This document shows, in pieces, positions 1-64,000 of a DNA stretch of 64,000 nucleotides (positions are counted from its first letter, which is position 1; every line of letters starts with the position of its first letter). The position numbers and the translations under genes are program-made. The notes under the pieces are model-generated. The model was not told where the DNA came from. It did not search any database and saw only the letters and a program-made list of their open reading frames with translations. The stretch is from Lentilactobacillus curieae (GTDB taxonomy: Bacteria > Bacillota > Bacilli > Lactobacillales > Lactobacillaceae): positions 1 through 64,000 of the forward strand of contig NZ_CP018906.1 of assembly GCF_000785105.2 (NCBI RefSeq). Direction: 5' to 3'.

Positions 1-2
1 TT

Positions 3-746
3 AATAACTGGAACACTGCCCTCGGCCGCGAAGCGTTTACCATGGGAACGAAGAGTAACCACACCATGACTGTTGGCTTCAACGATGGTTCATCCACCGA
101 TTGGGACGGCTACTTTTCAGGCAGTTCAGTTACCATCAACAAAAAGATGTTTGAAGACGAAACATATGCCATTAACAACTTGAACTCCACACCAGAAATT
201 GATCAGCAAGTAGAGGCGATGTCAGCTCAAGCCGCTGATCTCCTTAACCAGACTAACACTCAAATCAACACGCTAAAGAGTAACTTTGAATCTAATTACA
301 ACAGCCTCGTTAGCAAATATAACAGTGCTAGCTCTTCAAATAGATCAAGCATAAAAAAACAGATGGATAACCTACAAAGCCAATATGATCACAATGTGGC
401 ATCCGTTAAGCAAAATTACCAAACCAAACTTTCGAAAATTAAGGGTGACTTAGCCACCCTCCTCAATAGTCAAAAGTCATCTATTGAGCAGTTATCACGA
501 CTTAATTACTGGATTGCGGTAATTACTCACGAATTTGGTCATGCAATGGGGCTTTATCATACTCCCTACCTTGACGACATCATGTACTCAAGCTCATCTG
601 ATGAGGTTGATACAAAATCTGTGCCCGTCAAATATCATTGGAGTAAGGCGAAGGACAACTCAGTTGTACCCGCTTCAGCCACTTCAACATTATCAAAACG
701 AGATATCAGTCGAGCAAAGTTAACTTTAAAACTTGGTTACTGGTAG
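3..746 (+). CDS. Matrixin-like zinc metalloprotease (5' partial)
   Basis: The reading frame is open to the left edge, so the N-terminus lies outside the window; an internal ATG at 42 is unlikely to be the start because the upstream residues (NNWNTALGREAFT) continue the catalytic fold. The metzincin zinc motif HEFGHAMGLYH is encoded at 528-560, followed by a Met-turn (DDIMYSS). Between an early beta-strand part and the zinc motif sits an insert of about 100 residues rich in Gln, Asn, Ser and Lys with heptad-like spacing, probably coiled coil. Matrixin-type proteases of lactobacilli are exported and zinc-dependent, so secretion is expected although the signal peptide is not visible. A terminator follows directly. 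Substrate unknown. Confidence 0.85.
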   Translation, partial: NNWNTALGREAFTMGTKSNHTMTVGFNDGSSTDWDGYFSGSSVTINKKMFEDETYAINNLNSTPEIDQQVEAMSAQAADLLNQTNTQINTLKSNFESNYNSLVSKYNSASSSNRSSIKKQMDNLQSQYDHNVASVKQNYQTKLSKIKGDLATLLNSQKSSIEQLSRLNYWIAVITHEFGHAMGLYHTPYLDDIMYSSSSDEVDTKSVPVKYHWSKAKDNSVVPASATSTLSKRDISRAKLTLKLGYW

Positions 747-790
747 TTGACTTGTTATTTCAATATTAAATCCTTAAACAGAATTATGTA

Positions 791-822
791 CGGAGCTGAA
801 TGTGTAATTCAGCTCCGTTTTA
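791..822 (+). terminator. Rho-independent terminator
   Basis: Ten-base-pair stem (CGGAGCTGAA / TTCAGCTCCG) with a 7-nt loop and TTTT; ends the metalloprotease transcript. Confidence 0.85.
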
Positions 823-867
823 GTTAGATTATCTAATTTATTAAGTAAATAATTCCAATAAATACAA

Positions 868-907
868 AAAGCCGACAAACGCTGTAATTCTAACGTTTAT
901 CGGCTTT
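868..907. terminator. Bidirectional terminator
   Basis: Fourteen-pair stem with one mismatch (AAAGCCGA.AAACG / CGTTT.TCGGCTTT). On the minus strand it is followed by a T run and would end the tRNA-Glu(CTC) transcript. Confidence 0.75.
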
Positions 908-932
908 CTTATTCTGATAATTGCTTACTCTA

Positions 933-1006
933 TCACCCGCACGGGGCTCGAACCCGTAACTCCGCCTTGAGAGGGCGACGTCTTAAACCAGTTTGACCAG
1001 CGGGCA
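933..1006 (-). tRNA. tRNA-Glu (anticodon CTC)
   Basis: Full cloverleaf on the minus strand: D arm GTC/GAC, anticodon stem TCGCC/GGCGG with loop CTCTCAA (anticodon CTC), T arm ACGGG-TTCGAGC-CCCGT, discriminator A. The acceptor stem starts with two wobble pairs (T1-G72, G2-T71), unlike the canonical tRNA-Glu(TTC) at 60373-60444. It stands alone, outside the rRNA-linked tRNA cluster. CCA is not encoded. Confidence 0.8.
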
Positions 1007-1133
1007 ATGATCTTGCTTTCAAACTTACTATAATAATTTATCGCATTAACGCCGTCTTGTCAACATTTTCAAGCAAAATTTTGATTTGACAAATTATCTG
1101 AAAATCTATATCATATTTAGTTGTAATATTTAT

Positions 1134-1205
1134 TGGGTATTCGCCAAATTGGTAAGGCAGCGGACTCTGAATCCGTAATTTACTGGTTCGAGCCCAGTAT
1201 ACCCA
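1134..1205 (+). tRNA. tRNA-Gln (anticodon CTG)
   Basis: Acceptor TGGGTAT/ATACCCA, anticodon stem CGGA/TCCG with loop CTCTGAA (anticodon CTG, codon CAG), T arm ACTGG-TTCGAGC-CCAGT. Divergent from the neighbouring tRNA-Glu(CTC); CCA not encoded. Confidence 0.92.
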
Positions 1206-1221
1206 ATCTTAAATTCTAGTT

Positions 1222-1260
1222 GCCGGCATCAGTAGTTAAGCTACTGTGATGTCGGCTTTT
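1222..1260 (+). terminator. Terminator after tRNA-Gln
   Basis: Stem GCCGGCATCA / TGATGTCGGC, with an inner GTAG/CTAC stem, then TTTT. Confidence 0.8.
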
Positions 1261-1305
1261 ATTATATATAATTGCTCCTCTTTAGGAATAGTCACAAATT
1301 TTGTG

Positions 1306-1344
1306 GACCGTTGCCGTTAACTTAAAGGTTAGCGGTCTTTTTAT
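1306..1344. terminator. Possible terminator
   Basis: Eight-pair stem with wobbles (GACCGTTG / TAGCGGTC) followed by T5; lies between tRNA-Gln and the convergent MDR gene. Weak inner structure. Confidence 0.4.
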
Positions 1345-1363
1345 AGATACTCAGAAACTAAAA

Positions 1364-2449
1364 TCATATTACGCTTTTGTAAAAAAAAAAGTAAACCAAA
1401 AATAAAAAATCACCAACATCGGTTAACCCCTTTTTATCTACCACTACAACCTTTCCCATCATATGGCCATCTTCAACTAACTCATGTGCCCGTCTTAAAT
1501 TGGCAGCCGTAATTGGAGCTAATACTTTAGTGGTTGTTGGTTGCAACTTACCAGTTTCCAACAATTGTGAGACCTTCTCTAAAATATTATGCTGAGTGAC
1601 TTCGTCAGGGGTCTCAAAGTAAGATTTTGAGTACATCCACTCCCAGGCAAATGTGACCCGCTTTTGGGTTAATTTCTTTAAATCAATCGGTCGACGATTT
1701 TCGGTAATTGACGCAATCTTGCCATTGGGTTTAATTATTTCCGCCATTTCATTCCAGTGCTGATCAATATTATTGAGTTCTAAAATATAATCGACGTACT
1801 GATGACCCAGATTCCTGACCTGCTTAACAATGTCCTGGTGATGATTTACTACCTCATCTGCACCATGTTCTTTTGTCCATTTGATTGATTCTAACCTTGA
1901 AGCTGTTGAAATAACCCTTAATCCGGCCATTTTTGCTAACTGGGTAGCAATAGATCCAACTCCCCCAGCGCCGTTAATGATTAAGATAGTTTTATTCCTG
2001 TTACTGTCTGGTGTGCTTGGGTTAATTTCCAGCTTCTCAAAAAGCGCTTCCCACGCAGTCAATGATGTTAGTGGCATTGCTGCTGCCTCTTCATCAGGCA
2101 ATCCTTTCGGAGCGTGACCAACAATTCTTTCATCTACTAATTGGTATTCACTATCACTGCCTGGTCGTTTAAATGAACCAGCATAGAAGACCTGGTCACC
2201 CGGTTTAAATAAAGTTACTTGATCACCAATACTAATCACCTTACCAACGGCATCCCAGCCAATAACTCTCGGTGTTTTTCTAGTTCCGCGCCCTGCTTTA
2301 CGTACACCAACGTCTACAGGATTTACAGAGACTCCTTCAACTTCAACTAATAAATCATGGGCACTGGCTGTTGGGTTTGGTTCCTCAAATTCAAATAGAC
2401 TATTTTCATTTGTGATTGGTAAATGTTGGTTAAATCCGATTGCTTTCAT
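1364..2449 (-). CDS. Zinc-type alcohol dehydrogenase-like MDR oxidoreductase
   Basis: Medium-chain dehydrogenase/reductase of the quinone-oxidoreductase/ZADH type. The N-terminal GroES-like half contains VSVNPVDVGVR and GWDAVGKV; the Rossmann motif INGAGGVGSIATQLAK marks NAD(P)H binding; the C-terminal part ends in the family's MMGKVVVVDKKG near residue 340. A further ~21 residues, rich in Phe, Leu and Tyr and partly encoded by a T10 run, follow the normal family end, as if the original stop was lost. The ATG is preceded by GGGAGG. It is divergent from an HxlR regulator, the usual arrangement for inducible electrophile or quinone detoxification. Substrate unknown. Confidence 0.85.
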   Translation of the reverse strand: MKAIGFNQHLPITNENSLFEFEEPNPTASAHDLLVEVEGVSVNPVDVGVRKAGRGTRKTPRVIGWDAVGKVISIGDQVTLFKPGDQVFYAGSFKRPGSDSEYQLVDERIVGHAPKGLPDEEAAAMPLTSLTAWEALFEKLEINPSTPDSNRNKTILIINGAGGVGSIATQLAKMAGLRVISTASRLESIKWTKEHGADEVVNHHQDIVKQVRNLGHQYVDYILELNNIDQHWNEMAEIIKPNGKIASITENRRPIDLKKLTQKRVTFAWEWMYSKSYFETPDEVTQHNILEKVSQLLETGKLQPTTTKVLAPITAANLRRAHELVEDGHMMGKVVVVDKKGLTDVGDFLFLVYFFFYKSVI

Positions 2450-2565
2450 AAGCGATTTTCCTCCCTCTTGATATCTTTAATGTAAAACGGAATAAATATT
2501 TGAACAATCGTGAAATTTCAATCACTAGTTACATTTTTTTCACTAGCAAGCAGTTTATTTTTGAA

Positions 2566-2571
2566 TATAAT
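2566..2571 (+). promoter_or_regulatory. Probable -10 of the HxlR gene
   Basis: TATAAT 17 bp upstream of the RBS. A direct repeat CACTAG occurs at 2523 and 2541, around the expected -35, and could be an HxlR operator (inference). Confidence 0.5.
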
Positions 2572-2602
2572 AGGGTACAGAATGTAGGGAGGTAATGTTG
2601 GT

Positions 2603-2971
2603 TTGGAAAGAAATAGACACATATATAATTGTCAGGAAGGTTGCCCAATAGAAAGTACTCTACAAATTATTTCCGGAAAATGGAAAAGTGTTATTCTATA
2701 TCATTTGATCAAACAAGATGCGACTCATTTTGGCGAGCTATCAAGACAGATGAAAGATTGTTCTCGGCGAATGTTAGCCCTGCAACTAAAAGAACTCGAA
2801 GATGACGGAGTAATTGTGAAGCATCAATACCCAGTCATCCCTCCAAAAACAGATTATGAATTGACAGATTTTGGCCAAACATTAACCCCCGTTATCTTAG
2901 CCATGGAAAAATGGGGCAATTATTACAATAAAGTTAGTGCAGAAAAAAATGATTTAACTATTAATGCTTAA
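2603..2971 (+). CDS. HxlR family transcriptional regulator
   Basis: 122-residue winged helix-turn-helix protein with the HxlR hallmarks: an N-terminal Cys (NCQEGCPIESTL), the core GKWKSVILYHL, the recognition region SRRMLALQLKELEDDGVI, and the wing PKTDYELTDFG. Start is TTG, the only in-frame initiation codon placed correctly behind GGGAGG; the nearby ATG at 2595 is out of frame. The conserved N-terminal cysteines of this family often sense reactive electrophiles. Divergent from the MDR oxidoreductase, which it probably controls. Confidence 0.9.
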   Translation: MERNRHIYNCQEGCPIESTLQIISGKWKSVILYHLIKQDATHFGELSRQMKDCSRRMLALQLKELEDDGVIVKHQYPVIPPKTDYELTDFGQTLTPVILAMEKWGNYYNKVSAEKNDLTINA

Positions 2972-3016
2972 AAAAATTACAACTAATCCAGCATTAAAAA
3001 AATTGAAATCAAAAAA

Positions 3017-3048
3017 CAGTCGTGGATTTTAGAACCACGACTGTTTTT
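3017..3048 (+). terminator. Terminator after HxlR gene
   Basis: Nine-pair GC-rich stem CAGTCGTGG/CCACGACTG followed by T5. Confidence 0.9.
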
Positions 3049-3145
3049 CGTTATTCACTTTGAGTCATTTACAAATTATGCTTAAAAGTTTGGAAAACTT
3101 GTTAATAAGAAGAACACCATAAATAGCATAGGTCATGAACATTAA

Positions 3146-3520
3146 TTAGACACCTTTAATTACCACATGAACAATTGTATATAATCCAATAAGGCCAGGA
3201 ATTATTATAGCAGGCCAAATATAGGCAGATACATCTATAGGTAAAGACAAATTAAAAACTAGCAACATTGCAATGATCATTGCAATTATGATTACTACAG
3301 CATTGGACTTTTTGATCCAGAGAGTTGCTACACAAACAATTACTATAAAAAAAGTAACATTTTGTAACAACCACTGAGGGTGTCCATACCATGTATCGGG
3401 TCCAGTGTAATATCCCATATTTGAGAACCAAATATCAGCTGAGATAAAAAAGCACGATCCCAATAAACCTAATGAAATAACTATTAGCGATAATATATTA
3501 AAACCATTGATTGTTTTCAA
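3146..3520 (-). CDS. Hypothetical membrane protein (four TM segments)
   Basis: 124 residues with four hydrophobic stretches (about 9-30, 52-68, 73-92, 100-120) and a short aromatic external loop (MGYYTGPDTWYGHPQW). ATG preceded by AGGAGGG. No family recognised. It stands alone on the minus strand between an HxlR gene and a 47-codon membrane ORF. Confidence 0.65.
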   Translation of the reverse strand: MKTINGFNILSLIVISLGLLGSCFFISADIWFSNMGYYTGPDTWYGHPQWLLQNVTFFIVIVCVATLWIKKSNAVVIIIAMIIAMLLVFNLSLPIDVSAYIWPAIIIPGLIGLYTIVHVVIKGV

Positions 3521-3682
3521 ATTATCCCTCCTAATATGTCAGACTAAAAACTTCTCTAGGCTTATATTTTGGTTTGAAATAATACACGATGTCGTGAGGA
3601 TAAGTAACAAGTAAATTCAGCAAACTACCCCATGCTTCTGTCATGTTCCCGTAATTGACTATCGAACTTAATAACCTTCTGT

Positions 3683-3826
3683 CTACTTACCATCTTTCTT
3701 TACAACCGCTCGATACAGTTTCACCCCAAAGTATATTATTGCGACTAAGACAATGATGCTGATGATAGCGTTGATCACAATAAAGACCAAATCTCCCCAA
3801 TAAATTGGAGCTCCAATGATAAACAT
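3683..3826 (-). CDS. Small (47 aa) single-pass membrane protein
   Basis: Short ORF with an N-terminal MFIIGAPIYWGDLVF followed by an Ile/Val-rich transmembrane helix (about 14-33) and a basic tail ending VVKKDGK. A GGTGG ribosome site lies 7 nt upstream of the ATG. A near-consensus promoter precedes it (TTGATA at 3885-3890, 18-bp spacer, TATAAT at 3861-3866, minus strand). Its composition is typical of a small membrane protein. Function unknown. Confidence 0.6.
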   Translation of the reverse strand: MFIIGAPIYWGDLVFIVINAIISIIVLVAIIYFGVKLYRAVVKKDGK

Positions 3827-3860
3827 AACTAGCCACCCGCTCTTTTATAATTACACCATT

Positions 3861-3890
3861 ATTATATCCCTATTACCAAAAATATATCAA
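3861..3890 (-). promoter_or_regulatory. SigmaA-type promoter of the 47-aa ORF
   Basis: Minus-strand TTGATA, 18-bp spacer, TATAAT, ending about 35 bp before the start codon. Confidence 0.65.
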
Positions 3891-4016
3891 TCCATCTTTT
3901 TGTTCAAACTCCCTATTTTCAGCAACGTTTTTCTTGGTATAATCAATTACCAGAAGCACAGTTAAAATATGTGTTACTGGCCAAACGCCCAAATATATAA
4001 ATCGAGGTTTTTCCCC

Positions 4017-4706
4017 ATGTTTAAGAACATAATCTTTGACTTAGATGACACCATACTCGACTTCACTCGTGGTGAAATCGAAGGAGTTACTAAAATTTTA
4101 AAAAAGAACGGAATTAATGATATCGACCATGGCCTTGCAACTTACATGCAGGTCAACGATCATGTATGGGAAATGATTGAAAAGGGAGCCCCCAGACAAG
4201 AATTGCTCAATACCCGTTTTTCAAAGGCTTTATCATTGCTAGGAAAAGAAGTTGATGGCGCTGCCACTGAGCGTACATATCGCCAGATGCTAGATCATAA
4301 CTTTTACACGATTTCTGGCTCTGAACAACTATTAACGGCCCTTAAAAATAAAGGTGCCCGGTTACTTGTCGGTAGTAACGGTGTTAAGGAAACCCAATTG
4401 AGTCGTTTACAAGGTTCGGGCCTGACTAAATACTTTGACGATTTGTTCATTTCAGAAGATGTGGGTTACTCAAAACCCGATAAACACTTCTTTGACGCAA
4501 TTCTTCAATCCGACCCATCAATTACCCCGGAAAATACCGTAATGGTTGGAGACAGGCTCCAATCAGATATTTTGGGTGCTTCCCGAGCCAACATCAGAAG
4601 TGTTTGGTATAATCCGGACGCTAAGGAAAATGAAATGGGCTATAGCCCGACATATACAGTTGCTAATTATAGTGAAATGGCAAAGGTAATTATGGCAGGT
4701 GCATAA
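4017..4706 (+). CDS. HAD-family nucleotidase, YjjG type
   Basis: 229-residue haloacid-dehalogenase phosphatase. Motif I is IIFDLDDTILDF (nucleophile Asp), motif II is VGSNG, motif III is the Lys in SKPD, and motif IV is VMVGDRLQSDILGA. Length and the DLDDTILDF signature fit YjjG/YfnB house-cleaning 5'-nucleotidases acting on non-canonical pyrimidine nucleotides. The ATG at 4017 follows GAGG; the longest ORF would start at 3969 but adds 16 unlike residues. TATAAT lies at 3938-3943. A terminator follows. Confidence 0.85.
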   Translation: MFKNIIFDLDDTILDFTRGEIEGVTKILKKNGINDIDHGLATYMQVNDHVWEMIEKGAPRQELLNTRFSKALSLLGKEVDGAATERTYRQMLDHNFYTISGSEQLLTALKNKGARLLVGSNGVKETQLSRLQGSGLTKYFDDLFISEDVGYSKPDKHFFDAILQSDPSITPENTVMVGDRLQSDILGASRANIRSVWYNPDAKENEMGYSPTYTVANYSEMAKVIMAGA

Positions 4707-4715
4707 ACTTAAAAG

Positions 4716-4746
4716 CTCTGGTCGAATATCGACTAGAGTTTTTTTC
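4716..4746 (+). terminator. Terminator
   Basis: Ten-pair stem CTCTGGTCGA/TCGACTAGAG with one wobble, 3-nt loop and T7. Confidence 0.85.
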
Positions 4747-4876
4747 GGTTAGTTAAGCTACTTTCTCGACACCGATAATAAATTAACTGATAATAAAAAT
4801 TGAATACTGTTTTTTGACGCGAGTTAGAACTACAATGAAATGAGTGCAATTCGATTGGAACTAAGGGGGGAGCACA

Positions 4877-5506
4877 ATGCTAAAAATAGTAAAAATTGGA
4901 TTGGGGATCTTAACACTAATTAGTTTAACGGCGTGCTCTGATCAAGACCGCTCAACAATGCGTCCTGCTGAAAATAACTCGAACCACATCACTAAGTCAG
5001 CGGAAAAAAATCGGACTGGTCATTCACTGCCAACAAAACACAATTACCTGAAGATAGTGGTTGGGAGTCCGCAAAATGACTATTCCGGGACTGAGGTAAG
5101 TGAGGTTCGGGAAAAGTTTGGAGAACCAAACGAAATTTCTAAAATCGACATTGCTGGAACAAAGCGAAATGTTACTCAGTATAGTTGGAGTACTTTATCC
5201 CCCAACACCCACGCTTCTGCCATTACAGTCCAATTTTTGAGGAACCGGACAGTGGGTAAAGCTTTCGTAGCATCTGTTTCAGATAGTGCCACCACAGTTT
5301 CTGCCAATAAAGTGGCTAGAATCAAATCTGGAGCTAAGTATCAATCGGTATTAAAACAATTAGGAACACCAAATGGTGAGTCAGTGTTAGGAATAGGTAC
5401 CCCTAGTCACGAACTCACATACTTAACTGACGAGAAAGGTCACGCAGTTAATTTGACGTTTATTGATAATAAGTTGGTTAACAAAAATACAACCAAAATA
5501 AAATAG
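4877..5506 (+). CDS. Lipoprotein with two SmpA/BLIP-like repeats
   Basis: 209-residue lipoprotein: lipobox ISLTAC at about residues 15-20, a polar linker to about residue 55, then two related halves. Half one has the element EVREKFGEPNEISK...YSWS...ITVQFL; half two has YQSVLKQLGTPNGES...LTY...VNLTF. This is the pattern of DUF3862/SmpA-BLIP folds found on the LAB surface. A full-length paralogue lies at 14866-15480. RBS AAGGGGGG. The end is convergent with pgi and shares a terminator with it. Function unknown. Confidence 0.8.
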   Translation: MLKIVKIGLGILTLISLTACSDQDRSTMRPAENNSNHITKSAEKNRTGHSLPTKHNYLKIVVGSPQNDYSGTEVSEVREKFGEPNEISKIDIAGTKRNVTQYSWSTLSPNTHASAITVQFLRNRTVGKAFVASVSDSATTVSANKVARIKSGAKYQSVLKQLGTPNGESVLGIGTPSHELTYLTDEKGHAVNLTFIDNKLVNKNTTKIK

Positions 5507-5537
5507 GAACTGGATTAATAATCCAGTTCCTATTTTT
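5506..5537. terminator. Bidirectional terminator between lipoprotein gene and pgi
   Basis: Perfect ten-pair stem GGAACTGGAT/ATCCAGTTCC, loop TAATA, T-rich on both sides. Confidence 0.9.
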
Positions 5538-6871
5538 TATAGCCGCTTATTCAATTCATCGCCAATTTCTTCAAAACCTGGTTTGCCAAGCAAGCCAAAC
5601 ATGTTGGTTTTATATGCTTCAACTCCAGGTTGGTTAAATGGATTAATTCCATTTAGGTAACCTGAAATGGCAATTGCAATCTCAAAGAAGTAAATCATGT
5701 AGCCGAGTGAATACTCTTTTTGGTCTGGCATGTGAACAGTCATTACTGGCACACCACCGTCGGTATGGGCAAGAACAACCCCTTCATAAGCCTTTGTATT
5801 GACCCAGTCCATAGACTTCCCTTCAAGGTAACCCAAGCCATCAAGATCTTTGTCAGCAGATGGAACGATTACGTCCTCGTTTGGTGTATCTAATTTGATG
5901 ACAGTTTCAAATAAGTTTCTAAGTCCCTCTTGAATGTATTGGCCTAATGAATGGAGGTCAGTAGTAAAGTTAGCTGATGATGGATAAATTCCCTTTTGGT
6001 CCTTGCCTTCTGATTCACCTGCTAATTGTTTCCACCATTCAGAGAACATTCTTAGATTTGGTTCATAGTTTTCCAAAATTTCAGTGGTGTAACCCTTGCG
6101 GTACAAAATATTTCTTAATGCTGCATACTTATAAGCATCATTTTTAGTAACGTCAGTTTCGGTCAAATCATTTTGGGCATCGCGAGCACCATGCATAAGG
6201 TCGTCGATGTTACCACCAGATACGGCGATTGGTAATAATCCAACGGGGCTCAATACTGAATAACGGCCACCAACTCCATCAAGGATAACGAATGATTCCC
6301 AGCCGTTTACATCTGCTTCACGTTTTAGCGCCCCACGTTTGGCATCAGTAGTGACGTAAATTCTGCCATTGGCCTCTTTTTCACCGTATTTTTGAACCAG
6401 CTTTTCTTTAAATACCCGAAAGGCAATCGCCGGTTCAGTAGTTGTTCCTGATTTAGAAATAACGTTAATTGAAAAGTCGTCGTTACCAACTAAATCTAAT
6501 AATTCGCTAAGGTAAGATGAGCTTAATGAATTACCTGCAAAAATCACTTGGGTTTCGTCAGAATTTCTAGTAAAGAAGTTACTATGAAGTACTTCGATTG
6601 CCATTTGGCCGCCTAGGTATGAACCACCAATCCCAATAGTGATTAAGTATTTTGAATCTTTGCGAATTTTATCCGCTGCTGCCTGGATTCTTGCAAATTC
6701 ATCTTGGTCATAATTGGTTGGTAAATCGAGCCAGTCTCGGTATTCATTTCCAGCTCCGGTTCCATTTCTTAATTCATCATCTGCTGCGTTAACTAATGCT
6801 TGCATTTCGGATAGTTCGTTTTCATGAACAAACTTGTCCAACTTCGAACTATCTAACTTAATGTATGACAT
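5537..6871 (-). CDS. pgi: Glucose-6-phosphate isomerase
   Basis: Interconverts glucose-6-phosphate and fructose-6-phosphate in the cytosol. 444 residues, usual for the Gram-positive form. Visible motifs: [19 protein letters not shown] (sugar phosphate binding), the catalytic Glu region near QYIQEG, and the C-terminal [12 protein letters not shown]. The ATG at 6871 overlaps the TGA of the upstream kinase (TGATG) and follows AGGATGGGG; a GTG at 6874 is possible but less well spaced. It is last in an operon with a two-component system, an unusual partner for a glycolytic gene. Confidence 0.95.
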
Positions 6872-8373
6872 CACAATTCCCCATCCTTAGTTTGTATTTC
6901 ATCCGGCTGCTTTGTTCCGGACTCTTTATCATCACCCTGCTGTTCATCAGGCAGAATGATTGTAAACGTTGTTCCTTCATTAAGTTTGGAACTTACCGAT
7001 ATTTTACCACCATGTTGTTTAACCAATTGGTGAACAATCGCTAATCCCAAGCCTGACTCGCCGTACTTACCGCTTCTCCGAGATGCATCAGCTTTATAGT
7101 ACCGCTCAAAAATGTTTTTCTGCTGGTCTTCGGTCATTCCAATCCCCGTATCCGCGATTCGAACAATGGTTTCGTTATATCCCCGCTCACCAGTTATTGT
7201 GACCTTACCGTTTTCCGTAAATTGCAAGGCGTTCGTGGTAATGTTGATCACAATTTGTGAAAAGCGATCATAGTCAGCATAAATCGGTAAATCTTTTGGT
7301 GAGTGCAAAATCAACTCATCTTTAGCATCCTTCGCCTTATTAGCTAACTGCTCAATTACGTTGCTAAGCACGTCATAGGCGTTAAAGTGGCGGCGGTCAA
7401 GCTGAATTGAATTCGTCCTGATTTTTTCATAATCCAAGTTTTCATTAACCAAACGAATCAATCTTTGAGTTTCATTAGTCATCAAATCCAAACTTTGATC
7501 ACGTGATTCGGCAGGAATTACGTCATACTTAATTCCTTCCAAAATCCCAGAAATCGTAGTCAACGGTGTCCTCATCTCGTGAGCCGCGTCGGCTAGGAAC
7601 TCTTGTCGCCGCTCTTCTTGCCGTTCAATTTCCTGATCAGCTTTTTGCAGCGAATCCGTCATGTGGTTAAAGTCACCAATTAATTGATCAATTTCATCTC
7701 GCCCCTTGCTTGGGAGGCGAATATCGTAATTTCCATTGGCAACTTGATTGGCTGCACTACGAAGTTTAGCAACTCTTCGGTTTAGCCTACTTGCAATGAA
7801 AAAGCTGACAATCATTGACATAATTAGCGCGATTCCCAAACCAGTCAACAAGTTCCGGTTGATTTTATCAACGTTGGAATTAACGTCAGAAATGAACGAA
7901 CCAGCGACCACTGCCGCAACAAGTTTCTTCTTGTAGTAGTACGGCTTAAGGACTTCAATCATTGCTGGTCTCGTCTGACCATTTTCCAACTTAGCAGAAC
8001 GGCTGCTGACCTTGCGAACGATTTGATCACGTTTCAGATGTTCCCAATCTTTCTTAGTAATCTTAGTTGAAAGACCATTATTTGGAAAAATCACCTGATT
8101 TTTAAGGTTAAACAGCGTAAAGTGGACCGACTGATTTTCCAGTAACGACTCACTTGTTTTCAGTGTTTGCGTGTTAAAAGAAACGTTAGATTCCGATTTA
8201 TCATTCACAATCAAAGACTGTTGAATCAGGCTATCTGAGCATTTTTCAAGGCGTTGCCAGGTGCTGTCGTACACAAACGACTTTGTCATTCGTGCAAACG
8301 AGAACCCTAACAGTAAGATTGTGAATGCAATGACCATAAAGAATCCCAACATTTGTTGGTAGATCATTTTCAT
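6871..8373 (-). CDS. Sensor histidine kinase
   Basis: 500-residue membrane kinase. TM1 is at about 9-29, an extracellular sensor region follows, and TM2 is at about 175-196; then HAMP ([27 protein letters not shown]), HisKA with [12 protein letters not shown] (phospho-His near residue 262), and an HATPase with N box (NITTNALQF), G1 (DTGIGM), F box and G2 (GESGLGLAI). Translationally coupled to its response regulator (ATGA overlap at 8370-8373) and to pgi (TGATG). The tail is charged (residues ~477-500). Signal unknown; the architecture resembles WalK/PhoR-like LAB kinases without a PAS domain. Confidence 0.92.
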
Positions 8374-9107
8374 TCTTGATTATCAACTTCGCTATCATCA
8401 AATTTATAACCGACGCCCCAGACGGTTTGAATAACTTGTGGTCCCACTTTTTCAATCTTCTGTCTTAACTTCTTAACATGAGCATCAACCGTTCGCTCAT
8501 CCCCATAATATTCATAATCCCACACGAGCTCCAGCAGCTGTTCCCGTGAGAACACTTGCCGTGGCTTTTGAGCCAAAGTTTTTAACAATTCAAACTCTTT
8601 GGGTGTCAGATCAGGAACCAGCTTATCATCCAAGTATGCTTCCCGAGTGCTGGCATTCAGTTTGAAATGCTTAGTGATTACCTGTTCTTCAGATTTTTCG
8701 TCAGCGACATTATCTGCTCCCGTAGAAGAACTTGGCTCATTTTGAGCTCGACGTTGTAATGCTTTGATTCGGGCCACCAAAGTAATTGGTGAGAATGGCT
8801 TGGTTACGTAATCATCAGCCCCCATCTCGAAACCTAGCACTTGATCACTGTCGGAATCTCTAGCTGTCAACATAATAATAGGAACTGACTTAGACTTCGC
8901 TCTAATTTCCCGAGCAACTTCCATTCCGTCCTTTTTGGGTAAATTCAAGTCTAGCGTGATAATGTCCCAGCTGCCTGGGTCGCGATTAAACATCTCAACC
9001 GCTTCTTCACCATCATAGGCAAAGGAAACGTCCCAGCCTTCCTTTTGGAAGAACATGGACATCATCTCTGATACGGACTTATTGTCCTCTATCATCAATA
9101 ACTTCAT
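8370..9107 (-). CDS. OmpR/PhoB-family response regulator
   Basis: 245 residues. The receiver domain has the acidic pair (MIEDN), phospho-acceptor Asp in ITLDLNLPKKDG, the Thr in MLTARD, and Lys in VTKPFSP. The C-terminal winged helix has LTPKEFELLKTLAQKPRQVFSREQLLELVW and DERTVDAHVKKLRQKI. The linker (about 120-140) is acidic and Ser-rich. It overlaps the kinase start by 4 nt and begins 11 nt after the C39-like gene, with AGGAGG before its ATG. Targets unknown. Confidence 0.93.
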   Translation of the reverse strand: MKLLMIEDNKSVSEMMSMFFQKEGWDVSFAYDGEEAVEMFNRDPGSWDIITLDLNLPKKDGMEVAREIRAKSKSVPIIMLTARDSDSDQVLGFEMGADDYVTKPFSPITLVARIKALQRRAQNEPSSSTGADNVADEKSEEQVITKHFKLNASTREAYLDDKLVPDLTPKEFELLKTLAQKPRQVFSREQLLELVWDYEYYGDERTVDAHVKKLRQKIEKVGPQVIQTVWGVGYKFDDSEVDNQE

Positions 9108-9118
9108 CTAACTGCCTC

Positions 9119-9817
9119 CTAATAACTAATTGCATCTACTGAACGTTTGTAGAGATACTTCTTTAAGTGGCCCGCAGAAATTGATTCTAAACGTCCTGTC
9201 CACGGATCATTATAATAATATGTTCGTTTATTGAACCCAACTAAAAGAATAAAACTATTCTTTAGGTTATTCATCCCTTCGACCCGAAGTAAAACCGGTT
9301 TTCTCCTCATCAGCTGTTTTTCCAACTGACGAAAGTTAACCCTTCGTAAATCTTTAATCGAGTGGGTTTCAGAAATAATGAGATTTTTTAAATCTATCAA
9401 GTCACTGGAAGTTTCATTCCACTGTTCAATCTCAGTAGTGATTGCTTCAAGATCAGCGGCCCCAGTTGCACTCTTTATCAGCATCTCCATGGCCGTAACT
9501 TGGTTATCAACGTCACTTTGAGTCGCTTGTTTGAGCGGCTCAATTGCCAGGCGACGATAGTTTTCTTTAACGTTACGTTTTAAGATCCAACCGGAAATGT
9601 TAGCAACGTTAAACTTGTACCATGCTTGCTTATTAAAAAAGCTAATTTCATCGACCAAAAAATCTTGTCCCACCACATTATCAGGAAAATAAACCTTGCG
9701 GCTTCCCCTATTAGCAGCATCATCGAGATCCTCTATGTACCAGTATTCACCAGCAACCGCTTTAAGGCGAACATAGAATGGATTTGGTCGTTCGTTTGCA
9801 ATTGAGATTTTTCTCAT
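9119..9817 (-). CDS. SH3/GW-like protein with degenerate C39-type domain
   Basis: 232 residues; first gene of the operon with the two-component system and pgi. The N-terminal part has GW/SH3-like repeats (YVRLKAVAGEYWYIED; WYKFNVANISGWILKR). The C-terminal part resembles C39-like peptidases (KPVLLRVEGM...FILLVGFNKRTYYYNDPWTG). The protein contains no cysteine, and Ser-Phe stands where the catalytic His is expected, so it cannot be an active C39 cysteine peptidase. No signal peptide is visible. Start chosen at 9817 because GGGGTG lies correctly before it; 9841 lacks a ribosome site. Role unknown; co-transcription suggests a link to the sensor. Confidence 0.6.
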   Translation of the reverse strand: MRKISIANERPNPFYVRLKAVAGEYWYIEDLDDAANRGSRKVYFPDNVVGQDFLVDEISFFNKQAWYKFNVANISGWILKRNVKENYRRLAIEPLKQATQSDVDNQVTAMEMLIKSATGAADLEAITTEIEQWNETSSDLIDLKNLIISETHSIKDLRRVNFRQLEKQLMRRKPVLLRVEGMNNLKNSFILLVGFNKRTYYYNDPWTGRLESISAGHLKKYLYKRSVDAISY

Positions 9818-9933
9818 CGTTTTCACCCCATGTATATCCATTTTACCAAGAAAATGCTTAACTTGCTTGAAAAGTCTAAAGATTGTTATTATTGAATAGG
9901 ATTTATATCAAAAAACGTAAGGTGGAATATTCA

Positions 9934-10707
9934 ATGTATAAAGCAATCGCATTCTTTGATCTTGATCACACCCTATTAAACGAACAAACTAAGGTTGACG
10001 ATGAAGTCGCTGAAGCAATGAAGCAACTCAAGCGTAACAACGTATTACCAGCAATTTCTAGTGGCCGAAACATTTTCGAAATTACTGAAATTATGAATCG
10101 GACTGAAATTGACACAGTTGTCGGAGCTAATGGAAGCTATGTTCAATTTGAAGGCAAACCCGTGTACAAATCATTAGTTCCCAACAAATTAATCAGCGAA
10201 TTTATGGAATATGCCAAACAATTTGATGACTCTGTGACGGTTTATAACGATAAAGATTACCGAATCGATTTTGTGAACGACACTGTTCGCGATAATTACG
10301 CTTCAATCAACACACCGGTACCGCCAGTTGGTGCACAGGAATTTATTCAAGATAATGAAGTGGTGATGATGGTGGTAAACACCGTTGGCCATGACCAAGA
10401 TTATGTCGATAAATTTGCTGGTAAATTAACTTTCTTTAGAAATACGCCTTATAGTATGGACGTTGTCATGGACAGGGGTTCTAAAAAACGTGGAATCCAA
10501 GAATTGCAAAAGAATGCTGGGCTTGAAGATGTTCCAACATATGCATTCGGTGATGGTAACAACGATGTCCCAATGCTGGAATACGTTGATCACCCCGTCG
10601 TTATGGGCAATGGTTTGCCTCACGTTAAAGAATTAGCTGAATACGTAACCACTAACAATACCGATCACGGAATCGTGAACGGTCTGAAGCACTTTAATTT
10701 GCTGTAA
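9934..10707 (+). CDS. Cof-type HAD-IIB phosphatase
   Basis: 257 residues. Motif I is FFDLDHTLLNEQTK, motif II is the Ser in AISSGR, motif III is the Lys region (GSKKRGIQ), and motif IV is FGDGNNDVPMLEYV, followed by VMGNG. These define the Cof/YidA subfamily with a large C2 cap, which dephosphorylates sugar phosphates and cofactors. Start at 9934 follows AAGGTGG; the longer ORF start at 9883 adds unlike residues. Monocistronic, just upstream of tmRNA. Confidence 0.88.
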   Translation: MYKAIAFFDLDHTLLNEQTKVDDEVAEAMKQLKRNNVLPAISSGRNIFEITEIMNRTEIDTVVGANGSYVQFEGKPVYKSLVPNKLISEFMEYAKQFDDSVTVYNDKDYRIDFVNDTVRDNYASINTPVPPVGAQEFIQDNEVVMMVVNTVGHDQDYVDKFAGKLTFFRNTPYSMDVVMDRGSKKRGIQELQKNAGLEDVPTYAFGDGNNDVPMLEYVDHPVVMGNGLPHVKELAEYVTTNNTDHGIVNGLKHFNLL

Positions 10708-10756
10708 TTACTTTCATAAGCTGCGTTAATATGGTAGAGTATTAATGCAGTATTTT

Positions 10757-11122
10757 GGGGTCGTTAAGGATTCGACGGGTATAGGTCGAGCCTGGATTGC
10801 GCTTCGTGCGGCGTCACGTTAATCCGTCCAGTTTAAATTATAACTGCAAAAAATAATAACAATTCTTACGCTTTAGCTGCCTAATAAGCGCTTAACGTAG
10901 ATCCTCCTAACTTTGTCCACGGGTTAGATCTGGGTCCTAAATTTAGTGGACTTACGCTATTCGCTCCCACCTGAAGTAGATAGAAGAGACTAATCAGGTT
11001 AGCTATTGATGGGTGCCTTGATATGCGGCGTTTTCAATGGTGAATTTTAAATAGTAGATCTATGAGCGTAGATATCTGGGTGCCGATATGCTCGGACGCG
11101 GGTTCGACTCCCGCCGACTCCA
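10757..11122 (+). ncRNA. ssrA: Transfer-messenger RNA (tmRNA)
   Basis: The 5' end GGGGTCGTTAAGGATTCGACGGG and 3' end with T arm GGGTTCGACTCCC and CGACTCC+A form the tRNA-like part (acceptor GGGGTCG/CGACTCC with one wobble). The tag frame at 10846-10887 reads AKNNNNSYALAA followed by two TAA stops, the lactobacillus-type proteolysis tag. Rescues stalled ribosomes together with SmpB, which is not in this window. A terminator follows. Confidence 0.97.
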
Positions 11123-11141
11123 TTAGAAACATACAATTTAT

Positions 11142-11177
11142 GCCTGATTCCTGTGCAAGGTTTCAGGCTATTTTTTT
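11142..11177 (+). terminator. Terminator of tmRNA
   Basis: GCCTGA/TCAGGC stem followed by T7. Confidence 0.8.
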
Positions 11178-11252
11178 GAAATCATGTTATCTCCTAACAT
11201 AGTCCAACAACTGATGACTAAAAAAGCTGAATACATATTTGGGGAGATTTAC

Positions 11253-12452
11253 ATGAAACATTATTCACGGAACCAATCCACAATTTTTAAACGAACAATT
11301 TTGCTGTTCACACTGTTGTTTACCAGTGGTATTTTGCTTTCTGCTTGCAGTGATAGTGAGCCTGACGCGTCAAACACAGAACACACACAATCTTCGTCAA
11401 CTCAAAAACATGCAAATCACAAAAAAGTAAATAAAAAGAGAGAGTACAAGAAAGCTAATCACAAAAAAAGCCAACCAATTCATCATAGTAATGCTGGCAC
11501 AATTATCAATTCCCTGGTAAAGCTTACGAATGCGGAATCAGCTGGAAATACTGGCAATTACTACTATGAAAATGGTGCAGCTAAATTAACTAACTTTTCC
11601 GAATTATCTGCTGGTACTTATAAATATTCCAGTGACAGTCAAGGCCGATCCAGCACAGCCAGAGCAGTACTTACATATGGTGAATATCGGTCCTCAATGG
11701 GGAGTCGCCAAGGAGATCCTTTAGCCCCACCTTCATGGCCGGACGATAATCCTAAAGTAGCAATTAGCTATTCATCAACTGGTCGAACATATCACGGATA
11801 CCTCTACAATCGCAGTCACTCAATTGGCGATAGTTTGCTAGGAACCAAATCATATACCTCGCTTTATAATTTCACCACAGGGACCAGGCCACAAAATGTT
11901 GGGGCTGATCAAAATGGTGGAATGCGGTACGCTGAAGAAACAGTCGAAAATTATTGGCAATCGCATTCTGATGGCAGCACAACCGTCGACTATCAAGTAA
12001 CCCCGGTTTACTATAAAAACGAAAATATCCCTCGTGGAACAATAGTAGACATTGAATCATCTGATAATCAGATAAACAAAGAAATTGTAGTTATTAATTC
12101 AGCTGAAGGAATTAAAATTAACTACAATGATGGTTCGAACAATGCAAAACCAATTCCAAGCACCCCAACTCACCGATCATACCAAGCATCAAATAACAAT
12201 CAGTCACAAACAAATACCACATCAAACAATTCTTCAGAATCTAGTAGTGTTCCTAGCTCTAATTCAACTAACTACGATAGAGTTGGAAACTGGTCAGTAG
12301 CCCATCAAGGAATGGTCTTTGTTTCAGATAGCGATAAGTATTATAAACGGGTAACAAATCCAGAAAATTACCAGTATGAATCGCAAGGCCAAGCTGAAGC
12401 TAGCGGGGCTAGTGTTGCTGCTCGCGGCAATCAGTACGCAAGGCCAAATTAA
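11253..12452 (+). CDS. Lipoprotein nuclease, DNA/RNA non-specific (EndA-like)
   Basis: 399-residue lipoprotein: lipobox GILLSAC, a Lys/His-rich linker (residues ~35-75), then an EndA/NUC-type domain. The pattern GYLYNRSHSIGDSLLG holds the catalytic His (YNRSH variant of DRGH), NFTTGTRPQNVGADQNGGM supplies the metal-binding Asn region, and YQVTPVYY...RGTIVDIES matches the later strands of EndA-like nucleases. A Ser/Asn-rich linker and a short unrecognised C-terminal module (VFVSDSDKYYKRVTNPENY) follow. Expected on the outer face of the membrane, degrading extracellular DNA or acting in DNA uptake. Start at 11253 follows GGGGAG. Family call inferred from motifs. Confidence 0.75.
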   Translation: MKHYSRNQSTIFKRTILLFTLLFTSGILLSACSDSEPDASNTEHTQSSSTQKHANHKKVNKKREYKKANHKKSQPIHHSNAGTIINSLVKLTNAESAGNTGNYYYENGAAKLTNFSELSAGTYKYSSDSQGRSSTARAVLTYGEYRSSMGSRQGDPLAPPSWPDDNPKVAISYSSTGRTYHGYLYNRSHSIGDSLLGTKSYTSLYNFTTGTRPQNVGADQNGGMRYAEETVENYWQSHSDGSTTVDYQVTPVYYKNENIPRGTIVDIESSDNQINKEIVVINSAEGIKINYNDGSNNAKPIPSTPTHRSYQASNNNQSQTNTTSNNSSESSSVPSSNSTNYDRVGNWSVAHQGMVFVSDSDKYYKRVTNPENYQYESQGQAEASGASVAARGNQYARPN

Positions 12453-12553
12453 AGGTTCCTCAAATAATTCATAAATCCATAGGATTATCTATGGTAAAAT
12501 TCGACTATAAGTTTCTAAACCAGTACATACTTATACGAAAAGGACAAAATTTT

Positions 12554-13036
12554 ATGGATAAAAAAGATTACATCAAGCAACTAAACCTTGCCCCTCATCC
12601 CGAGGGTGGTTGGTACCGCCAGGTTTACAAAAGCGAAGAAACGTTCACAGAAAATAATAAAGAATTGCATTACTACACATCCATTTACTTTTTGTTAGAC
12701 GATAAGAATATATCTCACTTTCATCAACTAACTCGCGATGAAATCTGGTACTTTCATGCAGGAGAACCCCTCACGATTCACTGCATATCGCCCGAAGGTA
12801 ACTATTACCGGGTTAGACTAGGAAATAATCCAGCCAATGACGAACAATTTCAATTTTCAGTGCCAGCTGGAACAATTTTCGGTTCAGAATCTAACAACCC
12901 TGACTCATTCAGTCTTGTAAGCTGTATGGTTGCACCAGGTTTCACCTTTGACGATTTTGAGCTTAAGCATAAACAAGATCTCTTGAAAAATTATCCTCAG
13001 TACCAAGAAGTTATTGAAAAAATGGCACTTGAATAG
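12554..13036 (+). CDS. Cupin protein, DUF985 family
   Basis: 160 residues starting DYIKQLNLAPHPEGGWYRQVY, the signature of the DUF985 (YML079-like) cupin family, with SIYFLLDDKNISHFHQLTRDEIWYFHAGEPL giving the cupin motif and a second one around PAGTIFGSE. Fold known, reaction not assigned; a sugar or cofactor epimerase/isomerase role is only a guess. Start at 12554 follows AAAAGGA. A terminator follows. Confidence 0.85.
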   Translation: MDKKDYIKQLNLAPHPEGGWYRQVYKSEETFTENNKELHYYTSIYFLLDDKNISHFHQLTRDEIWYFHAGEPLTIHCISPEGNYYRVRLGNNPANDEQFQFSVPAGTIFGSESNNPDSFSLVSCMVAPGFTFDDFELKHKQDLLKNYPQYQEVIEKMALE

Positions 13037-13041
13037 ACACG

Positions 13042-13075
13042 AAAGGACTAGCTAAATCGGCTAGTCCTTTATTTT
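13042..13075. terminator. Terminator between cupin and MDR genes
   Basis: Nine-pair stem AGGACTAGC/GCTAGTCCT, T-rich 3' side. Confidence 0.85.
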
Positions 13076-13112
13076 CATACATTGTTGCTAATGATTTTCA
13101 GCCCTTGTCAGA

Positions 13113-14063
13113 TTATTCCTTCACCCTAATCACAATCTTTCCCATTGACTTTCCCTCATCCAACAACTCGTGAGCGGAATGGATTTCATCAAAGTTAAAA
13201 GTCTTGCCAATCTTAAAACTAATTTGATCGGTTTTGATTAAGCTAAACATTTTTTCTAGCCAATCCCTTCTAATGTAACTAGATTGAAACGACGTCAAAT
13301 AACTACCAGTAGGAATGGTGAAGATATTAAACTTATCACCCCACTCGTCGTCTAACTCACCCGTTTCCACAACAATATGACCGATTTTTATGTGCTTTAA
13401 AGTATCTGCCATGGTCGTTACACCCACAAAATCGATAATGGCATCATATTTTTCAGCTGTTTGTAAAACACCAGCTTGATCAATAACGACCTCATCGACA
13501 CCAACCGATTTCAGTAATTCGGAATGCTCTGGATTCCTAGTACTTGCAGAAACCTTAGCTCCCATTGCGTGTAATAGCATCGCAGCATCTAGGCCAACCG
13601 TTGTTGTTCCGCCACGCAGCAAAACGTGATCACCTGAATGAATTTTGGCAACCATCATCGATCCATATGCAGTATACCCACTTTGAGGAATCGTTGCTAA
13701 TTCATCCCAAGATAAATCGATTCCTTCAGGGATATGGTACAAACTTTGATTTGGAATTAACGCATACTCCTGATAGCTACCGTCAAATTCTCGACCAAGG
13801 CCTCCTTGGAACGTAAAGACCGCATCTCCTGGCTTGAACTTAGCACTTTTTGTTTCTAACACCGTTCCAACCAACTCAATCCCAATTACTCGTGGCAATT
13901 TAACAGATGGTGAACCACCCTTTCTTGTGACTGACTCCGCATGGTTAAGGCCAAACGCTTTAACCTCCACAACGGTTTCTGATTCAGTAGCCGTTGGAAT
14001 TGTTCGTTCTTCGTATTTTAGGTTGGACACATCCCCTGGTTCGCGTAATACAATTGCCTTCAT
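13113..14063 (-). CDS. MDR oxidoreductase, quinone-reductase type
   Basis: 316 residues: MKAIVLREPGDVSNLKYEER, GroES-like fold with AFGLNHAESVTRKG and IGIELVGTV, nucleotide-binding LLRGGTTTVGLDAAMLLHAMGAKV (variant of AxxGGVG), and end MGKIVIRVKE. NAD(P)H-dependent reductase or dehydrogenase without the zinc ligands. Start at 14063, behind GGGGGGTG; the longest ORF starts 5 codons earlier inside that ribosome site. Divergent from a GNAT gene. Substrate unknown. Confidence 0.85.
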   Translation of the reverse strand: MKAIVLREPGDVSNLKYEERTIPTATESETVVEVKAFGLNHAESVTRKGGSPSVKLPRVIGIELVGTVLETKSAKFKPGDAVFTFQGGLGREFDGSYQEYALIPNQSLYHIPEGIDLSWDELATIPQSGYTAYGSMMVAKIHSGDHVLLRGGTTTVGLDAAMLLHAMGAKVSASTRNPEHSELLKSVGVDEVVIDQAGVLQTAEKYDAIIDFVGVTTMADTLKHIKIGHIVVETGELDDEWGDKFNIFTIPTGSYLTSFQSSYIRRDWLEKMFSLIKTDQISFKIGKTFNFDEIHSAHELLDEGKSMGKIVIRVKE

Positions 14064-14213
14064 CCCAACACCCCCCATTGCTTAATATCAACTTAAGGTT
14101 ACCATCTTTTTGAAATGTGGGTTAAATAAAGCGTTTCGTTGGCATCAAATTGCTACCCAAGCCGAATCAGTTGCACATTTACCGCATAGACTGTTTAATA
14201 GAGGCAAATCTAA

Positions 14214-14729
14214 TTGAAACGAGTGATTGCCATGACTGAAAACACTTCAGCAGATTTATCATTTACTAATATTGAAGACGTTCGCCCCTTGATCGTAGAT
14301 TTATTCAAATCGCTCTGGGGATCCGAAGAAATGATTCTTTCAACGGGGACATACAACATTAACGATCTTGATGGTTTGGTGGCTCACCAAGGCGAAGATA
14401 TCGTCGGCATTGTGACATATGATTTGAAGCCTGAATTACTAGAGATTATTTCACTAAACAGCTTCTCTAAACAGGAAGGAATCGGAACTTCCTTATTAAA
14501 TCAACTTAAGGAAATAGCAAGATCAAAGGGCCTGGACACAATTCAAGTTATCACTACTAACGATAATTTAGATGCTCAAAAATTTTATGAGTACCTTGGT
14601 TTCACAAAAATTAAGACCATCAAAGGTGCTGTTGATGAGGCCAGAAAAAAGAAGCCTGAAATTCCGATCCTGGCTGACAACGCCATGGAAATCCACGACG
14701 AAATATTGTATGAACTAAAGTTGAATTAA
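14214..14729 (+). CDS. GNAT-family N-acetyltransferase
   Basis: 171 residues with a GNAT core: strand IVGIVTYDL, acetyl-CoA loop SFSKQEGIGTSLLNQL (Q/RxxGxG/A variant), and ITTNDNLDAQKFYEYLGF. TTG start at 14214 follows GAGG with 9-nt spacing; an ATG at 14232 is an alternative. Substrate unknown. A terminator follows. Confidence 0.8.
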   Translation: MKRVIAMTENTSADLSFTNIEDVRPLIVDLFKSLWGSEEMILSTGTYNINDLDGLVAHQGEDIVGIVTYDLKPELLEIISLNSFSKQEGIGTSLLNQLKEIARSKGLDTIQVITTNDNLDAQKFYEYLGFTKIKTIKGAVDEARKKKPEIPILADNAMEIHDEILYELKLN

Positions 14730-14738
14730 CGATAGAAG

Positions 14739-14773
14739 ACGCCAGGCATCGATTCGGATGCTTGGCGTTTTTA
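14739..14773 (+). terminator. Terminator
   Basis: Twelve-pair stem ACGCCAGGCATC/GATGCTTGGCGT followed by T5. Confidence 0.9.
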
Positions 14774-14865
14774 TTAAGATAGCTTTCAATTAGTTGTTTT
14801 CTTAGCATTTTTGCAATGACTTCGCTAAAATATTAATCATAAACTTTTTTACTGGAGGACTGACA

Positions 14866-15480
14866 ATGCACAAACTATTTTCACTCTTTTTGACAGTCAC
14901 AATGGGAATCGTGCTTGCTGCGTGTGGTGCTAACAACGCCACCCCATCTAAGAATGACAAACCCGCCGTTAACCAAACAACTGGAGTTGATAGCAGCGAT
15001 TACGTTACCTTAAAAAACTATCAAAATATTAAGGTGGGAGCTTATCAAACTGGTAATGGTGGTTCAACGGCAACCCAAGTTACAAATTGGATGGGCAATC
15101 CCGCATCAAAATCAAAGGTCACAGTTCCCGGAACCAAAAAAACTGCTATTAGGTACACTTGGGGAAATACAGCGGTATCATTCAATGCAGCATCAGTAAG
15201 TGTTCAATTTTTAAATGGTAAAGTCATCGGTAAAGGTTATGCCGCCCAAAAAGACAATGCCAAGCTCGTTAATTCAGCAAGGTTAAACTCAATTCAAAAC
15301 GGTACAAATTATCATCAGGTGGTTTCTAGATTGGGAACTCCAAACGCTGAATCCCTGATTGGTACAGGCAAAGTTAGTGCCAAACAGCTAACATACGTAA
15401 TCAATAAAGACGGTGGTGCTGTTAACCTTACGTTCAACGGTGATAAATTGAAGTCAAAAACCAATACAACAATCAATTAG
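14866..15480 (+). CDS. Lipoprotein with two SmpA/BLIP-like repeats (paralogue)
   Basis: 204 residues. Lipobox IVLAAC, then two repeat halves: ATQVTNWMGNPASKSKVTVPGTKKTAIRYTW...SVQFLNGKVIGKGYAAQ and YHQVVSRLGTPNAESL...LTYVINKDGGAVNLTFNGDKL. Alignable along its whole length with the lipoprotein at 4877-5506, including the final K/NTT motif. RBS TGGAGGACTG. Its stop codon overlaps by 3 nt the stop of the convergent esterase gene. Function unknown. Confidence 0.8.
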   Translation: MHKLFSLFLTVTMGIVLAACGANNATPSKNDKPAVNQTTGVDSSDYVTLKNYQNIKVGAYQTGNGGSTATQVTNWMGNPASKSKVTVPGTKKTAIRYTWGNTAVSFNAASVSVQFLNGKVIGKGYAAQKDNAKLVNSARLNSIQNGTNYHQVVSRLGTPNAESLIGTGKVSAKQLTYVINKDGGAVNLTFNGDKLKSKTNTTIN

Positions 15481-16316
15481 TAAGTTCGATAATTCTTTAG
15501 TGCTAAAGTTGGTGCATCAAGAATTCCTTGGCCAATCATTTCATTATATATTGCCTGACCAAAAAACAGCGTCGATTGGGCATTAAAGTGGAAATTATCT
15601 AACAAATTTTCTTCGTGCAAATCAATTACATGAAGATTAGAATCTTCCTTTGCTAATTTGAGTAAGCCAGCTTCTACTTTGGGGTCATACTGGGTCGAAT
15701 GATGGCTTATGGTTCCAGTAAATATTGGTAAATCAGGTTGATTTGCAAACTTCCGACAGGCCTTAAAAACCGCCTTCAAGTTATCATAGTAGTTATCTGC
15801 AGCTTCCTGTGAAAAATCAGCACGATCGCCCTCTCCTTGATGCCAGAGCATTGCGTTGACAGTCAATTGATTATCGGTTGCATTCATGCATGATTCAATG
15901 ATTTGTTTAAATTGTAGCAATAGCGAATGGTCTGGGGACTTCAACTTATCTATTTCAGTTGTCCAGTGATCATGCCCAATTTTCTCATCAGGTCTTGGGT
16001 TACTACCTCCTTCACCAGTTGGGGCAATTGATGTTCCGCCTTCTGAGCACTTCATTACGTACAATTCGCGTTTAGCAACTTGTGTAAGATAGTAGTATGT
16101 AACCAGGTCAAATCCAAATCGGTCCGCCGACAAATCAGATTGCTCAATCTTGTCTTGAAAAACGCCCTCTTCATGATTTGGAGTGTAATTACTACAATAA
16201 TGACAACCAGAAATTGGGAGCTTTATCGGGTTAGGCATATCTTTAACTGGGACCCTCCCGTCAATATTAGATTGACCGGCCGAAATAATTGTTAATGGTT
16301 CACTATTAATTTTCAC
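15477..16316 (-). CDS. SASA-domain carbohydrate esterase
   Basis: 279 residues of the sialate O-acetylesterase/CE6 type (SGNH-like). Block I is IISAGQSNIDGR with nucleophile Ser; the oxyanion region includes CSEGGTSIAP; the family motif is AMLWHQGEGDRAD; the catalytic Asp/His block is NFHFNAQS. No signal peptide, so cytosolic removal of acetyl groups from imported sugars or glycosides is the likely role. No clear ribosome site was seen. A cre site lies about 60 bp upstream, indicating CcpA repression on preferred sugars. Confidence 0.8.
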   Translation of the reverse strand: MKINSEPLTIISAGQSNIDGRVPVKDMPNPIKLPISGCHYCSNYTPNHEEGVFQDKIEQSDLSADRFGFDLVTYYYLTQVAKRELYVMKCSEGGTSIAPTGEGGSNPRPDEKIGHDHWTTEIDKLKSPDHSLLLQFKQIIESCMNATDNQLTVNAMLWHQGEGDRADFSQEAADNYYDNLKAVFKACRKFANQPDLPIFTGTISHHSTQYDPKVEAGLLKLAKEDSNLHVIDLHEENLLDNFHFNAQSTLFFGQAIYNEMIGQGILDAPTLALKNYRTY

Positions 16317-16376
16317 GTATCAAAATCTCCAATCTATAATCCTCCAAAAATATGAGGATTTTTTATTCAAACTCAT

Positions 16377-16390
16377 TGTAAGCGTTTAAA
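16377..16390. promoter_or_regulatory. cre site (CcpA) upstream of esterase gene
   Basis: TGTAAGCGTTTAAA matches 13 of 14 positions of the consensus TGWAARCGYTWWCW. Confidence 0.7.
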
Positions 16391-16445
16391 AGAACACATT
16401 CATTGCGCAAATCCACTATTTTGTTGCAAAACAATCGAAATAATA

Positions 16446-16476
16446 AAAAAACCGACCGTTACCGGTCGGTTTTTGC
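16446..16476. terminator. Terminator of L,D-transpeptidase gene
   Basis: Stem ACCGACCG/CGGTCGGT with a 4-nt loop and A/T runs on both sides. Confidence 0.85.
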
Positions 16477-17010
16477 TTACTTAATTACAATTTTTGTGCC
16501 GTAAGGAATCGTTTTGTACATCCACTTAGCATCAGCAACTGACAGTCTAATACAACCATGTGAGTGCGGCTTCTTGCCTAAATACTTAGCCTCAGATGGC
16601 AAGTAAGTTCCTAACTTATTGATTGGGACTGAATGGAATAAATAGATTCCATGTCCCTTCCATGACACCCAATAACGAGCGCCTTCATTAGAAAATGGAT
16701 TATAAAAAGATAGTCCCCGTTCCTGTTGGATGTGGTATGTGCCCTTAGGTGTCGGTGAAGACTTTGTTCCTGTCGAGCAGTACATAGTGTATTGAACCTT
16801 TGAGTTACCATGAATATAGACTTTTTGGTTTTTAGTGCTGACATATACCCATGGGTTGGCCATTTTTGGCCAAGTTGGATATGCCTTAGTCTGTGACGGT
16901 TTCATCCAGTTAATTGCAGCCTCAGTATGTTGTGCGGCTAGTCCAGCAACTCCCAAAACTGAAAATGCACTTAGTGATACAAGTGCGATCTTTAATAAAT
17001 TACGTTTCAA
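16477..17010 (-). CDS. L,D-transpeptidase (YkuD), short form
   Basis: 177 residues: signal peptide or anchor (KIALVSLSAFSVLGVAGLAAQHTEA), then a bare YkuD domain with VSTKNQKVYIHGN, SPTPKGTYHIQ and the catalytic motif HSHGCIRLS (Cys nucleophile). Cross-links or edits peptidoglycan outside the membrane. A TTG at 17010 is chosen because GGAGGGG stands 8 nt upstream; the longest ORF would put 30 unlikely residues before the signal. A longer paralogue is at 51807-53198. An inverted repeat TTTGTG-N10-CACAAA (17060-17081) lies in its promoter region. Confidence 0.88.
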   Translation of the reverse strand: MKRNLLKIALVSLSAFSVLGVAGLAAQHTEAAINWMKPSQTKAYPTWPKMANPWVYVSTKNQKVYIHGNSKVQYTMYCSTGTKSSPTPKGTYHIQQERGLSFYNPFSNEGARYWVSWKGHGIYLFHSVPINKLGTYLPSEAKYLGKKPHSHGCIRLSVADAKWMYKTIPYGTKIVIK

Positions 17011-17103
17011 AATATCCCCTCCAGTTTTTAATTGTACAACGTTATGAAAATAAATGAAATTTGTGAAAATTTTGACACAAACTATGCCGGATTCCGTCAT
17101 TTG

Positions 17104-17117
17104 TGAAAACGTTTACA
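17104..17117. promoter_or_regulatory. cre site (CcpA) upstream of YfcC gene
   Basis: TGAAAACGTTTACA matches all 14 consensus positions. It lies just upstream of a TATAAT at 17141-17146, so binding should block the yfcC-like promoter. Confidence 0.8.
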
Positions 17118-17206
17118 AGTTTGCCTTGTTACTGTTCGTATATAATTGTACACTTGTAATGAGCTTGTTTTCACAAGTTTAATTTACATTTTAGGGGGAG
17201 TCACCA

Positions 17207-18739
17207 ATGAAGAAAAAGAGACATTTCAAGTTAAGAATGCCCGGCGCTTTTGTCATTTTATTTATCCTAACCATCGTTGCAGTTGCTGCAACCTGGATTA
17301 TTCCTGCCGGGAGTTATTCAAAGCTTGAATACACACACTCACACTTACAAATTACTCAGCCTTCGGGTAAAGTTGAGCAGGTGCCTGCCACACAAAAAGA
17401 ACTGGATAAACTTGGTGTCAAAATTGACATTGAACAGTTCAAATCTGGCGGGATCAACCAAGCCGTTTCAATTCCAAATACATATGAGCGATTGAAACAG
17501 CACCCTGCTGGTCCAGGAGCAATCACCAATGACATGGTTCGAGGAACGATTGAAGCCGTTGATATTATGGTATTCATTCTAGTTCTTGGTGGTTTGATTG
17601 GAGTGGTTAAAGCGAGTGGTGCCTTCGAATCTGGATTAATGGCACTGACCAAGAAGACAAAGGGACATGAATTTATGTTGATTTTTTTGGTCGCAGTATT
17701 AATGGTACTGGGAGGAACGCTTTGCGGAATTGAAGAGGAAGCCGTTGCCTTCTACCCAATTTTAGTGCCGATTTTCATAGCGATGGGATACGATTCGATA
17801 GTCTCCGTGGGAGCAATTTTCTTGGCAAGTTCAATCGGAACGTGTTTTTCAACCATCAATCCATTTTCGGTCGTTATCGCATCAAACTCTGCCGGAATTG
17901 ACTTCACACAAGGACTTGACTGGCGGATTTTCGGGTGTGTAGTTGCCGCAATTTTCGTAATTTGTTACCTATATTGGTACAGTAAAAAAATTAAAGCTGA
18001 CCCAACCGCATCTTATTCATACGATGATCACGAAGAATTCAATAAAATGTGGTCAGTTACATCCGGTGCAAGTAACGACAATCCTGACTTTACACTCAGA
18101 AAAAAATTGATTTTGATTTTGTTTGTTGTCACTTTTCCAATTATGGTCTGGGGCGTAATGACCCAAGGTTGGTGGTTCCCAACTATGGCCTCATCATTCT
18201 TGACCTTCGCAATTATCATCATGCTGATTACCGCAACTGGTCCCAATGGAATTGGTGAAAAAGGCGTGGTAGATGCGTTTGTCAACGGTGCTTCTAGTCT
18301 GGTTGGGGTTTCCCTAATTATCGGACTAGCTCGCGGAATCAATATCGTGTTAAACGAAGGTATGATTTCAGATACAATTTTGAACTACTCATCTAATTTA
18401 GTATCGCAAATGAGCGGTCCAGTCTTCATCTTAGTAATGCTAATTATTTTCTTCTTCCTTGGTTTTATCGTGCCTTCATCATCAGGTTTGGCTGTACTAT
18501 CAATGCCAATTATGGCGCCACTCGCTGACACGGTTCACATTCCCCGGTTCGCTGTAGTTACCGCCTACCAATTCGGCCAGTACGCAATGCTATTCCTTGC
18601 CCCTACTGGTTTGGTTATGGCCACTTTACAAATGCTAAACATGCGTTACTCACACTGGGTTCGTTTCGTGTGGCCAGTGGTTGCATTTGTTTTGATATTC
18701 GGTGGTGGATTACTGGTAGCAGAAGTAATGATTTATTAG
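17207..18739 (+). CDS. YfcC-family membrane carrier
   Basis: 510-residue polytopic protein of the C4-dicarboxylate anaerobic carrier family (YfcC/AitC, DcuC-like), about 12 TM segments. It begins with basic residues (KKKRHFKLRMPGAF), then TM1 (AFVILFILTIVAVAATWIIPAG, including the typical IPAGxY). Conserved stretches: GGTLCGIEEEAVAFYPILVPIF, FSTINPFSVVIASNSAG, FIVPSSSGLAVLSMPIMAPLAD, APTGLVMATL. Likely transports a carboxylate or amino acid; substrate unknown. RBS GGGGGAG; perfect cre site upstream. Confidence 0.88.
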   Translation: MKKKRHFKLRMPGAFVILFILTIVAVAATWIIPAGSYSKLEYTHSHLQITQPSGKVEQVPATQKELDKLGVKIDIEQFKSGGINQAVSIPNTYERLKQHPAGPGAITNDMVRGTIEAVDIMVFILVLGGLIGVVKASGAFESGLMALTKKTKGHEFMLIFLVAVLMVLGGTLCGIEEEAVAFYPILVPIFIAMGYDSIVSVGAIFLASSIGTCFSTINPFSVVIASNSAGIDFTQGLDWRIFGCVVAAIFVICYLYWYSKKIKADPTASYSYDDHEEFNKMWSVTSGASNDNPDFTLRKKLILILFVVTFPIMVWGVMTQGWWFPTMASSFLTFAIIIMLITATGPNGIGEKGVVDAFVNGASSLVGVSLIIGLARGINIVLNEGMISDTILNYSSNLVSQMSGPVFILVMLIIFFFLGFIVPSSSGLAVLSMPIMAPLADTVHIPRFAVVTAYQFGQYAMLFLAPTGLVMATLQMLNMRYSHWVRFVWPVVAFVLIFGGGLLVAEVMIY

Positions 18740-18792
18740 TCATTATAATCACCTAGATAAGCTATAATTAAGACAACATCGAGGTGATTTCA

Positions 18793-19107
18793 TTGGATAA
18801 AAAAATTCTTAATGGTTTATCGTACCTTTCCATCTTTTTTGCGCCAATTTTATTTCCAATTATCGTCCTGATTGTAAGTTCTGATAAAGATGTAAACAGA
18901 CACGCAATTCGGGCGACAATTCTACACTTGATTCCTGTGATTTTAACAATCGTTGGACTGATTATCGTCGGTGCCACGGGACTCTTTACCAATAATCATA
19001 AGTCAACCGGTTTCGTTGCTATCGCGCTACTCGGGGCCATTTTATTGATAGATTTAGGAGTCTTTATTTATAACCTAGTATTGGGAATTAAACAGTTTGT
19101 TAACTAA
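18793..19107 (+). CDS. DUF4870-like membrane protein
   Basis: 104 residues with three hydrophobic helices and the DUF4870 features LNGLSYLSIFFAPILFPIIVLIVSSDKDVNRHAIRA. TTG start behind GAGGTG with 6-nt spacing; an upstream in-frame GTG at 18784 lies inside that site. TATAAT at 18763-18768. Function unknown. Confidence 0.8.
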   Translation: MDKKILNGLSYLSIFFAPILFPIIVLIVSSDKDVNRHAIRATILHLIPVILTIVGLIIVGATGLFTNNHKSTGFVAIALLGAILLIDLGVFIYNLVLGIKQFVN

Positions 19108-19158
19108 AAAATAGATTCGAAGACTCACCCCATCGGTGAAGACTCCGAATCTATTTTT
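19106..19158. terminator. Bidirectional terminator
   Basis: Long stem (AAATAGATTCG/CGAATCTATTT) with inner TCACC/GGTGA, A/T runs on both sides; shared by the DUF4870 and phosphatase genes. Confidence 0.9.
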
Positions 19159-19901
19159 TATTTCAAATACATCTCCCTCATCCGTTCCTCGAATCCCTCA
19201 TCCAACTTCAACGTTGTGTAAAGGTAATCTTGAAATCCGCCAGCTTGTTTGACAGCCGTGTCAAAGAAATGCTCTAAATAATCCGCATTTACATTCAGTG
19301 CCACGGAAATTGATTCTAACTGTTCTGAGGTAGCTTGGTCTTTGAGCCCCTTCAAGATCTCTTCATTGGCAGACTTTCTCAACTCGTTGGTTTTTAAGTA
19401 GTCGGCATAGATCTGTTCCTCACTAACCCCAACACTTTTGAGAATCAATGCGGCTGCAACTCCAGTTCTATCCTTACCAGCAAAGCAGTGGAACACAAGC
19501 GGGGAATCATCATCAGAAACAGAAGTTAAGAACTGGCGATACCCGTTGATTGCTGAATCACTCACAGCTAATTGCTCATATGTCAGCATCATATTGTCGT
19601 AGACGTTACCACCATTAGTAATCATCTTTCCGAGACTAGCGTTATTTTTTGTCGCGTCTTTTAGAATATCAATTACTTGGTAATCTGAACCAGGCCACTG
19701 AGTATCAGGAAATTGAGCGCGCTCATCTTCGCCCCGCATGTCAACAATCCGCTTAATTTTAAGTTGATTTTCAAGGTATTCGGTTTGGTCTGCAGAAAGC
19801 TCACTTAACTGGCCACTTCGGAAAAGCTTGTCAGCTTTAAAGGTACTAGCTCCAGATGTATATCCGCCAAGTGATCTGAAGTTTGTAATTCCTAATGTCA
19901 T
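19158..19901 (-). CDS. Tyrosine-protein phosphatase (Lpt/IphP-like)
   Basis: 247 residues. N-terminal NFRSLGGYTS and KLFRSGQLSELS are typical of this DSP-like family; the P-loop HCFAGKDRTGVAAALIL gives CX5R with nucleophile Cys and Arg. Cytosolic; removes phosphate from proteins or phosphoinositide-like compounds. ATG follows AGGGTGG. Convergent with the DUF4870 gene. Confidence 0.9.
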   Translation of the reverse strand: MTLGITNFRSLGGYTSGASTFKADKLFRSGQLSELSADQTEYLENQLKIKRIVDMRGEDERAQFPDTQWPGSDYQVIDILKDATKNNASLGKMITNGGNVYDNMMLTYEQLAVSDSAINGYRQFLTSVSDDDSPLVFHCFAGKDRTGVAAALILKSVGVSEEQIYADYLKTNELRKSANEEILKGLKDQATSEQLESISVALNVNADYLEHFFDTAVKQAGGFQDYLYTTLKLDEGFEERMREMYLK

Positions 19902-20078
19902 AATTCCACCCTATTCACTCGTTTTTTAAAATACACTGTATTTTACCATGCAACTTAAAATTTTCTAGCTAATTCAATTTTCAAACCACGATTAATATCT
20001 CTGAATTGCATTACTTAATGTAAAATAGAAGACAATAACACTTATTTCAACCAAAAACCGTGAAAGTGGTGGCAACTT

Positions 20079-20834
20079 TTGAATAGATTTGATGAAGATG
20101 TGATGAATACCTGTGGCAAGGTCGGCGTAATAATGTTAACTAGTGGTGCAGAAACCTCGCGTGTTGAGCAAACTGTCGAGTTCATCGGTAAAGCTTCCGG
20201 TGTAAATGTAACTTGCTACGTTACAATGACCGCAGTTTTTATTTCCATTAATGATCTTGGAAACACAATGATGTTCAAGTCCCGGCTAGGTGGATTTAAC
20301 CTCCAAAAAGTCGATGAACTTAACCAATTGTCTCGTCAATATACGGAAGGCCAAATAAATTATGAGGAATTGAAGTTGCAGATTGCCCAAGTTGATAATC
20401 AAGTGATCGACTTTTCACTACCACTAAAAATCTTTGGTGCCGGCCTGGTTTCTGTCGCCCCCATGCTGGTATTTAAAGCAACTTGGGGAGATCTTGCGTT
20501 GTCCTTTTTCATTGGAATTTTTGGTTATCTTGCCGCCTATTTCATAGGTTTAAAACACAATTTACCATACATAAAAGAAGCCACCGGTGGAATAACCATT
20601 GCAATCTTGGCTAACTTAGCCGTCCTCCTTGGTCTTGGTCACGACAGCGGTCAAATGATTGTCAGTTCGTTAATGCCGCTAGTACCTGGGGTTGCAATCA
20701 CTAATTCCCTCAGAGAAATAATGGCTGGTGAAATCATTTCCGGCCTGGTTCGGGCGGTCGATGCAATCCTAGTTGCCGTCGCCATTGGTTCTGGGGTAAT
20801 TATTGGTGCATCACTCGTTTATTTAGTGAGGTAA
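20079..20834 (+). CDS. Threonine/serine exporter, N-terminal half (ThrE/YjjP type)
   Basis: 251 residues. The soluble N-terminal part has MLTSGAETSRVEQTVEFIGKASGV, the YjjP/ThrE hallmark, followed by five TM segments (from FGAGLVSVAPMLVFKATWG onward, with VPGVAITNSLREIMAGEIISGLVR). It acts with the YjjB-like protein encoded 5 nt downstream; together they equal full-length ThrE. TTG start behind GGTGG. Confidence 0.9.
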   Translation: MNRFDEDVMNTCGKVGVIMLTSGAETSRVEQTVEFIGKASGVNVTCYVTMTAVFISINDLGNTMMFKSRLGGFNLQKVDELNQLSRQYTEGQINYEELKLQIAQVDNQVIDFSLPLKIFGAGLVSVAPMLVFKATWGDLALSFFIGIFGYLAAYFIGLKHNLPYIKEATGGITIAILANLAVLLGLGHDSGQMIVSSLMPLVPGVAITNSLREIMAGEIISGLVRAVDAILVAVAIGSGVIIGASLVYLVR

Positions 20835-20839
20835 GGAAA

Positions 20840-21292
20840 ATGAAATTACTAGTTGAATTTGGAATCAGCTTTTTATCAACAGTGGGTTTTGGAATTATTA
20901 CCAACGTTCCCAGACGCTCATTGCTACCTGGTGGAATTACTGGTGCAGTGGCCTGGACTGTGTACGTAATTCTAAATGCACAGTTGGACAGTTTATTTTT
21001 TCCAAATGCGGTAGCGGCATTAATAATCGGAATTCTAGGAAACTGTTTTTCAATTAAGTTCAAAGTTCCGGTCAATATGATCTACATTCCCAGCTTAGTA
21101 TCGTTAGTTCCTGGGGGAATTATATATGAAGCAATGAAGGATTTTACCCAAGGTAACATTGCTCCAGCCCAAGTCAATTTGATGAACACGTTGATCATTG
21201 CGATTTCACTAGCAGGTGGATTCTTTGTGGCTGAAATTATTTTCAAAGGAATTCGGGCAAGAATCAACCAACAACAATTATCCAAACACTAA
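20840..21292 (+). CDS. Threonine/serine exporter, C-terminal half (YjjB type)
   Basis: 150 residues, four TM segments, with FGIITNVPRRSLLPGGITGAVAW and MIYIPSLVSLVPGGIIYEAMKDF, typical of the YjjB part of split ThrE exporters. ATG behind GAGGTAAGG, co-translated with the N-terminal half. Probably exports threonine, serine or small metabolites. Confidence 0.9.
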   Translation: MKLLVEFGISFLSTVGFGIITNVPRRSLLPGGITGAVAWTVYVILNAQLDSLFFPNAVAALIIGILGNCFSIKFKVPVNMIYIPSLVSLVPGGIIYEAMKDFTQGNIAPAQVNLMNTLIIAISLAGGFFVAEIIFKGIRARINQQQLSKH

Positions 21293-21329
21293 AGAAACGC
21301 AACCAAGAAATTTCTTGATTGCGTTTCTT
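21291..21329. terminator. Bidirectional terminator
   Basis: Long stem AAGAAACGCAA.CAAGAAA/TTTCTTG.TTGCGTTTCTT between convergent genes. Confidence 0.9.
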
Positions 21330-21338
21330 CAATTATAT

Positions 21339-22664
21339 TTACTTAGTGTAATCCACTGACTTGGTTTCCTTTGTCAAAAGTAAAGCAACGATTGAGACCA
21401 AACTCATAAATCCTAGATAATAACCAACTGCGTGGATCCCCCATTGTCCAACTAACCAAGATGCAATAGTTGGGGCAAACGCAGCACCAACAATAGCGGA
21501 CATATTGTAAGCAATTCCAGCACCTGAATACCTAGTACTTGTTGGGAAGAGTTCAGGCAACATTGCCCCAACTGGGCCATAGATCACGCCCATTGCCAAG
21601 AAACCAACTACCAAGAAGAATAAAGTTCCAACAACGTTTTGGTGTCCTTGGAAAAAGAATGGAAATACAAACGAGAATACGAAGATGGCTGCAGTTCCTG
21701 CAAGCAACACTGTTCTTCTACCGAATCTATCTGACAACATTGACGAATAAACAATCATTCCAGCAAACACAACGATTGATCCCATCAAGAACATCAAGAA
21801 TTCACGACTATCAAATCCAAGTACGGCAGTTCCATAACTCAATGACCAAGTTGAAAGTAGAAAGAAGAACGTGTAGGAAACAGCCATCACAAATGTTCCT
21901 TGAAGGATTTGTTTCCAGCTCTTAGTAAATACTTGTGCTAAAGGTGCTTTCTTAACGTTATCCCGTTGTTGAGCCAAACGGAATAATGGAGTTTCTTGCA
22001 TCTTTCTTCTAACCCAAAGACCAAACACAACCAAAACGGCTGAAGCAACGAATGGTACTCGCCAACCAAATTCTGCCATTTGTGATTTAGTCAATACGGT
22101 TTCCAAAATAACGTATAAACCATTACTCAAGAAGAATCCAATTGGAGCACCCAATTCAGTGAACGAACCAAATAGTGCCCGCTTACCCTTTGGAGCGTTC
22201 TCAGTGGCAACTAAAACGGCCCCTGACCATTCACCACCAAGACCAATGCCTTGAGTAAATCTTGCTAAACATAGAAGTAAAATTGCAGTCATTCCCAAAG
22301 TTCTGTAACCGGGAAGAAAACCAATGACAACTGTAGATAACCCCATCATCAGCAATGAGACAACTAATGCCCGCTTACGACCTAACTTATCGCCAAAGTG
22401 ACCAAATAGTAGCGACCCTAGAGGGCGAGCTACAAACGCAACTCCGAATGTCAGTAAACTAAGGATCATTGCGATTGTTGGGGTTACTGATGGGAAAAAG
22501 ACGTTTGGAAAATATGTTGCTGCGGCAGTACCGTATGCATAAAAGTCAAAAAATTCAATTGCGGTTCCAATCATAGATGCCATAATGACAGTTTTAACCG
22601 GATCTCGTTCCATTTTGGCAACTTTTGCTTCTGTTAAAGAATATGTATTTGATGTTTCTTCCAT
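21339..22664 (-). CDS. MHS-family MFS transporter
   Basis: 441 residues, 12 TM segments, metabolite:H+ symporter (MHS) type: SMIGTAIEFFDFYAYG near TM1, the loop 2-3 motif FGHFGDKLGRKRAL, GIGLGGEWSGAVLVATENAP in TM5, and MLPELFPTSTRYSGAGIAYN. Members import shikimate, proline/betaine, alpha-ketoglutarate or related compounds. ATG at 22664 follows AGGAGTGGAG. The gene has a roughly 265-nt leader with a short Ile-rich ORF, three hairpins and an intrinsic terminator, so expression probably rises when Ile-tRNA is scarce; branched-chain amino or keto acids are a reasonable substrate guess. Confidence 0.88.
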   Translation of the reverse strand: MEETSNTYSLTEAKVAKMERDPVKTVIMASMIGTAIEFFDFYAYGTAAATYFPNVFFPSVTPTIAMILSLLTFGVAFVARPLGSLLFGHFGDKLGRKRALVVSLLMMGLSTVVIGFLPGYRTLGMTAILLLCLARFTQGIGLGGEWSGAVLVATENAPKGKRALFGSFTELGAPIGFFLSNGLYVILETVLTKSQMAEFGWRVPFVASAVLVVFGLWVRRKMQETPLFRLAQQRDNVKKAPLAQVFTKSWKQILQGTFVMAVSYTFFFLLSTWSLSYGTAVLGFDSREFLMFLMGSIVVFAGMIVYSSMLSDRFGRRTVLLAGTAAIFVFSFVFPFFFQGHQNVVGTLFFLVVGFLAMGVIYGPVGAMLPELFPTSTRYSGAGIAYNMSAIVGAAFAPTIASWLVGQWGIHAVGYYLGFMSLVSIVALLLTKETKSVDYTK

Positions 22665-22762
22665 TTGCTCCACTCCTATTCAATCAAAACCAGTAAATTC
22701 TACCAATAATTGCAGTCTCATTCATAATTAAGGGAAGTTTGTCACCTCCTTAAAAATAAAAA

Positions 22763-22795
22763 AACACCAAGGACCTTAAGACAGTCCTTGGTGTT
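22763..22795 (-). terminator. Attenuator terminator of MHS transporter leader
   Basis: Perfect twelve-pair stem AACACCAAGGAC/GTCCTTGGTGTT followed on the minus strand by a T7 run, upstream of the coding start. Confidence 0.88.
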
Positions 22796-22800
22796 AAATA

Positions 22801-22903
22801 ACCAATTCTGCCCGCTTGCTTGCGGGCACATCAATTCGCCCGCGCATTAAATAATAATAATTACGCGGGTAATAATGGTGTTCAATTTAAATGTTGAATT
22901 GGT
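22801..22903 (-). promoter_or_regulatory. Attenuation region with mutually exclusive hairpins
   Basis: In transcript order: CCCGCG (22864-22869) can pair with CGCGGG (22839-22844), enclosing the Ile codons and stop of the leader ORF. GCGGGC next to it can instead pair with GCCCGC (22810-22815), which otherwise forms a hairpin with GCGGGC (22822-22827). ACCAATTC (22896-22903) and GAATTGGT (22801-22808) are complementary and bracket the region. This is the layout of ribosome-mediated attenuation; the exact switch is inferred. Confidence 0.7.
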
Positions 22904-22906
22904 CAT
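22847..22906 (-). CDS. Ile-rich leader peptide (19 aa)
   Basis: Short ORF starting at ATG 22906 behind GAGGG with 6-nt spacing, ending in RVIIII and then TAA; six of 19 codons are Ile (all ATT), and four of them are consecutive just before the stop. It lies between a promoter (22937-22965) and the attenuator terminator of the MHS transporter gene. Such codon runs make a ribosome stall when the cognate charged tRNA is limiting. An ATG two codons upstream (22912) touches the ribosome site and is less likely. Confidence 0.75.
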   Translation of the reverse strand: MTNSTFKLNTIITRVIIII

Positions 22907-22936
22907 TTTCATCCCTCTTTTCACGAATTGTATAGA

Positions 22937-22965
22937 ATACTATCACGGCTAGTATTAAAAGTAAA
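22937..22965 (-). promoter_or_regulatory. Promoter of the MHS transporter leader
   Basis: Minus-strand TTTACT, 17-bp spacer, TAGTAT, about 30 nt upstream of the leader ORF. Confidence 0.55.
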
Positions 22966-23081
22966 TAAAAAAATGAAAGTTTTTCAAATTTTATTATTAA
23001 AAACAAAGTCACTTTCTACATATTTAGACCTTGATTGCGATATTATAATTACAGTAAATATATTTTAAAGGAGTTTTAATT

Positions 23082-23369
23082 ATGAAAGTCATCAACGTTG
23101 AACTGTCAGTAATTCCAGGTAAACAGGCTGCCTACGAGGCTTTTATTGCCGATCTAGTTGCTGGCTCAAGTAGCGAAGCTGGCAACATTAGTTACCACCA
23201 CTACAAGGATGTCGATTCAAAAACAGATTATGAAATCATTGAGCATTGGAAAGATGCTGACGCTGTTGAATTCCACAACAACACTCCCCACTTTCAAAAG
23301 TTCTTATCTGGAATCGGTGACTTTCTAACTAAGGATCCGGTTATCATCCGAATGGATTATGACGAATAG
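23082..23369 (+). CDS. Antibiotic biosynthesis monooxygenase (ABM) domain protein
   Basis: 95-residue ferredoxin-like fold protein: VELSVIPGKQAAYEAFIADLVAGSSSEAGNISYHHYKD and YEIIEHWKDADAVEFHNNTPHFQKF are typical of YgiN/HmoB-like ABM proteins (quinol or heme-related oxygenases). RBS AAGGAG. Role unknown. Confidence 0.88.
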   Translation: MKVINVELSVIPGKQAAYEAFIADLVAGSSSEAGNISYHHYKDVDSKTDYEIIEHWKDADAVEFHNNTPHFQKFLSGIGDFLTKDPVIIRMDYDE

Positions 23370-23450
23370 TCAGCTTTAAAATCTGGATGGTACCGATCAG
23401 CACCAAGAGTGTTACAATCTTCATAATTAATTTTTACAGGAGGTGAATAA

Positions 23451-23883
23451 ATGTCTCTTTCAATTATTCACTTAGATTCACTAACAATTTCGGGAAGTCA
23501 ATCCAAGCTATCTGAATCCAGTTAGCAATGAACTTAGTATCATTAGTGCGGAGAAATCGCGAGCGTTTGCTAATTTCAAACAGCCTGCGGGTGGTCAGCA
23601 ACTGTTCGCTGTAAACCATAATGATGCAGGTGACTCATTATATATTCTGGGAACAGCCACAAGTACTAGTAATATCAGATTCGAACTACCTGAAGGTGAC
23701 TACGCTGAGTTTGATTTAAACATTAGCAACCGTGAAGATGCTGATCAGCAAATCGGTGCCATGTATGGCGAAGTTGGAATGTCCAAAGAATACGCCATTG
23801 GCGATAGTTTTTCTTTAGAACAACTTGGGGCAGACGGTACAGTTCAAAAATTATTTGTACCAGTAATTTCAAAAAAAGGATGA
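23451..23883 (+). pseudogene. Frameshifted small protein gene, GyrI-like
   Basis: A perfect AGGAGGTGA site precedes the ATG at 23451, which opens MSLSIIHLDSLTISGS and then stops at TAG after 25 codons. A second frame takes over near 23500 (VNPSYLNPVSNELSIIS) and runs without stops to TGA at 23881-23883, giving one protein of about 143 residues. The second part (LPEGDYAEFDLNI, LYILGTATS, KLFVPVIS) resembles GyrI-like effector-binding domains, tentatively. A single 1-nt indel explains the break; it may be a true mutation or a sequencing error. Confidence 0.7.
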
Positions 23884-23913
23884 AAACTCACTTATGAGTT
23901 TCCATCCTTTTTG
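23873..23913. terminator. Bidirectional terminator
   Basis: AAAAAGGATG/CATCCTTTTT outer stem with AAACTCA/TGAGTTT inner stem, between convergent genes. Confidence 0.85.
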
Positions 23914-23919
23914 CTTTAA

Positions 23920-24447
23920 TTACAGTGCTTCGTCTACAGAGACGATTTTGGCACCATACATTGTTTTAATGTAGTTTAACGCGTAATCATAATCTTCATC
24001 ACTGAGTGCCTCAGTGGTCTCCTTTGGGACAGTAATTTCGTATCCGCGAAGACATGCGTCTGCAGCAGAATGTTGAATACAAATATTAGTGACTACCCCA
24101 GTCAAAATCACGTTATCTACGTTTAATTCGCGGAGTAATGTGTCTAACCCAGTTTCAAAAAATGCGCTGTACGTCCGCTTTTCAAACGAATAGTCTCCAC
24201 TTTTCGGAGCCAATTCATCAGTAATCTGGCCACCCCAAGTGCCCTTCATACTATGATCACCCCAGATTTTTAACTCGTGATCTTCTTTGTAGTGCTCATC
24301 AGAAACGTAGACAACCGGTGTCCCTTGAGCACGAGCCTTAGTCAATAAATCACTAATCGGTTGAATTGTTTTCAAAGCTCGATCATTCTTCAATGCTCCG
24401 GTCAAAAAATCGTTGGTCATATCAATTACAAGTACAGCTGATTTCAT
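23920..24447 (-). CDS. Isochorismatase-family cysteine hydrolase
   Basis: 175 residues with the triad of this family: Asp in VLVIDMTNDFLTG, Lys in FEKRTYSAFFETGLD, Cys in VILTGVVTNICIQHSAADA, plus the cis-peptide region. Nicotinamidase-like hydrolases share this layout, but the metal-site residues point to a general isochorismatase-like (YecD/PncA-like) enzyme; substrate unknown. Confidence 0.88.
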   Translation of the reverse strand: MKSAVLVIDMTNDFLTGALKNDRALKTIQPISDLLTKARAQGTPVVYVSDEHYKEDHELKIWGDHSMKGTWGGQITDELAPKSGDYSFEKRTYSAFFETGLDTLLRELNVDNVILTGVVTNICIQHSAADACLRGYEITVPKETTEALSDEDYDYALNYIKTMYGAKIVSVDEAL

Positions 24448-24554
24448 TAAAAATCTCCTCCAAAAATTGATAAATGGGTTACACTAATTAATGTTAAAGA
24501 TACCACAGTTTAGTGGTTGTGAGAAGTCTAGAAAGTAAATAATGGAGGTGCTTC

Positions 24555-24887
24555 ATGAATACAATTTTTCACATCAACGAATCCGCAAAGTGGCCAATGA
24601 TTTTTAGCAACGTTAACCATATGCACGAATGGATGGTGGATAATTCGGATAATGGCAAAATCGAGGTGTTGGTTAACGGTCCGGCCGTCAGTGATGTTGT
24701 GACTGACAGCAAGGTTGATTTGTCAGCCCTAACCGATATTGGGATAACAATCGCCGTTTGCAACAATTCGTTAGTTCAGCGAAATATTGAAACCAATTCA
24801 CTACAGCCAAATCTAACCGTCGTACCTGTGGGTGTAGTGGAACTAGCTACCAAACAACTTGAAGGTTTTGCATACATTAAACCATAA
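24555..24887 (+). CDS. DsrE-family protein
   Basis: 110 residues with the DsrE/F-like fold pattern: FHINESAKWPMIFSNVNHMHEWM, IEVLVNGPAVSDVV, GITIAVCNNSLVQRNI, LTVVPVGVVELATKQLEGFAYIKP. One central Cys is kept. Possible role in sulfur transfer or redox; not assigned. RBS GGAGGTG. Confidence 0.85.
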   Translation: MNTIFHINESAKWPMIFSNVNHMHEWMVDNSDNGKIEVLVNGPAVSDVVTDSKVDLSALTDIGITIAVCNNSLVQRNIETNSLQPNLTVVPVGVVELATKQLEGFAYIKP

Positions 24888-24892
24888 TCAAA

Positions 24893-24920
24893 AAGCCCAG
24901 CGTTTGCTGGGCTTTCTTTA
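24893..24920. terminator. Terminator
   Basis: Ten-pair stem AAAGCCCAGC/GCTGGGCTTT with loop GTTT. Confidence 0.9.
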
Positions 24921-25430
24921 TGCACCAAATGCTTGCAAATAGTGTACCGTTCCCGTTACATTATCCAAACCACCTGGGACTAACTCTTTCACCATATAAT
25001 ATTCTTCTGGGACACTAAACGGTGCCTTAATGTTGTGATTGGCTGCCTTTACATAACTAAATCGTTGGTAGTATTCTGGCCACCCTAAAACCGTTGAAAA
25101 GGTGTACCCTCTCTGAACGGCTTTCTCCTCAAGCTTAGCAACTAGTTTTCGACCAACCGATTGACGTTGATATTCTGGAAATACAGATAGTGGTGCTAAC
25201 GCTAACCCAACTGTGCCATCAACATCAACCCGACTCATCAACCCATGGCCAATAATGGCATTGTTTCTCTCAACTACCATTTCCAATTCAGGGTCATACA
25301 GTGGATCTTTGCGGATCTCTTCGACCAGCTCAGCTTCGCCATCATACCCATGACTTGTTTGGCTAAAAGCTGTCTTGATTAAGTTCCCCACTTCAAAATA
25401 ATCTTCTGGTTTGATTGTTCTAATTATCAT
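24918..25430 (-). CDS. GNAT-family N-acetyltransferase (YhbS-like)
   Basis: 170 residues: MIIRTIKPEDYFEVGNLIKTAFSQTSHGYDGEAELVEEIR, then LALAPLSVFPEYQRQSVGRKLVAKLEEKA (acetyl-CoA loop QRQSVG) and VLGWPEYYQRFSYVKA. Typical YhbS/COG3153 architecture. The ATG at 25430 follows AAAAGGA with 8-nt spacing; longer starts precede that site. Confidence 0.88.
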   Translation of the reverse strand: MIIRTIKPEDYFEVGNLIKTAFSQTSHGYDGEAELVEEIRKDPLYDPELEMVVERNNAIIGHGLMSRVDVDGTVGLALAPLSVFPEYQRQSVGRKLVAKLEEKAVQRGYTFSTVLGWPEYYQRFSYVKAANHNIKAPFSVPEEYYMVKELVPGGLDNVTGTVHYLQAFGA

Positions 25431-25727
25431 TTGTGAAATCCTTTTCATGAAATAAGAATGTCCCCATTGTAGCAAACATTTGCCAATAACGTAAGGGCTT
25501 TCTTCCAGTTTTTGTTTACCATGTCATCATTTTATTGAAAAATAAAAGAGAGTCTAGAAATTCACAATCTAACTTCATCTCAATCCACTGGTAATTCACT
25601 AGTTTCAAAACTTTTTCAATTCTTTGTGAACAAAACCATTGCATTTTCATAGCAACGGTAGTAAATTGTTATTTGTACTTACGAAAAGTAAGCAGTTAAA
25701 AACTTAAATTTTTAGGAGTGGATCATC

Positions 25728-27467
25728 ATGGCAAAAATGCGTGCAGGTCAAGCACTAGCAAAAGTTTTAGAAAGCTGGGACGTTGACCATATCTACGGAA
25801 TCACTGCTGATTCAATTAATAATACTGTCGACGGTCTTTACGAAGAACGCGATCAAATTAAATATATTCAAGTTCGTCACGAAGAAGTTGGTGCTCTAGC
25901 AGCAACCGCTGATGCAAAATTAACCGGTAAAGTTGGGGTTAGTTTTGGATCAGCTGGCCCTGGTGCTACTCACCTCTTCAATGGTCTTTACGATGCCAAG
26001 ATGGATCATGCCCCAGTAGTTGCAATTATCGGTCAATCAGCTACTCCAATTATGAACACATTCTTCTTCCAAGAAATGGATCAAGACCCAATGTTCGCTG
26101 ATTTAACTGATTTTCATAAACAAGCCACCAATCCAGAGCAAATTCCTTACATTATGGACCAAGCTATTCGGTACGCCTACGAGCACAAAGCACCAGCTAT
26201 CGTAATCATCCCAGATAACCTTTCCGCTGAAGAAATTGACTTTGAACCATTTAAGTCAGCCGAGGTTGTTAACGCAGTTGCTGAAGAAGTAATTGATGAC
26301 AAAGCTGTCAGTGATGTTTATGAACTACTTAAAAACGCCAAGCACCCAGTTTTATGGGCTGGTCTTGGAATGAAAGATGCTCGCAAGGAAATCGTAGAAT
26401 TTTCTGAAAAGTTCAGTGTTCCCGTCCTTTCAACGGCACCAGCCACTGGTGTGATGCCTACTGATCACCCTAATTTTATGGGTTCACGTGGCCGACTTGG
26501 AACTAAGCCAGCCTTTGAAGTAACTCAAGTAGCTGACTTGATTATCCTGGCCGGAACTAACTACCCATTTAGCCGTTTTCTTCCAGCTGGTATCAAGTTT
26601 GTTCAAATCAATAACTCAATTGCTGACCTTGGAAAGCAACGTGATGTTGATTTAGCTGTTCTTGCTGATGGCAAGAAGTTCTTCCAGGCACTTAACCAAA
26701 AGGGCGAGGCAGTTCCAACTACCCCATTCCTTAAAGCTGCTCAAGAAGATAAGCGCAATTGGGACGCTTGGTTAGATAAAGTTGCCGATGATGACAGCGA
26801 AGGCTTAGCTCCAGAAGCAGTAATTCGTGCCATTAAGGAAAATTCAACTGATGATTCAGTGTTTGGACTTGATGTAGGTAACAACCTAATGTGGTCAATT
26901 CGCCAACTTCCATTTAACAAGAACCAGAAGTTATCCATGTCAGCTTGGTTTGGAACAATGGGCTACGGACTTCCCGCAGCAATTGCCGGCAAGCTTAGTT
27001 TCCCAGACAGCCAAGTATTTAACATTGCTGGTGATGGTGGTTTCTCAATGGTAATGCAAGACTTGCTAACTCAAGTTCAGTATGACATGCCAATCATCAA
27101 CGTCGTCTTAGAAAATAAGGCTTACGGCTTCATCCAACATGAAAAGATTCAGGCCTCACAAGAGCCTTACGGAATCAACTTTATCGGTGCTGACTGGGCT
27201 GGATTCGCCGATAGCATGGGCGCAATCGGTTTGAAAGTTACTGACAGAAAGTCATTGGCTGATGCGTTTGCTAAGATCAATGAACTTCAAAAGTCTGGAA
27301 ATAAGAAGCCAATTCTAATTGACGCTAAGGTCAAGAATGTTGACCCTGCTGACACTAGTTTTATGCCAATTGACCCTACGCAATTCGATAAGGAAACAAT
27401 CGAGGGTTACAACAAAGCATCAAACCTATTTGATCAACCTGCTCTTCAAGACTTATTAGATGAATAA
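25728..27467 (+). CDS. pox: Pyruvate oxidase
   Basis: 579-residue thiamine-diphosphate enzyme. N-terminal PYR domain with the catalytic Glu (RHEEVGALAATADAKLTGKVGV), central FAD-binding domain (SRGRLGTKPAFEVTQVADLIILAG), and C-terminal PP domain with GDGGFSMVMQDLLTQVQYDMPIINVVLENKAYG (metal/ThDP motif GDG-x-N). Converts pyruvate, phosphate and O2 to acetyl phosphate, CO2 and H2O2; homotetramer in lactobacilli. The RBS TAGGAG precedes the ATG. A 250-bp upstream region contains the short inverted repeat CTTACGAAAAGTAAG (25678-25692) and no clear cre site. Confidence 0.93.
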   Translation: MAKMRAGQALAKVLESWDVDHIYGITADSINNTVDGLYEERDQIKYIQVRHEEVGALAATADAKLTGKVGVSFGSAGPGATHLFNGLYDAKMDHAPVVAIIGQSATPIMNTFFFQEMDQDPMFADLTDFHKQATNPEQIPYIMDQAIRYAYEHKAPAIVIIPDNLSAEEIDFEPFKSAEVVNAVAEEVIDDKAVSDVYELLKNAKHPVLWAGLGMKDARKEIVEFSEKFSVPVLSTAPATGVMPTDHPNFMGSRGRLGTKPAFEVTQVADLIILAGTNYPFSRFLPAGIKFVQINNSIADLGKQRDVDLAVLADGKKFFQALNQKGEAVPTTPFLKAAQEDKRNWDAWLDKVADDDSEGLAPEAVIRAIKENSTDDSVFGLDVGNNLMWSIRQLPFNKNQKLSMSAWFGTMGYGLPAAIAGKLSFPDSQVFNIAGDGGFSMVMQDLLTQVQYDMPIINVVLENKAYGFIQHEKIQASQEPYGINFIGADWAGFADSMGAIGLKVTDRKSLADAFAKINELQKSGNKKPILIDAKVKNVDPADTSFMPIDPTQFDKETIEGYNKASNLFDQPALQDLLDE

Positions 27468-27487
27468 TTAATATTGAGCCGTCATTA

Positions 27488-27526
27488 AGGGCAAACTAGT
27501 AAATTATTGACTGGTTTGTCCTTTTT
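27488..27526 (+). terminator. Terminator of pyruvate oxidase gene
   Basis: Stem GGGCAAACTAGT/ACTGGTTTGTCC followed by T5. Confidence 0.88.
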
Positions 27527-27565
27527 ACATAACCGATTACATTCCCAGTCTGATGGGCAATATTC

Positions 27566-27594
27566 TTGAATTCGGTTAGTGAATACCATACAAT
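27566..27594 (+). promoter_or_regulatory. Promoter of MDR gene
   Basis: TTGAAT, 17-bp spacer, TACAAT. It covers the longest-ORF start at 27579 and so supports translation starting at 27627. Confidence 0.7.
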
Positions 27595-27626
27595 TTATGC
27601 AGTCAATTAAAGGGGAGGATTTTACA

Positions 27627-28547
27627 ATGAAGGCTTTTGGATATGATCATAATGGTGGACCAGATGTATTCCAAGAATACGATGTGCCCACCCCAACATT
27701 AAAAGATACTGATATTTTAATCGAGACCAAAGCATTTGGTTTGAATAATTTCGAACGTTCACAAAGAGCAGGATTATTCGGCGAAACTACTAAGCAAATT
27801 ATTCCTGGACGTGACGTTGCTGGAATCGTTAAGGAAGTCGGTTCTGCAGTCACTAAGTTCAAGCCGGGTGATCGCGTTGTTGCTCATGGTCATCACGCAT
27901 ACTCAGAATTTGCGACAAGCAGCGAGGCCAACACAGTTATCATCCCTGACAACGTCACATTCGAAAATGCAGCCGCTATCGTCACGACCGGGGTAACTGC
28001 GTACAAGGGACTGCATTTCTTTGGTAAAGCTAAGCCTGGTCAAACAGTCATCGTTAAGGGTGCATCTGGCGGGGTTGGTTCTTTAACCGCTCAGCTCGCC
28101 TTGGGGCTTGGAGATGAAGTAATTGGCATTGGTTCTAGCAAAAACGAGGATTACGTCAAGTCATTAGGGATTACTCAGTACGTTGCTTATGATAAGCAGA
28201 CTCCCGCAGAGGTGTTGAAGGACAAGGCTGATTTAGTTGTAAATTCCGCAATGAACGGTGCCTCAAGTGACGAAGATGTTGCGATGATAAAACCAGGTGG
28301 GATTGTTGCTAGCGTTGCTCATGATGAACCATCAAGTGACAAAGATGTCCAGTTCAACCACATCGCTCCTACCAGTGAAGTTTCAGATGTTGAAGCACTT
28401 CAAACCATCATGGATTTAATGGCAAAAGAAAAGCTTAGCATCAAAGTTGGTTACGTTTTGCCATTCTCTGCAGCTGGCGTTGTAAAGGGTCACTCGATTC
28501 TTGAAGAGCGTCATGATGGTAGAGTAATTATTTCAAGGGAAGCATAA
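27627..28547 (+). CDS. MDR oxidoreductase, quinone-reductase type
   Basis: 306 residues: MKAFGYDHNGGPDVFQEYDVP, AFGLNNFERSQRAG, IPGRDVAGIVKEVG, nucleotide motif VKGASGGVGSLTAQLALGLG, end DGRVIISREA. NADPH:quinone reductase-like member without zinc ligands. GGGGAGG precedes the ATG. Third MDR gene in the window after 1364-2449 and 13113-14063. Substrate unknown. Confidence 0.88.
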   Translation: MKAFGYDHNGGPDVFQEYDVPTPTLKDTDILIETKAFGLNNFERSQRAGLFGETTKQIIPGRDVAGIVKEVGSAVTKFKPGDRVVAHGHHAYSEFATSSEANTVIIPDNVTFENAAAIVTTGVTAYKGLHFFGKAKPGQTVIVKGASGGVGSLTAQLALGLGDEVIGIGSSKNEDYVKSLGITQYVAYDKQTPAEVLKDKADLVVNSAMNGASSDEDVAMIKPGGIVASVAHDEPSSDKDVQFNHIAPTSEVSDVEALQTIMDLMAKEKLSIKVGYVLPFSAAGVVKGHSILEERHDGRVIISREA

Positions 28548-28551
28548 GATT

Positions 28552-28590
28552 AAAAAGGCTCTGTCACCAGATGGTGGCAGAGCCTTTTAT
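28552..28590 (+). terminator. Terminator
   Basis: Long stem AAAAGGCTCTG.CACC/GGTG.CAGAGCCTTTT with loop AGAT, between convergent genes. Confidence 0.9.
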
Positions 28591-28611
28591 TGTGTTCAAA
28601 ATTTTTTTGAA

Positions 28612-31041
28612 TTATTTTTCTTGAAGATTTTCAGATACTGCTGTCTTTCCAGCTATACGACCAAAAGTAAAGATGTCTGTTAACGAGTTTCCACCCAACC
28701 TATTACCTGCATGGATTCCCCCCGCTACCTCTCCTGCAGCGAATAAATGCGGAATTATCTTTCCGCTTTTTCCGATAACATGTGTTTTAGTATCGATTTT
28801 CAATCCGCCCATTGTGTGATGCATAGCCGGCTTCCTTGGAGTTGCGTAGAACGGTGGCTTGACAACTTTCAAATCAAATACATTCTTCCCAAATTCGGGG
28901 TCATTTCCAGATTCTACATATGAATTATACTTATCAATAGTTTCTCGAAGAATGCTTGGATCAACTTTTATTTCAGCAGCCAATCCTTCAATCGAATCAG
29001 ATTTGAAAAGCGTTCCAGCTTCAACTTGTGCGTCTATTTTTTCCTGATTGGTATTATATGCTGTTGCCTTGATATTGTCATCAGCAATTAAGTAAAATAA
29101 ACCACCATTTTCAATTGCCGCTTTTGATAAAACATCTCGTCCTTCATACTCATTGACAAAGCGTCTTCCTTCTTGATTTACCATTACAAAGTTAGCGGGC
29201 GGTACTTGTAGTCCTGAGAAAAGTTCTCCTGTATTAGGGTCAGAAACTGGCATCATTTGTGTAAATCCCATTCCAACTAATTCTGCACCGGCACTCTCCC
29301 CTAATCTAATACCATCACCAGTAATTGCCGGAGAATTGGAAGTCTTAATGTCATCATCAATTTTATCCCAGTAGGTGTTGTATTTTTGCAACATCTTTGT
29401 GTTTGCTCCAAAACCACCTGAGGCTAAAATTACTGAACTTGCATGGACAATGATCTCTTGGTTATTTGAGTTTCTACTAATAACCCCTTTGACCTCACCA
29501 TTTTCAATAATTAGCTTTTTAACTGGCGCATCTGTGATAATTTGTCCATTATTATTGTTCACAAAATCTCTTAGAGCAGAAATATATGCATATCCCTGAT
29601 TTTTCAATGGCTTATGGCCTCTTCGCCATTTAGCACCAACAGGCATTGCAACTTCCGAATTATCAAATTCAACCCCGATTTTTTCTAACCACTTAACTGA
29701 GTCCAAGGCATCATCTGTTAGAACTTTGACTAAATCATATTTTCCAAATATTTCGTTACCCTTTAGGTCGACTCGCTTTCCACCCAAATAAGTTTGAATT
29801 CTATGGAATAGTGAAGAATCAAAAAGGAATTCTTTCTCATCCGTAGTTTCATCGAGATATTTTGTTATCTGTTTCTTTAGCAAAATAAAGTCTGGCAGGT
29901 AATCTTTATCAATTTTTACTTCATCAATTTCTAAAATTCCCTGCAATGTTGTTTTTTCTCCAGGAATTGCATCAAATTTATTTTGCCAGCTTGGATCAGC
30001 AGCGTTCATCGGACCACCAGTCCTAATTGTATTACCACCAACGGCAGGAAATTTTTCCAAAAGAATTACATTTTTGCCTTCTTGAAGTACGGTTGCGGCC
30101 GCACTTAGCCCAGCACCCCCACCACCAATCACCACAACATCAGTTGAGTATTCTTTAGGCTCAATTTTTTCTGTTTCATTAGCTTTAGGACGTCGCTTTA
30201 GAATGTCGGGGTCGCCACCTGCAAGTTTCACAGCGTTAGCAACACCTTCAATAACCCCATTGCTTGTTATCGATGCCCCAGATACCGCATCAACATTTAG
30301 CGTCTGACCATTTACAATTTCATCAGGAATTCTTGTAAATACTGTATCTGCGATTCCTTTGGTTTCACCAGATGTATCAATATCAATATTTTCAATTCTA
30401 TCTTCACTAAACTCAACTGACATAGGAATCTTGCCATTATGACCAATGGCGGTCACATCATACTTCCCTGGAGTAACCTCTAAATCTTCAGGTTCGTTTA
30501 ACAGATTGATAACGTTGGTAAATCGAATAAAGGCTTTAAAACAGCTCTCTAAAAAGTCAATTGTACCCGAGTCTTTAATATTTCCTTCTGAATCAAAGGC
30601 ATTTTGAGCTTGGCCAAGTAAAAATTCATGTCCTGGCATCACCTGTGCATTCACACCTGGAGCATCCAATATTTGGCGCAAGTGCAATTGAGCTCGAGAT
30701 GAACCCTGCACATCATAGGATGCGCCAACTATCATTACTGGCTTGCCGTTAAATGGATGAACATCATTTGAAAGCCATTCAATCAAACTCTTCAAAGACG
30801 AGGTTATTGAATGGTTGTGCTCAGGTGTAGCAATAATAACGCCATCAGCATCTTGAATTTTTTTGTTATATTCCATAATTACAGGAATATCCTGTTTTGC
30901 TGATTCATTAAATAGTGGTAGATTCCTAACTTCCAACAATTCAATTGTTGCTGAATCAGAAAAATGTTTTTTTATGAACTCTAATAGAGTTCGGTTATAT
31001 GATTTCTTTGCGTTGCTTCCAACTATCCCTATTAACTTCAT
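28612..31041 (-). CDS. Three-domain flavin reductase, HcrB/fumarate-reductase-like
   Basis: 809 residues in three domains. 1-180: NADPH-dependent FMN reductase-like flavodoxin fold ([39 protein letters not shown]). About 195-285: FMN_bind domain with the ApbE flavinylation motif [12 protein letters not shown]. About 300-805: FAD-binding fumarate-reductase-like domain ([67 protein letters not shown]). The same architecture is known in LAB hydroxycinnamate reductase HcrB and in NADH-dependent acrylate/cinnamate reductases; substrate here inferred only. RBS TAGGAG; begins 11 nt after the hcrA-like gene. Confidence 0.85.
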
Positions 31042-31052
31042 TATGGTTTCTC

Positions 31053-31655
31053 CTATTTATTTAATTCCCAAAGCTGGTGTCCCGTACGTTTAACTGGATG
31101 CTTTTTCATTAGTTGATTTACCTCATCCGAAAATTGTAAAAATTGAGAAAAATCATTTTCTAATTCTTTTACTTTATTAGCATCTGATAGATAACCATTA
31201 TCATCAAATGCCAAAAGTGAATGCCCCAATAAGAATTCAGAACTAGGCATGACTCTCGCACTTATTTCTGGAGAATCTAGAATTTGACGTAAGTGGTTTT
31301 GGGCTCGAGAGGAACCTAATGAACCATGTGATGCACCGGTAATCATAACCGGCTTTTTATACAATGACTCAGAAACATACGACAACCATTCAAGAACACT
31401 TTTCAAAGCTGCAGGAATAGAGTGATCATATTCCGGAGTACTTATGATAACTCCATCTGATGATGATATTGATTCAACCATTTTTTTGATTGGCTCTGGT
31501 ACATTCGTGATATCAGATTCATCAAACACAGGAAAGTTCTTTATTTCACATATTTCGATATTTGCCTGCTTTTCAAAATGTTTCTGCATATATTTCAAAA
31601 GCATTCTATTTGTAGATTTATCTGCGTTTGAACCCACAATTGCTAAATAGTTCAT
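31053..31655 (-). CDS. NADPH-dependent FMN reductase, HcrA-like
   Basis: 200-residue flavodoxin-fold oxidoreductase: [66 protein letters not shown]. It closely parallels the N-terminal domain of the downstream HcrB-like protein, so the two arose by duplication or fusion. First gene of the two-gene operon; likely hands electrons from NAD(P)H to the partner. ATG at 31655 is spaced 9 nt from GAAGGG; the ATG at 31664 touches that site. Confidence 0.83.
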
Positions 31656-31688
31656 ATTATTCATCCCTTCACAATCTCTTTACGCTCA

Positions 31689-31717
31689 ATAATAAACCGT
31701 TTCCATAAAATTTTGAA
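31689..31717 (-). promoter_or_regulatory. Promoter of hcrA-like gene
   Basis: Minus-strand TTCAAA, 17-bp spacer, TATTAT. Its -35 (31712-31717) overlaps the -35 of the divergent LysR promoter. A weak cre-like sequence lies at 31692-31705 (11 of 14 positions). Confidence 0.55.
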
Positions 31718-31743
31718 ATACGCATTAAACTATTGTACAATAG
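31713..31743 (+). promoter_or_regulatory. LysR promoter with palindromic operator
   Basis: TTGAAA, 17-bp spacer, TACAAT. The -10 is contained in the perfect 14-bp palindrome CTATTGTACAATAG (31730-31743), a candidate site for autoregulation. Confidence 0.65.
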
Positions 31744-31780
31744 CCTGGTTATTATTACCGATAAGGGGTGTGCTATATCT

Positions 31781-32698
31781 TTGAAAAACTATAAAACAAT
31801 GCTCGAATACATTGATAAAATTCTCACATATAATAACTTTACAAAAGCAGCGCAGGCACTTTATATTTCACAACCCTACTTAACTCAAGTGATCAAAAAA
31901 CAGGAAGATGAGCTTGGGGTACAAATTATAAATCGCCATTCTAAAAACTATCAGCTTACAAAAGCTGGAACTATCTACTATGAATACTTAAAAAAATTGG
32001 AATCTGAAGCTCAAACTTTTAAAAACAAATTAAGCTATCTAACTCCTGTCGATAAGACATATTCCTTTAGGATAGGTGTACTAAGCACCCTTGGATCAAC
32101 TATTCTTCCGGCTTTTATTCCTAACTTCTTATCAGATTATAAATCTGTCAACCTAGATATTGTGGAAAACGAACCAAAAATATCTGAAGAAAATATCAGA
32201 AATGGAAAAATTGATTACTACATTGGGCAGAATCCAGAGACATTACCTCCTGACTTAAACTATAAGATTGGAGCATCATGTGGTTATTATGCTGTTATTC
32301 CTCAGAGTTCGCCTTTTTTTAATCCCGATTATTCAATACTACAATCAGGTGCCATCCCATTAAATAAATTGTTAAAGGAAACTCTATTAGTAACATCAAA
32401 TGGTTCAGCAATTCGAGAACAGCTAAACCATCTTTTTACCAAATATTCAATTAGACCAAATCTAGTGGTCGAAAGTAACAATATTTTTACAATCTCTAGA
32501 CTTAGCCAACAGGGCGTTGGAGTTGCGATCGTTCCTCAAAATATCATCTCAAAAGGTCAAAATTATAATCTCTACCCAATCGATGATGATTTAATGAAAG
32601 TGACTTTTTTCATAGCATACTCTGAAAACCGATTACTTAGCCAAGTAGATAATGCATTAATTGAATCATTTATTAAGGCAACTACCACAATCAACTAA
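31781..32698 (+). CDS. LysR-family transcriptional regulator
   Basis: 305 residues. N-terminal helix-turn-helix: MLEYIDKILTYNNFTKAAQALYISQPYLTQVIKKQEDELGVQIINRHSKNYQLTKAG; the remainder is the periplasmic-binding-like effector domain (FRIGVLSTLGSTILPAFIPNFL, QQGVGVAIVPQNII). Divergent from the hcrAB-like operon, matching the regulator of LAB hydroxycinnamate reductase operons, so an aromatic or unsaturated acid may be the inducer (inference). TTG at 31781 follows AAGGGGTG; the longest ORF start at 31733 falls in the promoter. Confidence 0.88.
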   Translation: MKNYKTMLEYIDKILTYNNFTKAAQALYISQPYLTQVIKKQEDELGVQIINRHSKNYQLTKAGTIYYEYLKKLESEAQTFKNKLSYLTPVDKTYSFRIGVLSTLGSTILPAFIPNFLSDYKSVNLDIVENEPKISEENIRNGKIDYYIGQNPETLPPDLNYKIGASCGYYAVIPQSSPFFNPDYSILQSGAIPLNKLLKETLLVTSNGSAIREQLNHLFTKYSIRPNLVVESNNIFTISRLSQQGVGVAIVPQNIISKGQNYNLYPIDDDLMKVTFFIAYSENRLLSQVDNALIESFIKATTTIN

Positions 32699-32701
32699 TA
32701 T

Positions 32702-32737
32702 AAAAAGGTTCTGTCACATCTGTGACAGAACCTTTTT
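32702..32737. terminator. Bidirectional terminator
   Basis: Perfect 17-pair stem AAAAAGGTTCTGTCACA/TGTGACAGAACCTTTTT with a 2-nt spacer. Confidence 0.92.
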
Positions 32738-33116
32738 AGAACGTTACTCGCTTCTTAATCTTATCCGTTGGCGACGCAATCACCACACCAAAATCATTCA
32801 TTGAAACTTTCTGCTCAACTCGCACCCCATTTTGTACCAAAATCGTAAACTGATAATTTTGTTCAATTGCTAATTTCATGTACTGACTAATCATCGAATC
32901 AGCCATCTTGCCATTCAAGTACATTCGGTATTCAGGATACCCCTTTAAAACATCAGTAACCATTGCTGGAGTTTTTGAATTATTCAGCTGAGCAATTGTT
33001 AGTGCTAACGCAACCCGCTCACGAAAGTTTCCTAAGAAAGCTCGTTTTTCATCGGGCTTTAATTGTGGCGTTCCAAATGCATGTTGCCTAATATAATCTT
33101 CTGTGCTTTCAGCCAT
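32736..33116 (-). CDS. YueI-family protein (DUF1694)
   Basis: 126 residues: EDYIRQHAFGTPQLKPDEKRAFLGNFRERVALALTIAQ and a C-terminal half ending KKRVTF, typical of the YueI family, which has a ribosomal-protein-L7Ae-like fold guess but no assigned role. ATG at 33116 follows AAAGGTG. Starts 25 nt after the antiporter gene, probably co-transcribed. Confidence 0.85.
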   Translation of the reverse strand: MAESTEDYIRQHAFGTPQLKPDEKRAFLGNFRERVALALTIAQLNNSKTPAMVTDVLKGYPEYRMYLNGKMADSMISQYMKLAIEQNYQFTILVQNGVRVEQKVSMNDFGVVIASPTDKIKKRVTF

Positions 33117-33140
33117 AATATCACCTTTCAAAATTAATCT

Positions 33141-34997
33141 TTAATTGAGTTTCCCTAGTTCCCGCCTAATATTAGGGGCGTCTTCCTTACTACTAGTAAA
33201 TATGATTCTATCATTTATTTTTAGAGATGTCCCGCCGGTTGGACGGATAAATCGACGTTCACGAAAAATCTGAGTAATTGTAACCTGATCAATAAATGGT
33301 AAATTACGGACTTGGATATCCGTGTACTTGTGGTTTCGAAGTGTAACTTCGTAAACACTGGCATTCGTTGACGTGAGCAACTGCATTGTCGACGGTGTTT
33401 CAATCAACGACCGCAGCATACTGATATTAACATCTGGAGTATTGTAAAGTTCAATCCCCAAATCAGCCAGGTTATCCTGTTTCTCATTAAGGATGTTTCT
33501 GTCCTCAAACCGTACTATTACACGCCTTACTCCATATTGTTTTGCTGCTTTAGCAATCTCGTAATTCTTCTTAGAGTTAATTTTCCCAATCACGACCACC
33601 TCAGCATCAAACACTCCCTGTTTCATCAAATAACCCGTTTCCAGGTTATCAAGCAAGGTGACTGGAACTTCACTGTTAAACGAACGGTAGTTTAAATCAT
33701 TAGCAGTATACATTGTTACGTCGTACCAACCCCTAGACAACTGTTGGGCAACCGGAACCGTTGTTAGATTGGTTCCAATGATGTGCACCCGAGTTTTCTT
33801 AAGGTCTTCCTTCTCAGCAGAATATAGCTTGTTGAATAGAAATGGTCCCAGTACACAAGTAATCACAGCTGCTAGCAAGAATGCACCGGATTGTTGATTA
33901 GTAATTCGGTGAAGGTGCTTAGCAACTTGAAGGATTGCCAAAACAACCGTAATTGTTGTTACAGACATTGATGTTCCAGCAATTGAGTTAGCGTTTTTAA
34001 ATCTCAGCCGAAGTACCCAATAAACTAGAATCTTGCTTAAAACATATCCCAAAAACAGCACTGGAATCAGCATCACCGTTTTAGGATTCGCAATCAATTC
34101 TCTTAAATTGAGACCAACACCACTCATGATAAAGAAGATGGGAATGAAAAAGCCATACCCAATTGAGTCCAACCGTACCTTGGTTTCTTCGTGTGGTTCA
34201 AGTAACTTAATAACGATTCCTGCCATGAATGCTCCCAGGATTCCTTCAGCTCCAACCGATTCAGCAATCGTTACTAAAGTGACGATCATGAAGAAAGCTA
34301 ACCGAACATCAAGTTGGGTCGTTGATTTATTGATTCTGTCAAAGAACTTGAAGAACCGTTTGAAACGTAAAAATAGTAATGCGGCTGCCAATAAAATCAG
34401 TAATAACAACCACAAGGACTTGGAATCCGGACTATATGCGGACGCGTAAAATGTTAATCCCACCATGGGGACTACTTCTCCTAAAGCAGCAATTAGCAAA
34501 ATTGCCTGGCCAAACGGCTTACTTAGTAATTCCTTTTCCTTCAGTGCGGCAATTACGATTCCCAATGACACAGTCATAAATAAAATCGCCGTTAGGTATA
34601 CATCTGAAAACAACCCAAGGAACTTAACTGTAAAAGCCAACAGAATCGACATTACCACGATCGTAACGTAACTTACGATGGCCAAGAAAACTACAGAATA
34701 CTTGGGCTGATCCTGCCTTTCTTTTTGTTCCAATACAGACAGATCAGAATTACGTTTCTTGAATAGACTAAAGTCAATCTCCATCCCACTCAAGAACAGC
34801 AAAACAATCACCCCAACGTTTTCTAGCAAATCTAGCGTTGGATTATTTTGAATGATTCCAAATAAACTAGGGCCAAGAATCACCCCAACAATAATTTCAA
34901 CCACGGCAGTGGGTAAAAATGTCACCTTGAATTTTGCCATTGCCAGTGGAATAAAAAGTGCTGCCAATAAAATTAAAACTAACGAAATTTGGTTCAT
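33141..34997 (-). CDS. CPA2 monovalent cation:proton antiporter with TrkA domains
   Basis: 618 residues. About 12 TM segments in residues 1-385 with the CPA2 pattern TAVVEIIVGVILGPSLFG and GILGAFMAGIVIKLLEPHEE; the cytosolic part holds a TrkA-N (RCK) domain (KTRVHIIGTNLTTVPVAQQLSRGWYDVTMYTAND) and a TrkA-C domain (ITQIFRERRFIRPTGGTSLKINDRIIFTSSKED). K+/Na+ efflux against H+, gated by nucleotide or K+. ATG at 34997 follows AGGGGG; the longer ORF adds a 26-residue artefact. Confidence 0.9.
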   Translation of the reverse strand: MNQISLVLILLAALFIPLAMAKFKVTFLPTAVVEIIVGVILGPSLFGIIQNNPTLDLLENVGVIVLLFLSGMEIDFSLFKKRNSDLSVLEQKERQDQPKYSVVFLAIVSYVTIVVMSILLAFTVKFLGLFSDVYLTAILFMTVSLGIVIAALKEKELLSKPFGQAILLIAALGEVVPMVGLTFYASAYSPDSKSLWLLLLILLAAALLFLRFKRFFKFFDRINKSTTQLDVRLAFFMIVTLVTIAESVGAEGILGAFMAGIVIKLLEPHEETKVRLDSIGYGFFIPIFFIMSGVGLNLRELIANPKTVMLIPVLFLGYVLSKILVYWVLRLRFKNANSIAGTSMSVTTITVVLAILQVAKHLHRITNQQSGAFLLAAVITCVLGPFLFNKLYSAEKEDLKKTRVHIIGTNLTTVPVAQQLSRGWYDVTMYTANDLNYRSFNSEVPVTLLDNLETGYLMKQGVFDAEVVVIGKINSKKNYEIAKAAKQYGVRRVIVRFEDRNILNEKQDNLADLGIELYNTPDVNISMLRSLIETPSTMQLLTSTNASVYEVTLRNHKYTDIQVRNLPFIDQVTITQIFRERRFIRPTGGTSLKINDRIIFTSSKEDAPNIRRELGKLN

Positions 34998-35081
34998 TGA
35001 TTCTATCCCCCTTACATCTATTTTTAAAACATCCATGCATTTATAACAAATCTCAATCTCATATGCAATGCCCAACGTAAA

Positions 35082-35104
35082 AAAAGACGCAATTGCGTCT
35101 TTTA
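35082..35104 (-). terminator. Terminator of S53 peptidase gene
   Basis: Eleven-pair perfect palindrome AAAAGACGCAATTGCGTCTTTT with extra T residues on the minus strand. Confidence 0.75.
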
Positions 35105-35105
35105 C

Positions 35106-36941
35106 TTACTTAAGATTTGTAAACAACTGGTTGAAGTTCACAGTTCCCAGTCCAGTAGCTTGATTATATATTTTTCCTGGTTGCCCAGTATAGTATAGAT
35201 TGTTATTGTTGTCTGCATCATCCAATGGTGTCATTGGTGAATTAACAGTCTGTGCCATAGCATAGATTCGTGGGTTTAAAAATCCAATCGGCTGTCCTAA
35301 TCCACTATTCATGATGGCATTGGCTGCAGCCATTTGCGGAGCGGTATAGCTAGTCCCGCCAGAAATCACCCATTTCTTAACGGCCTTTTTGTTCAATTTT
35401 CCCTTAACAACGGATAACTCTTTACCAGAGGCGTAAGTGGCGTAACCAGTCTCAGCATCCGCGTTTCCAGAAATATCAGGCAGGTTTCGCCCGTGACCTT
35501 CTCCCATAATGACACTTGGGCTCTTATTGATTGTAAACTTACCCTTAGAGTACTTCAAAATGTCTAACGCTCTAAACGTATTCACACCAGGAACTCCGAG
35601 TTGAAAGCGTGGGGTCTCGTTAACTGCTGAAAAACCACCGCCACCACCTGGGAAAATCCCCCGTTTGATGGTTGCCTGTGAAGCAGTCTCGATATCACCC
35701 CAAGCTCTTTCCTTGTTCACTTTGACGTACTTACCATTCACAACTTTGGTATATGGAAGTGTTGTCCCGCCTACCACAGTGACGTATGGAGAACTGGTGA
35801 TTAGGTGATTTTGACGTTTCATTGGTTTTTGCCAAGGACCATTATCTCCGCTAGCACTAAAGATTGTTGTTCCCTGCGCAGCTGCTTGTTGGAAAATGAG
35901 GTTTAGCGCCTTATTGTATTGAGTCAGCGACTCACTAGTGCCTGGGAACCAGCTTTGCTTGTCTTCAATTGTTGGCGCGAAACTAGTCGAAAGCTGCTTA
36001 TCGTTGTTATCTGAAATTGCCTTAGTAAATGCATTCAAATACAGCACCGTGCTTGAGGCATTTTCGTTAACCGAATTTGCCAGGTACGTATCAACAATTG
36101 CTCCAGGAGCAACCCCACCGGCTTGCTGAATGTCTAAAGAAAGCTCAACTTGTGATGGAAGTAATCCCATTTCTGTTAGTTGCTTAGACTTTTTAGCGCC
36201 ATCCTGAACATAAACGCGGTTAATTCGTGACTTATCAGCATTAATTCCATTCTTTTGCCAATATTCTTGGATATCACTGACGTTAAAGTTGGCGCTGGTA
36301 GCAATAATTCCAATTCGTTGCCCCTTACCATTTAAATGTTGATCATATAGCTGATTTAGATGATAAGCGTTGGCAAATTTACCAGGACCATATTCATTGG
36401 AAAACTTTTCTGGACCAGTTGTTAAATCAACTTTCTGACTTGAATTATCCATATTGTGTTGATTTTTGGTAGCAGTGGGTTTCAAAGTTAATCCCACAAC
36501 AGCAGTTACTGAATCCTTTAGATGACTTGGAAGCTTGTAAGTCACCTGTTTAGTACTACTCTTTTTATTAACTTTGGGCTTTAGCGCCTTTGCAACGTCC
36601 GCCCTAGTCCCAGTTAATCTTAAAACAACATTTCCGGGATAAGCGCTAACCGTAATTTTATGTTTCTTAAAATAATCCCTAAACTGATTTACAGTTGAAT
36701 CGGTTTGTCCAAATTTATCTGCAAACTGACTCGGACTAATAAACTTTTGAAAATCAGGAGAGTTTTTATCAACAGTATCATAGACAAAATTAGTTAATCC
36801 TGCCTGATTTCGTGACTTAAGAACGATATCGAAGGTTGTTGAAGGGCTCTTTTTTGTCTTCTTTGCGGCTTGGGTTGAAATCGCACCAGAAAGCCCGATT
36901 AACACCCCAGCACCAACAGCAATCATTGTCTTTAGTTTCAT
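35106..36941 (-). CDS. S53-family serine peptidase (kumamolisin-like), secreted
   Basis: 611 residues. Signal peptide MKLKTMIAVGAGVLIGLSGA...TQA; activation prodomain with FISPSQFADKFGQT (typical Pro-kumamolisin_activ) to about residue 170; catalytic domain with Glu/Asp in QVELSLDIQQAGGVAPGA, oxyanion Asp in FSASGDNG, and nucleophile Ser in ISGGTSYTAPQMAAANA; a calcium-binding end (DDADNNNNLYYTG...YNQATGLGTVN). Exported acid-active endopeptidase, supplying peptides. Ends at a terminator. The upstream region has a 7-bp-armed inverted repeat (37040-37057). Confidence 0.93.
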   Translation of the reverse strand: MKLKTMIAVGAGVLIGLSGAISTQAAKKTKKSPSTTFDIVLKSRNQAGLTNFVYDTVDKNSPDFQKFISPSQFADKFGQTDSTVNQFRDYFKKHKITVSAYPGNVVLRLTGTRADVAKALKPKVNKKSSTKQVTYKLPSHLKDSVTAVVGLTLKPTATKNQHNMDNSSQKVDLTTGPEKFSNEYGPGKFANAYHLNQLYDQHLNGKGQRIGIIATSANFNVSDIQEYWQKNGINADKSRINRVYVQDGAKKSKQLTEMGLLPSQVELSLDIQQAGGVAPGAIVDTYLANSVNENASSTVLYLNAFTKAISDNNDKQLSTSFAPTIEDKQSWFPGTSESLTQYNKALNLIFQQAAAQGTTIFSASGDNGPWQKPMKRQNHLITSSPYVTVVGGTTLPYTKVVNGKYVKVNKERAWGDIETASQATIKRGIFPGGGGGFSAVNETPRFQLGVPGVNTFRALDILKYSKGKFTINKSPSVIMGEGHGRNLPDISGNADAETGYATYASGKELSVVKGKLNKKAVKKWVISGGTSYTAPQMAAANAIMNSGLGQPIGFLNPRIYAMAQTVNSPMTPLDDADNNNNLYYTGQPGKIYNQATGLGTVNFNQLFTNLK

Positions 36942-37039
36942 CCTTTATCCCCCGTATTAATAAACTTTGGTTTACATGAAAATTTTACCATGATTTTCAC
37001 CAAAACACCGACTTCCCACCTTGTAAATTATCCCCGCCA

Positions 37040-37057
37040 CTGGTACGCTTGTACCGG
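37040..37057. repeat. Inverted repeat between S53 and DUF975-like genes
   Basis: CTGGTAC-GCTT-GTACCGG, seven-base arms with one wobble, in the divergent promoter region. Possible operator; no regulator identified. Confidence 0.35.
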
Positions 37058-37084
37058 TTAAATAATTAAAAGGGAAGTGGTCTT

Positions 37085-37816
37085 ATGTCTGGTTCGGACA
37101 GAGTTAATATTAAAGAATGGTCTAAAAAGGAACTCAATTCTAATTTTTCATTCTACTTAGTTTTATGTATTTGTGCGCTACTTGCGTATTTCTTAACCAA
37201 CGGAATTGCTCAGTGGCCCAACTTACACAACACTGATATCAACGAAGTTTCAACTAGTTTTATGTCAGGTTGGCTTGGTTCATCATTCTTGATTGGCCTA
37301 ATTGCTAGTTTGCTGCAAAGCAGTGCTATGTTTGCCATGATTGATATCCAAAGAGATAATGCAGAGCACAAAAACGCGATGCAACGTGCTTTTTCAATTT
37401 TTGATAACGGTCAATACTTCATTGGTTGGATTATTATTACCATTATTACCACTGTGCTCACATTTTTATGGAGTTTGCTATTATTTATTCCCGGAATCGT
37501 CAAAAGTTTTTCATATTCACAAGCCCTTTTGATCTATCGAGATTCAGTAAAAGCTGGTCACCCAATGGGCTACATGGAAGCAATTACCGAAAGTCGTAAG
37601 CGAATGGATGGCAAAAAAGGATTCCTATTTATCTTTGACCTCAGCTTTTTAGGCTAGTTTATTCTTACTGGATTTACGGCTGGAATCTTAGGAATCTGGG
37701 TTTATCCATACTACTGGATTGCAACCATCAAATTTTACACTGATTACATTGCCACGGACGAAAAGCGACCTTATGAAGCTGAGTCTGAAGGGCCAAAGCA
37801 TTTTGATTCAAATTAG
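37085..37816 (+). pseudogene. DUF975-like membrane protein gene with in-frame stop
   Basis: Reading from ATG 37085 (RBS AAGGGAAG) gives MSGSDRVNIKEWSKKELNSNFSFYLVLC, TM segments, and LIYRDSVKAGHPMGYMEAITESRKRMDGKKGFLFIFDLSFLG, then TAG at 37655-37657. The same frame continues for 52 codons (FILTGFTAGILGIWVYPYYWIATIKFYTDYI...) to TAG at 37814. DUF975 proteins normally keep this last helix and the YYWIATIKFY tail, so a codon (TGG to TAG would fit) was probably mutated. Truncated or readthrough product remains possible. Confidence 0.75.
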
Positions 37817-37876
37817 TTGTGCTAACCATTAAATAGTCATAAAATGTCTCCGATTTGAAAATAAGGAGATGGCAAA

Positions 37877-38275
37877 ATGGCTAAACTTAATCAAGCAATG
37901 AAAGATTTGATTTTGGGAGAATTATCGTACATTGCGACCGTTGACAATGAAGGCAATCCAGATGTCGGTCCCAAGATTTCAATGCGAGTTTTAGATGATG
38001 AGCACCTTATTTATAACGAAATGACGGGTGGTCAAACCCAAGCAAATATCAACTCTAACGGTAAGGCAATCGTTGCTATTGCTAACGCCAAGGCGCTTAA
38101 AGGCTTTCGTTTCGGTGGAACCGCCAAACTCTATACTGATGGTGAGTATTATGATGCAGCAGTAAAGTGGGCTGAAGGTAAGTATCCCACCCCTAAAGCA
38201 GCTGGGGTGATTACCATTGAAAAGATTTGGACACTTGATCCAGGACCAAAAGCAGGAAAAATTTTTGAAGAATAA
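37877..38275 (+). CDS. Pyridoxamine 5'-phosphate oxidase-like (PNPOx fold) protein
   Basis: 132 residues: MAKLNQAMKDLILGELSYIATVDNEGNPDVGPKISMRVLDDEHLIYNEMTGGQTQANI, then AKALKGFRFGGTAKLY and WTLDPGPKAGKIFEE. Split-barrel flavin-binding family, F420/FMN-like; role unknown (often general stress). RBS AAGGAG. Confidence 0.88.
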   Translation: MAKLNQAMKDLILGELSYIATVDNEGNPDVGPKISMRVLDDEHLIYNEMTGGQTQANINSNGKAIVAIANAKALKGFRFGGTAKLYTDGEYYDAAVKWAEGKYPTPKAAGVITIEKIWTLDPGPKAGKIFEE

Positions 38276-38281
38276 TAAAAT

Positions 38282-38322
38282 AACGGAGCTATGATGTAAA
38301 AGACATCGTAGCTCCGTTTTTT
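38282..38322. terminator. Bidirectional terminator
   Basis: Stem AACGGAGCTA.GATGT/ACATC.TAGCTCCGTT followed by T6. Confidence 0.88.
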
Positions 38323-38340
38323 CATTAATATCAAAACATC

Positions 38341-39486
38341 TTAATTAAAAAACTTTTTAGCAATTTCTTCATAAGTTGCAATCGTTTCAAAATAACTAGT
38401 TAAAGTAGTAAATTCATCTACTTGATGAGCTTTATCCCACGCATCTGGACCTAAAATCACAGTCGGCATATTAGGGTTTGATTGAATAAATACGCTAGCA
38501 TCAGTAGCTCCATTGATAATGGAAAGTTTAACTTCTCGATCTGTAAAGTTATTTTCGGCAGCAGCGTCGACTAATTTGACAAATTCATCATCCGGCTGCG
38601 TTTCAACGGGATGGAAATTATGAATCAGCGAGAACTCTAATCTAAAATCACCTGATTGATTGATTTTAGCAATGGTAGATTTGATTCTATCAATCACCTG
38701 CTCATTAGGAAATTTCAGAGTTGGCCGAATGTTTCCATATATTTCAGCATAGTCAGGAATAATATTTACCTGGTCTCCACCTTTGATTAAGGTAACGCTG
38801 TGCTTCACAGGTCCAAGATATTCATCTTGTTCAACATCATCAAAAAGGTGTAATTCCGCATTGACGTACTGAACAATTCCGTTAATCGCATTAACCCCTT
38901 GTTCTGGAGTTGAGCTATGCACAGCCTTACCAAAACTCTTAACTTGATAATTAAGGCTTCCAGAATGAGCAAAAATCACTTGGCCCCCAGTGGGTTCCCC
39001 AACGACCATTGCCGTTACATCCTTGGCAATCCCATCAGCGTTCAACCGGTTGGCTCCTGGAGTTCCATACTCCTCACCTGCCGTTGCGATGAAACGAATC
39101 TTACCGCTGATTGGCGTATTGCTTTCGGTCAGTTCAATCAGGGCAATCAATTGAGCCGCAAGTCCGCTCTTCATATCGGCAGTTCCTCGGCCGTACGCTT
39201 TGTCGCCATCAACCGTAAACTTTAAAGGTTCATGTTCCCACTTGGACTCATCCCCCAAAGCAACCGTGTCTTGATGACCTTCAAAGGCGAGTACCTGGTT
39301 GTTACTGCCACTGCCAATTTCGGCGACTAAGTTGGCCCGGTTATCGTCAAAAGAATCAATTTTACTGTCAATCCCGTGCTCTTTTAACTTACCTGCTAAA
39401 TACTTGGAAATAGCCAATTCATTGCCATTGACCGAATTAATTTCAACTAACCGTTTTAAAATATCAATTTTTTCTGCTTGTTCCAA
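38341..39486 (-). CDS. M20 ArgE/DapE-type deacylase
   Basis: 381 residues with M20 metal-site motifs: EGHQDTVALGDESKW (His, Asp), YGRGTADMKSGLAA, and GEEYGTPGAN (Glu-Glu), and the C-terminal ligand in HQVDEFTT. Cytosolic di-zinc hydrolase for N-acyl amino acids or succinyl-diaminopimelate-like substrates. Start is TTG at 39486, spaced 9 nt from GGAG; the longer ORF start lies in that site. It is the last gene of the Met T-box operon, so an N-acyl-methionine or dipeptide substrate is plausible (inference). Confidence 0.87.
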   Translation of the reverse strand: MEQAEKIDILKRLVEINSVNGNELAISKYLAGKLKEHGIDSKIDSFDDNRANLVAEIGSGSNNQVLAFEGHQDTVALGDESKWEHEPLKFTVDGDKAYGRGTADMKSGLAAQLIALIELTESNTPISGKIRFIATAGEEYGTPGANRLNADGIAKDVTAMVVGEPTGGQVIFAHSGSLNYQVKSFGKAVHSSTPEQGVNAINGIVQYVNAELHLFDDVEQDEYLGPVKHSVTLIKGGDQVNIIPDYAEIYGNIRPTLKFPNEQVIDRIKSTIAKINQSGDFRLEFSLIHNFHPVETQPDDEFVKLVDAAAENNFTDREVKLSIINGATDASVFIQSNPNMPTVILGPDAWDKAHQVDEFTTLTSYFETIATYEEIAKKFFN

Positions 39487-39506
39487 AAATATTATCTCCA
39501 ATCAAA

Positions 39507-40205
39507 CTACTTGCTTTGATGATCCAATTTTTTTGCTAAGAAATCGCCCACTAACTGAACAATCAACACAAAGATTAATACTAATAAAGTAGCAATCCAG
39601 GTCACATCATTTTGGAATCTATTGTATCCATAAGAAATTGCGGTGTTACCTAAACCACCAGCACCAATGGCCCCCGCCATCGCTGTCAGTCCAATCAAAC
39701 TAATCAAAGTAACCGTAGTAACCCGCACCAGCTCTGATCTAGCCTCTTGAAGGTATACATCAATGACTAAGTCCCAAAAACTCGCACCGACTGATTGGGC
39801 AGCTTCAATCTTACCGTGGTCAACTCCAGAGAGTGCCACTTGAACTTGACGAGCATAAAAGGGAAATACTCCTAACGACAGTGGCACTAACGCTGCCGTG
39901 GTCCCAATTTGAGTTCCAACAATCCAATTAGTGACTGGCGAAATGAATGCCAATAAAATGATAAACGGAATTGCTCGGAAAATTGAAACGATTTTATCAA
40001 AGAAATTAAACCAAAACCGATTTTCCTTGATTCCGTGTTCATCAGTGAGGACAAGACCAATTCCAAAAATCAATCCTAAAATCCCACCAAAAAGGGCAGA
40101 CCAAAACGTCATAAATAATGTTTGCCCAATCGAAGTTGCCCAGCCTTCATCACTAAACCAACCTAAACTAACCACGTTTGGTAATATTTTTGCTAACCAA
40201 TCCAT
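39507..40205 (-). CDS. metI: Methionine ABC transporter permease
   Basis: 232 residues, five or six TM segments; EAA loop in IEAAQSVGASFWDLVIDVYLQEARSELV, and the MetI features FRAIPFIILLAFISP, LSLGVFPFYARQVQVAL, SYGYNRFQNDVTW. ATG overlaps the metN stop by one base (TAATG), preceded by GGAGGGG. Forms the MetNIQ importer with its neighbours. Confidence 0.92.
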   Translation of the reverse strand: MDWLAKILPNVVSLGWFSDEGWATSIGQTLFMTFWSALFGGILGLIFGIGLVLTDEHGIKENRFWFNFFDKIVSIFRAIPFIILLAFISPVTNWIVGTQIGTTAALVPLSLGVFPFYARQVQVALSGVDHGKIEAAQSVGASFWDLVIDVYLQEARSELVRVTTVTLISLIGLTAMAGAIGAGGLGNTAISYGYNRFQNDVTWIATLLVLIFVLIVQLVGDFLAKKLDHQSK

Positions 40206-41290
40206 TAGTTTGTCCCCTCCTCATCCAGTGAAATTTCAGTAACCTTAACACCAATTTTATTCAAATAATCCACTGCTCGTTTCCGATTTTCTGATTCTCC
40301 AGTCACCACTACAAATAGCGTACCAACTGGAGTGCTTCTTAATAGTTCAACGTTTCCATAGATAATGCTGGTTTGCACATCAAAGTCCGCGTAGAGCTTC
40401 GTAGCGATTGGATCCTCGATTGATGATCCTTGATAAGTTAACCGTAGAACAGTCGCGTCAGGACTACTCTTAGTTAGTGATTGTTTCAAAATTGTGATTG
40501 CTTCTTGAGAGTTTTGTTCCGTTCCCACTAACTCTTTTGTTAAAGCCGATTTTGAATTAGTAAAAATGTCTAATAAAGTACCTCGTTCGATAATCTCGCC
40601 AGAACTCATCACAGCAACTTTGTTGGCAACCTTTTTGACGGCGTCCATTTCATGGGTGATAAGGACAATTGTGAGTCCAAGCTCCTTATTCAACCGGGCA
40701 AGTAACTCTAAAATTTGAGTGGTGTTTTTAGGATCAAGTGCTGAGGTGGCTTCGTCAGAAATCAAAATTTCTGGATTATTTGCCAGTGCTCTGGCTATCG
40801 CTACCCGCTGTTGTTGGCCACCAGAAAGTTCAGTGGGATAAGCATTTCCCCGATTTCCTAAATCAACTAACTCTAATAGCTCTTGAGCGCGTTGGGTAAT
40901 CTGTTTGTCCTTTAGTTTACTGTGACGGAGGGCAAACTTAACGTTTTCGATTACCGTCCGTTCTTCAAGTAAATTAAAGTGTTGAAAAATCATCCCGATT
41001 TCCCGCCGTTCTGCTCTCAGTTCTTTGGGGCTCAGAATTTTTTCTTTACCAGACTGTTTTTCAAAAACGACTTTACCATTAATGGTAACGGTTCCGTTAG
41101 TTGGAATCTGCAGTAAATTGAATACCCGTACCAAAGTAGATTTGCCGGCACCAGAGTAACCAACAACCCCATAAATATCACCCTTTTCAACCTCGAGGGA
41201 AACATTTTTAACCGCTTTAATCGGCTCAGGTTCCTTACCTTTGTCAAAAAAGACATCAATATTATCTAACTTAATCATAGTTTCACTCAT
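40205..41290 (-). CDS. metN: Methionine ABC transporter ATP-binding protein
   Basis: 361 residues: Walker A GYSGAGKST, Q loop, signature [15 protein letters not shown], Walker B ILISDEATSALDP, switch His in VLITHEMDAVKKV. The C-terminal ~95 residues form a NIL regulatory domain (RLTYQGSSIEDPIATKLYADFDVQTSIIYGNVE), which binds methionine and inhibits the transporter. Powers methionine uptake; the NIL domain sets transport-level feedback in addition to the T-box control. Confidence 0.93.
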   Translation of the reverse strand: MSETMIKLDNIDVFFDKGKEPEPIKAVKNVSLEVEKGDIYGVVGYSGAGKSTLVRVFNLLQIPTNGTVTINGKVVFEKQSGKEKILSPKELRAERREIGMIFQHFNLLEERTVIENVKFALRHSKLKDKQITQRAQELLELVDLGNRGNAYPTELSGGQQQRVAIARALANNPEILISDEATSALDPKNTTQILELLARLNKELGLTIVLITHEMDAVKKVANKVAVMSSGEIIERGTLLDIFTNSKSALTKELVGTEQNSQEAITILKQSLTKSSPDATVLRLTYQGSSIEDPIATKLYADFDVQTSIIYGNVELLRSTPVGTLFVVVTGESENRKRAVDYLNKIGVKVTEISLDEEGTN

Positions 41291-41321
41291 CGACTCACCT
41301 CAAACTACTTTCTAACCAAAA

Positions 41322-42167
41322 TTATTTATTGATATCTAAATCCCAAGCAGGAATTTCAGCTGTACCGTATTGCTTCTTAATTTCTTTTTTAACTGCAGGA
41401 GTTTGGTAAGCTTTAACAACGTCCTTGTAAGCTTGTTTGTCTTTGTCAGACTTCTTTGCTGCAATGATATTGATCCATTTTGCTGAATCCTTGTTGATAG
41501 GCTCTACATAGATTGCACTCTTATAGTTCAAACCAGCCGATTGAGCAAAGTTAGTGTTGATTACTGCTGCATCAACATCTGAGAGTGAACGGGCAACTTG
41601 GCTAGCGTCCAACTCCTTGATCTTGAGTTTCTTAGGATTCTTTGAAATTGATCCCAATGTTGCTTGCTTAGTTCCTGGCTTAAAGTCAATCAAGCCTGCA
41701 TTTTTAAGCACGAACAAAGCTCTAGATTCATTGGTTGCATCGTTAGGAACAGCAACAGTTGCGCCCTGCTTAAGATCCTTTAAGTTTTTAACTTTCTTTG
41801 AGTAAACGCGGATTGGAGTGATGAATGTCTTTCCAATTGGAACAACCTTGTTGCCATTGCTCTTGTTCCAATCAGCCAAGAAATCGTAATGTTGAAAGGC
41901 GTTTAAGTCCACGTTATCTTGTGCTAATGCCTTGTTTGGCTGAGTATAATCAGTAAATCGCTTGAACTTCAAAGTTAACTTGTACTTATCCTTAGCAGTT
42001 TTAGCAACTTGTTTCCAAATTGCATCATCCTGCTTAGTACCTGACATAATCCCGATAGTTACTGTTTTGGCATTACTGCTTCCACCACGGCCAAAACTTA
42101 AGTAACCAATTCCTAAAATCACGATGACCACAACGGCCCAAATTGATATTTTCTTTCCCTTACTCAT
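41322..42167 (-). CDS. metQ: Methionine ABC transporter substrate-binding protein
   Basis: 281 residues: TVTIGIMSGTKQDDAIWKQVAKTAKDKYKLTLKFKRFTDYTQPNKALAQDNVDLNAFQHYDFLADWNK is the NlpA/MetQ pattern. Unlike most Gram-positive MetQ proteins it lacks a lipobox cysteine; the N-terminus is a basic stretch plus a hydrophobic helix (IWAVVVIVILGIGYL) followed by GRGG, so it is probably anchored as an uncleaved membrane helix. Middle gene between metN and the aminotransferase gene. Confidence 0.9.
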   Translation of the reverse strand: MSKGKKISIWAVVVIVILGIGYLSFGRGGSSNAKTVTIGIMSGTKQDDAIWKQVAKTAKDKYKLTLKFKRFTDYTQPNKALAQDNVDLNAFQHYDFLADWNKSNGNKVVPIGKTFITPIRVYSKKVKNLKDLKQGATVAVPNDATNESRALFVLKNAGLIDFKPGTKQATLGSISKNPKKLKIKELDASQVARSLSDVDAAVINTNFAQSAGLNYKSAIYVEPINKDSAKWINIIAAKKSDKDKQAYKDVVKAYQTPAVKKEIKKQYGTAEIPAWDLDINK

Positions 42168-42184
42168 AAATAATTCCTCATTTC

Positions 42185-43357
42185 TTAAAATAGGTTTAGT
42201 TTTGCAATTCGTTCACAGGCTTCAGTGTAACGAGGCTCGTCAATCAATAACCCCACCCGAATGTATCCTTCACCATTAGCTCCAAATCCAGTACCTGGGG
42301 CAACTGCCACCGCCGCCTTGTCCAGAAGCAAGTCGGCGAAAGATTCGCTAGTATATCCTTTTGGAACTGGCATCCAGGCATAAAAGGTTCCCTCTGATTG
42401 ATAAGGTTCCCAGCCAATTGATCTAGCTGCTTTGAAAAATTGGTTTCTCCGCTTCTCGTATAGGGCAACTAACTTTTTAACACTTTCTTGGCTATCAGAC
42501 AGTGCAGTTACTGCAGCAGACTGAACGGCTGGAAAGACGCTAACAAACAGGTGATCCTGAATTAAATTGATTGCTTCAATAATTTCTGGATTTCCAACAG
42601 CAAATCCGATTCGCCACCCTGCCATGTTATAAGTTTTCGACAAGGTATACGTTTCGATTCCAACGTCTTTTGCCCCTGAGGTTTGCAGGAAGCTCAATGG
42701 GCGATTGCCATCAAAACCAATTGCTCCGTATGCAAAGTCCTGAACTATTTGAACATCGTTATCCTGAGCGAATTTAACCGCAGCTTCGTAAAATTCAGGT
42801 GTGGCAATTGCTCCCGTTGGATTATTAGGGTAATTCAAGTACAAAAGGTTACGCTTAGAATGATCAATCTCAATCTTACTAAAGTCTGGAAGATATCCAT
42901 TCTCCTCTGAAATTGGGTATAGTTGCAAGTTAGCTCCGGCCAACGGAACTCCGGAAAGGTAATCTGGATAACCTGGATCAGGAAGTAAAACATTGTCTCC
43001 CGGATTCAATAATGCTAACGGAAGTTCAACAAGTGCTGTTTTAGAACCGCCAATAATCGCAACTTCCTTTTCCGGGTCAAGTTGAACACCATACTCACGC
43101 TGATAAAAATCAGCTGCAGCTTGTTTTAGCTCAGGCTCACCACGAAAGGGCGAGTACTTGTGGTTAGCAGGATCTGCGGTGGCCTCCTGCATCGCTTTAA
43201 CAATATTTGCTGGCGTTGGTTGATCAGGATTTCCTTGGCCCAAATTAATTACGTCCGCTCCTGAAGCAACCTTTGCCCCAACCTTTTTAACCAAACTTGC
43301 AAAGAATTGCTTTGGTAAATTGTTTAAGATATCTGACTGTTCAATTGTCGTTATCAT
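42185..43357 (-). CDS. PLP-dependent aminotransferase (class I/II)
   Basis: 390 residues of fold type I: VINLGQGNPDQPTP, YSPFRGEPELKQAAADFY, LYLNYPNNPTGAIA, the PLP Lys in ETYTLSKTYNMAGWRIGFAVG, and phosphate Arg. Resembles MtnE/PatA/DapL-like enzymes of LAB methionine regulons. First gene of the T-box (Met) operon; probably handles methionine or its keto acid, but other amino acids are possible. Ends 17 bp before metQ. Confidence 0.88.
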   Translation of the reverse strand: MITTIEQSDILNNLPKQFFASLVKKVGAKVASGADVINLGQGNPDQPTPANIVKAMQEATADPANHKYSPFRGEPELKQAAADFYQREYGVQLDPEKEVAIIGGSKTALVELPLALLNPGDNVLLPDPGYPDYLSGVPLAGANLQLYPISEENGYLPDFSKIEIDHSKRNLLYLNYPNNPTGAIATPEFYEAAVKFAQDNDVQIVQDFAYGAIGFDGNRPLSFLQTSGAKDVGIETYTLSKTYNMAGWRIGFAVGNPEIIEAINLIQDHLFVSVFPAVQSAAVTALSDSQESVKKLVALYEKRRNQFFKAARSIGWEPYQSEGTFYAWMPVPKGYTSESFADLLLDKAAVAVAPGTGFGANGEGYIRVGLLIDEPRYTEACERIAKLNLF

Positions 43358-43379
43358 TACCCCATTTCTGTTTTCAAAC

Positions 43380-43660
43380 CATAAAAAAAGTCCCTCTAGT
43401 TACAAAAATAGTAACTAAAGGGACGACGAATCGTGGTACCACCCTGTTTCGCAACCTGACTAAGTCAAATTGCCTCATCAGCACAATAATGCTAGGGATG
43501 GTAACGGATCCTGCCGTGACCACCGCGTTAACGATGATCCATTTTTCAGAGTTCATCTTCATTTTCATTGCTATTACCGGTTCTCACCAATCCCGGCTCT
43601 CTTTAAACAGTCTTGGAAAACTACTCTTCTCTTCATGACTTGGTTTGTTAAATTATTATA
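43380..43660 (-). promoter_or_regulatory. T-box riboswitch, probably Met-specific
   Basis: Minus-strand leader of the aminotransferase/metQNI operon. The T-box core AGGGTGGTACCACG lies at 43432-43445, followed by the terminator (43383-43424). In Stem I, AGAGTAG and GAACTCT arms bracket a specifier loop where ATG (43554-43556) precedes AACTCT, as expected for Met. The promoter upstream is TTGATT, 16-bp spacer, TATGAT (43662-43689). Confidence 0.88.
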
Positions 43661-43661
43661 A

Positions 43662-43689
43662 ATCATAACATCGTTTTTTAATAAATCAA
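43662..43689 (-). promoter_or_regulatory. Promoter of the Met T-box operon
   Basis: Minus-strand TTGATT, 16-bp spacer, TATGAT. Overlaps a hairpin (43686-43711) at the end of the upstream MFS gene. Confidence 0.5.
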
Positions 43690-43703
43690 GTAATTAATTA
43701 AAA

Positions 43704-45149
43704 TTACTTGATGATTTTTTTATTGGGGTCAGCAAAATTGATTACTAGCACAACCACCATCATCACTGCAGATAAGGTAAATACTGAATGAAGGCCGTTT
43801 AAAATTATGCCATCGATCATTGATCTGTTGGTGACACGAACATTAGTGCTTGAACTAATTACATCGTTGACTTTGCTAAAAGAAATTCCGTGAAGTTGCA
43901 TTCTAATAACAACGTTCAAAATGGCTCCATATACACCCGTCATCACCGTTTGACCGAGAGAACGGCCCAACGTTAGTATCGCGGTGGCCGACCCTACCAG
44001 GCTGTCGCTAACTAAATGTTGACTCAGGATCGTGTTCATACTGATCACAATCCCCATCCCGGTTCCGTTGACAGCCGAAATAATGTAAAACATCCAAAAC
44101 GGAAAATGGATGTTTGCAAAAACTAGCATCAAGTAAAACACTAATTGAATCGTGACTACGAGCATAATCACCCGTTTAGGTACAAACCTGGCAATCAATC
44201 CGCCGACAAAGAATGACGCAGTCAACCACATAACGGAGCTGGAAGTAACAACCATCCCCGCCCCAGTTGCGGGTAATCTGTACAGTGATTGCAACCAAAT
44301 TGGTAAATAGACCTGAAAACCAATCAAGACCCCACTTAAAATTGTAGCCGTTAAAATTTGCACGTTAAATGTTTTGACCCTAAACATTTCTGGTGGAATC
44401 AACGGGTCATTAAACCGGGTTTCTTGATGAACTAGCAACCCAAATCCGACTATGGCAACTACTAACAGTACCATTGAAATCGCTAAGTTGGTATCCAAAC
44501 TCTGAATACCTAATAACAACGCTACCAGTCCAACGGTAAGCCATAAAATTCCTAACCAGTCGATAGTTAGCTGGCGTTTTTCAAAGTTTGACTCAGTATA
44601 GCCAATCGCAATAATCACAAAAACTAAAAGCCCTAAAGGAACATTAACGAAAAATACCCAATGCCACGATAAATGGTCAACCAAGAAACCACCAACAAGT
44701 GGCCCAACTAATGCTGACAGACCCCAGGCAGTGTTATTTAAGGCCATCACTTTTGCACGTTCTTTAAAGCTGTAGTAATCAGCGATAATCGTAAACGTTA
44801 ATGGCATAACTGCACCAGCACCGATTCCCTGAATCGCCCTTGCAGCAACTAAGAAGAAAATCGATGGTGAAATTCCACTTAAAAAGGAACCGATGGTAAA
44901 GAGCAGTACCCCCCATTGAAACACTCGTTTTCTGCCTAACGTGTCAGCCATCTTTCCATAAATTGGGGTGGTGATAGCTGTTGTCAGCAAATAAGCACTC
45001 ATGATCCAACTTTGAAACGCCAAACCATGCAAGTCACTAATGATTGCGGGTAGAGCTGTTGTGACGATAGTTACCTCAACTGAAGTCATAAAGGTAGCAA
45101 TAAACACTGCAATCATAACTAACCCACGATTTTTGTGTGTCTGTGTCAA
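43704..45149 (-). CDS. DHA2-family MFS drug exporter (14 TM)
   Basis: About 481 residues with 14 TM segments: MIAVFIATFMTSVEVTIVTTALPAIISDL, motif A GKMADTLGRKRVF, motif C WGLSALVGPLVGGFLVDHLSWHWVFFVNVPLG. Proton-coupled export of toxic compounds; substrate unknown. TTG at 45149 is chosen (AAAGGA about 12 nt upstream); the longest ORF begins 10 codons earlier and a Met 11 codons later is an alternative. A weak TCAAGTAATT/AATTACTTGA hairpin overlaps its end. Confidence 0.85.
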   Translation of the reverse strand: MTQTHKNRGLVMIAVFIATFMTSVEVTIVTTALPAIISDLHGLAFQSWIMSAYLLTTAITTPIYGKMADTLGRKRVFQWGVLLFTIGSFLSGISPSIFFLVAARAIQGIGAGAVMPLTFTIIADYYSFKERAKVMALNNTAWGLSALVGPLVGGFLVDHLSWHWVFFVNVPLGLLVFVIIAIGYTESNFEKRQLTIDWLGILWLTVGLVALLLGIQSLDTNLAISMVLLVVAIVGFGLLVHQETRFNDPLIPPEMFRVKTFNVQILTATILSGVLIGFQVYLPIWLQSLYRLPATGAGMVVTSSSVMWLTASFFVGGLIARFVPKRVIMLVVTIQLVFYLMLVFANIHFPFWMFYIISAVNGTGMGIVISMNTILSQHLVSDSLVGSATAILTLGRSLGQTVMTGVYGAILNVVIRMQLHGISFSKVNDVISSSTNVRVTNRSMIDGIILNGLHSVFTLSAVMMVVVLVINFADPNKKIIK

Positions 45150-45221
45150 AAAAACACACCATCCTTTCTCTGTATCCAAACAATTTATTATACGCCTGTT
45201 TTATAAGATTTAATTTAGCAA

Positions 45222-45262
45222 AATAAAAAAAGAGGCCCAGATGCATTAGCATCACAGGCCCC
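45222..45262 (-). terminator. Terminator of LOG gene
   Basis: Interrupted stem GGCC..GATGC/GCATC..GGCC with loop ATTA and a T7 run on the minus strand. Confidence 0.7.
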
Positions 45263-45279
45263 GTTGGCTTACTATTAAT

Positions 45280-45855
45280 CTAATTGCTTTTGTTATAACT
45301 TCTAATTACAGGTGGCTCATAATTGTTCATAAATTTATAGATTTCTGTCAGCGAGTCAGAAAAAAGCAACTTCTGGCGATCTTCAACCGTCAAAAATTCT
45401 TTTTTAGTCATCTCATCAAACATTTTTTCTAATGGGTCATAATAGCCAGCAACATTATAGAAGACACACGGGCTGGGATTATCACCAATTCGTGCCCATG
45501 AAAAGGCCTGAGATATCTCCTCCAATGTTCCAGGACCTCCAGGCAACGCAATACAACCATCAGATTGTTTCATCATTTCTTGCTTACGAATATCCATATT
45601 AGCAACAATCTTCAAATCAGAAAGCCACTCCAGTGCTGCCCCTCGATCAAAAAGTTCTTGGGGCATAATGCCGTGCACCGTCCCGCCAGACGCCACAACC
45701 GACTTAGCTAGCAATCCCATCAAGCCAACACCGCCACCACCATAAACTAAATCTAGGTTATGCTCAACTAACCAATGAGCTAATTTGACGGTCGCTTCTT
45801 GGTACACCTTATCGTTTCCTGCTGATGCTCCACAATATACCGCAACTTTTTCCAT
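45280..45855 (-). CDS. LOG-family nucleotide phosphoribohydrolase
   Basis: 191 residues: KVAVYCGASAGNDKVYQEA, LVYGGGGVGLMGLLAKSVV, and the catalytic CIALPGGPGTLEEISQAFSW. These are the LOG/YvdD hallmarks (PGGxGT). Hydrolyses nucleoside 5'-monophosphates such as AMP or cytokinin-like ribotides to base and ribose 5-phosphate. ATG at 45855 follows GAGGTTGGG; six upstream codons of the ORF precede that site. Confidence 0.9.
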   Translation of the reverse strand: MEKVAVYCGASAGNDKVYQEATVKLAHWLVEHNLDLVYGGGGVGLMGLLAKSVVASGGTVHGIMPQELFDRGAALEWLSDLKIVANMDIRKQEMMKQSDGCIALPGGPGTLEEISQAFSWARIGDNPSPCVFYNVAGYYDPLEKMFDEMTKKEFLTVEDRQKLLFSDSLTEIYKFMNNYEPPVIRSYNKSN

Positions 45856-45923
45856 TGATAATCCCAACCTCACAATCCTATAATTAAAAGCACTACGATA
45901 ATAATATCACGGAGGAATTGTGG

Positions 45924-46253
45924 ATGAATTTAAAAGATCATGAAAATTGGTTAGTAGAGTTTTACAAACAACGAGATTGGTATAAGTACACACCTCCAGT
46001 TAGGCTAAATTATTTGACCGAAGAGGTTGGTGAACTGTCAAGAGCAATCCGTTCAATTGAATTCGGTCGCGATCATCCAGGTGAGCACAAGCTATCAACC
46101 GATGAAAAGTTTGATAACTTAAACGAAGAACTTGCAGATGTCATTGACCAAGTACTGATAATTTGTAGTCAATACGACATTGACCCCACATCCTTAATGG
46201 AATATAGCGAGCGGAAGCTAAATAAACGTTTCGAATCAAATCAAGGTGCTTAA
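45924..46253 (+). CDS. MazG-like NTP pyrophosphohydrolase
   Basis: 109 residues, one all-alpha NTP-PPase domain: LNYLTEEVGELSRAIRSIEF gives the EExxE helix, ELADVIDQVLIICSQ the EExxD helix. Removes aberrant or excess NTPs as NMP plus PPi. ATG at 45924 follows GGAGG with 8-nt spacing. Confidence 0.85.
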   Translation: MNLKDHENWLVEFYKQRDWYKYTPPVRLNYLTEEVGELSRAIRSIEFGRDHPGEHKLSTDEKFDNLNEELADVIDQVLIICSQYDIDPTSLMEYSERKLNKRFESNQGA

Positions 46254-46349
46254 TGGAAAGTTGCTACGGTAGGCATCAGACTCATTTGACCCTCCCTACT
46301 CACTTTTTTGTTACAATAAAGTTATACAAACAAAGGGAGCGTGACATAA

Positions 46350-47408
46350 ATGACAAAACTAATTACACTGAAAAACTTGCCGAAGACACTGACTCCGAAT
46401 GAAGATGTACTCACCTTGAGTATTAATTTAAATAAATTAAAATACCAACAAGATGAGCGTCTGCACCTAAAGAGTGCGCTTACAGAAATTAAAAAATATT
46501 CTATGGAACACCCTGAATTAAACTATAAAGAGCTTGAACGTCAGGTAGACAACTTGATTGATCAGAACCTACCATACCAAGGGATAACGTTATTCATTCA
46601 AGGTAATACTTTAGAGTTGTTCGTTTTACCACGGACAACTGTTGACGAAGTAAAGTTAACAATTAGCAAATCTCCCGACTTACTATCTATTTTACGTGAG
46701 CAACCAAACAAGATGTATTACTTGTTAGCGTTAGAGGGAACATCATTCAGACTATTCAAAATTGTTGATAAAGCAGTTGCACCCGTGAAATTAGATGTAG
46801 ACGCCCCAACCGACCTAGTGGAAACATTAGGATCAGAAAAACGTGGTGGTGAACTTAACTTTAGTGGTCAAGGTGGTTCAACAACTTTCCATGGCCACAA
46901 TGAAACAAGCAAGGAAAAACAGATTGATTTAGAGCGTTACTACCGCGAAATCAATAAGTATCTGGTTGAAACTATTGACTTAACTGTTCCAATCGTCTTA
47001 ATGGGATTACCTAAAAATCTGGCATTATTCAAACGAATTTCAGAAAAGCTGTCTCTATCTGAAATTCAAATTAGCAAATCCCCAACGGACTTAACAAATG
47101 CCCAAATTGAAAAGACCACTAGCAACGAAATCAGTGAACAAGAGGTTGAAACAATCACTGACGATGTTGCTGCCATTAATAACAAGCGGGTATTAACTGA
47201 CACAGCTGAAATTGACCAAGCAATTGATACAAACCAACTAAACAAGCTGATTGTTAACGTTGGTAATCTATCCAATAGCGTTGATGACCACCTATACAAT
47301 GACATCAACCGAATTATCTCTCGTGCCTTAAAGATTAACAGTCAGGTGGTTGTTCTTAAACAAGAAGAACCACAATCACCAGCCTTATTGGAAGCAACAA
47401 CTTATTAA
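46350..47408 (+). CDS. baeRF-like (archaeo-eukaryotic release factor family) protein
   Basis: 352 residues: KNLPKTLTPNEDVLTLSINL, YQGITLFIQGNTLELFVLP, YYLLALEGTSFRLFKIVDKAVAPVKLD, a Gly/Ser/Thr/His loop (GGELNFSGQGGSTTFHGHNETSKEKQIDLERYYREI) and VPIVLMGLPKNLALFKRI. This matches bacterial baeRF-type proteins, related to eRF1 domains; a translation or RNA role is only suggested by homology. RBS AAAGGGAG. Monocistronic. Confidence 0.78.
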   Translation: MTKLITLKNLPKTLTPNEDVLTLSINLNKLKYQQDERLHLKSALTEIKKYSMEHPELNYKELERQVDNLIDQNLPYQGITLFIQGNTLELFVLPRTTVDEVKLTISKSPDLLSILREQPNKMYYLLALEGTSFRLFKIVDKAVAPVKLDVDAPTDLVETLGSEKRGGELNFSGQGGSTTFHGHNETSKEKQIDLERYYREINKYLVETIDLTVPIVLMGLPKNLALFKRISEKLSLSEIQISKSPTDLTNAQIEKTTSNEISEQEVETITDDVAAINNKRVLTDTAEIDQAIDTNQLNKLIVNVGNLSNSVDDHLYNDINRIISRALKINSQVVVLKQEEPQSPALLEATTY

Positions 47409-47411
47409 TCG

Positions 47412-47458
47412 AAAAGCTCACAGAGCACGCCTAAATGGGGCTGTTTTGTGAGCTTTTT
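47412..47458 (+). terminator. Terminator
   Basis: AAAAGCTCACA/TGTGAGCTTTT stem with imperfect inner pairing and T5. Confidence 0.8.
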
Positions 47459-47523
47459 GATGACTTGCGAAAACCACCAAAAAATAATAAACTAAGGGTC
47501 TATTATTTTTTGGAGAGTCGATA

Positions 47524-47895
47524 ATGAAAAAGCTGATATTTTCAATCTGGGCAATTGCCCTGTTAATCATCGCAGGTACCCTAACTGTATTCGCAAGTAA
47601 AACAAATTCCGACACTCAGTCTAACCAACAATTAGCACCCCAAACTCAAACCAAGCTAATCAACATCGCAGATAAAGCATTAACAAAACGCGAGGCAAAG
47701 CAAACTCGAATCGTCTATGTTGGCAAAGTAGTCAGACATCACCAGAAGTTCTATTTACTTGCTGGGATCAAACGCCAAACTGGTAAAAGAGCCTCAACAA
47801 ATGCAGATTCAATTTGCAATTTCTTTATCAACGAAAATTTTAAATTAAAAGCAATTTCGAAGACGGATTTCCCGTCAAAAAATGTTTTAAAATAA
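47524..47895 (+). CDS. Small secreted or anchored protein, unknown
   Basis: 123 residues: MKKLIFSIWAIALLIIAGTLTVFASK (signal or anchor), a Gln/Thr/Asn-rich stretch, then LINIADKALTKREAKQTRIVYVGKVVRHHQKFYLLAGI. One Cys near the C-terminus. No family recognised. TTGGAGAG precedes the ATG. Confidence 0.65.
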   Translation: MKKLIFSIWAIALLIIAGTLTVFASKTNSDTQSNQQLAPQTQTKLINIADKALTKREAKQTRIVYVGKVVRHHQKFYLLAGIKRQTGKRASTNADSICNFFINENFKLKAISKTDFPSKNVLK

Positions 47896-47896
47896 A

Positions 47897-47952
47897 TAAA
47901 GCTTACTCTATAGCTGCGATTAAATCACAGCTAAGAGTAAGCTTATTTTTTA
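47897..47952. terminator. Bidirectional terminator
   Basis: Long stem AAGCTTACTCT/AGAGTAAGCTT with inner TAGCTG/CAGCTA, T6 on the 3' side; between convergent genes. Confidence 0.88.
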
Positions 47953-48417
47953 TCTCTTTAAATCTGAATTAGTCATAATTTTAACTTGGGGCTTTTGATA
48001 ATAATAAAATTGTTTCATCGTTGGCTCATATAGACTTTGTTGACCATAGACGTCAAATGCCCGTTTGATAGTTACTGAGTGCCCCGGTTTAACAACAACT
48101 GGCTTATGCGGAAACACAACGTTTGCTTTACTCTTCGGAAAATTGGGCCGGTAATATTTGATTTTAGAGAAATCGAACTTCACATTTTGCTTAGTCCCGT
48201 TTTTGATTTTCATATTCCGATATACCCGCACATAGACACTTGGAGAATTCTTAGCATCATAGTGCCAAGCACCAGAGAACTTTACAAGTTTCTGCTGCTT
48301 ATGTGATAGCTGATCATAATTAACAGTCTTTGCCTTGCTAGCAAAAGTGGTCTGGCTAACTGCCATCCCCAATGCCAAGGAAAAAAGTAACGCTGTACTA
48401 CACTTAAATTTTTTCAT
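47950..48417 (-). CDS. Secreted protein of unknown function
   Basis: 155 residues: MKKFKCSTALLFSLALGMAVSQTTFASKAK is a clear signal peptide; the mature part (QKLVKFSGAWHYDAKNSPSVYVRVYRNMKIKNGTKQNVKFDFSKIKYY) is basic and aromatic-rich, as in LAB surface-layer-associated proteins. A minus-strand promoter (TTGAAC, 17 bp, TATGAT at 48424-48429) ends only 6 nt before the ATG and there is no clear ribosome site, so the mRNA may be leaderless. The longest ORF start (48465) lies upstream of this promoter and is unlikely. Confidence 0.7.
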   Translation of the reverse strand: MKKFKCSTALLFSLALGMAVSQTTFASKAKTVNYDQLSHKQQKLVKFSGAWHYDAKNSPSVYVRVYRNMKIKNGTKQNVKFDFSKIKYYRPNFPKSKANVVFPHKPVVVKPGHSVTIKRAFDVYGQQSLYEPTMKQFYYYQKPQVKIMTNSDLKR

Positions 48418-48423
48418 GCAATC

Positions 48424-48452
48424 ATCATAACAAGCTGGTAATTTGGGTTCAA
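48424..48452 (-). promoter_or_regulatory. Promoter abutting the start codon
   Basis: TTGAAC, 17-bp spacer, TATGAT on the minus strand; the expected start of transcription falls at or near the ATG (48417). Confidence 0.6.
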
Positions 48453-48497
48453 CGCTTTTAATCAAATCGTAAAATGACTGTTATCTCAGCTTCATCT

Positions 48498-48526
48498 TTG
48501 GATTCAGTTGGAAACTGCTCTATAAT
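48498..48526 (+). promoter_or_regulatory. Promoter of the 258-residue secreted protein gene
   Basis: TTGGAT, 17-bp spacer, TATAAT, upstream of a GAGGTG ribosome site. Confidence 0.7.
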
Positions 48527-48546
48527 AAAATATTGAGGTGAATTAT

Positions 48547-49323
48547 ATGGACTACAAAAAACTAATAATTACGACAGGTGCCGCAGTGATTGGGGTATTC
48601 GGATTATCGCTAACCACTCAAGCAAGCACTTCAAATCAATACGGTTACTACCAAGCTAAAAAGACAGTTAAAGTACCACTTTATGGAACTAGTCAGTCTG
48701 TGAAAATCAAAAAGAACACAATTGTGCCCGGATACACTTTTCAAGACGCATTTAGAACTCAAAAAAGTATCAAATTAAACTTAAGCTCTTTAAGTTACCA
48801 ATACCGTAAGTCATGGCCAAAAATCGCCAAAAATATTGACTGGCAACAAAGCGGCGCCACAGAGCAGGCAGTATCGTTTAAGGCGGTCACAGCCCCTCAA
48901 CAAATGCTATTCAAAACTGTAAGTACGTTACCCCTGACCGGAATGTTCTACGTGGGTAACCGTGCTAATTCTAAGGGAACTACTACTCTAAAGAGTCGGC
49001 TAGTTATCACCACGGATGGTTACATCGAACGATATTACGATACGTACCCAAATGTTAGTCAAAAACCAGTGGCCACCGCAAAAATTAGTAAGGTTCAAAG
49101 GAAGGGGCTAACCACGTACCTTTACTACCCTAATCACATTAAGGGCGTGAAGGACCAACACGTTGCTAAAACCGGCAAATTTCAATATCGATTAACAATT
49201 AAAAACTTAAATAAGAGCACCCAAACTAAGCTGAAAAACGCTGATGTTGCTAGCGAACGCTATGCTGTATATTCATTTGGCGGTCAGCACTACTTCACAT
49301 TGATGAATCAAGTCGACTTCTAG
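48547..49323 (+). CDS. Secreted surface protein, unknown
   Basis: 258 residues: signal peptide MDYKKLIITTGAAVIGVFGLSLTTQAST, mature part rich in Lys, Tyr, Thr and Ser (YQAKKTVKVPLYGTSQSVKIKKNTIVPGYTF; KTGKFQYRLTIKNLNKSTQTKLKNADVASERYAVYSFGGQHYF). Lactobacillus surface-protein character, no domain recognised. ATG at 48547 follows GAGGTG with 6-nt spacing. Confidence 0.7.
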   Translation: MDYKKLIITTGAAVIGVFGLSLTTQASTSNQYGYYQAKKTVKVPLYGTSQSVKIKKNTIVPGYTFQDAFRTQKSIKLNLSSLSYQYRKSWPKIAKNIDWQQSGATEQAVSFKAVTAPQQMLFKTVSTLPLTGMFYVGNRANSKGTTTLKSRLVITTDGYIERYYDTYPNVSQKPVATAKISKVQRKGLTTYLYYPNHIKGVKDQHVAKTGKFQYRLTIKNLNKSTQTKLKNADVASERYAVYSFGGQHYFTLMNQVDF

Positions 49324-49332
49324 TCATCCTGG

Positions 49333-49361
49333 TTGACCTATCAATAAAAATTAGTTATATT
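49333..49361 (+). promoter_or_regulatory. Promoter of SMR exporter leader
   Basis: TTGACC, 17-bp spacer, TATATT. Confidence 0.6.
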
Positions 49362-49367
49362 GATAGT

Positions 49368-49462
49368 AATTCAATATCAAATGCGCCACCGGGTGCAATC
49401 AACTCAAGTACATCACCAAACTTCGTTAGGTCTAAGAAGAAGTTTGGCGGTGTACTTTTTTC
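49368..49462 (+). promoter_or_regulatory. Structured leader with terminator, candidate guanidine riboswitch
   Basis: Between the promoter and the SMR gene: a small hairpin TGCGCC-ACCG-GGTGCA (49382-49397), then a strong terminator (AAGTACA..CCAAACTTC / GAAGTTTGG..TGTACTT followed by T6; 49406-49462). A short GC hairpin with an ACCG loop placed just before a terminator and an SMR gene recalls the guanidine-IV (mepA motif) class, from memory only. Confidence 0.5.
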
Positions 49463-49487
49463 GTTTAAATTATGGAGGAATATAGTT

Positions 49488-49808
49488 ATGGCATGGATTG
49501 ATTTATTTATCGCAGGATTATTTGAAGTTTTTTGGGCAGCAATGATGAAACTGAGCCACGGTTTCTCTAAGTTAGGCTTCTCAGTGGCTACAGTTGTTGG
49601 GATGATTCTTAGTTTTTACTTTCTAGCAAAGGCAACCAAGATGCTACCCATTAGCCTCTCCTACCCAATTTGGACAGGAATTGGTGCAGTTGGATCTATC
49701 CTGGTTGGTGCCTTTGTATTTAAAGACACCCTACCACCTGCAACTTGGATTTTTATTGGTTTCTTACTTGTTGGAATTATCGGAATTAAAGTCACTAGCG
49801 GGCATTAG
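49488..49808 (+). CDS. SMR-family exporter, SugE/Gdx-like
   Basis: 106 residues, four TM helices: MAWIDLFIAGLFEVFWAAMMKLSHGF with the active-site Glu14, SYPIWTGIGAVGSILVGAFVFKD. The GLFEVFWA pattern is nearer Gdx (guanidinium exporter) than EmrE/QacE; the upstream structured leader would fit. Likely exports guanidinium or small cations. RBS TGGAGG. Confidence 0.87.
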   Translation: MAWIDLFIAGLFEVFWAAMMKLSHGFSKLGFSVATVVGMILSFYFLAKATKMLPISLSYPIWTGIGAVGSILVGAFVFKDTLPPATWIFIGFLLVGIIGIKVTSGH

Positions 49809-49848
49809 TGATATAATGAGCCTATCATTTTTTTAAAGGGGAATCATT

Positions 49849-50364
49849 ATGGAACTGAGCATCAAAAGGTGTGATATCAACGATTTGGATCAACTCGTTG
49901 ATATTGCGATTGAAACCTTCGTTGATACTTTCTTACCAAATAACAAACAAAAAGATATTGATCAATATGTAATCAACGCGTTTAAAAGCTCAAAGCTAAT
50001 GGATGAACTTCACAATCCTGAATCGCAGTTTTTCTTTATTTATTCCGATGAAGAACTGGCTGGTTACTTAAAGGTTAATGTTGGAACCGCCCAAACTGAA
50101 GATATGGGTCCAGATAGTTTTGAAGTTCAGAGAATTTACGTTAGGCAAAAATTTAAAAGAACTGGTGTTGGCACTGAGTTGATGACCCGGGCAATTCAGC
50201 TTGCTAAACGTGCCAAAAAGAAGCAAGTTTGGCTCGGAGTTTGGGAAAAAAATGTTAACGCACAGAAATTCTACGAAAAGTTTGGGTTTATCAAAACTGG
50301 GAGTCATAAGTTCTTAATGGGCAGTACACCAAATCACGATTGGATTATGACGAAACAGCTGTAA
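49849..50364 (+). CDS. GNAT-family N-acetyltransferase (PaiA-like)
   Basis: 171 residues: IKRCDINDLDQLVDIAIETFVDTFLPNN, QRIYVRQKFKRTGVGTELMTRAIQLAKRA (acetyl-CoA loop KRTGVG), VWLGVWEKNVNAQKFYEKFGFIKTGSHKFLMG. Close to PaiA-like polyamine acetyltransferases. RBS AAAGGGG. Terminator downstream. Confidence 0.88.
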   Translation: MELSIKRCDINDLDQLVDIAIETFVDTFLPNNKQKDIDQYVINAFKSSKLMDELHNPESQFFFIYSDEELAGYLKVNVGTAQTEDMGPDSFEVQRIYVRQKFKRTGVGTELMTRAIQLAKRAKKKQVWLGVWEKNVNAQKFYEKFGFIKTGSHKFLMGSTPNHDWIMTKQL

Positions 50365-50379
50365 AATATGATTTATCGA

Positions 50380-50407
50380 GGACAAAGTAATCTTTGCCCT
50401 TTTTTTG
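50380..50407 (+). terminator. Terminator
   Basis: GGACAAAG/CTTTGCCC stem with one mismatch, loop TAAT and T8. Confidence 0.8.
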
Positions 50408-50481
50408 TTCCAAAACTTTCTAACGGGATTGTTTTAATTAATATGAGATAATTAAGGGAATAACTGTGAAGGAAAAATAAT

Positions 50482-51744
50482 ATGGATAAATCAATTTCTA
50501 TCGCAATTTGGCGAAAAAACATATTAATATTTTTGACTAGTCAATTTTTAACTGGGATTACCAGTATGATTGTTCAATATGCCATTATTTGGTATTTGAC
50601 CAAGGAAACGGGATCGGCAACTGTTCTTAGTTTAGCAACATTATTGGGAATGCTACCGATGGCTCTGCTTAGCCCGTTTGCTGGACCGTTTGTTGACCGG
50701 CTAAACAAAAAGGCATTACTGATTGTGCCAGATTTGATTGCAGCTTTATTTGCAATTCTGCTATCGATTGTTGGAACCATTAATTCAACCTTCCCACTCT
50801 GGTTGGTATTTGTTTCACTATTGGTTCGCTCAATCGCCCAGACCTTTCAAATGCCCACGGTCCAATCGATTCTACCAACAATGGTTCCGGAAAAAGAACT
50901 AACAAAAATCAACGGCCAGTTAGGCATGGTTCAATCAGCGAATATGATTATTGCTCCAGCACTCGGTGCCTTTTTGTTCTCAATCGTACCAATTAATTTT
51001 TTAATCTTAATCGATGTAATTGGGGCAGTAATTAGTGTTGGTTTATTAATATTTGTAGTAATTCCAAACAATAAAATTACTGAGCAAAAGTTGTCTATCC
51101 TTAGCGATGTCAAATTTGGTTTAGGAAAACTAGTCAAAAATCGTGGAGTTATGTGGCTTACCATAATCGGTGCCATTTTTACCCTCCTATTGATGCCTGC
51201 TGCTAGCCTATATCCACTGATGACAATGGACTACTTCAAAGGTTCCGTATTTCAAGCTGGGATGATTGAAGTGATTTACTCCGCAGGAATGCTTTTGGGC
51301 GGGGCAATAATTGGCTTTTTTGGTAATTGGAAAAATAGAATGACACCTGTCGTCTTATCATACCTAGTGATTGGAATTACTTTTGCATGGAGTGGAATTC
51401 TACCCGACAGTCAAACCGGTTACTGGTATTTCTTGATTCTCAATGCAATTGGTGGACTAGCCACCCCATTCTTCAATACCTTAATGATGGCGATGATTCA
51501 GCAATCATATCCATCAAATGAACTGGGTAGAGTCTTGGGAATCTTAAACGCAATCTTAAGCATTGCCGGACCGGTCGGCCTAATCTTTGCTGGCCCCTTG
51601 GCGGACTCAATCGGTGTAGAAAAGATGTTCCTCATCGCAGGAATTGGTACTGTGCTATGTGGACTGGCAAATTGGCTAATTCCCACAGCAAGAAATTACG
51701 ATATTAAATTGCAAGCTACTTTAGCTGAAAAAAACGAAAAATAA
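50482..51744 (+). CDS. MFS exporter, DHA3 (macrolide-efflux-like)
   Basis: 420 residues, 12 TM segments: FLTSQFLTGITSMIVQYAIIWYLTKETGSATVLSLATLLGMLPMALLSPFAGPFVDRLNKKALLI, typical of MefA-like DHA3 members, with SMFQMPT-like AQTFQMPTVQSILPTMVPEKEL. Efflux substrate unknown. ATG follows GAAGGAAAA. Confidence 0.87.
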   Translation: MDKSISIAIWRKNILIFLTSQFLTGITSMIVQYAIIWYLTKETGSATVLSLATLLGMLPMALLSPFAGPFVDRLNKKALLIVPDLIAALFAILLSIVGTINSTFPLWLVFVSLLVRSIAQTFQMPTVQSILPTMVPEKELTKINGQLGMVQSANMIIAPALGAFLFSIVPINFLILIDVIGAVISVGLLIFVVIPNNKITEQKLSILSDVKFGLGKLVKNRGVMWLTIIGAIFTLLLMPAASLYPLMTMDYFKGSVFQAGMIEVIYSAGMLLGGAIIGFFGNWKNRMTPVVLSYLVIGITFAWSGILPDSQTGYWYFLILNAIGGLATPFFNTLMMAMIQQSYPSNELGRVLGILNAILSIAGPVGLIFAGPLADSIGVEKMFLIAGIGTVLCGLANWLIPTARNYDIKLQATLAEKNEK

Positions 51745-51793
51745 AAAGGCTCAGAATTCAAGTTATTCTTGAACACCGAGTCTTTATTTTTTA
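51745..51793. terminator. Bidirectional terminator
   Basis: AAAGGCTC/GAGTCTTT outer stem and TTCAAG/CTTGAA inner stem, A/T runs on both sides. Confidence 0.85.
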
Positions 51794-51806
51794 ACAATCA
51801 AATCGT

Positions 51807-53198
51807 TTAGTAGTAAATCACCACTGGTTCATTGACTGAGGTATACTTGAACACTTTTCCCATTACCGAAGGTGGATTATTCACACACCCGTGAGAATGG
51901 TACTGAGACCTTGCGCTAGGGTTTCCATAGACGGAAGCTGGTTGCCAAGGTGAATCATGCAATCCAACCCCATCAGTTGTAATTGGTACCCAGTAATTTA
52001 CAGGAGAAGCATACTTAGAACCATCGTTGTTCTTGCCTCGTAACGTTGCGTGGCGTTGCTTATAAAGAATGTAGAAGGTTCCCTGCGGTGTCTTATTACC
52101 GCCAGTAACTGTTCCCGACATTACTGGTGTTTTAACTTTCAATTTGCCGTTTACGTAAACGTATTCCATTAGGTTTTTAAGGTCAACCTCAACTCTGGTT
52201 TTCCCAACGTTCTTCTCTCCATAACCACGACCAATTGCATAGTGTTTTAGATTCATCGTTGTCTTAGCATTAGCCTGTAAATGCTTCATAATGTTCTTGG
52301 TGAGTGCTGTCTGGTTGACTTGCCAGCCGTATGTTCCACCTTGCACTACTCTTGTCTGTCCAGAATGAACTTTTAGTTTGTATGGTTTTCCGAGCGTATC
52401 AATCTTGTTAGCAAGTTGCTTGATTCTAGCTGCCAATTTAGATGAATCAAACTTGTACTTTCCTGGTGCAGTTTGAACTGCATTTGTTAGGTAGTCACTT
52501 GCTTTGAACTTCAAGTCTTTATTGTAAGTTTTAACGGTGACTTTATGGTTCATTAACTCTTGGAGCTTTTGCTTCTCATCTTTAACTGCCTGACTGCTTG
52601 GGCTGTCGATCTTCAGCACTTTTTTAGGAACTGAAATTTCCAAATCCCGCTTAGCCTGGTACTTAAATTGCTTTACCATCCACTTTTTATCAAGCTGGGT
52701 ACCTTGGGTCCCTTCCTTGACAACGACCTTACCATCGACCAAGTTAACCTTGGTGTTGGTGGTTGGCTTTTTAGCAGCATTAATTTCATCTACCTGTTTT
52801 TTAAACTTTGGAAGTAAAACAGTTAGCCGCTTGGTTTGCTGAGCCTTTGAAATTGCTACCCCAGTTGTCATCGATGGGTTGGCTAACATACTCATCGAAC
52901 TACGGTTATTAAATAACTCCGAAACCTGTGCTTGGTCCACTTTAACTCGCGAACCTTTTACAACTAAATCATTAGTTTTATTGCCGGCAGCCGTGTTTAA
53001 TTTATCAGTCGCTTGAGCAATAGTTAGCCCCGAAACGTTAACCCCATTGATATTCGCCATCTTAAAGTGGTTCCGGTAATAACCCCAAACTCCCATACTA
53101 CCGATTACAGCCACAGTTAAAACTGATGCCACCCCGACTTTAAGCCTACGGGCTCTCTTTTGTTTTTGTTTATTTTTATGTTGTTCTCTTCTTGTCAA
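51807..53198 (-). CDS. L,D-transpeptidase with PG-binding (YoaR-like) domains
   Basis: 463 residues: short basic cytosolic tail (TRREQHKNKQKQKRARRLK), one TM helix, then repeats of PG_binding_4 type (NINGVNVSGLTIAQATDKLN; and LTNAVQTAPGKYKFDSSKL), ending in a YkuD domain with YHSHGCVNNPPSVMG (Cys nucleophile). Membrane-anchored peptidoglycan cross-linker. TTG at 53198 follows AGGCAGG; a longer ORF start (53300) has poor context. Second LDT in the window besides 16477-17010. Confidence 0.88.
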   Translation of the reverse strand: MTRREQHKNKQKQKRARRLKVGVASVLTVAVIGSMGVWGYYRNHFKMANINGVNVSGLTIAQATDKLNTAAGNKTNDLVVKGSRVKVDQAQVSELFNNRSSMSMLANPSMTTGVAISKAQQTKRLTVLLPKFKKQVDEINAAKKPTTNTKVNLVDGKVVVKEGTQGTQLDKKWMVKQFKYQAKRDLEISVPKKVLKIDSPSSQAVKDEKQKLQELMNHKVTVKTYNKDLKFKASDYLTNAVQTAPGKYKFDSSKLAARIKQLANKIDTLGKPYKLKVHSGQTRVVQGGTYGWQVNQTALTKNIMKHLQANAKTTMNLKHYAIGRGYGEKNVGKTRVEVDLKNLMEYVYVNGKLKVKTPVMSGTVTGGNKTPQGTFYILYKQRHATLRGKNNDGSKYASPVNYWVPITTDGVGLHDSPWQPASVYGNPSARSQYHSHGCVNNPPSVMGKVFKYTSVNEPVVIYY

Positions 53199-53372
53199 TT
53201 CCCCGTACCTGCCTTTTATATTCCCTTGATATCCATTATGTACGACTTTATTGTAAGCATGAAAGCTTTGGGTTACCACTAATATAACTTTTTTTGACAA
53301 TCCTTAATTAAATCTTCACATTTTAGGGGTAAAATTTGTTTAACGCAAAATTAATTTGATTGGAGACATATT

Positions 53373-53801
53373 ATGAAGCTAACTGTTGGTCAAGGAAAGC
53401 CAATTCGGGCTGCCGCAAGCTTTGTTAGAATGAACGTTTTTGTTATCGAACGTCACATCAAACTAACAGATGAGTTTGACGATAAAGATAGTGATACCAT
53501 GACATACGCAGTAATGTTTGATGGCGAAACGCCGGTAGCAACTGCTCGTTTTGAATCACCTGATGAGCGAACGTTAAAAATCGGTAGAGTCGCTACTTTA
53601 AAAGATTACCGTGGACAAGGTCTCGGTGCCCAAGTTCTTACAGCTCTCGAAGAAGTAGCCAAATCTAGAGGCAAAACAACCTCATTAATTCATAGTGAAG
53701 TAACCGCCCAGGGATTTTACGAATCGCTTGGCTATCAGGCGTCATCGGATGTATTTGTTGAAGACGGCGTTGACTGCATAATTGTCGAAAAATCATTTTA
53801 A
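53373..53801 (+). CDS. GNAT-family N-acetyltransferase (ElaA/YjcF-like)
   Basis: 142 residues: VRMNVFVIERHIKLTDEFDDKDSDTMTYAVMFDGETPVATARFE, IGRVATLKDYRGQGLGAQVLTALEEVA (acetyl-CoA loop RGQGLG), FYESLGYQASSDVFVEDGVDCIIVEKSF. RBS TTGGAGA. Ends 25 nt before the sugar acetyltransferase gene, likely co-transcribed. Confidence 0.88.
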   Translation: MKLTVGQGKPIRAAASFVRMNVFVIERHIKLTDEFDDKDSDTMTYAVMFDGETPVATARFESPDERTLKIGRVATLKDYRGQGLGAQVLTALEEVAKSRGKTTSLIHSEVTAQGFYESLGYQASSDVFVEDGVDCIIVEKSF

Positions 53802-53825
53802 AATTATGGTAAAGGAATGAACACG

Positions 53826-54395
53826 ATGAAAACAGAAAAAGAAAAATTCTTAGCAGGTGAACCATACAATATCATGGATCCAGAATTGGCAGCAGAAGAA
53901 ACTACGGCTCGCCGTTTATGCAAACAGATGAATGAACTTGATGACACAGCAACCAAAGAAAAAGATCACATTATTCGCCAACTTTTCGGTTCAGTCGGCA
54001 AATCTCCTTGGGTTCAACCTAACTTCCGTTGTGACTTTGGATACAACATTCACGTTGGGGATTACTTTATGTGTAATTACGACAACGTTATTTTAGATAT
54101 CGCGCCCGTTACCATTGGTGATCACTGTATGCTTGCCCCTCACGTTCAAATTTATGCAGCCTACCATCCAAAAGATCCTAAGGGTCGTGAAGACTTTATC
54201 GGTTTGGGCAAACCTGTTACCCTTGGCGACCACGTTTGGGTCGGTGGTGGCTCAGTAATTTTGCCAGGAGTAACTTTAGGAAATAACGTAATTGTTGGTG
54301 CAAACTCAACTGTCACTAAATCGTTTGGGGACAACGTTATTATCGCCGGTAATCCAGCACGAGTAATTAGTGAAAATCTGCCGGAAGAAAAATAA
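53826..54395 (+). CDS. Maltose/galactoside O-acetyltransferase-like
   Basis: 189 residues: N-terminal Mac domain (KEKFLAGEPYNIMDPELAAEETTARRLCKQMN), then left-handed beta-helix hexapeptides (FGYNIHVGDYFMCNYDNVILDIAPVTIGDHCMLAPHVQIY; the His in AAYHPKDP region; WVGGGSVILPGVTLGNNVIVGANSTV). Trimeric acetyl-CoA:sugar O-acetyltransferase. ATG at 53826 is spaced 9 nt from AAAGGA; 53817 touches that site. Confidence 0.9.
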   Translation: MKTEKEKFLAGEPYNIMDPELAAEETTARRLCKQMNELDDTATKEKDHIIRQLFGSVGKSPWVQPNFRCDFGYNIHVGDYFMCNYDNVILDIAPVTIGDHCMLAPHVQIYAAYHPKDPKGREDFIGLGKPVTLGDHVWVGGGSVILPGVTLGNNVIVGANSTVTKSFGDNVIIAGNPARVISENLPEEK

Positions 54396-54410
54396 TTTTA
54401 AAAAAACTGT

Positions 54411-54439
54411 TGACTTGATTAAAAAATGGGTGTAAATTC
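54411..54439 (+). promoter_or_regulatory. Promoter of Ile T-box leader
   Basis: TTGACT, 17-bp spacer, TAAATT. Confidence 0.65.
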
Positions 54440-54445
54440 GTACCA

Positions 54446-54735
54446 ATCATTAAATTCAAATTAAAAGCAATGAAGAGAAACGCTAATGTTTCCGGGTAAT
54501 CAGAAAGGTGTCGGTCGATGAAAGACACCCAACGGTAACTGTCAGCGATCGTCTCTAAGCTACGCAATTAAACTTAAAGTAAATTGCGTTGGGAGCACCC
54601 ATTACAGTGTCGACGTATCGTTTTTAACCGTACGTTTAAGGTAGCGTCAGCAATGACGTTATAAATTATAGGTGGTACCGCGCAGAAGCGTCCTATCAAT
54701 GCACTAAGTGTGTTGATAGGACGCTTTTTTGAATT
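54446..54735 (+). promoter_or_regulatory. T-box riboswitch, probably Ile-specific
   Basis: T-box core AGGTGGTACCGCG (54670-54682) followed by terminator AGCGTCCTATCAA/TTGATAGGACGCTTTTTT (54687-54730). Stem I closes with AGAGA..CGCT / AGCG..TCTCT, and the specifier bulge holds ATC (54548-54550, in GCGATCGTCTCT), giving Ile. Controls the two downstream ORFs. Confidence 0.82.
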
Positions 54736-54766
54736 TAATGAATTTTACTTAAGGGTGGTGAGGACA

Positions 54767-54871
54767 ATGAAATCGGAGATTATCATCCCGGAAAATGATC
54801 CGGGCCAGATTCAGATTATAAATCAAAAGACGACTATGGTTCTCGCCGACAATGGCAGAACCAACATATAA
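54767..54871 (+). CDS. Small (34 aa) ORF between T-box and hydratase
   Basis: ATG at 54767 behind GGTGAGG; the product begins MKSEIIIPENDPGQ and has six Ile in the first half (8 of 34 overall). Ends one base before the longest start of the next ORF. Not in a known family. Could be a small regulatory or leader protein, or simply an operon member; its context (T-box upstream, strong RBS) supports real translation. Confidence 0.6.
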   Translation: MKSEIIIPENDPGQIQIINQKTTMVLADNGRTNI

Positions 54872-54886
54872 ATGGAGGCTATGCTT

Positions 54887-55705
54887 ATGGATACCCAAGT
54901 AAAGGAACAAACTAATGAATTGACGGACACACAGAAAGAATTTGCAAAGAAACTATTTGATGCATACCAAACTCATCGGCCATTAAAAGAAGCTGACTTT
55001 TCAAACGTAGTAACCGATGAGGAATCGGCCTATGCCGTGCAAAGAAAATTCACTGAAATGAAAGATGAAGAAGTTGGTGGCTACAAAGTATCCCTGACTA
55101 GTAAACAGACCCAAGACATGTTTGATTCAGACTCACCGCTTTACGGTGCCCAGGTTAAGAGTCACTTCATGGAATCAGGAGTTACCCTTCATGGATCAGA
55201 GCTTATGGAACCCCTAGCCGAAGTTGAAATGATGTTTACCGCCACAGAAGATCTTTCAGCCAGTGACTCGCCAGAAGAACTTATGCGTAAAACTAAAGTA
55301 GCTCCAGCAGTGGAAGCTCCAGACTCACGGTTTGAAGATTGGTTCCCAGCGTTATCAAAGTACATGGTAATGTCTGACGCAGCAGTTGGTGGTTACGTTG
55401 TGTATGGACAAGAAGTTAAAACTACTGACCTTTTTGACTCACCTGAGGAACTAGCTCACGTTGAATGTGAACTATTCCATGATGGTAAAAAACTAAAGGA
55501 TGGCCAATCCTCAGAAGTCCTTGGGAATCCACTAGAATCACTACACTGGTTAGCCGAAAAGCTAGAATCTCAAGGAACTCCCCTACGCGCTGGTCAACGT
55601 GTATCAAGTGGAACTTTCCTACTTCCAGAAAGCCTCCGAAAAGGAGACTGGAAAGCAACCTTCAACAAAGGTTTCGGTTCTGTTTTCCTACATGTAACTG
55701 AATAA
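54887..55705 (+). CDS. 2-keto-4-pentenoate hydratase-like protein
   Basis: 272 residues: TDEESAYAVQRKFTEMKDEEVGGYKVSLTSKQTQDMFDSDSPLYGAQVKSHF, LMEPLAEVEMMFTATEDL, VMSDAAVGGYVVYGQ, LGNPLESLHWLAEKLESQGTPLRAGQRVSSGTFLLP. This is the MhpD/FAH-like hydratase pattern with the Glu-Glu metal motif (EVEMMF). ATG at 54887 is spaced 8 nt from GGAGG. In degradation pathways it hydrates 2-oxo-4-pentenoate; here, under Ile T-box control, the natural substrate is unclear. Confidence 0.85.
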   Translation: MDTQVKEQTNELTDTQKEFAKKLFDAYQTHRPLKEADFSNVVTDEESAYAVQRKFTEMKDEEVGGYKVSLTSKQTQDMFDSDSPLYGAQVKSHFMESGVTLHGSELMEPLAEVEMMFTATEDLSASDSPEELMRKTKVAPAVEAPDSRFEDWFPALSKYMVMSDAAVGGYVVYGQEVKTTDLFDSPEELAHVECELFHDGKKLKDGQSSEVLGNPLESLHWLAEKLESQGTPLRAGQRVSSGTFLLPESLRKGDWKATFNKGFGSVFLHVTE

Positions 55706-56010
55706 CGTCAGCCGATTTTCTTATAAATTACCCACTTTAACAATCCATAAAAATCACACATATATTCCCATCCGGACAAAGTCCGATATCATAGAAAAAT
55801 TCAACTTGAGGTCGTTAACCACCAAATCACAGGCGGTTAACGACCTTTATTGCTGGCCAAAAAATTAAAATGTTTTTAATTTAATTTTTTAATGGGCATG
55901 TAATCCCCGTGGTTATGCCATTGTGATGTTTTGAATTATATATACTTTTAATGAGAATTCTGCTATGATAACTGGTGTTATATTTTATTACATGACGTAG
56001 GAGGATCACT
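55706..56010. other. Intergenic region before glnP-like gene
   Basis: Contains the hydratase terminator (55809-55850), an inverted repeat AATGGGCAT...ATGCCATT (about 55890-55922), and an extended -10 TGCTATGAT (55961-55969) for the glnPQ-like operon. No ORF of note. Confidence 0.6.
55809..55850 (+). terminator. Terminator of the Ile T-box operon
   Basis: Twelve-pair stem AGGTCGTTAACC/GGTTAACGACCT followed by T-rich sequence. Confidence 0.8.
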
Positions 56011-58155
56011 ATGAAGCACAAATTTATTAAGGTGCTCAGTCTATTGGTATTATTCGCTTCACTTGGTGTCTTTTTTTCAAGCACATCAATAAATGCCCGG
56101 GCTGAGAAAACCTACCAAATCGGAACTGACGTTACTTACCCCCCATTTGAGTTTGCAAATAAGCAGAACAAATATATCGGGATTGACGTTGACATTATGA
56201 ATGCCATCGCCAAAGAAGAAGGTTTTAAGGTCAACATCAAGCCTGTTGGTTTTAACGCAGCGGTTCAGTCCTTAGATGCTGGCCAAATTGATGGTGTGAT
56301 TGCCGGAATGACGATGACTCCTGAACGAGTAGCTAAGTTCGACTTTGGAACTCCCTACTATAAAACCGGTGTAGTCATGGCTGTTCAAAAGAACAGTAAA
56401 ATCAAAGATTTCAAGCAGCTAAAAGGAAAAAAGGTTGCAATTAAAACCGGTACCGCTGCAGCGGCGTATGCTCAGAGTATTCAAAAGAAATATGGTTTTA
56501 AAACTGTCACCTTTGATGATTCTGATAACATGTATCAAGACGTTACCACTGGTAACTCGGTAGCATGTTTTGAAGATCAACCAGTCATGCAATATGCGAT
56601 TAAGCAAGGCATGAAGTTAAAAATCGTTACCCAGCCTGCTAACCAAGGATATTATGGTTTCGCTGTTCAAAAAGGTAAAAATAAGGAATTAGTCAAAAAG
56701 TTCAACTCAGGTTTAAAGAAAATCAAAACTAACGGAACTTATAACAAGATCGTTGGTAAGTACTTAGGAAATGGTGACAACTCAAAGGTTAAGGGCAAAA
56801 CCTTTACTATTGGGACTGATGTGACCTTCCCACCATTTGAATTTGCCAACAAGAAGAATAAGTACGTTGGTATCGATATGGATTTAATTAGAGCAATTGC
56901 TCAAGAACAAGGATTTAAAGTAAAGGTAAAGGCCCTCGGATTTAACGCTGCGGTTCAATCACTTGAATCTGGCCAAATCGATGGTGTTATTGCTGGAATG
57001 TCGATCACTCCGGAACGTAAAGCCCAATTTGATTTCTCGTCGCCTTACTATAGTTCAGGTGTTGTTATGGCAGTGAACCCTAAAGGTAACGTAAAGAGTC
57101 TCAAAGACCTTAAAGGTAAGAAAGTTGCCATCAAGACTGGGACTGCAGGAGCAGATTACGCTAACAGTATTAAGAAGAAGTATGGGTTCAAAACCGTTAC
57201 TTTTGACGATTCAAACAACATGTATCAAGATGTCATCACTGGTAACTCAGCCGCATGTTTTGAAGATCAGCCAGTTATGCAGTACGCAATCAAGCAAGGT
57301 ACCAAACTAAAAATCGTTACCAACCCTGCCGAATCTGGCGCCTACGGTTTTGCAGTTAAAAAAGGTAAAAATCAAGCCTTACTATCAGCATTCAACACGG
57401 GCTTAAAGGACTTAAAGGCAAGTGGTGCTTATGATGATATTGTTGCCAAGTACTTAGGTACCGATCAAGGAAAGAAAATTAAAGCTAGTGATGATAGTTC
57501 TGACCGGACATTCTTCGGGCTAATCAAGCAGAATAAAGGAGCTTTACTTAGTGGTCTGTCAGAAACCCTTTGGTTAACCGTTGTTTCGATTTTCTTTGCA
57601 ACGATTTTTGGAATCATTGTTGGTTTGATGGGAGTTGTTCCAAGTAAATTTACCAATGGCCTATCAACAACCATTATTTATATTTTCCGGGGTTTGCCAC
57701 TTCTTGTGCTCGCCCTATTCATCTATACTGGTATTCCAAGTTTGACTGGTACAAAAATTCCAGCATTCATTGCCGGGGTTGTAACCTTGACGTTTAACGA
57801 AGGTGCCTACATTGCAGCGTTCGTGAAGGGTGGAATTCAAGCAGTAGATTCTGGTCAAATGGAAGCTGCTCGAAGCCTTGGATTACCGTTTGGTAAATCG
57901 ATGAGGAAAGTTATTCTGCCACAAGGAATCAGGATCATGATTCCATCATTCATCAACCAATTCATCATTACATTGAAAGATACCTCAATCTTGTCAATTA
58001 TTGGATTACTAGAATTGACCCAAACTGGTAAGATTATCATTGCCAGAAACCTTGAAGGGTTTAAGGTTTGGGCAATCATCGCGGTAATTTACCTGGTTAT
58101 AATCACCCTCTTAACTTGGTTATCCAATTGGGTACAAAGGAGAACTAAACTATGA
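56011..58155 (+). CDS. glnP: Amino-acid ABC transporter, two substrate-binding domains fused to permease
   Basis: 714 residues: signal-like [27 protein letters not shown]1 (about 32-250, [17 protein letters not shown]), SBD2 (about 262-485, [17 protein letters not shown]), then a permease with EAA loop ([29 protein letters not shown]). This is GlnP of the LAB GlnPQ transporter for Gln/Asn/Glu-like substrates. The two SBDs are far more alike than expected for the Lactococcus protein (long identical runs), hinting at a duplication or gene conversion. Overlaps glnQ by 4 nt; RBS AGGAGG. Confidence 0.92.
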
Positions 58156-58904
58156 GCGAAAAAAATGAATCTGCAAAAGTAAAAGTAACTGGTCTCACAA
58201 AGAAGTATGGCGATAATTTGGTTCTTAAGGGAATCGATCTCTCCGTAAAAAATAACGAAGTGGTCGTTGTTATTGGCCCTTCTGGATCAGGAAAAAGTAC
58301 ATTCTTAAGAACATTAAACAAGCTTGAAGAACCATCTTCTGGTTCAATCATTATTGACGATGTAGATATTGCAAAGAAAGATACAGACATCAACACAGTC
58401 CGTGAAAATATTGGGATGGTTTTCCAACATTTTAATCTGTTTAATAACTTAACTGTCGGCGAAAACATCATGCTTGCCCCGGTACAACTCAAAAAAGAAA
58501 CTCCTGAAGATGCTGCTGAACATGCCAAGAAATTACTAAGTATGGTCGGATTGGCAGAAAAGTTCGATGCTAAAGTTCAGTCACTATCAGGTGGACAACA
58601 ACAACGGGTTGCAATCGCTCGTGCTTTAGCCATGAAGCCAGACGTAATGTTATTCGATGAACCAACCTCGGCCTTGGATCCTGAAATGGTTGGTGATGTA
58701 TTGGCCGTTATGAAGGATTTGGCCAAACAAGGTATGACTATGATCGTTGTTACCCATGAAATGGGATTTGCTAAGGAAGTTGCCGATCGTGTTGTCTTTG
58801 TTGATGATGGTCGGATTCTTGAACAAGGAACTCCAGAAGATGTATTTAATCACCCACAGAATGCCCGTCTCCAAGACTTCTTAAACAAGATTCTAAACGT
58901 TTAA
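58152..58904 (+). CDS. glnQ: Amino-acid ABC transporter ATP-binding protein
   Basis: 250 residues: Walker [11 protein letters not shown] loop [17 protein letters not shown], signature [15 protein letters not shown], Walker [15 protein letters not shown], switch His VVTHEMGFA. ATPase of the GlnPQ-like importer, translationally coupled to glnP. A terminator follows. Confidence 0.94.
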
Positions 58905-58922
58905 AAAGCTATTCAATACACA

Positions 58923-58964
58923 AACACCCGTAACTAGCGAAATGCTAACTACGGGTGTTTTTTT
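58923..58964. terminator. Terminator of glnPQ-like operon
   Basis: Ten-pair stem AACACCCGTA/TACGGGTGTT followed by T7; also faces the convergent ProX-like gene. Confidence 0.88.
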
Positions 58965-58969
58965 GCGTT

Positions 58970-59461
58970 TTAAAAAATATCGGTGATAACCACTTGATTA
59001 CCATGCTGTTTGATAATGTTTACCAAATCCTTAGTTTTCATCCAGACAGTGGCTGTATTATCGTTTGGATGGACTCCAATAATCCCAGGGGCTTTAGTGA
59101 ACTGCTTATCTAGGTATAGGTCCACGTCATGTGCCTTGTTGTTAAGCAAGCCAAATGGCGTTACCGAACCAGGACTTAGACCAAGCTTATCTTTTAAAAC
59201 AGTCTCAGACGCAAATGATAAGTGTCTGGTTCCATGATCCTGGCTAAATTTCTTTAAGTCCACTCTATGGGAACCGTCTACTGTAATTAAATAATACTTT
59301 CTGTTCTTATCATCTCTAACGAAAATGTTTTTTGCATCTGCATTAGGATACGGGAGATTAACCTTACTGACTTCTTGCATGTTATACACGGCTTGGTGCT
59401 CAGTGACTTCAAACCAGACATCATGCTCGTCAAGAAACGAATAGATTTGTTACTTATCCAT
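58970..59461 (-). pseudogene. ProX/YbaK-like tRNA deacylase gene with early stop
   Basis: From ATG 59461 (RBS GGAGATAATCTTG) the frame reads MDK then TAA (59450-59452), then continues in the same frame QIYSFLDEHDVWFEVTEHQAVYNMQEVSK... to 58970. The continued frame is a typical prolyl-tRNA deacylase/YbaK-like protein (LPYPNADAKNIFVRDDKNRKYYLIT, LKDKLGLSPGSVTPFGLLN). Translation restarting at GTG 59389 would lose 24 residues at the N-terminus, including a conserved part of the family. A single substitution would restore the gene. Confidence 0.7.
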
Positions 59462-59491
59462 CAAGATTATCTCCAATTCAATATATACAAA

Positions 59492-59527
59492 GAAAGGAAG
59501 CATTGAATAATCAATGCTTCCTTTCAT
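59492..59527 (-). terminator. Terminator of rRNA-tRNA operon
   Basis: Perfect fifteen-pair stem GAAAGGAAGCATTGA/TCAATGCTTCCTTTC with loop ATAA, downstream of the last tRNA gene. Confidence 0.8.
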
Positions 59528-59551
59528 TAGCAAACTCGTGTAATTCTCTTA

Positions 59552-59635
59552 TACCGGAGGTGGGGTTCGAACCCACACGTCCTTGCGGACACTAGATTTT
59601 GAGTCTAGCGCGTCTGCCAGTTCCGCCACTCCGGC
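59552..59635 (-). tRNA. tRNA-Leu (anticodon CAA)
   Basis: Class II tRNA: acceptor GCCGGAG/CTCCGGT, anticodon loop CTCAAAA between CTAGA and TCTAG, variable arm TGTCCGCAAGGACG. Last tRNA of the rRNA-linked cluster. Confidence 0.93.
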
Positions 59636-59674
59636 AAAATAACTGATAAATATTAGAATAACATGATTGGAAAA

Positions 59675-59745
<71 letters not shown>

Positions 59746-59785
59746 AGAACAACCTCTGAAACCTCAATAAGAGATTCAAAGTAAT

Positions 59786-59806
59786 CTATTGCCTTACCAC
59801 TTGGAT
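59786..59806 (-). other. Partial tRNA-Cys remnant
   Basis: GCCTTACCACTTGG at 59791-59804 repeats exactly 14 nt of the tRNA-Cys D-arm region (59722-59735). No acceptor or anticodon stem can form, so this is a leftover of duplication in the gap between tRNA-Cys and tRNA-His. Confidence 0.5.
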
Positions 59807-59821
59807 ATCATCCAATCAAAG

Positions 59822-59895
59822 GGCGGTATGTGGGAATCGAACCCACGCGTGTCGGATCCACAAACCGATGTGTTAACCACTTCACCAATACCGCC
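59822..59895 (-). tRNA. tRNA-His (anticodon GTG)
   Basis: Anticodon loop TTGTGGA between TCGG and CCGA, acceptor GCGGTAT/ATACCGC extended by the G-1:C73 pair specific for tRNA-His, T arm GTGGG-TTCGATT-CCCAC. Confidence 0.93.
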
Positions 59896-59908
59896 ATAAC
59901 ATTATTAA

Positions 59909-59979
59909 CAGGGATAGTAGGAGTTGAACCCACACCGACGGTTTTGGAGACCGTAGTTCTACCATTAAACTATATCCCT
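59909..59979 (-). tRNA. tRNA-Trp (anticodon CCA)
   Basis: Acceptor AGGGATA/TATCCCT, discriminator G, anticodon loop CTCCAAA between ACGGT and ACCGT. Confidence 0.94.
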
Positions 59980-59980
59980 A

Positions 59981-60066
59981 TGGTGGAGGGGAGTGGATTC
60001 GAACCACCGAACCCGAAGGAGCGGATTTACAGTCCGCCGCGTTTAGCCAGACTTCGCTACCCCTCC
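59981..60066 (-). tRNA. tRNA-Tyr (anticodon GTA)
   Basis: Class II tRNA: acceptor GGAGGGG/CCCCTCC, anticodon loop CTGTAAA, variable arm CTCCTTCGGGTTC. A CCA follows the discriminator in the DNA. Confidence 0.94.
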
Positions 60067-60071
60067 ATAAA

Positions 60072-60144
60072 TGGCGCGGGACAGAATCGAACTGCCGACA
60101 CATGGAGCTTCAATCCATTGCTCTACCGACTGAGCTACCGAGCC
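60072..60144 (-). tRNA. tRNA-Phe (anticodon GAA)
   Basis: Anticodon loop TTGAAGC between ATGGA and TCCAT, T arm GGCAG-TTCGATT-CTGTC. The acceptor is GGCTCGG against CCGCGCC, leaving a T4-C69 mismatch where CCGAGCC would be expected. Confidence 0.9.
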
Positions 60145-60202
60145 AAATACCAGAGTATATAATGCTATATAATGTTGTGTATTCAATTGTAATACATAAC
60201 AA

Positions 60203-60277
60203 CGGTCCGTACGAGACTCGAACTCGTGATCTCCTGCGTGACAGGCAGGCGTCCTAAACCAACTAGACCAACGGACC
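60203..60277 (-). tRNA. tRNA-Asp (anticodon GTC)
   Basis: Acceptor GGTCCGT/ACGGACC, discriminator G, anticodon loop CTGTCAC between CCTGC and GCAGG. Confidence 0.94.
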
Positions 60278-60293
60278 AGTGCTGCTATGAAAA

Positions 60294-60366
60294 TGGAGGA
60301 TACAGGGATCGAACCTGTGACCTCCTGCTTGTAAGGCAGATGCTCTCCCAGCTGAGCTAATCCTCC
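60294..60366 (-). tRNA. tRNA-Val (anticodon TAC)
   Basis: Acceptor GGAGGAT/ATCCTCC, anticodon loop CTTACAA, T arm ACAGG-TTCGATC-CCTGT. Confidence 0.94.
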
Positions 60367-60372
60367 ATAAAG

Positions 60373-60444
60373 TGACCCGTACGGGATTTGAACCCATGTT
60401 ACCGCCGTGAAAGGGCGGTGTCTTAACCACTTGACCAACGGGTC
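60373..60444 (-). tRNA. tRNA-Glu (anticodon TTC)
   Basis: Acceptor GACCCGT/ACGGGTC, anticodon loop CTTTCAC between CCGCC and GGCGG. Canonical form, in contrast to the orphan tRNA-Glu(CTC) at 933-1006. Confidence 0.94.
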
Positions 60445-60460
60445 ATTCTCTTATTATTAA

Positions 60461-60552
60461 CGGAGAGTAAGGGATTCGAACCCTTGAAACAGGCGTTTAC
60501 CCGTTTACATCATTTCCAATGATGCTCCTTCGGCCAGCTCGGACAACTCTCC
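60461..60552 (-). tRNA. tRNA-Ser (anticodon GGA)
   Basis: Class II tRNA: acceptor GGAGAGT/ACTCTCC, anticodon loop TTGGAAA between CATCA and TGATG, variable arm with GGGTAAACGCCT. Confidence 0.93.
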
Positions 60553-60566
60553 ATTTTTAATAATAA

Positions 60567-60639
60567 CTCCGGCAGGCGGGCTCGAACCGTCGACAACCTG
60601 ATTAACAGTCAGGTGCTCTACCAACTGAGCTATGCCGGA
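60567..60639 (-). tRNA. tRNA-Asn (anticodon GTT)
   Basis: Acceptor TCCGGCA/TGCCGGA, anticodon loop CTGTTAA between CCTGA and TCAGG, T arm next to 5S. Confidence 0.94.
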
Positions 60640-60645
60640 ATAATC

Positions 60646-60762
60646 GCGTGGCAACGTCCTACCCTTGCAGGGGGCGATCCCCCAACTACTATCGGCGTGC
60701 TGAAGCTTAACTTCTGTGTTCGGCATGGGAACAGGTGTATCCTTCAGGCTATCGCCACCACA
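60646..60762 (-). rRNA. 5S ribosomal RNA
   Basis: Minus-strand 5S with GTGGTGGCGATAGCCTGAAGG at the 5' end, CCATGCCGAACACAGAAGTTAAG in the middle and GGTAGGACGTTGCCACG at the 3' end. About 117 nt. Confidence 0.93.
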
Positions 60763-60840
60763 CTATTTACTTTAGAGAACTTTGTTCTCTCAAAACTAGC
60801 TAATATTAATTTTCTGCTGCCGATACTTACCATTTATTTT

Positions 60841-63760
<2,920 letters not shown>

Positions 63761-63935
63761 AGTATCACTTCGTGATACTCAAGTTAATTGAGTTTTACGC
63801 GAATAAAACATTTCGTTAATTTGACTCAATAAACGCGGTGTTCTCGGTTGAAATTATATTTTAAATATAATTCACTACAGAAAATTAATATTATCTAGTT
63901 TTCAAAGAACAAAATCCCTGACGCTCTCGCGTCAA
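63761..63935 (-). other. tRNA-Ala to 23S spacer
   Basis: Spacer of the rRNA operon; contains the antitermination-type boxA-like TTCTTTGAAAACT near 63897-63909 (minus strand) and A/T-rich processing sequence complementary to that beyond the 23S. Confidence 0.6.
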
Positions 63936-64000
63936 TGGAGAATAGCGGGATCGAACCGCTGACCCCCTGCTTGCAAAGCAGGTGCTCTCCCATCTGAGCT
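63936..64000 (-). tRNA. tRNA-Ala (anticodon TGC), 5' truncated by window edge
   Basis: 3' part of the gene: discriminator A, T arm AGCGG-TTCGATC-CCGCT, anticodon loop TTTGCAA. The first ~10 nt fall outside the window. Lies in the 16S-23S spacer, so 16S is expected beyond 64000. Confidence 0.9.

Follow-up and report, generated by a model that had tools for sequence, protein, structure and literature searches.

The window, a stretch of 64,000 nt of Lentilactobacillus curieae (contig NZ_CP018906.1, positions 1 to 64,000), carries on its minus strand a gene for an MHS-like MFS transporter of 441 aa (21339..22664, ATG at 22664), matching TIGR00883 and the Pfam families Sugar_tr and MFS_1. The match to TIGR00883 (metabolite/H+ symporter) covers positions 1-399 of 400 with an E-value of 6.9e-123, but its 410.6 bits do not reach the curated cut-off of 443.45, and MHS-like therefore denotes the best match only. 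The MHS-type label had been given to the gene in a previous sequence-only reading. A search for a PDB relative gave no useful hint of the substrate, as it returned nine remote matches of MFS type.

The region upstream of the gene (22664-22965, all features on the minus strand) opens with a promoter-like site read by eye (22937..22965), composed of a -35 hexamer TTTACT (22965-22960), a 17-nt spacer and a -10 hexamer TAGTAT (22942-22937). The site is weak and was absent from the output of a consensus scan; better hexamers are found by eye at the same position in relatives, for example TTGACA-N18-TATAGT in L066. The promoter proposed earlier is thus retained as a weak, promoter-like site. A Shine-Dalgarno-like GAGGG (22913..22917) precedes a leader ORF of 19 codons (22847..22906; ATG at 22906, stop at 22849-22847) encoding MTNSTFKLNTIITRVIIII, whose 3' end reads CGC GTA ATT ATT ATT ATT TAA (RVIIII; codons 16-19 are all ATT). 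The leader contains six Ile codons, every one of them ATT. The ORF, its own ribosome site and its RVIIII end, all claimed earlier, can be read directly in the sequence.

Within and downstream of this ORF, we defined seven segments, named 0 and A to F. Segment 0 is the leader start (22896..22906), which pairs with D' ahead of the terminator, according to the minimum-energy fold and to covariation. Segment A (CCCGCG, codons 13-15, 22864..22869) pairs with B in the minimum-energy fold. Segment B (GCGGGC, 22838..22843) lies directly 3' of the leader stop and pairs with C (TGCCCGC, 22822..22828), the partner of either B or D. Specifically, the sequences are GCGGGC for B (22843-22838), GCCCGC for C (22827-22822) and GCGGGC for D (22815-22810), which leaves C two possible partners and bears out the claim of GC-rich segments with mutually exclusive pairings. 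D (GCGGGCA) and D' (GAATTGGTTATT) together span 22797..22815, and their partners are C, segment 0 or E, the D:E helix being the antiterminator. The intrinsic terminator (22763..22795) is formed by E (22795-22783), a 7-nt loop and F (22775-22763), followed by a T-run. Its stem comprises 13 pairs; the 12 pairs announced by the sequence-only reading are there, all Watson-Crick, and the stem holds one G-U pair in addition.

Two features extend that reading: the pairing of the leader start with the pre-terminator segment in the minimum-energy fold, and an SD-like AGGAGGTGA (22742..22750) located just 3' of the terminator, without a clear ORF. An SD-like motif occurs within the first 45 nt past the terminator in 36 of 44 loci, compared to a mean of 8.2 in 300 block shuffles, none of which was as high, and its site precedes the real start codon of the transporter. 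A conserved small ORF 3' of the terminator was considered and rejected, since the motif recurs and start codons and peptides do not. A TACATA motif noticed by eye before the gene was also dropped (2 loci vs 0.8 in shuffles; ACATA, 6 vs 3.2). The 302-nt stretch has a folding energy of -95.8 kcal/mol; 100 shuffles averaged -62.6 (sd 4.7), and not one of them was as good (z -7.1). The element observed in the window is genuine and beyond chance.

To follow the element in relatives, we gathered 80 orthologous loci with the transporter, 53 non-actinobacterial and 27 actinobacterial by title. A leader ORF containing Ile codons, pairing segments and a terminator precede the gene in 44 of the 53 non-actinobacterial loci, with titles including Lentilactobacillus, Secundilactobacillus, Paucilactobacillus, Liquorilactobacillus, Agrilactobacillus, Loigolactobacillus, Limosilactobacillus, Ligilactobacillus and Sporolactobacillus. 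Among the others, five show no leader (L005, L006, L036, L038, L040), in three (L017, L020, L048) the contig ends 165-296 nt upstream of the gene, and one (L033) has other sequence upstream. The genome of L033 (G021, of the window's genus) carries a leader at one contig end (L148) and the transporter on another contig behind different upstream sequence; the two may have been parted by an insertion. Moreover, a 2.1-kb stretch with the transporter, the leader and a small monooxygenase-like gene is 95.8% identical between the window (21307-23420) and locus L053 (2245-4358), on a contig titled Lactiplantibacillus xiangfangensis; nothing else is common to the two within the 6.6 kb compared, and the stretch may have been transferred as a unit or may reflect an assembly issue.

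Locus L053, which encodes the window's own peptide, was omitted from the alignment A1 and from the swap, geometry and folding tests, for which the set of 44 leaders consists of the window and 43 loci. The leader peptides vary widely (MTTNTNILIIIISAIIN, MKKTNLTLNANIVVVRVIVII, MMFAEKTSQLSNIIIIRIII) and retain Ile, which accounts for 267 of 826 residues (32%), compared with 56 Val and 53 Leu; some leaders hold several Val codons. The Ile codons are ATT in 231 cases, ATC in 35 and ATA in one. An Ile codon lies 18-45 nt 5' of segment B in 42 of the 44 leaders, and in L011 and L012 the Ile codons are merely 2-12 nt from B. Hence the expectation that relatives would keep an Ile-rich leader within drifting sequence is borne out by 44 of 53 non-actinobacterial loci. 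Runs of ATT come cheaply in AT-rich DNA, and the ORF might accordingly be a chance one in an AT-rich 5' UTR ahead of an ordinary terminator; the recurrence of the leader before those orthologues and the covariation of leader and terminator segments described below make this explanation practically negligible.

Covariation was assessed on A1, which holds 33 compact leaders of 45 (11 longer ones form A2, outside the pair counting), with 500 shuffles as control. The terminator helix E:F is paired in 95.8% of the cells, with 64 double-change cells; the antiterminator D:E in 94.8%, with 12; C:D in 98.3%, with 12; and 0:D' in 80.7%, with 28 and, at one column pair, six pair types. For each of these four helices the cells paired, the double-change cells and the covariation score were unmatched in the 500 shuffles (0/500). 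Other measures are reached by shuffles: the number of 0:D' pairs with a double change in 85 of 500, and the pair types in 126 (0:D'), 114 (C:D) and 82 (E:F) of 500. B:C covaries weakly (93.9% of cells paired, 2 double-change cells, reached by 36 of 500 shuffles); few double changes may be expected there if C must fit both B and D. The register of A:B, read by eye, differs between species.

In addition, we carried out a register-free swap test on the 44 leaders, in which duplex energies of own and swapped segments were compared. For each of 0:D', B:C, C:D and D:E, none of 10000 permutations was as good as the real pairing. The own partner was the single best of 44 in 9 cases for 0:D', 7 for B:C, 13 for C:D and 3 for D:E. 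Neither the shuffle nor the swap control corrects fully for relatedness. All together, four of the five helices change with compensation, as had been anticipated for a functional attenuator, and the conserved antiterminator D:E is exclusive with the terminator E:F.

We also weighed a different kind of control, namely a T-box or some other riboswitch, for tRNA or for a metabolite, acting on the gene, with the small ORF playing no part. T-boxes bind tRNA directly, and they do serve this genome: one lies before a brnQ gene (L220 2934-3178, minus strand) and another, in the window itself (43416-43645, minus strand), before aminotransferase and methionine-type ABC transporter genes (names by eye). 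The leader, however, holds no Rfam family at gathering score and no match to RF00230, and the peptides retain Ile as the DNA changes, so that we consider this explanation very improbable. With E-values up to 5, the leader gave eight Rfam matches, all far below their gathering scores and rejected, the best being Ysr276 (E 0.0035, 17.7 bits vs 100). A scan of 20 orthologous loci first taken as leaderless for a T-box or other Rfam element yielded only two tRNAs; six of these loci (L050, L051, L061, L064, L065, L076), as well as L052, proved to have a leader ORF.

These belong to the actinobacterial orthologues, where 7 of 27 genes have a leader rich in branched-chain codons in front. This is a lower bound: 17 loci were read (7 with a leader ORF, 10 without a recognised one), the other 10 were assessed through the covariance model R1 described below and an ORF filter, and that filter had missed five of the seven leaders later recognised. 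In all four loci titled Eggerthellaceae or Ellagibacter (L061, L064, L065, L076), an R1 match lies directly upstream of the gene (E 0.0017-0.013). Their leaders, read by eye, are MNLLVTLISISNVIS, MNLLVTLISITSVIS (twice) and MHTIRIMSLII (with an upstream TTG as start codon it would be longer); by eye, all four also show a terminator and GC-rich segments B, C and D, and a complement of the 0:D' type is present in L061 and L076. ORFs containing Ile codons were also seen in the two Pseudoclavibacter loci, L050 (MMARKTSFVASTRIIIPSHSSAE) and L051, and in the Bifidobacterium locus L052 (MMKATRIITAIIRIITKPSMAE); here complementary stretches around the ribosome site take the place of the B/C/D layout, again by eye. 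The presence of such leaders outside Lactobacillales may reflect common descent, transfer or convergence. A candidate ORF also lies at -465 in L054.

Starting from the 33 MHS leaders, we built R1 and searched 397 Lactobacillaceae genomes with E-values up to 0.01. Matches were found in 86 of the 397 genomes and in 16 of 40 genera. From about 130 matches, 90 were read; the remaining 40 include five with E below 1e-4. The first gene 3' of the match encodes the MHS-like transporter in 43 cases, including the window itself, and these are not independent because R1 was built from MHS leaders. The other targets are brnQ-like (16), ilvD (11) and FAH-like genes (8, with brnQ next in 7), followed by ApbE-like (2), LDH-like dehydrogenase (2), beta-glucoside PTS (1), YkvI-like carrier (1) and EIIC (1) genes; five matches have no identified gene (L134, L148, L162, L171, L186), L134 and L148 being at contig ends. 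A brnQ, ilvD or FAH-like gene thus follows 35 of the 47 non-MHS matches read.

Representative products score over the cut-offs for IlvD (TIGR00110), BrnQ (TIGR00796) and the PTS (TIGR01995), and EIIC over that of Pfam; the ApbE and LDH examples score under theirs. FAH-like and YkvI-like are labels given by eye, and their examples had no match in NCBIfam at 1e-20 or in Pfam at 1e-5. The FAH-like gene lies between leader and brnQ in L173, L174, L175, L181, L182, L183 and L185, the example assayed being that of L173. In L163 and L164, the leader precedes the LDH-like dehydrogenase gene, and an SD-like motif after the terminator is followed by a minimal ATG AAA TAA frame. One stretch (L037 839-1043 and 2698-2902; G080:C44 at 7771, 9332 and 11191) carries three successive leaders, which precede the YkvI-like carrier gene, a further MFS-like gene (so labelled by eye) and the MHS gene.

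The composition of the leaders varies with the target. In ilvD leaders (206 residues) there are 47 Ile, 37 Leu and 32 Val; in brnQ-type leaders (335 residues) there are 116 Ile, 7 Leu and 19 Val, and the MHS leaders resemble the latter. The swap test, applied to 11 ilvD leaders and to 19 of 24 brnQ/FAH leaders (five were dropped, as no C:D hairpin was detected), gave for ilvD and brnQ/FAH, respectively, 0 and 0 of 10000 for 0:D', 2 and 0 for B:C, 0 and 0 for C:D, and 48 and 364 for D:E. In the window's genus, ilvD is present in 5 of 24 genomes, in each of which an R1 match lies directly upstream of one ilvD copy; a second copy, without an R1 match, is found in three of the five. A close MHS gene (at least 69% identity) occurs in 11 of the 24 genomes, all with at least one R1 match. 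A search at the level of the order (395 genomes) returned 10 genomes with a match, nine of the same family and one outside it (E 4.3e-4). Genes of Ile metabolism, namely ilvD and brnQ, are thus among the targets of R1, and the MHS gene is linked to them by association only.

The gene neighbourhood was also inspected. An acetolactate-synthase-like (ilvB-like) gene is divergent from the MHS gene in L016, L025, L028, L031, L032, L034 and L066, all titled Liquorilactobacillus; the eighth locus so titled, L048, ends before that point. In L229 (G206), ilvB, ilvC, ilvA, an ABC ATPase gene (by eye), ilvD and an SBF-family transporter gene lie on the minus strand, the MHS gene adjoins ilvB on the plus strand, and on the ilvB side a leader-like ORF with NVIVLVVLVIIIMRV was seen by eye. 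The MHS gene of L231 diverges, by eye, from ilvB- and ilvC-like genes, with ilvD and an SBF-like gene farther away. The SBF-family gene adjoins ilvD in both (L229 504-1508, minus strand, by Pfam; L231 4009-4980, by eye), and its product may, at a guess, also carry a 2-oxo acid. In the window's own genome, we found no match to ilvD, one branched-chain aminotransferase gene and two brnQ genes. Within the genus, a T-box precedes brnQ in 4 of the 8 brnQ loci scanned (L218, L220, L221, L222); in other genera, brnQ has the leader-peptide attenuator instead.

Shared regulation and gene neighbourhood support a putative role of the transporter in Ile supply. Most likely it imports isoleucine or a precursor such as 3-methyl-2-oxopentanoate, where we infer both substrate and direction; this oxo acid would be usable because the genome has a branched-chain aminotransferase and lacks a match to ilvD. 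The two brnQ genes already present in the genome count against this reading. The attenuator could be real and the substrate nevertheless not branched-chain, Ile shortage serving as a general starvation cue for the import of another nutrient. This is consistent with the few R1 matches before ApbE-like, beta-glucoside PTS and EIIC genes and with the diverse metabolites carried, judging by their names, by relatives in the best-matching families. We regard it as unlikely in view of the 35 of 47 non-MHS matches that precede a brnQ, ilvD or FAH-like gene, the ilvB-like neighbour in seven loci and the branched-chain-codon-rich leaders before Actinomycetota orthologues.

The leader conservation, the compensating helices and the occurrence of the same RNA before ilvD and brnQ support the layout of ribosome-mediated attenuation first proposed for the window. 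We put at roughly 85% the probability that the element is a ribosome-mediated attenuator of the his type, which senses charged tRNA-Ile (along with tRNA-Val in some relatives) and induces the MHS-like importer when Ile is short. In this model, when Ile is plentiful the ribosome would clear the leader, 0 would pair with D' and C with D, and E:F would terminate transcription before the transporter gene; these pairings are supported by covariation, and we infer their effect on termination. When Ile is short, a ribosome stalled on the Ile codons would cover A, and segment 0 would be covered either directly or by a second ribosome waiting at the start codon; B:C could then form and free D, and D:E would presumably disrupt the terminator. 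This simple picture is complicated by the 0:D' helix, which had no place in the model of the sequence-only reading.

We therefore folded the 44 leader transcripts to the end of E at equilibrium, with ribosome footprints masked and any hindrance of 0:D' by a ribosome inside its loop ignored. The mean number of expected D:E pairs was 0.72 in free RNA, 3.01 with one ribosome at the first control Ile codon and 0.99 with the ribosome at the stop codon; stalling thus favours the antiterminator on average (stall vs stop, Wilcoxon p 2e-5). At least three D:E pairs were expected in 22 of 44 leaders with the single stall and in 6 of 44 at the stop position. In the window leader, 0:D' remains closed with a single stalled ribosome, so that the expected D:E pairs stay at 0.0; covering segment 0 too gave 4.6. 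With a second ribosome on the start codon, the means were 6.09 (stall) and 5.62 (stop plus initiating ribosome), with at least three pairs in 37 and 38 of 44 leaders, respectively, and stall and stop no longer differed (Wilcoxon p 0.44). We take 0:D' to belong to the switch and the classical attenuation picture, within this folding model, to be incomplete for about half of the leaders.

These results bear on a further possibility, that occupancy of the leader start drives the switch: initiating or queued ribosomes would keep 0 off D', and translation traffic, not the masking of A, would decide. The 0:D' helix covaries in MHS leaders, the swap test supports it for the ilvD and brnQ-type leaders too, and covering segment 0 alone raised the expected D:E pairs from 0.7 to 5.7. 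However, a ribosome at the stop codon with an initiating one yields as much D:E as a stalled ribosome with a queued one, so that at equilibrium occupancy alone cannot separate starvation from plenty; this mechanism appears possible and rather doubtful. Returning to the his-like attenuator, we tentatively suggest a wider class, with more probability against it than for it: seven-segment leaders (0, A-F) in Lactobacillaceae, Sporolactobacillus and Eggerthellaceae, whose first codons would mimic the 5' arm of the terminator and sequester the antiterminator strand; the sensor would then be the presence of ribosomes, a stalled one or the queue behind it, on the start region. Such a class would mark an unrecognised family of isoleucine-linked MHS-like importers.

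With this element, an uncharacterised transporter clade gains a testable role in isoleucine supply; within a single genome, branched-chain amino acid genes, among which the MHS gene is counted by association, are preceded by both kinds of leader, peptide attenuator and T-box; and the covarying leader-start helix offers a way to test how translation initiation contributes to attenuation. In the open-access literature searched, we found no description of a leader or regulon for this transporter, nor of a leader-peptide attenuator for brnQ of Lactobacillaceae.

Among known systems, the closest in layout is the his attenuator, in which B:C is a further alternative pairing. As described for Escherichia coli and Salmonella (PMC10989985), it has AB, CD and EF stems and the alternative DE; the element presented here shares with that description a leader ORF in which one codon is repeated in a row, a series of three stems of which the last is the terminator, and the alternative D:E, the arrangement of A:B, C:D and E:F against B:C and D:E being that of his. 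The two are likened by layout only, and they differ in the codon (Ile, not His), the phyla, the extra covarying 0:D' helix and the control of a transporter gene. In Bacillota, Listeria Rli60 and the ilvD leader of Staphylococcus aureus are described as ribosome-mediated attenuators for branched-chain amino acids (PMC5864092, PMC5794164), with leader ORF, terminator and antiterminator and, as found here, a place before ilvD; in these accounts Rli60 is drawn with four segments and both serve biosynthesis genes, whereas here brnQ, MHS and other genes are preceded as well. Predicted leaders of Lactococcus lactis and Streptococcus (PMC6123439) similarly combine in lactic bacteria a peptide rich in branched-chain residues with a terminator, as far as that report describes them before biosynthesis genes. 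For bacilli, leader peptides upstream of hisS-type genes have also been described (PMC2965389), as have T-boxes upstream of LIVCS carriers in lactobacilli (PMC2494555). T-box leaders (RF00230) likewise act by antitermination on amino acid starvation, and one precedes brnQ in the window's genome. Finally, the Corynebacterium glutamicum ilvBNC attenuator, likened here by its description, also has a leader peptide, but differs in its three hairpins and its biosynthetic operon; its anti-antiterminator hairpin is said to shield the translation start (PMC11857589).
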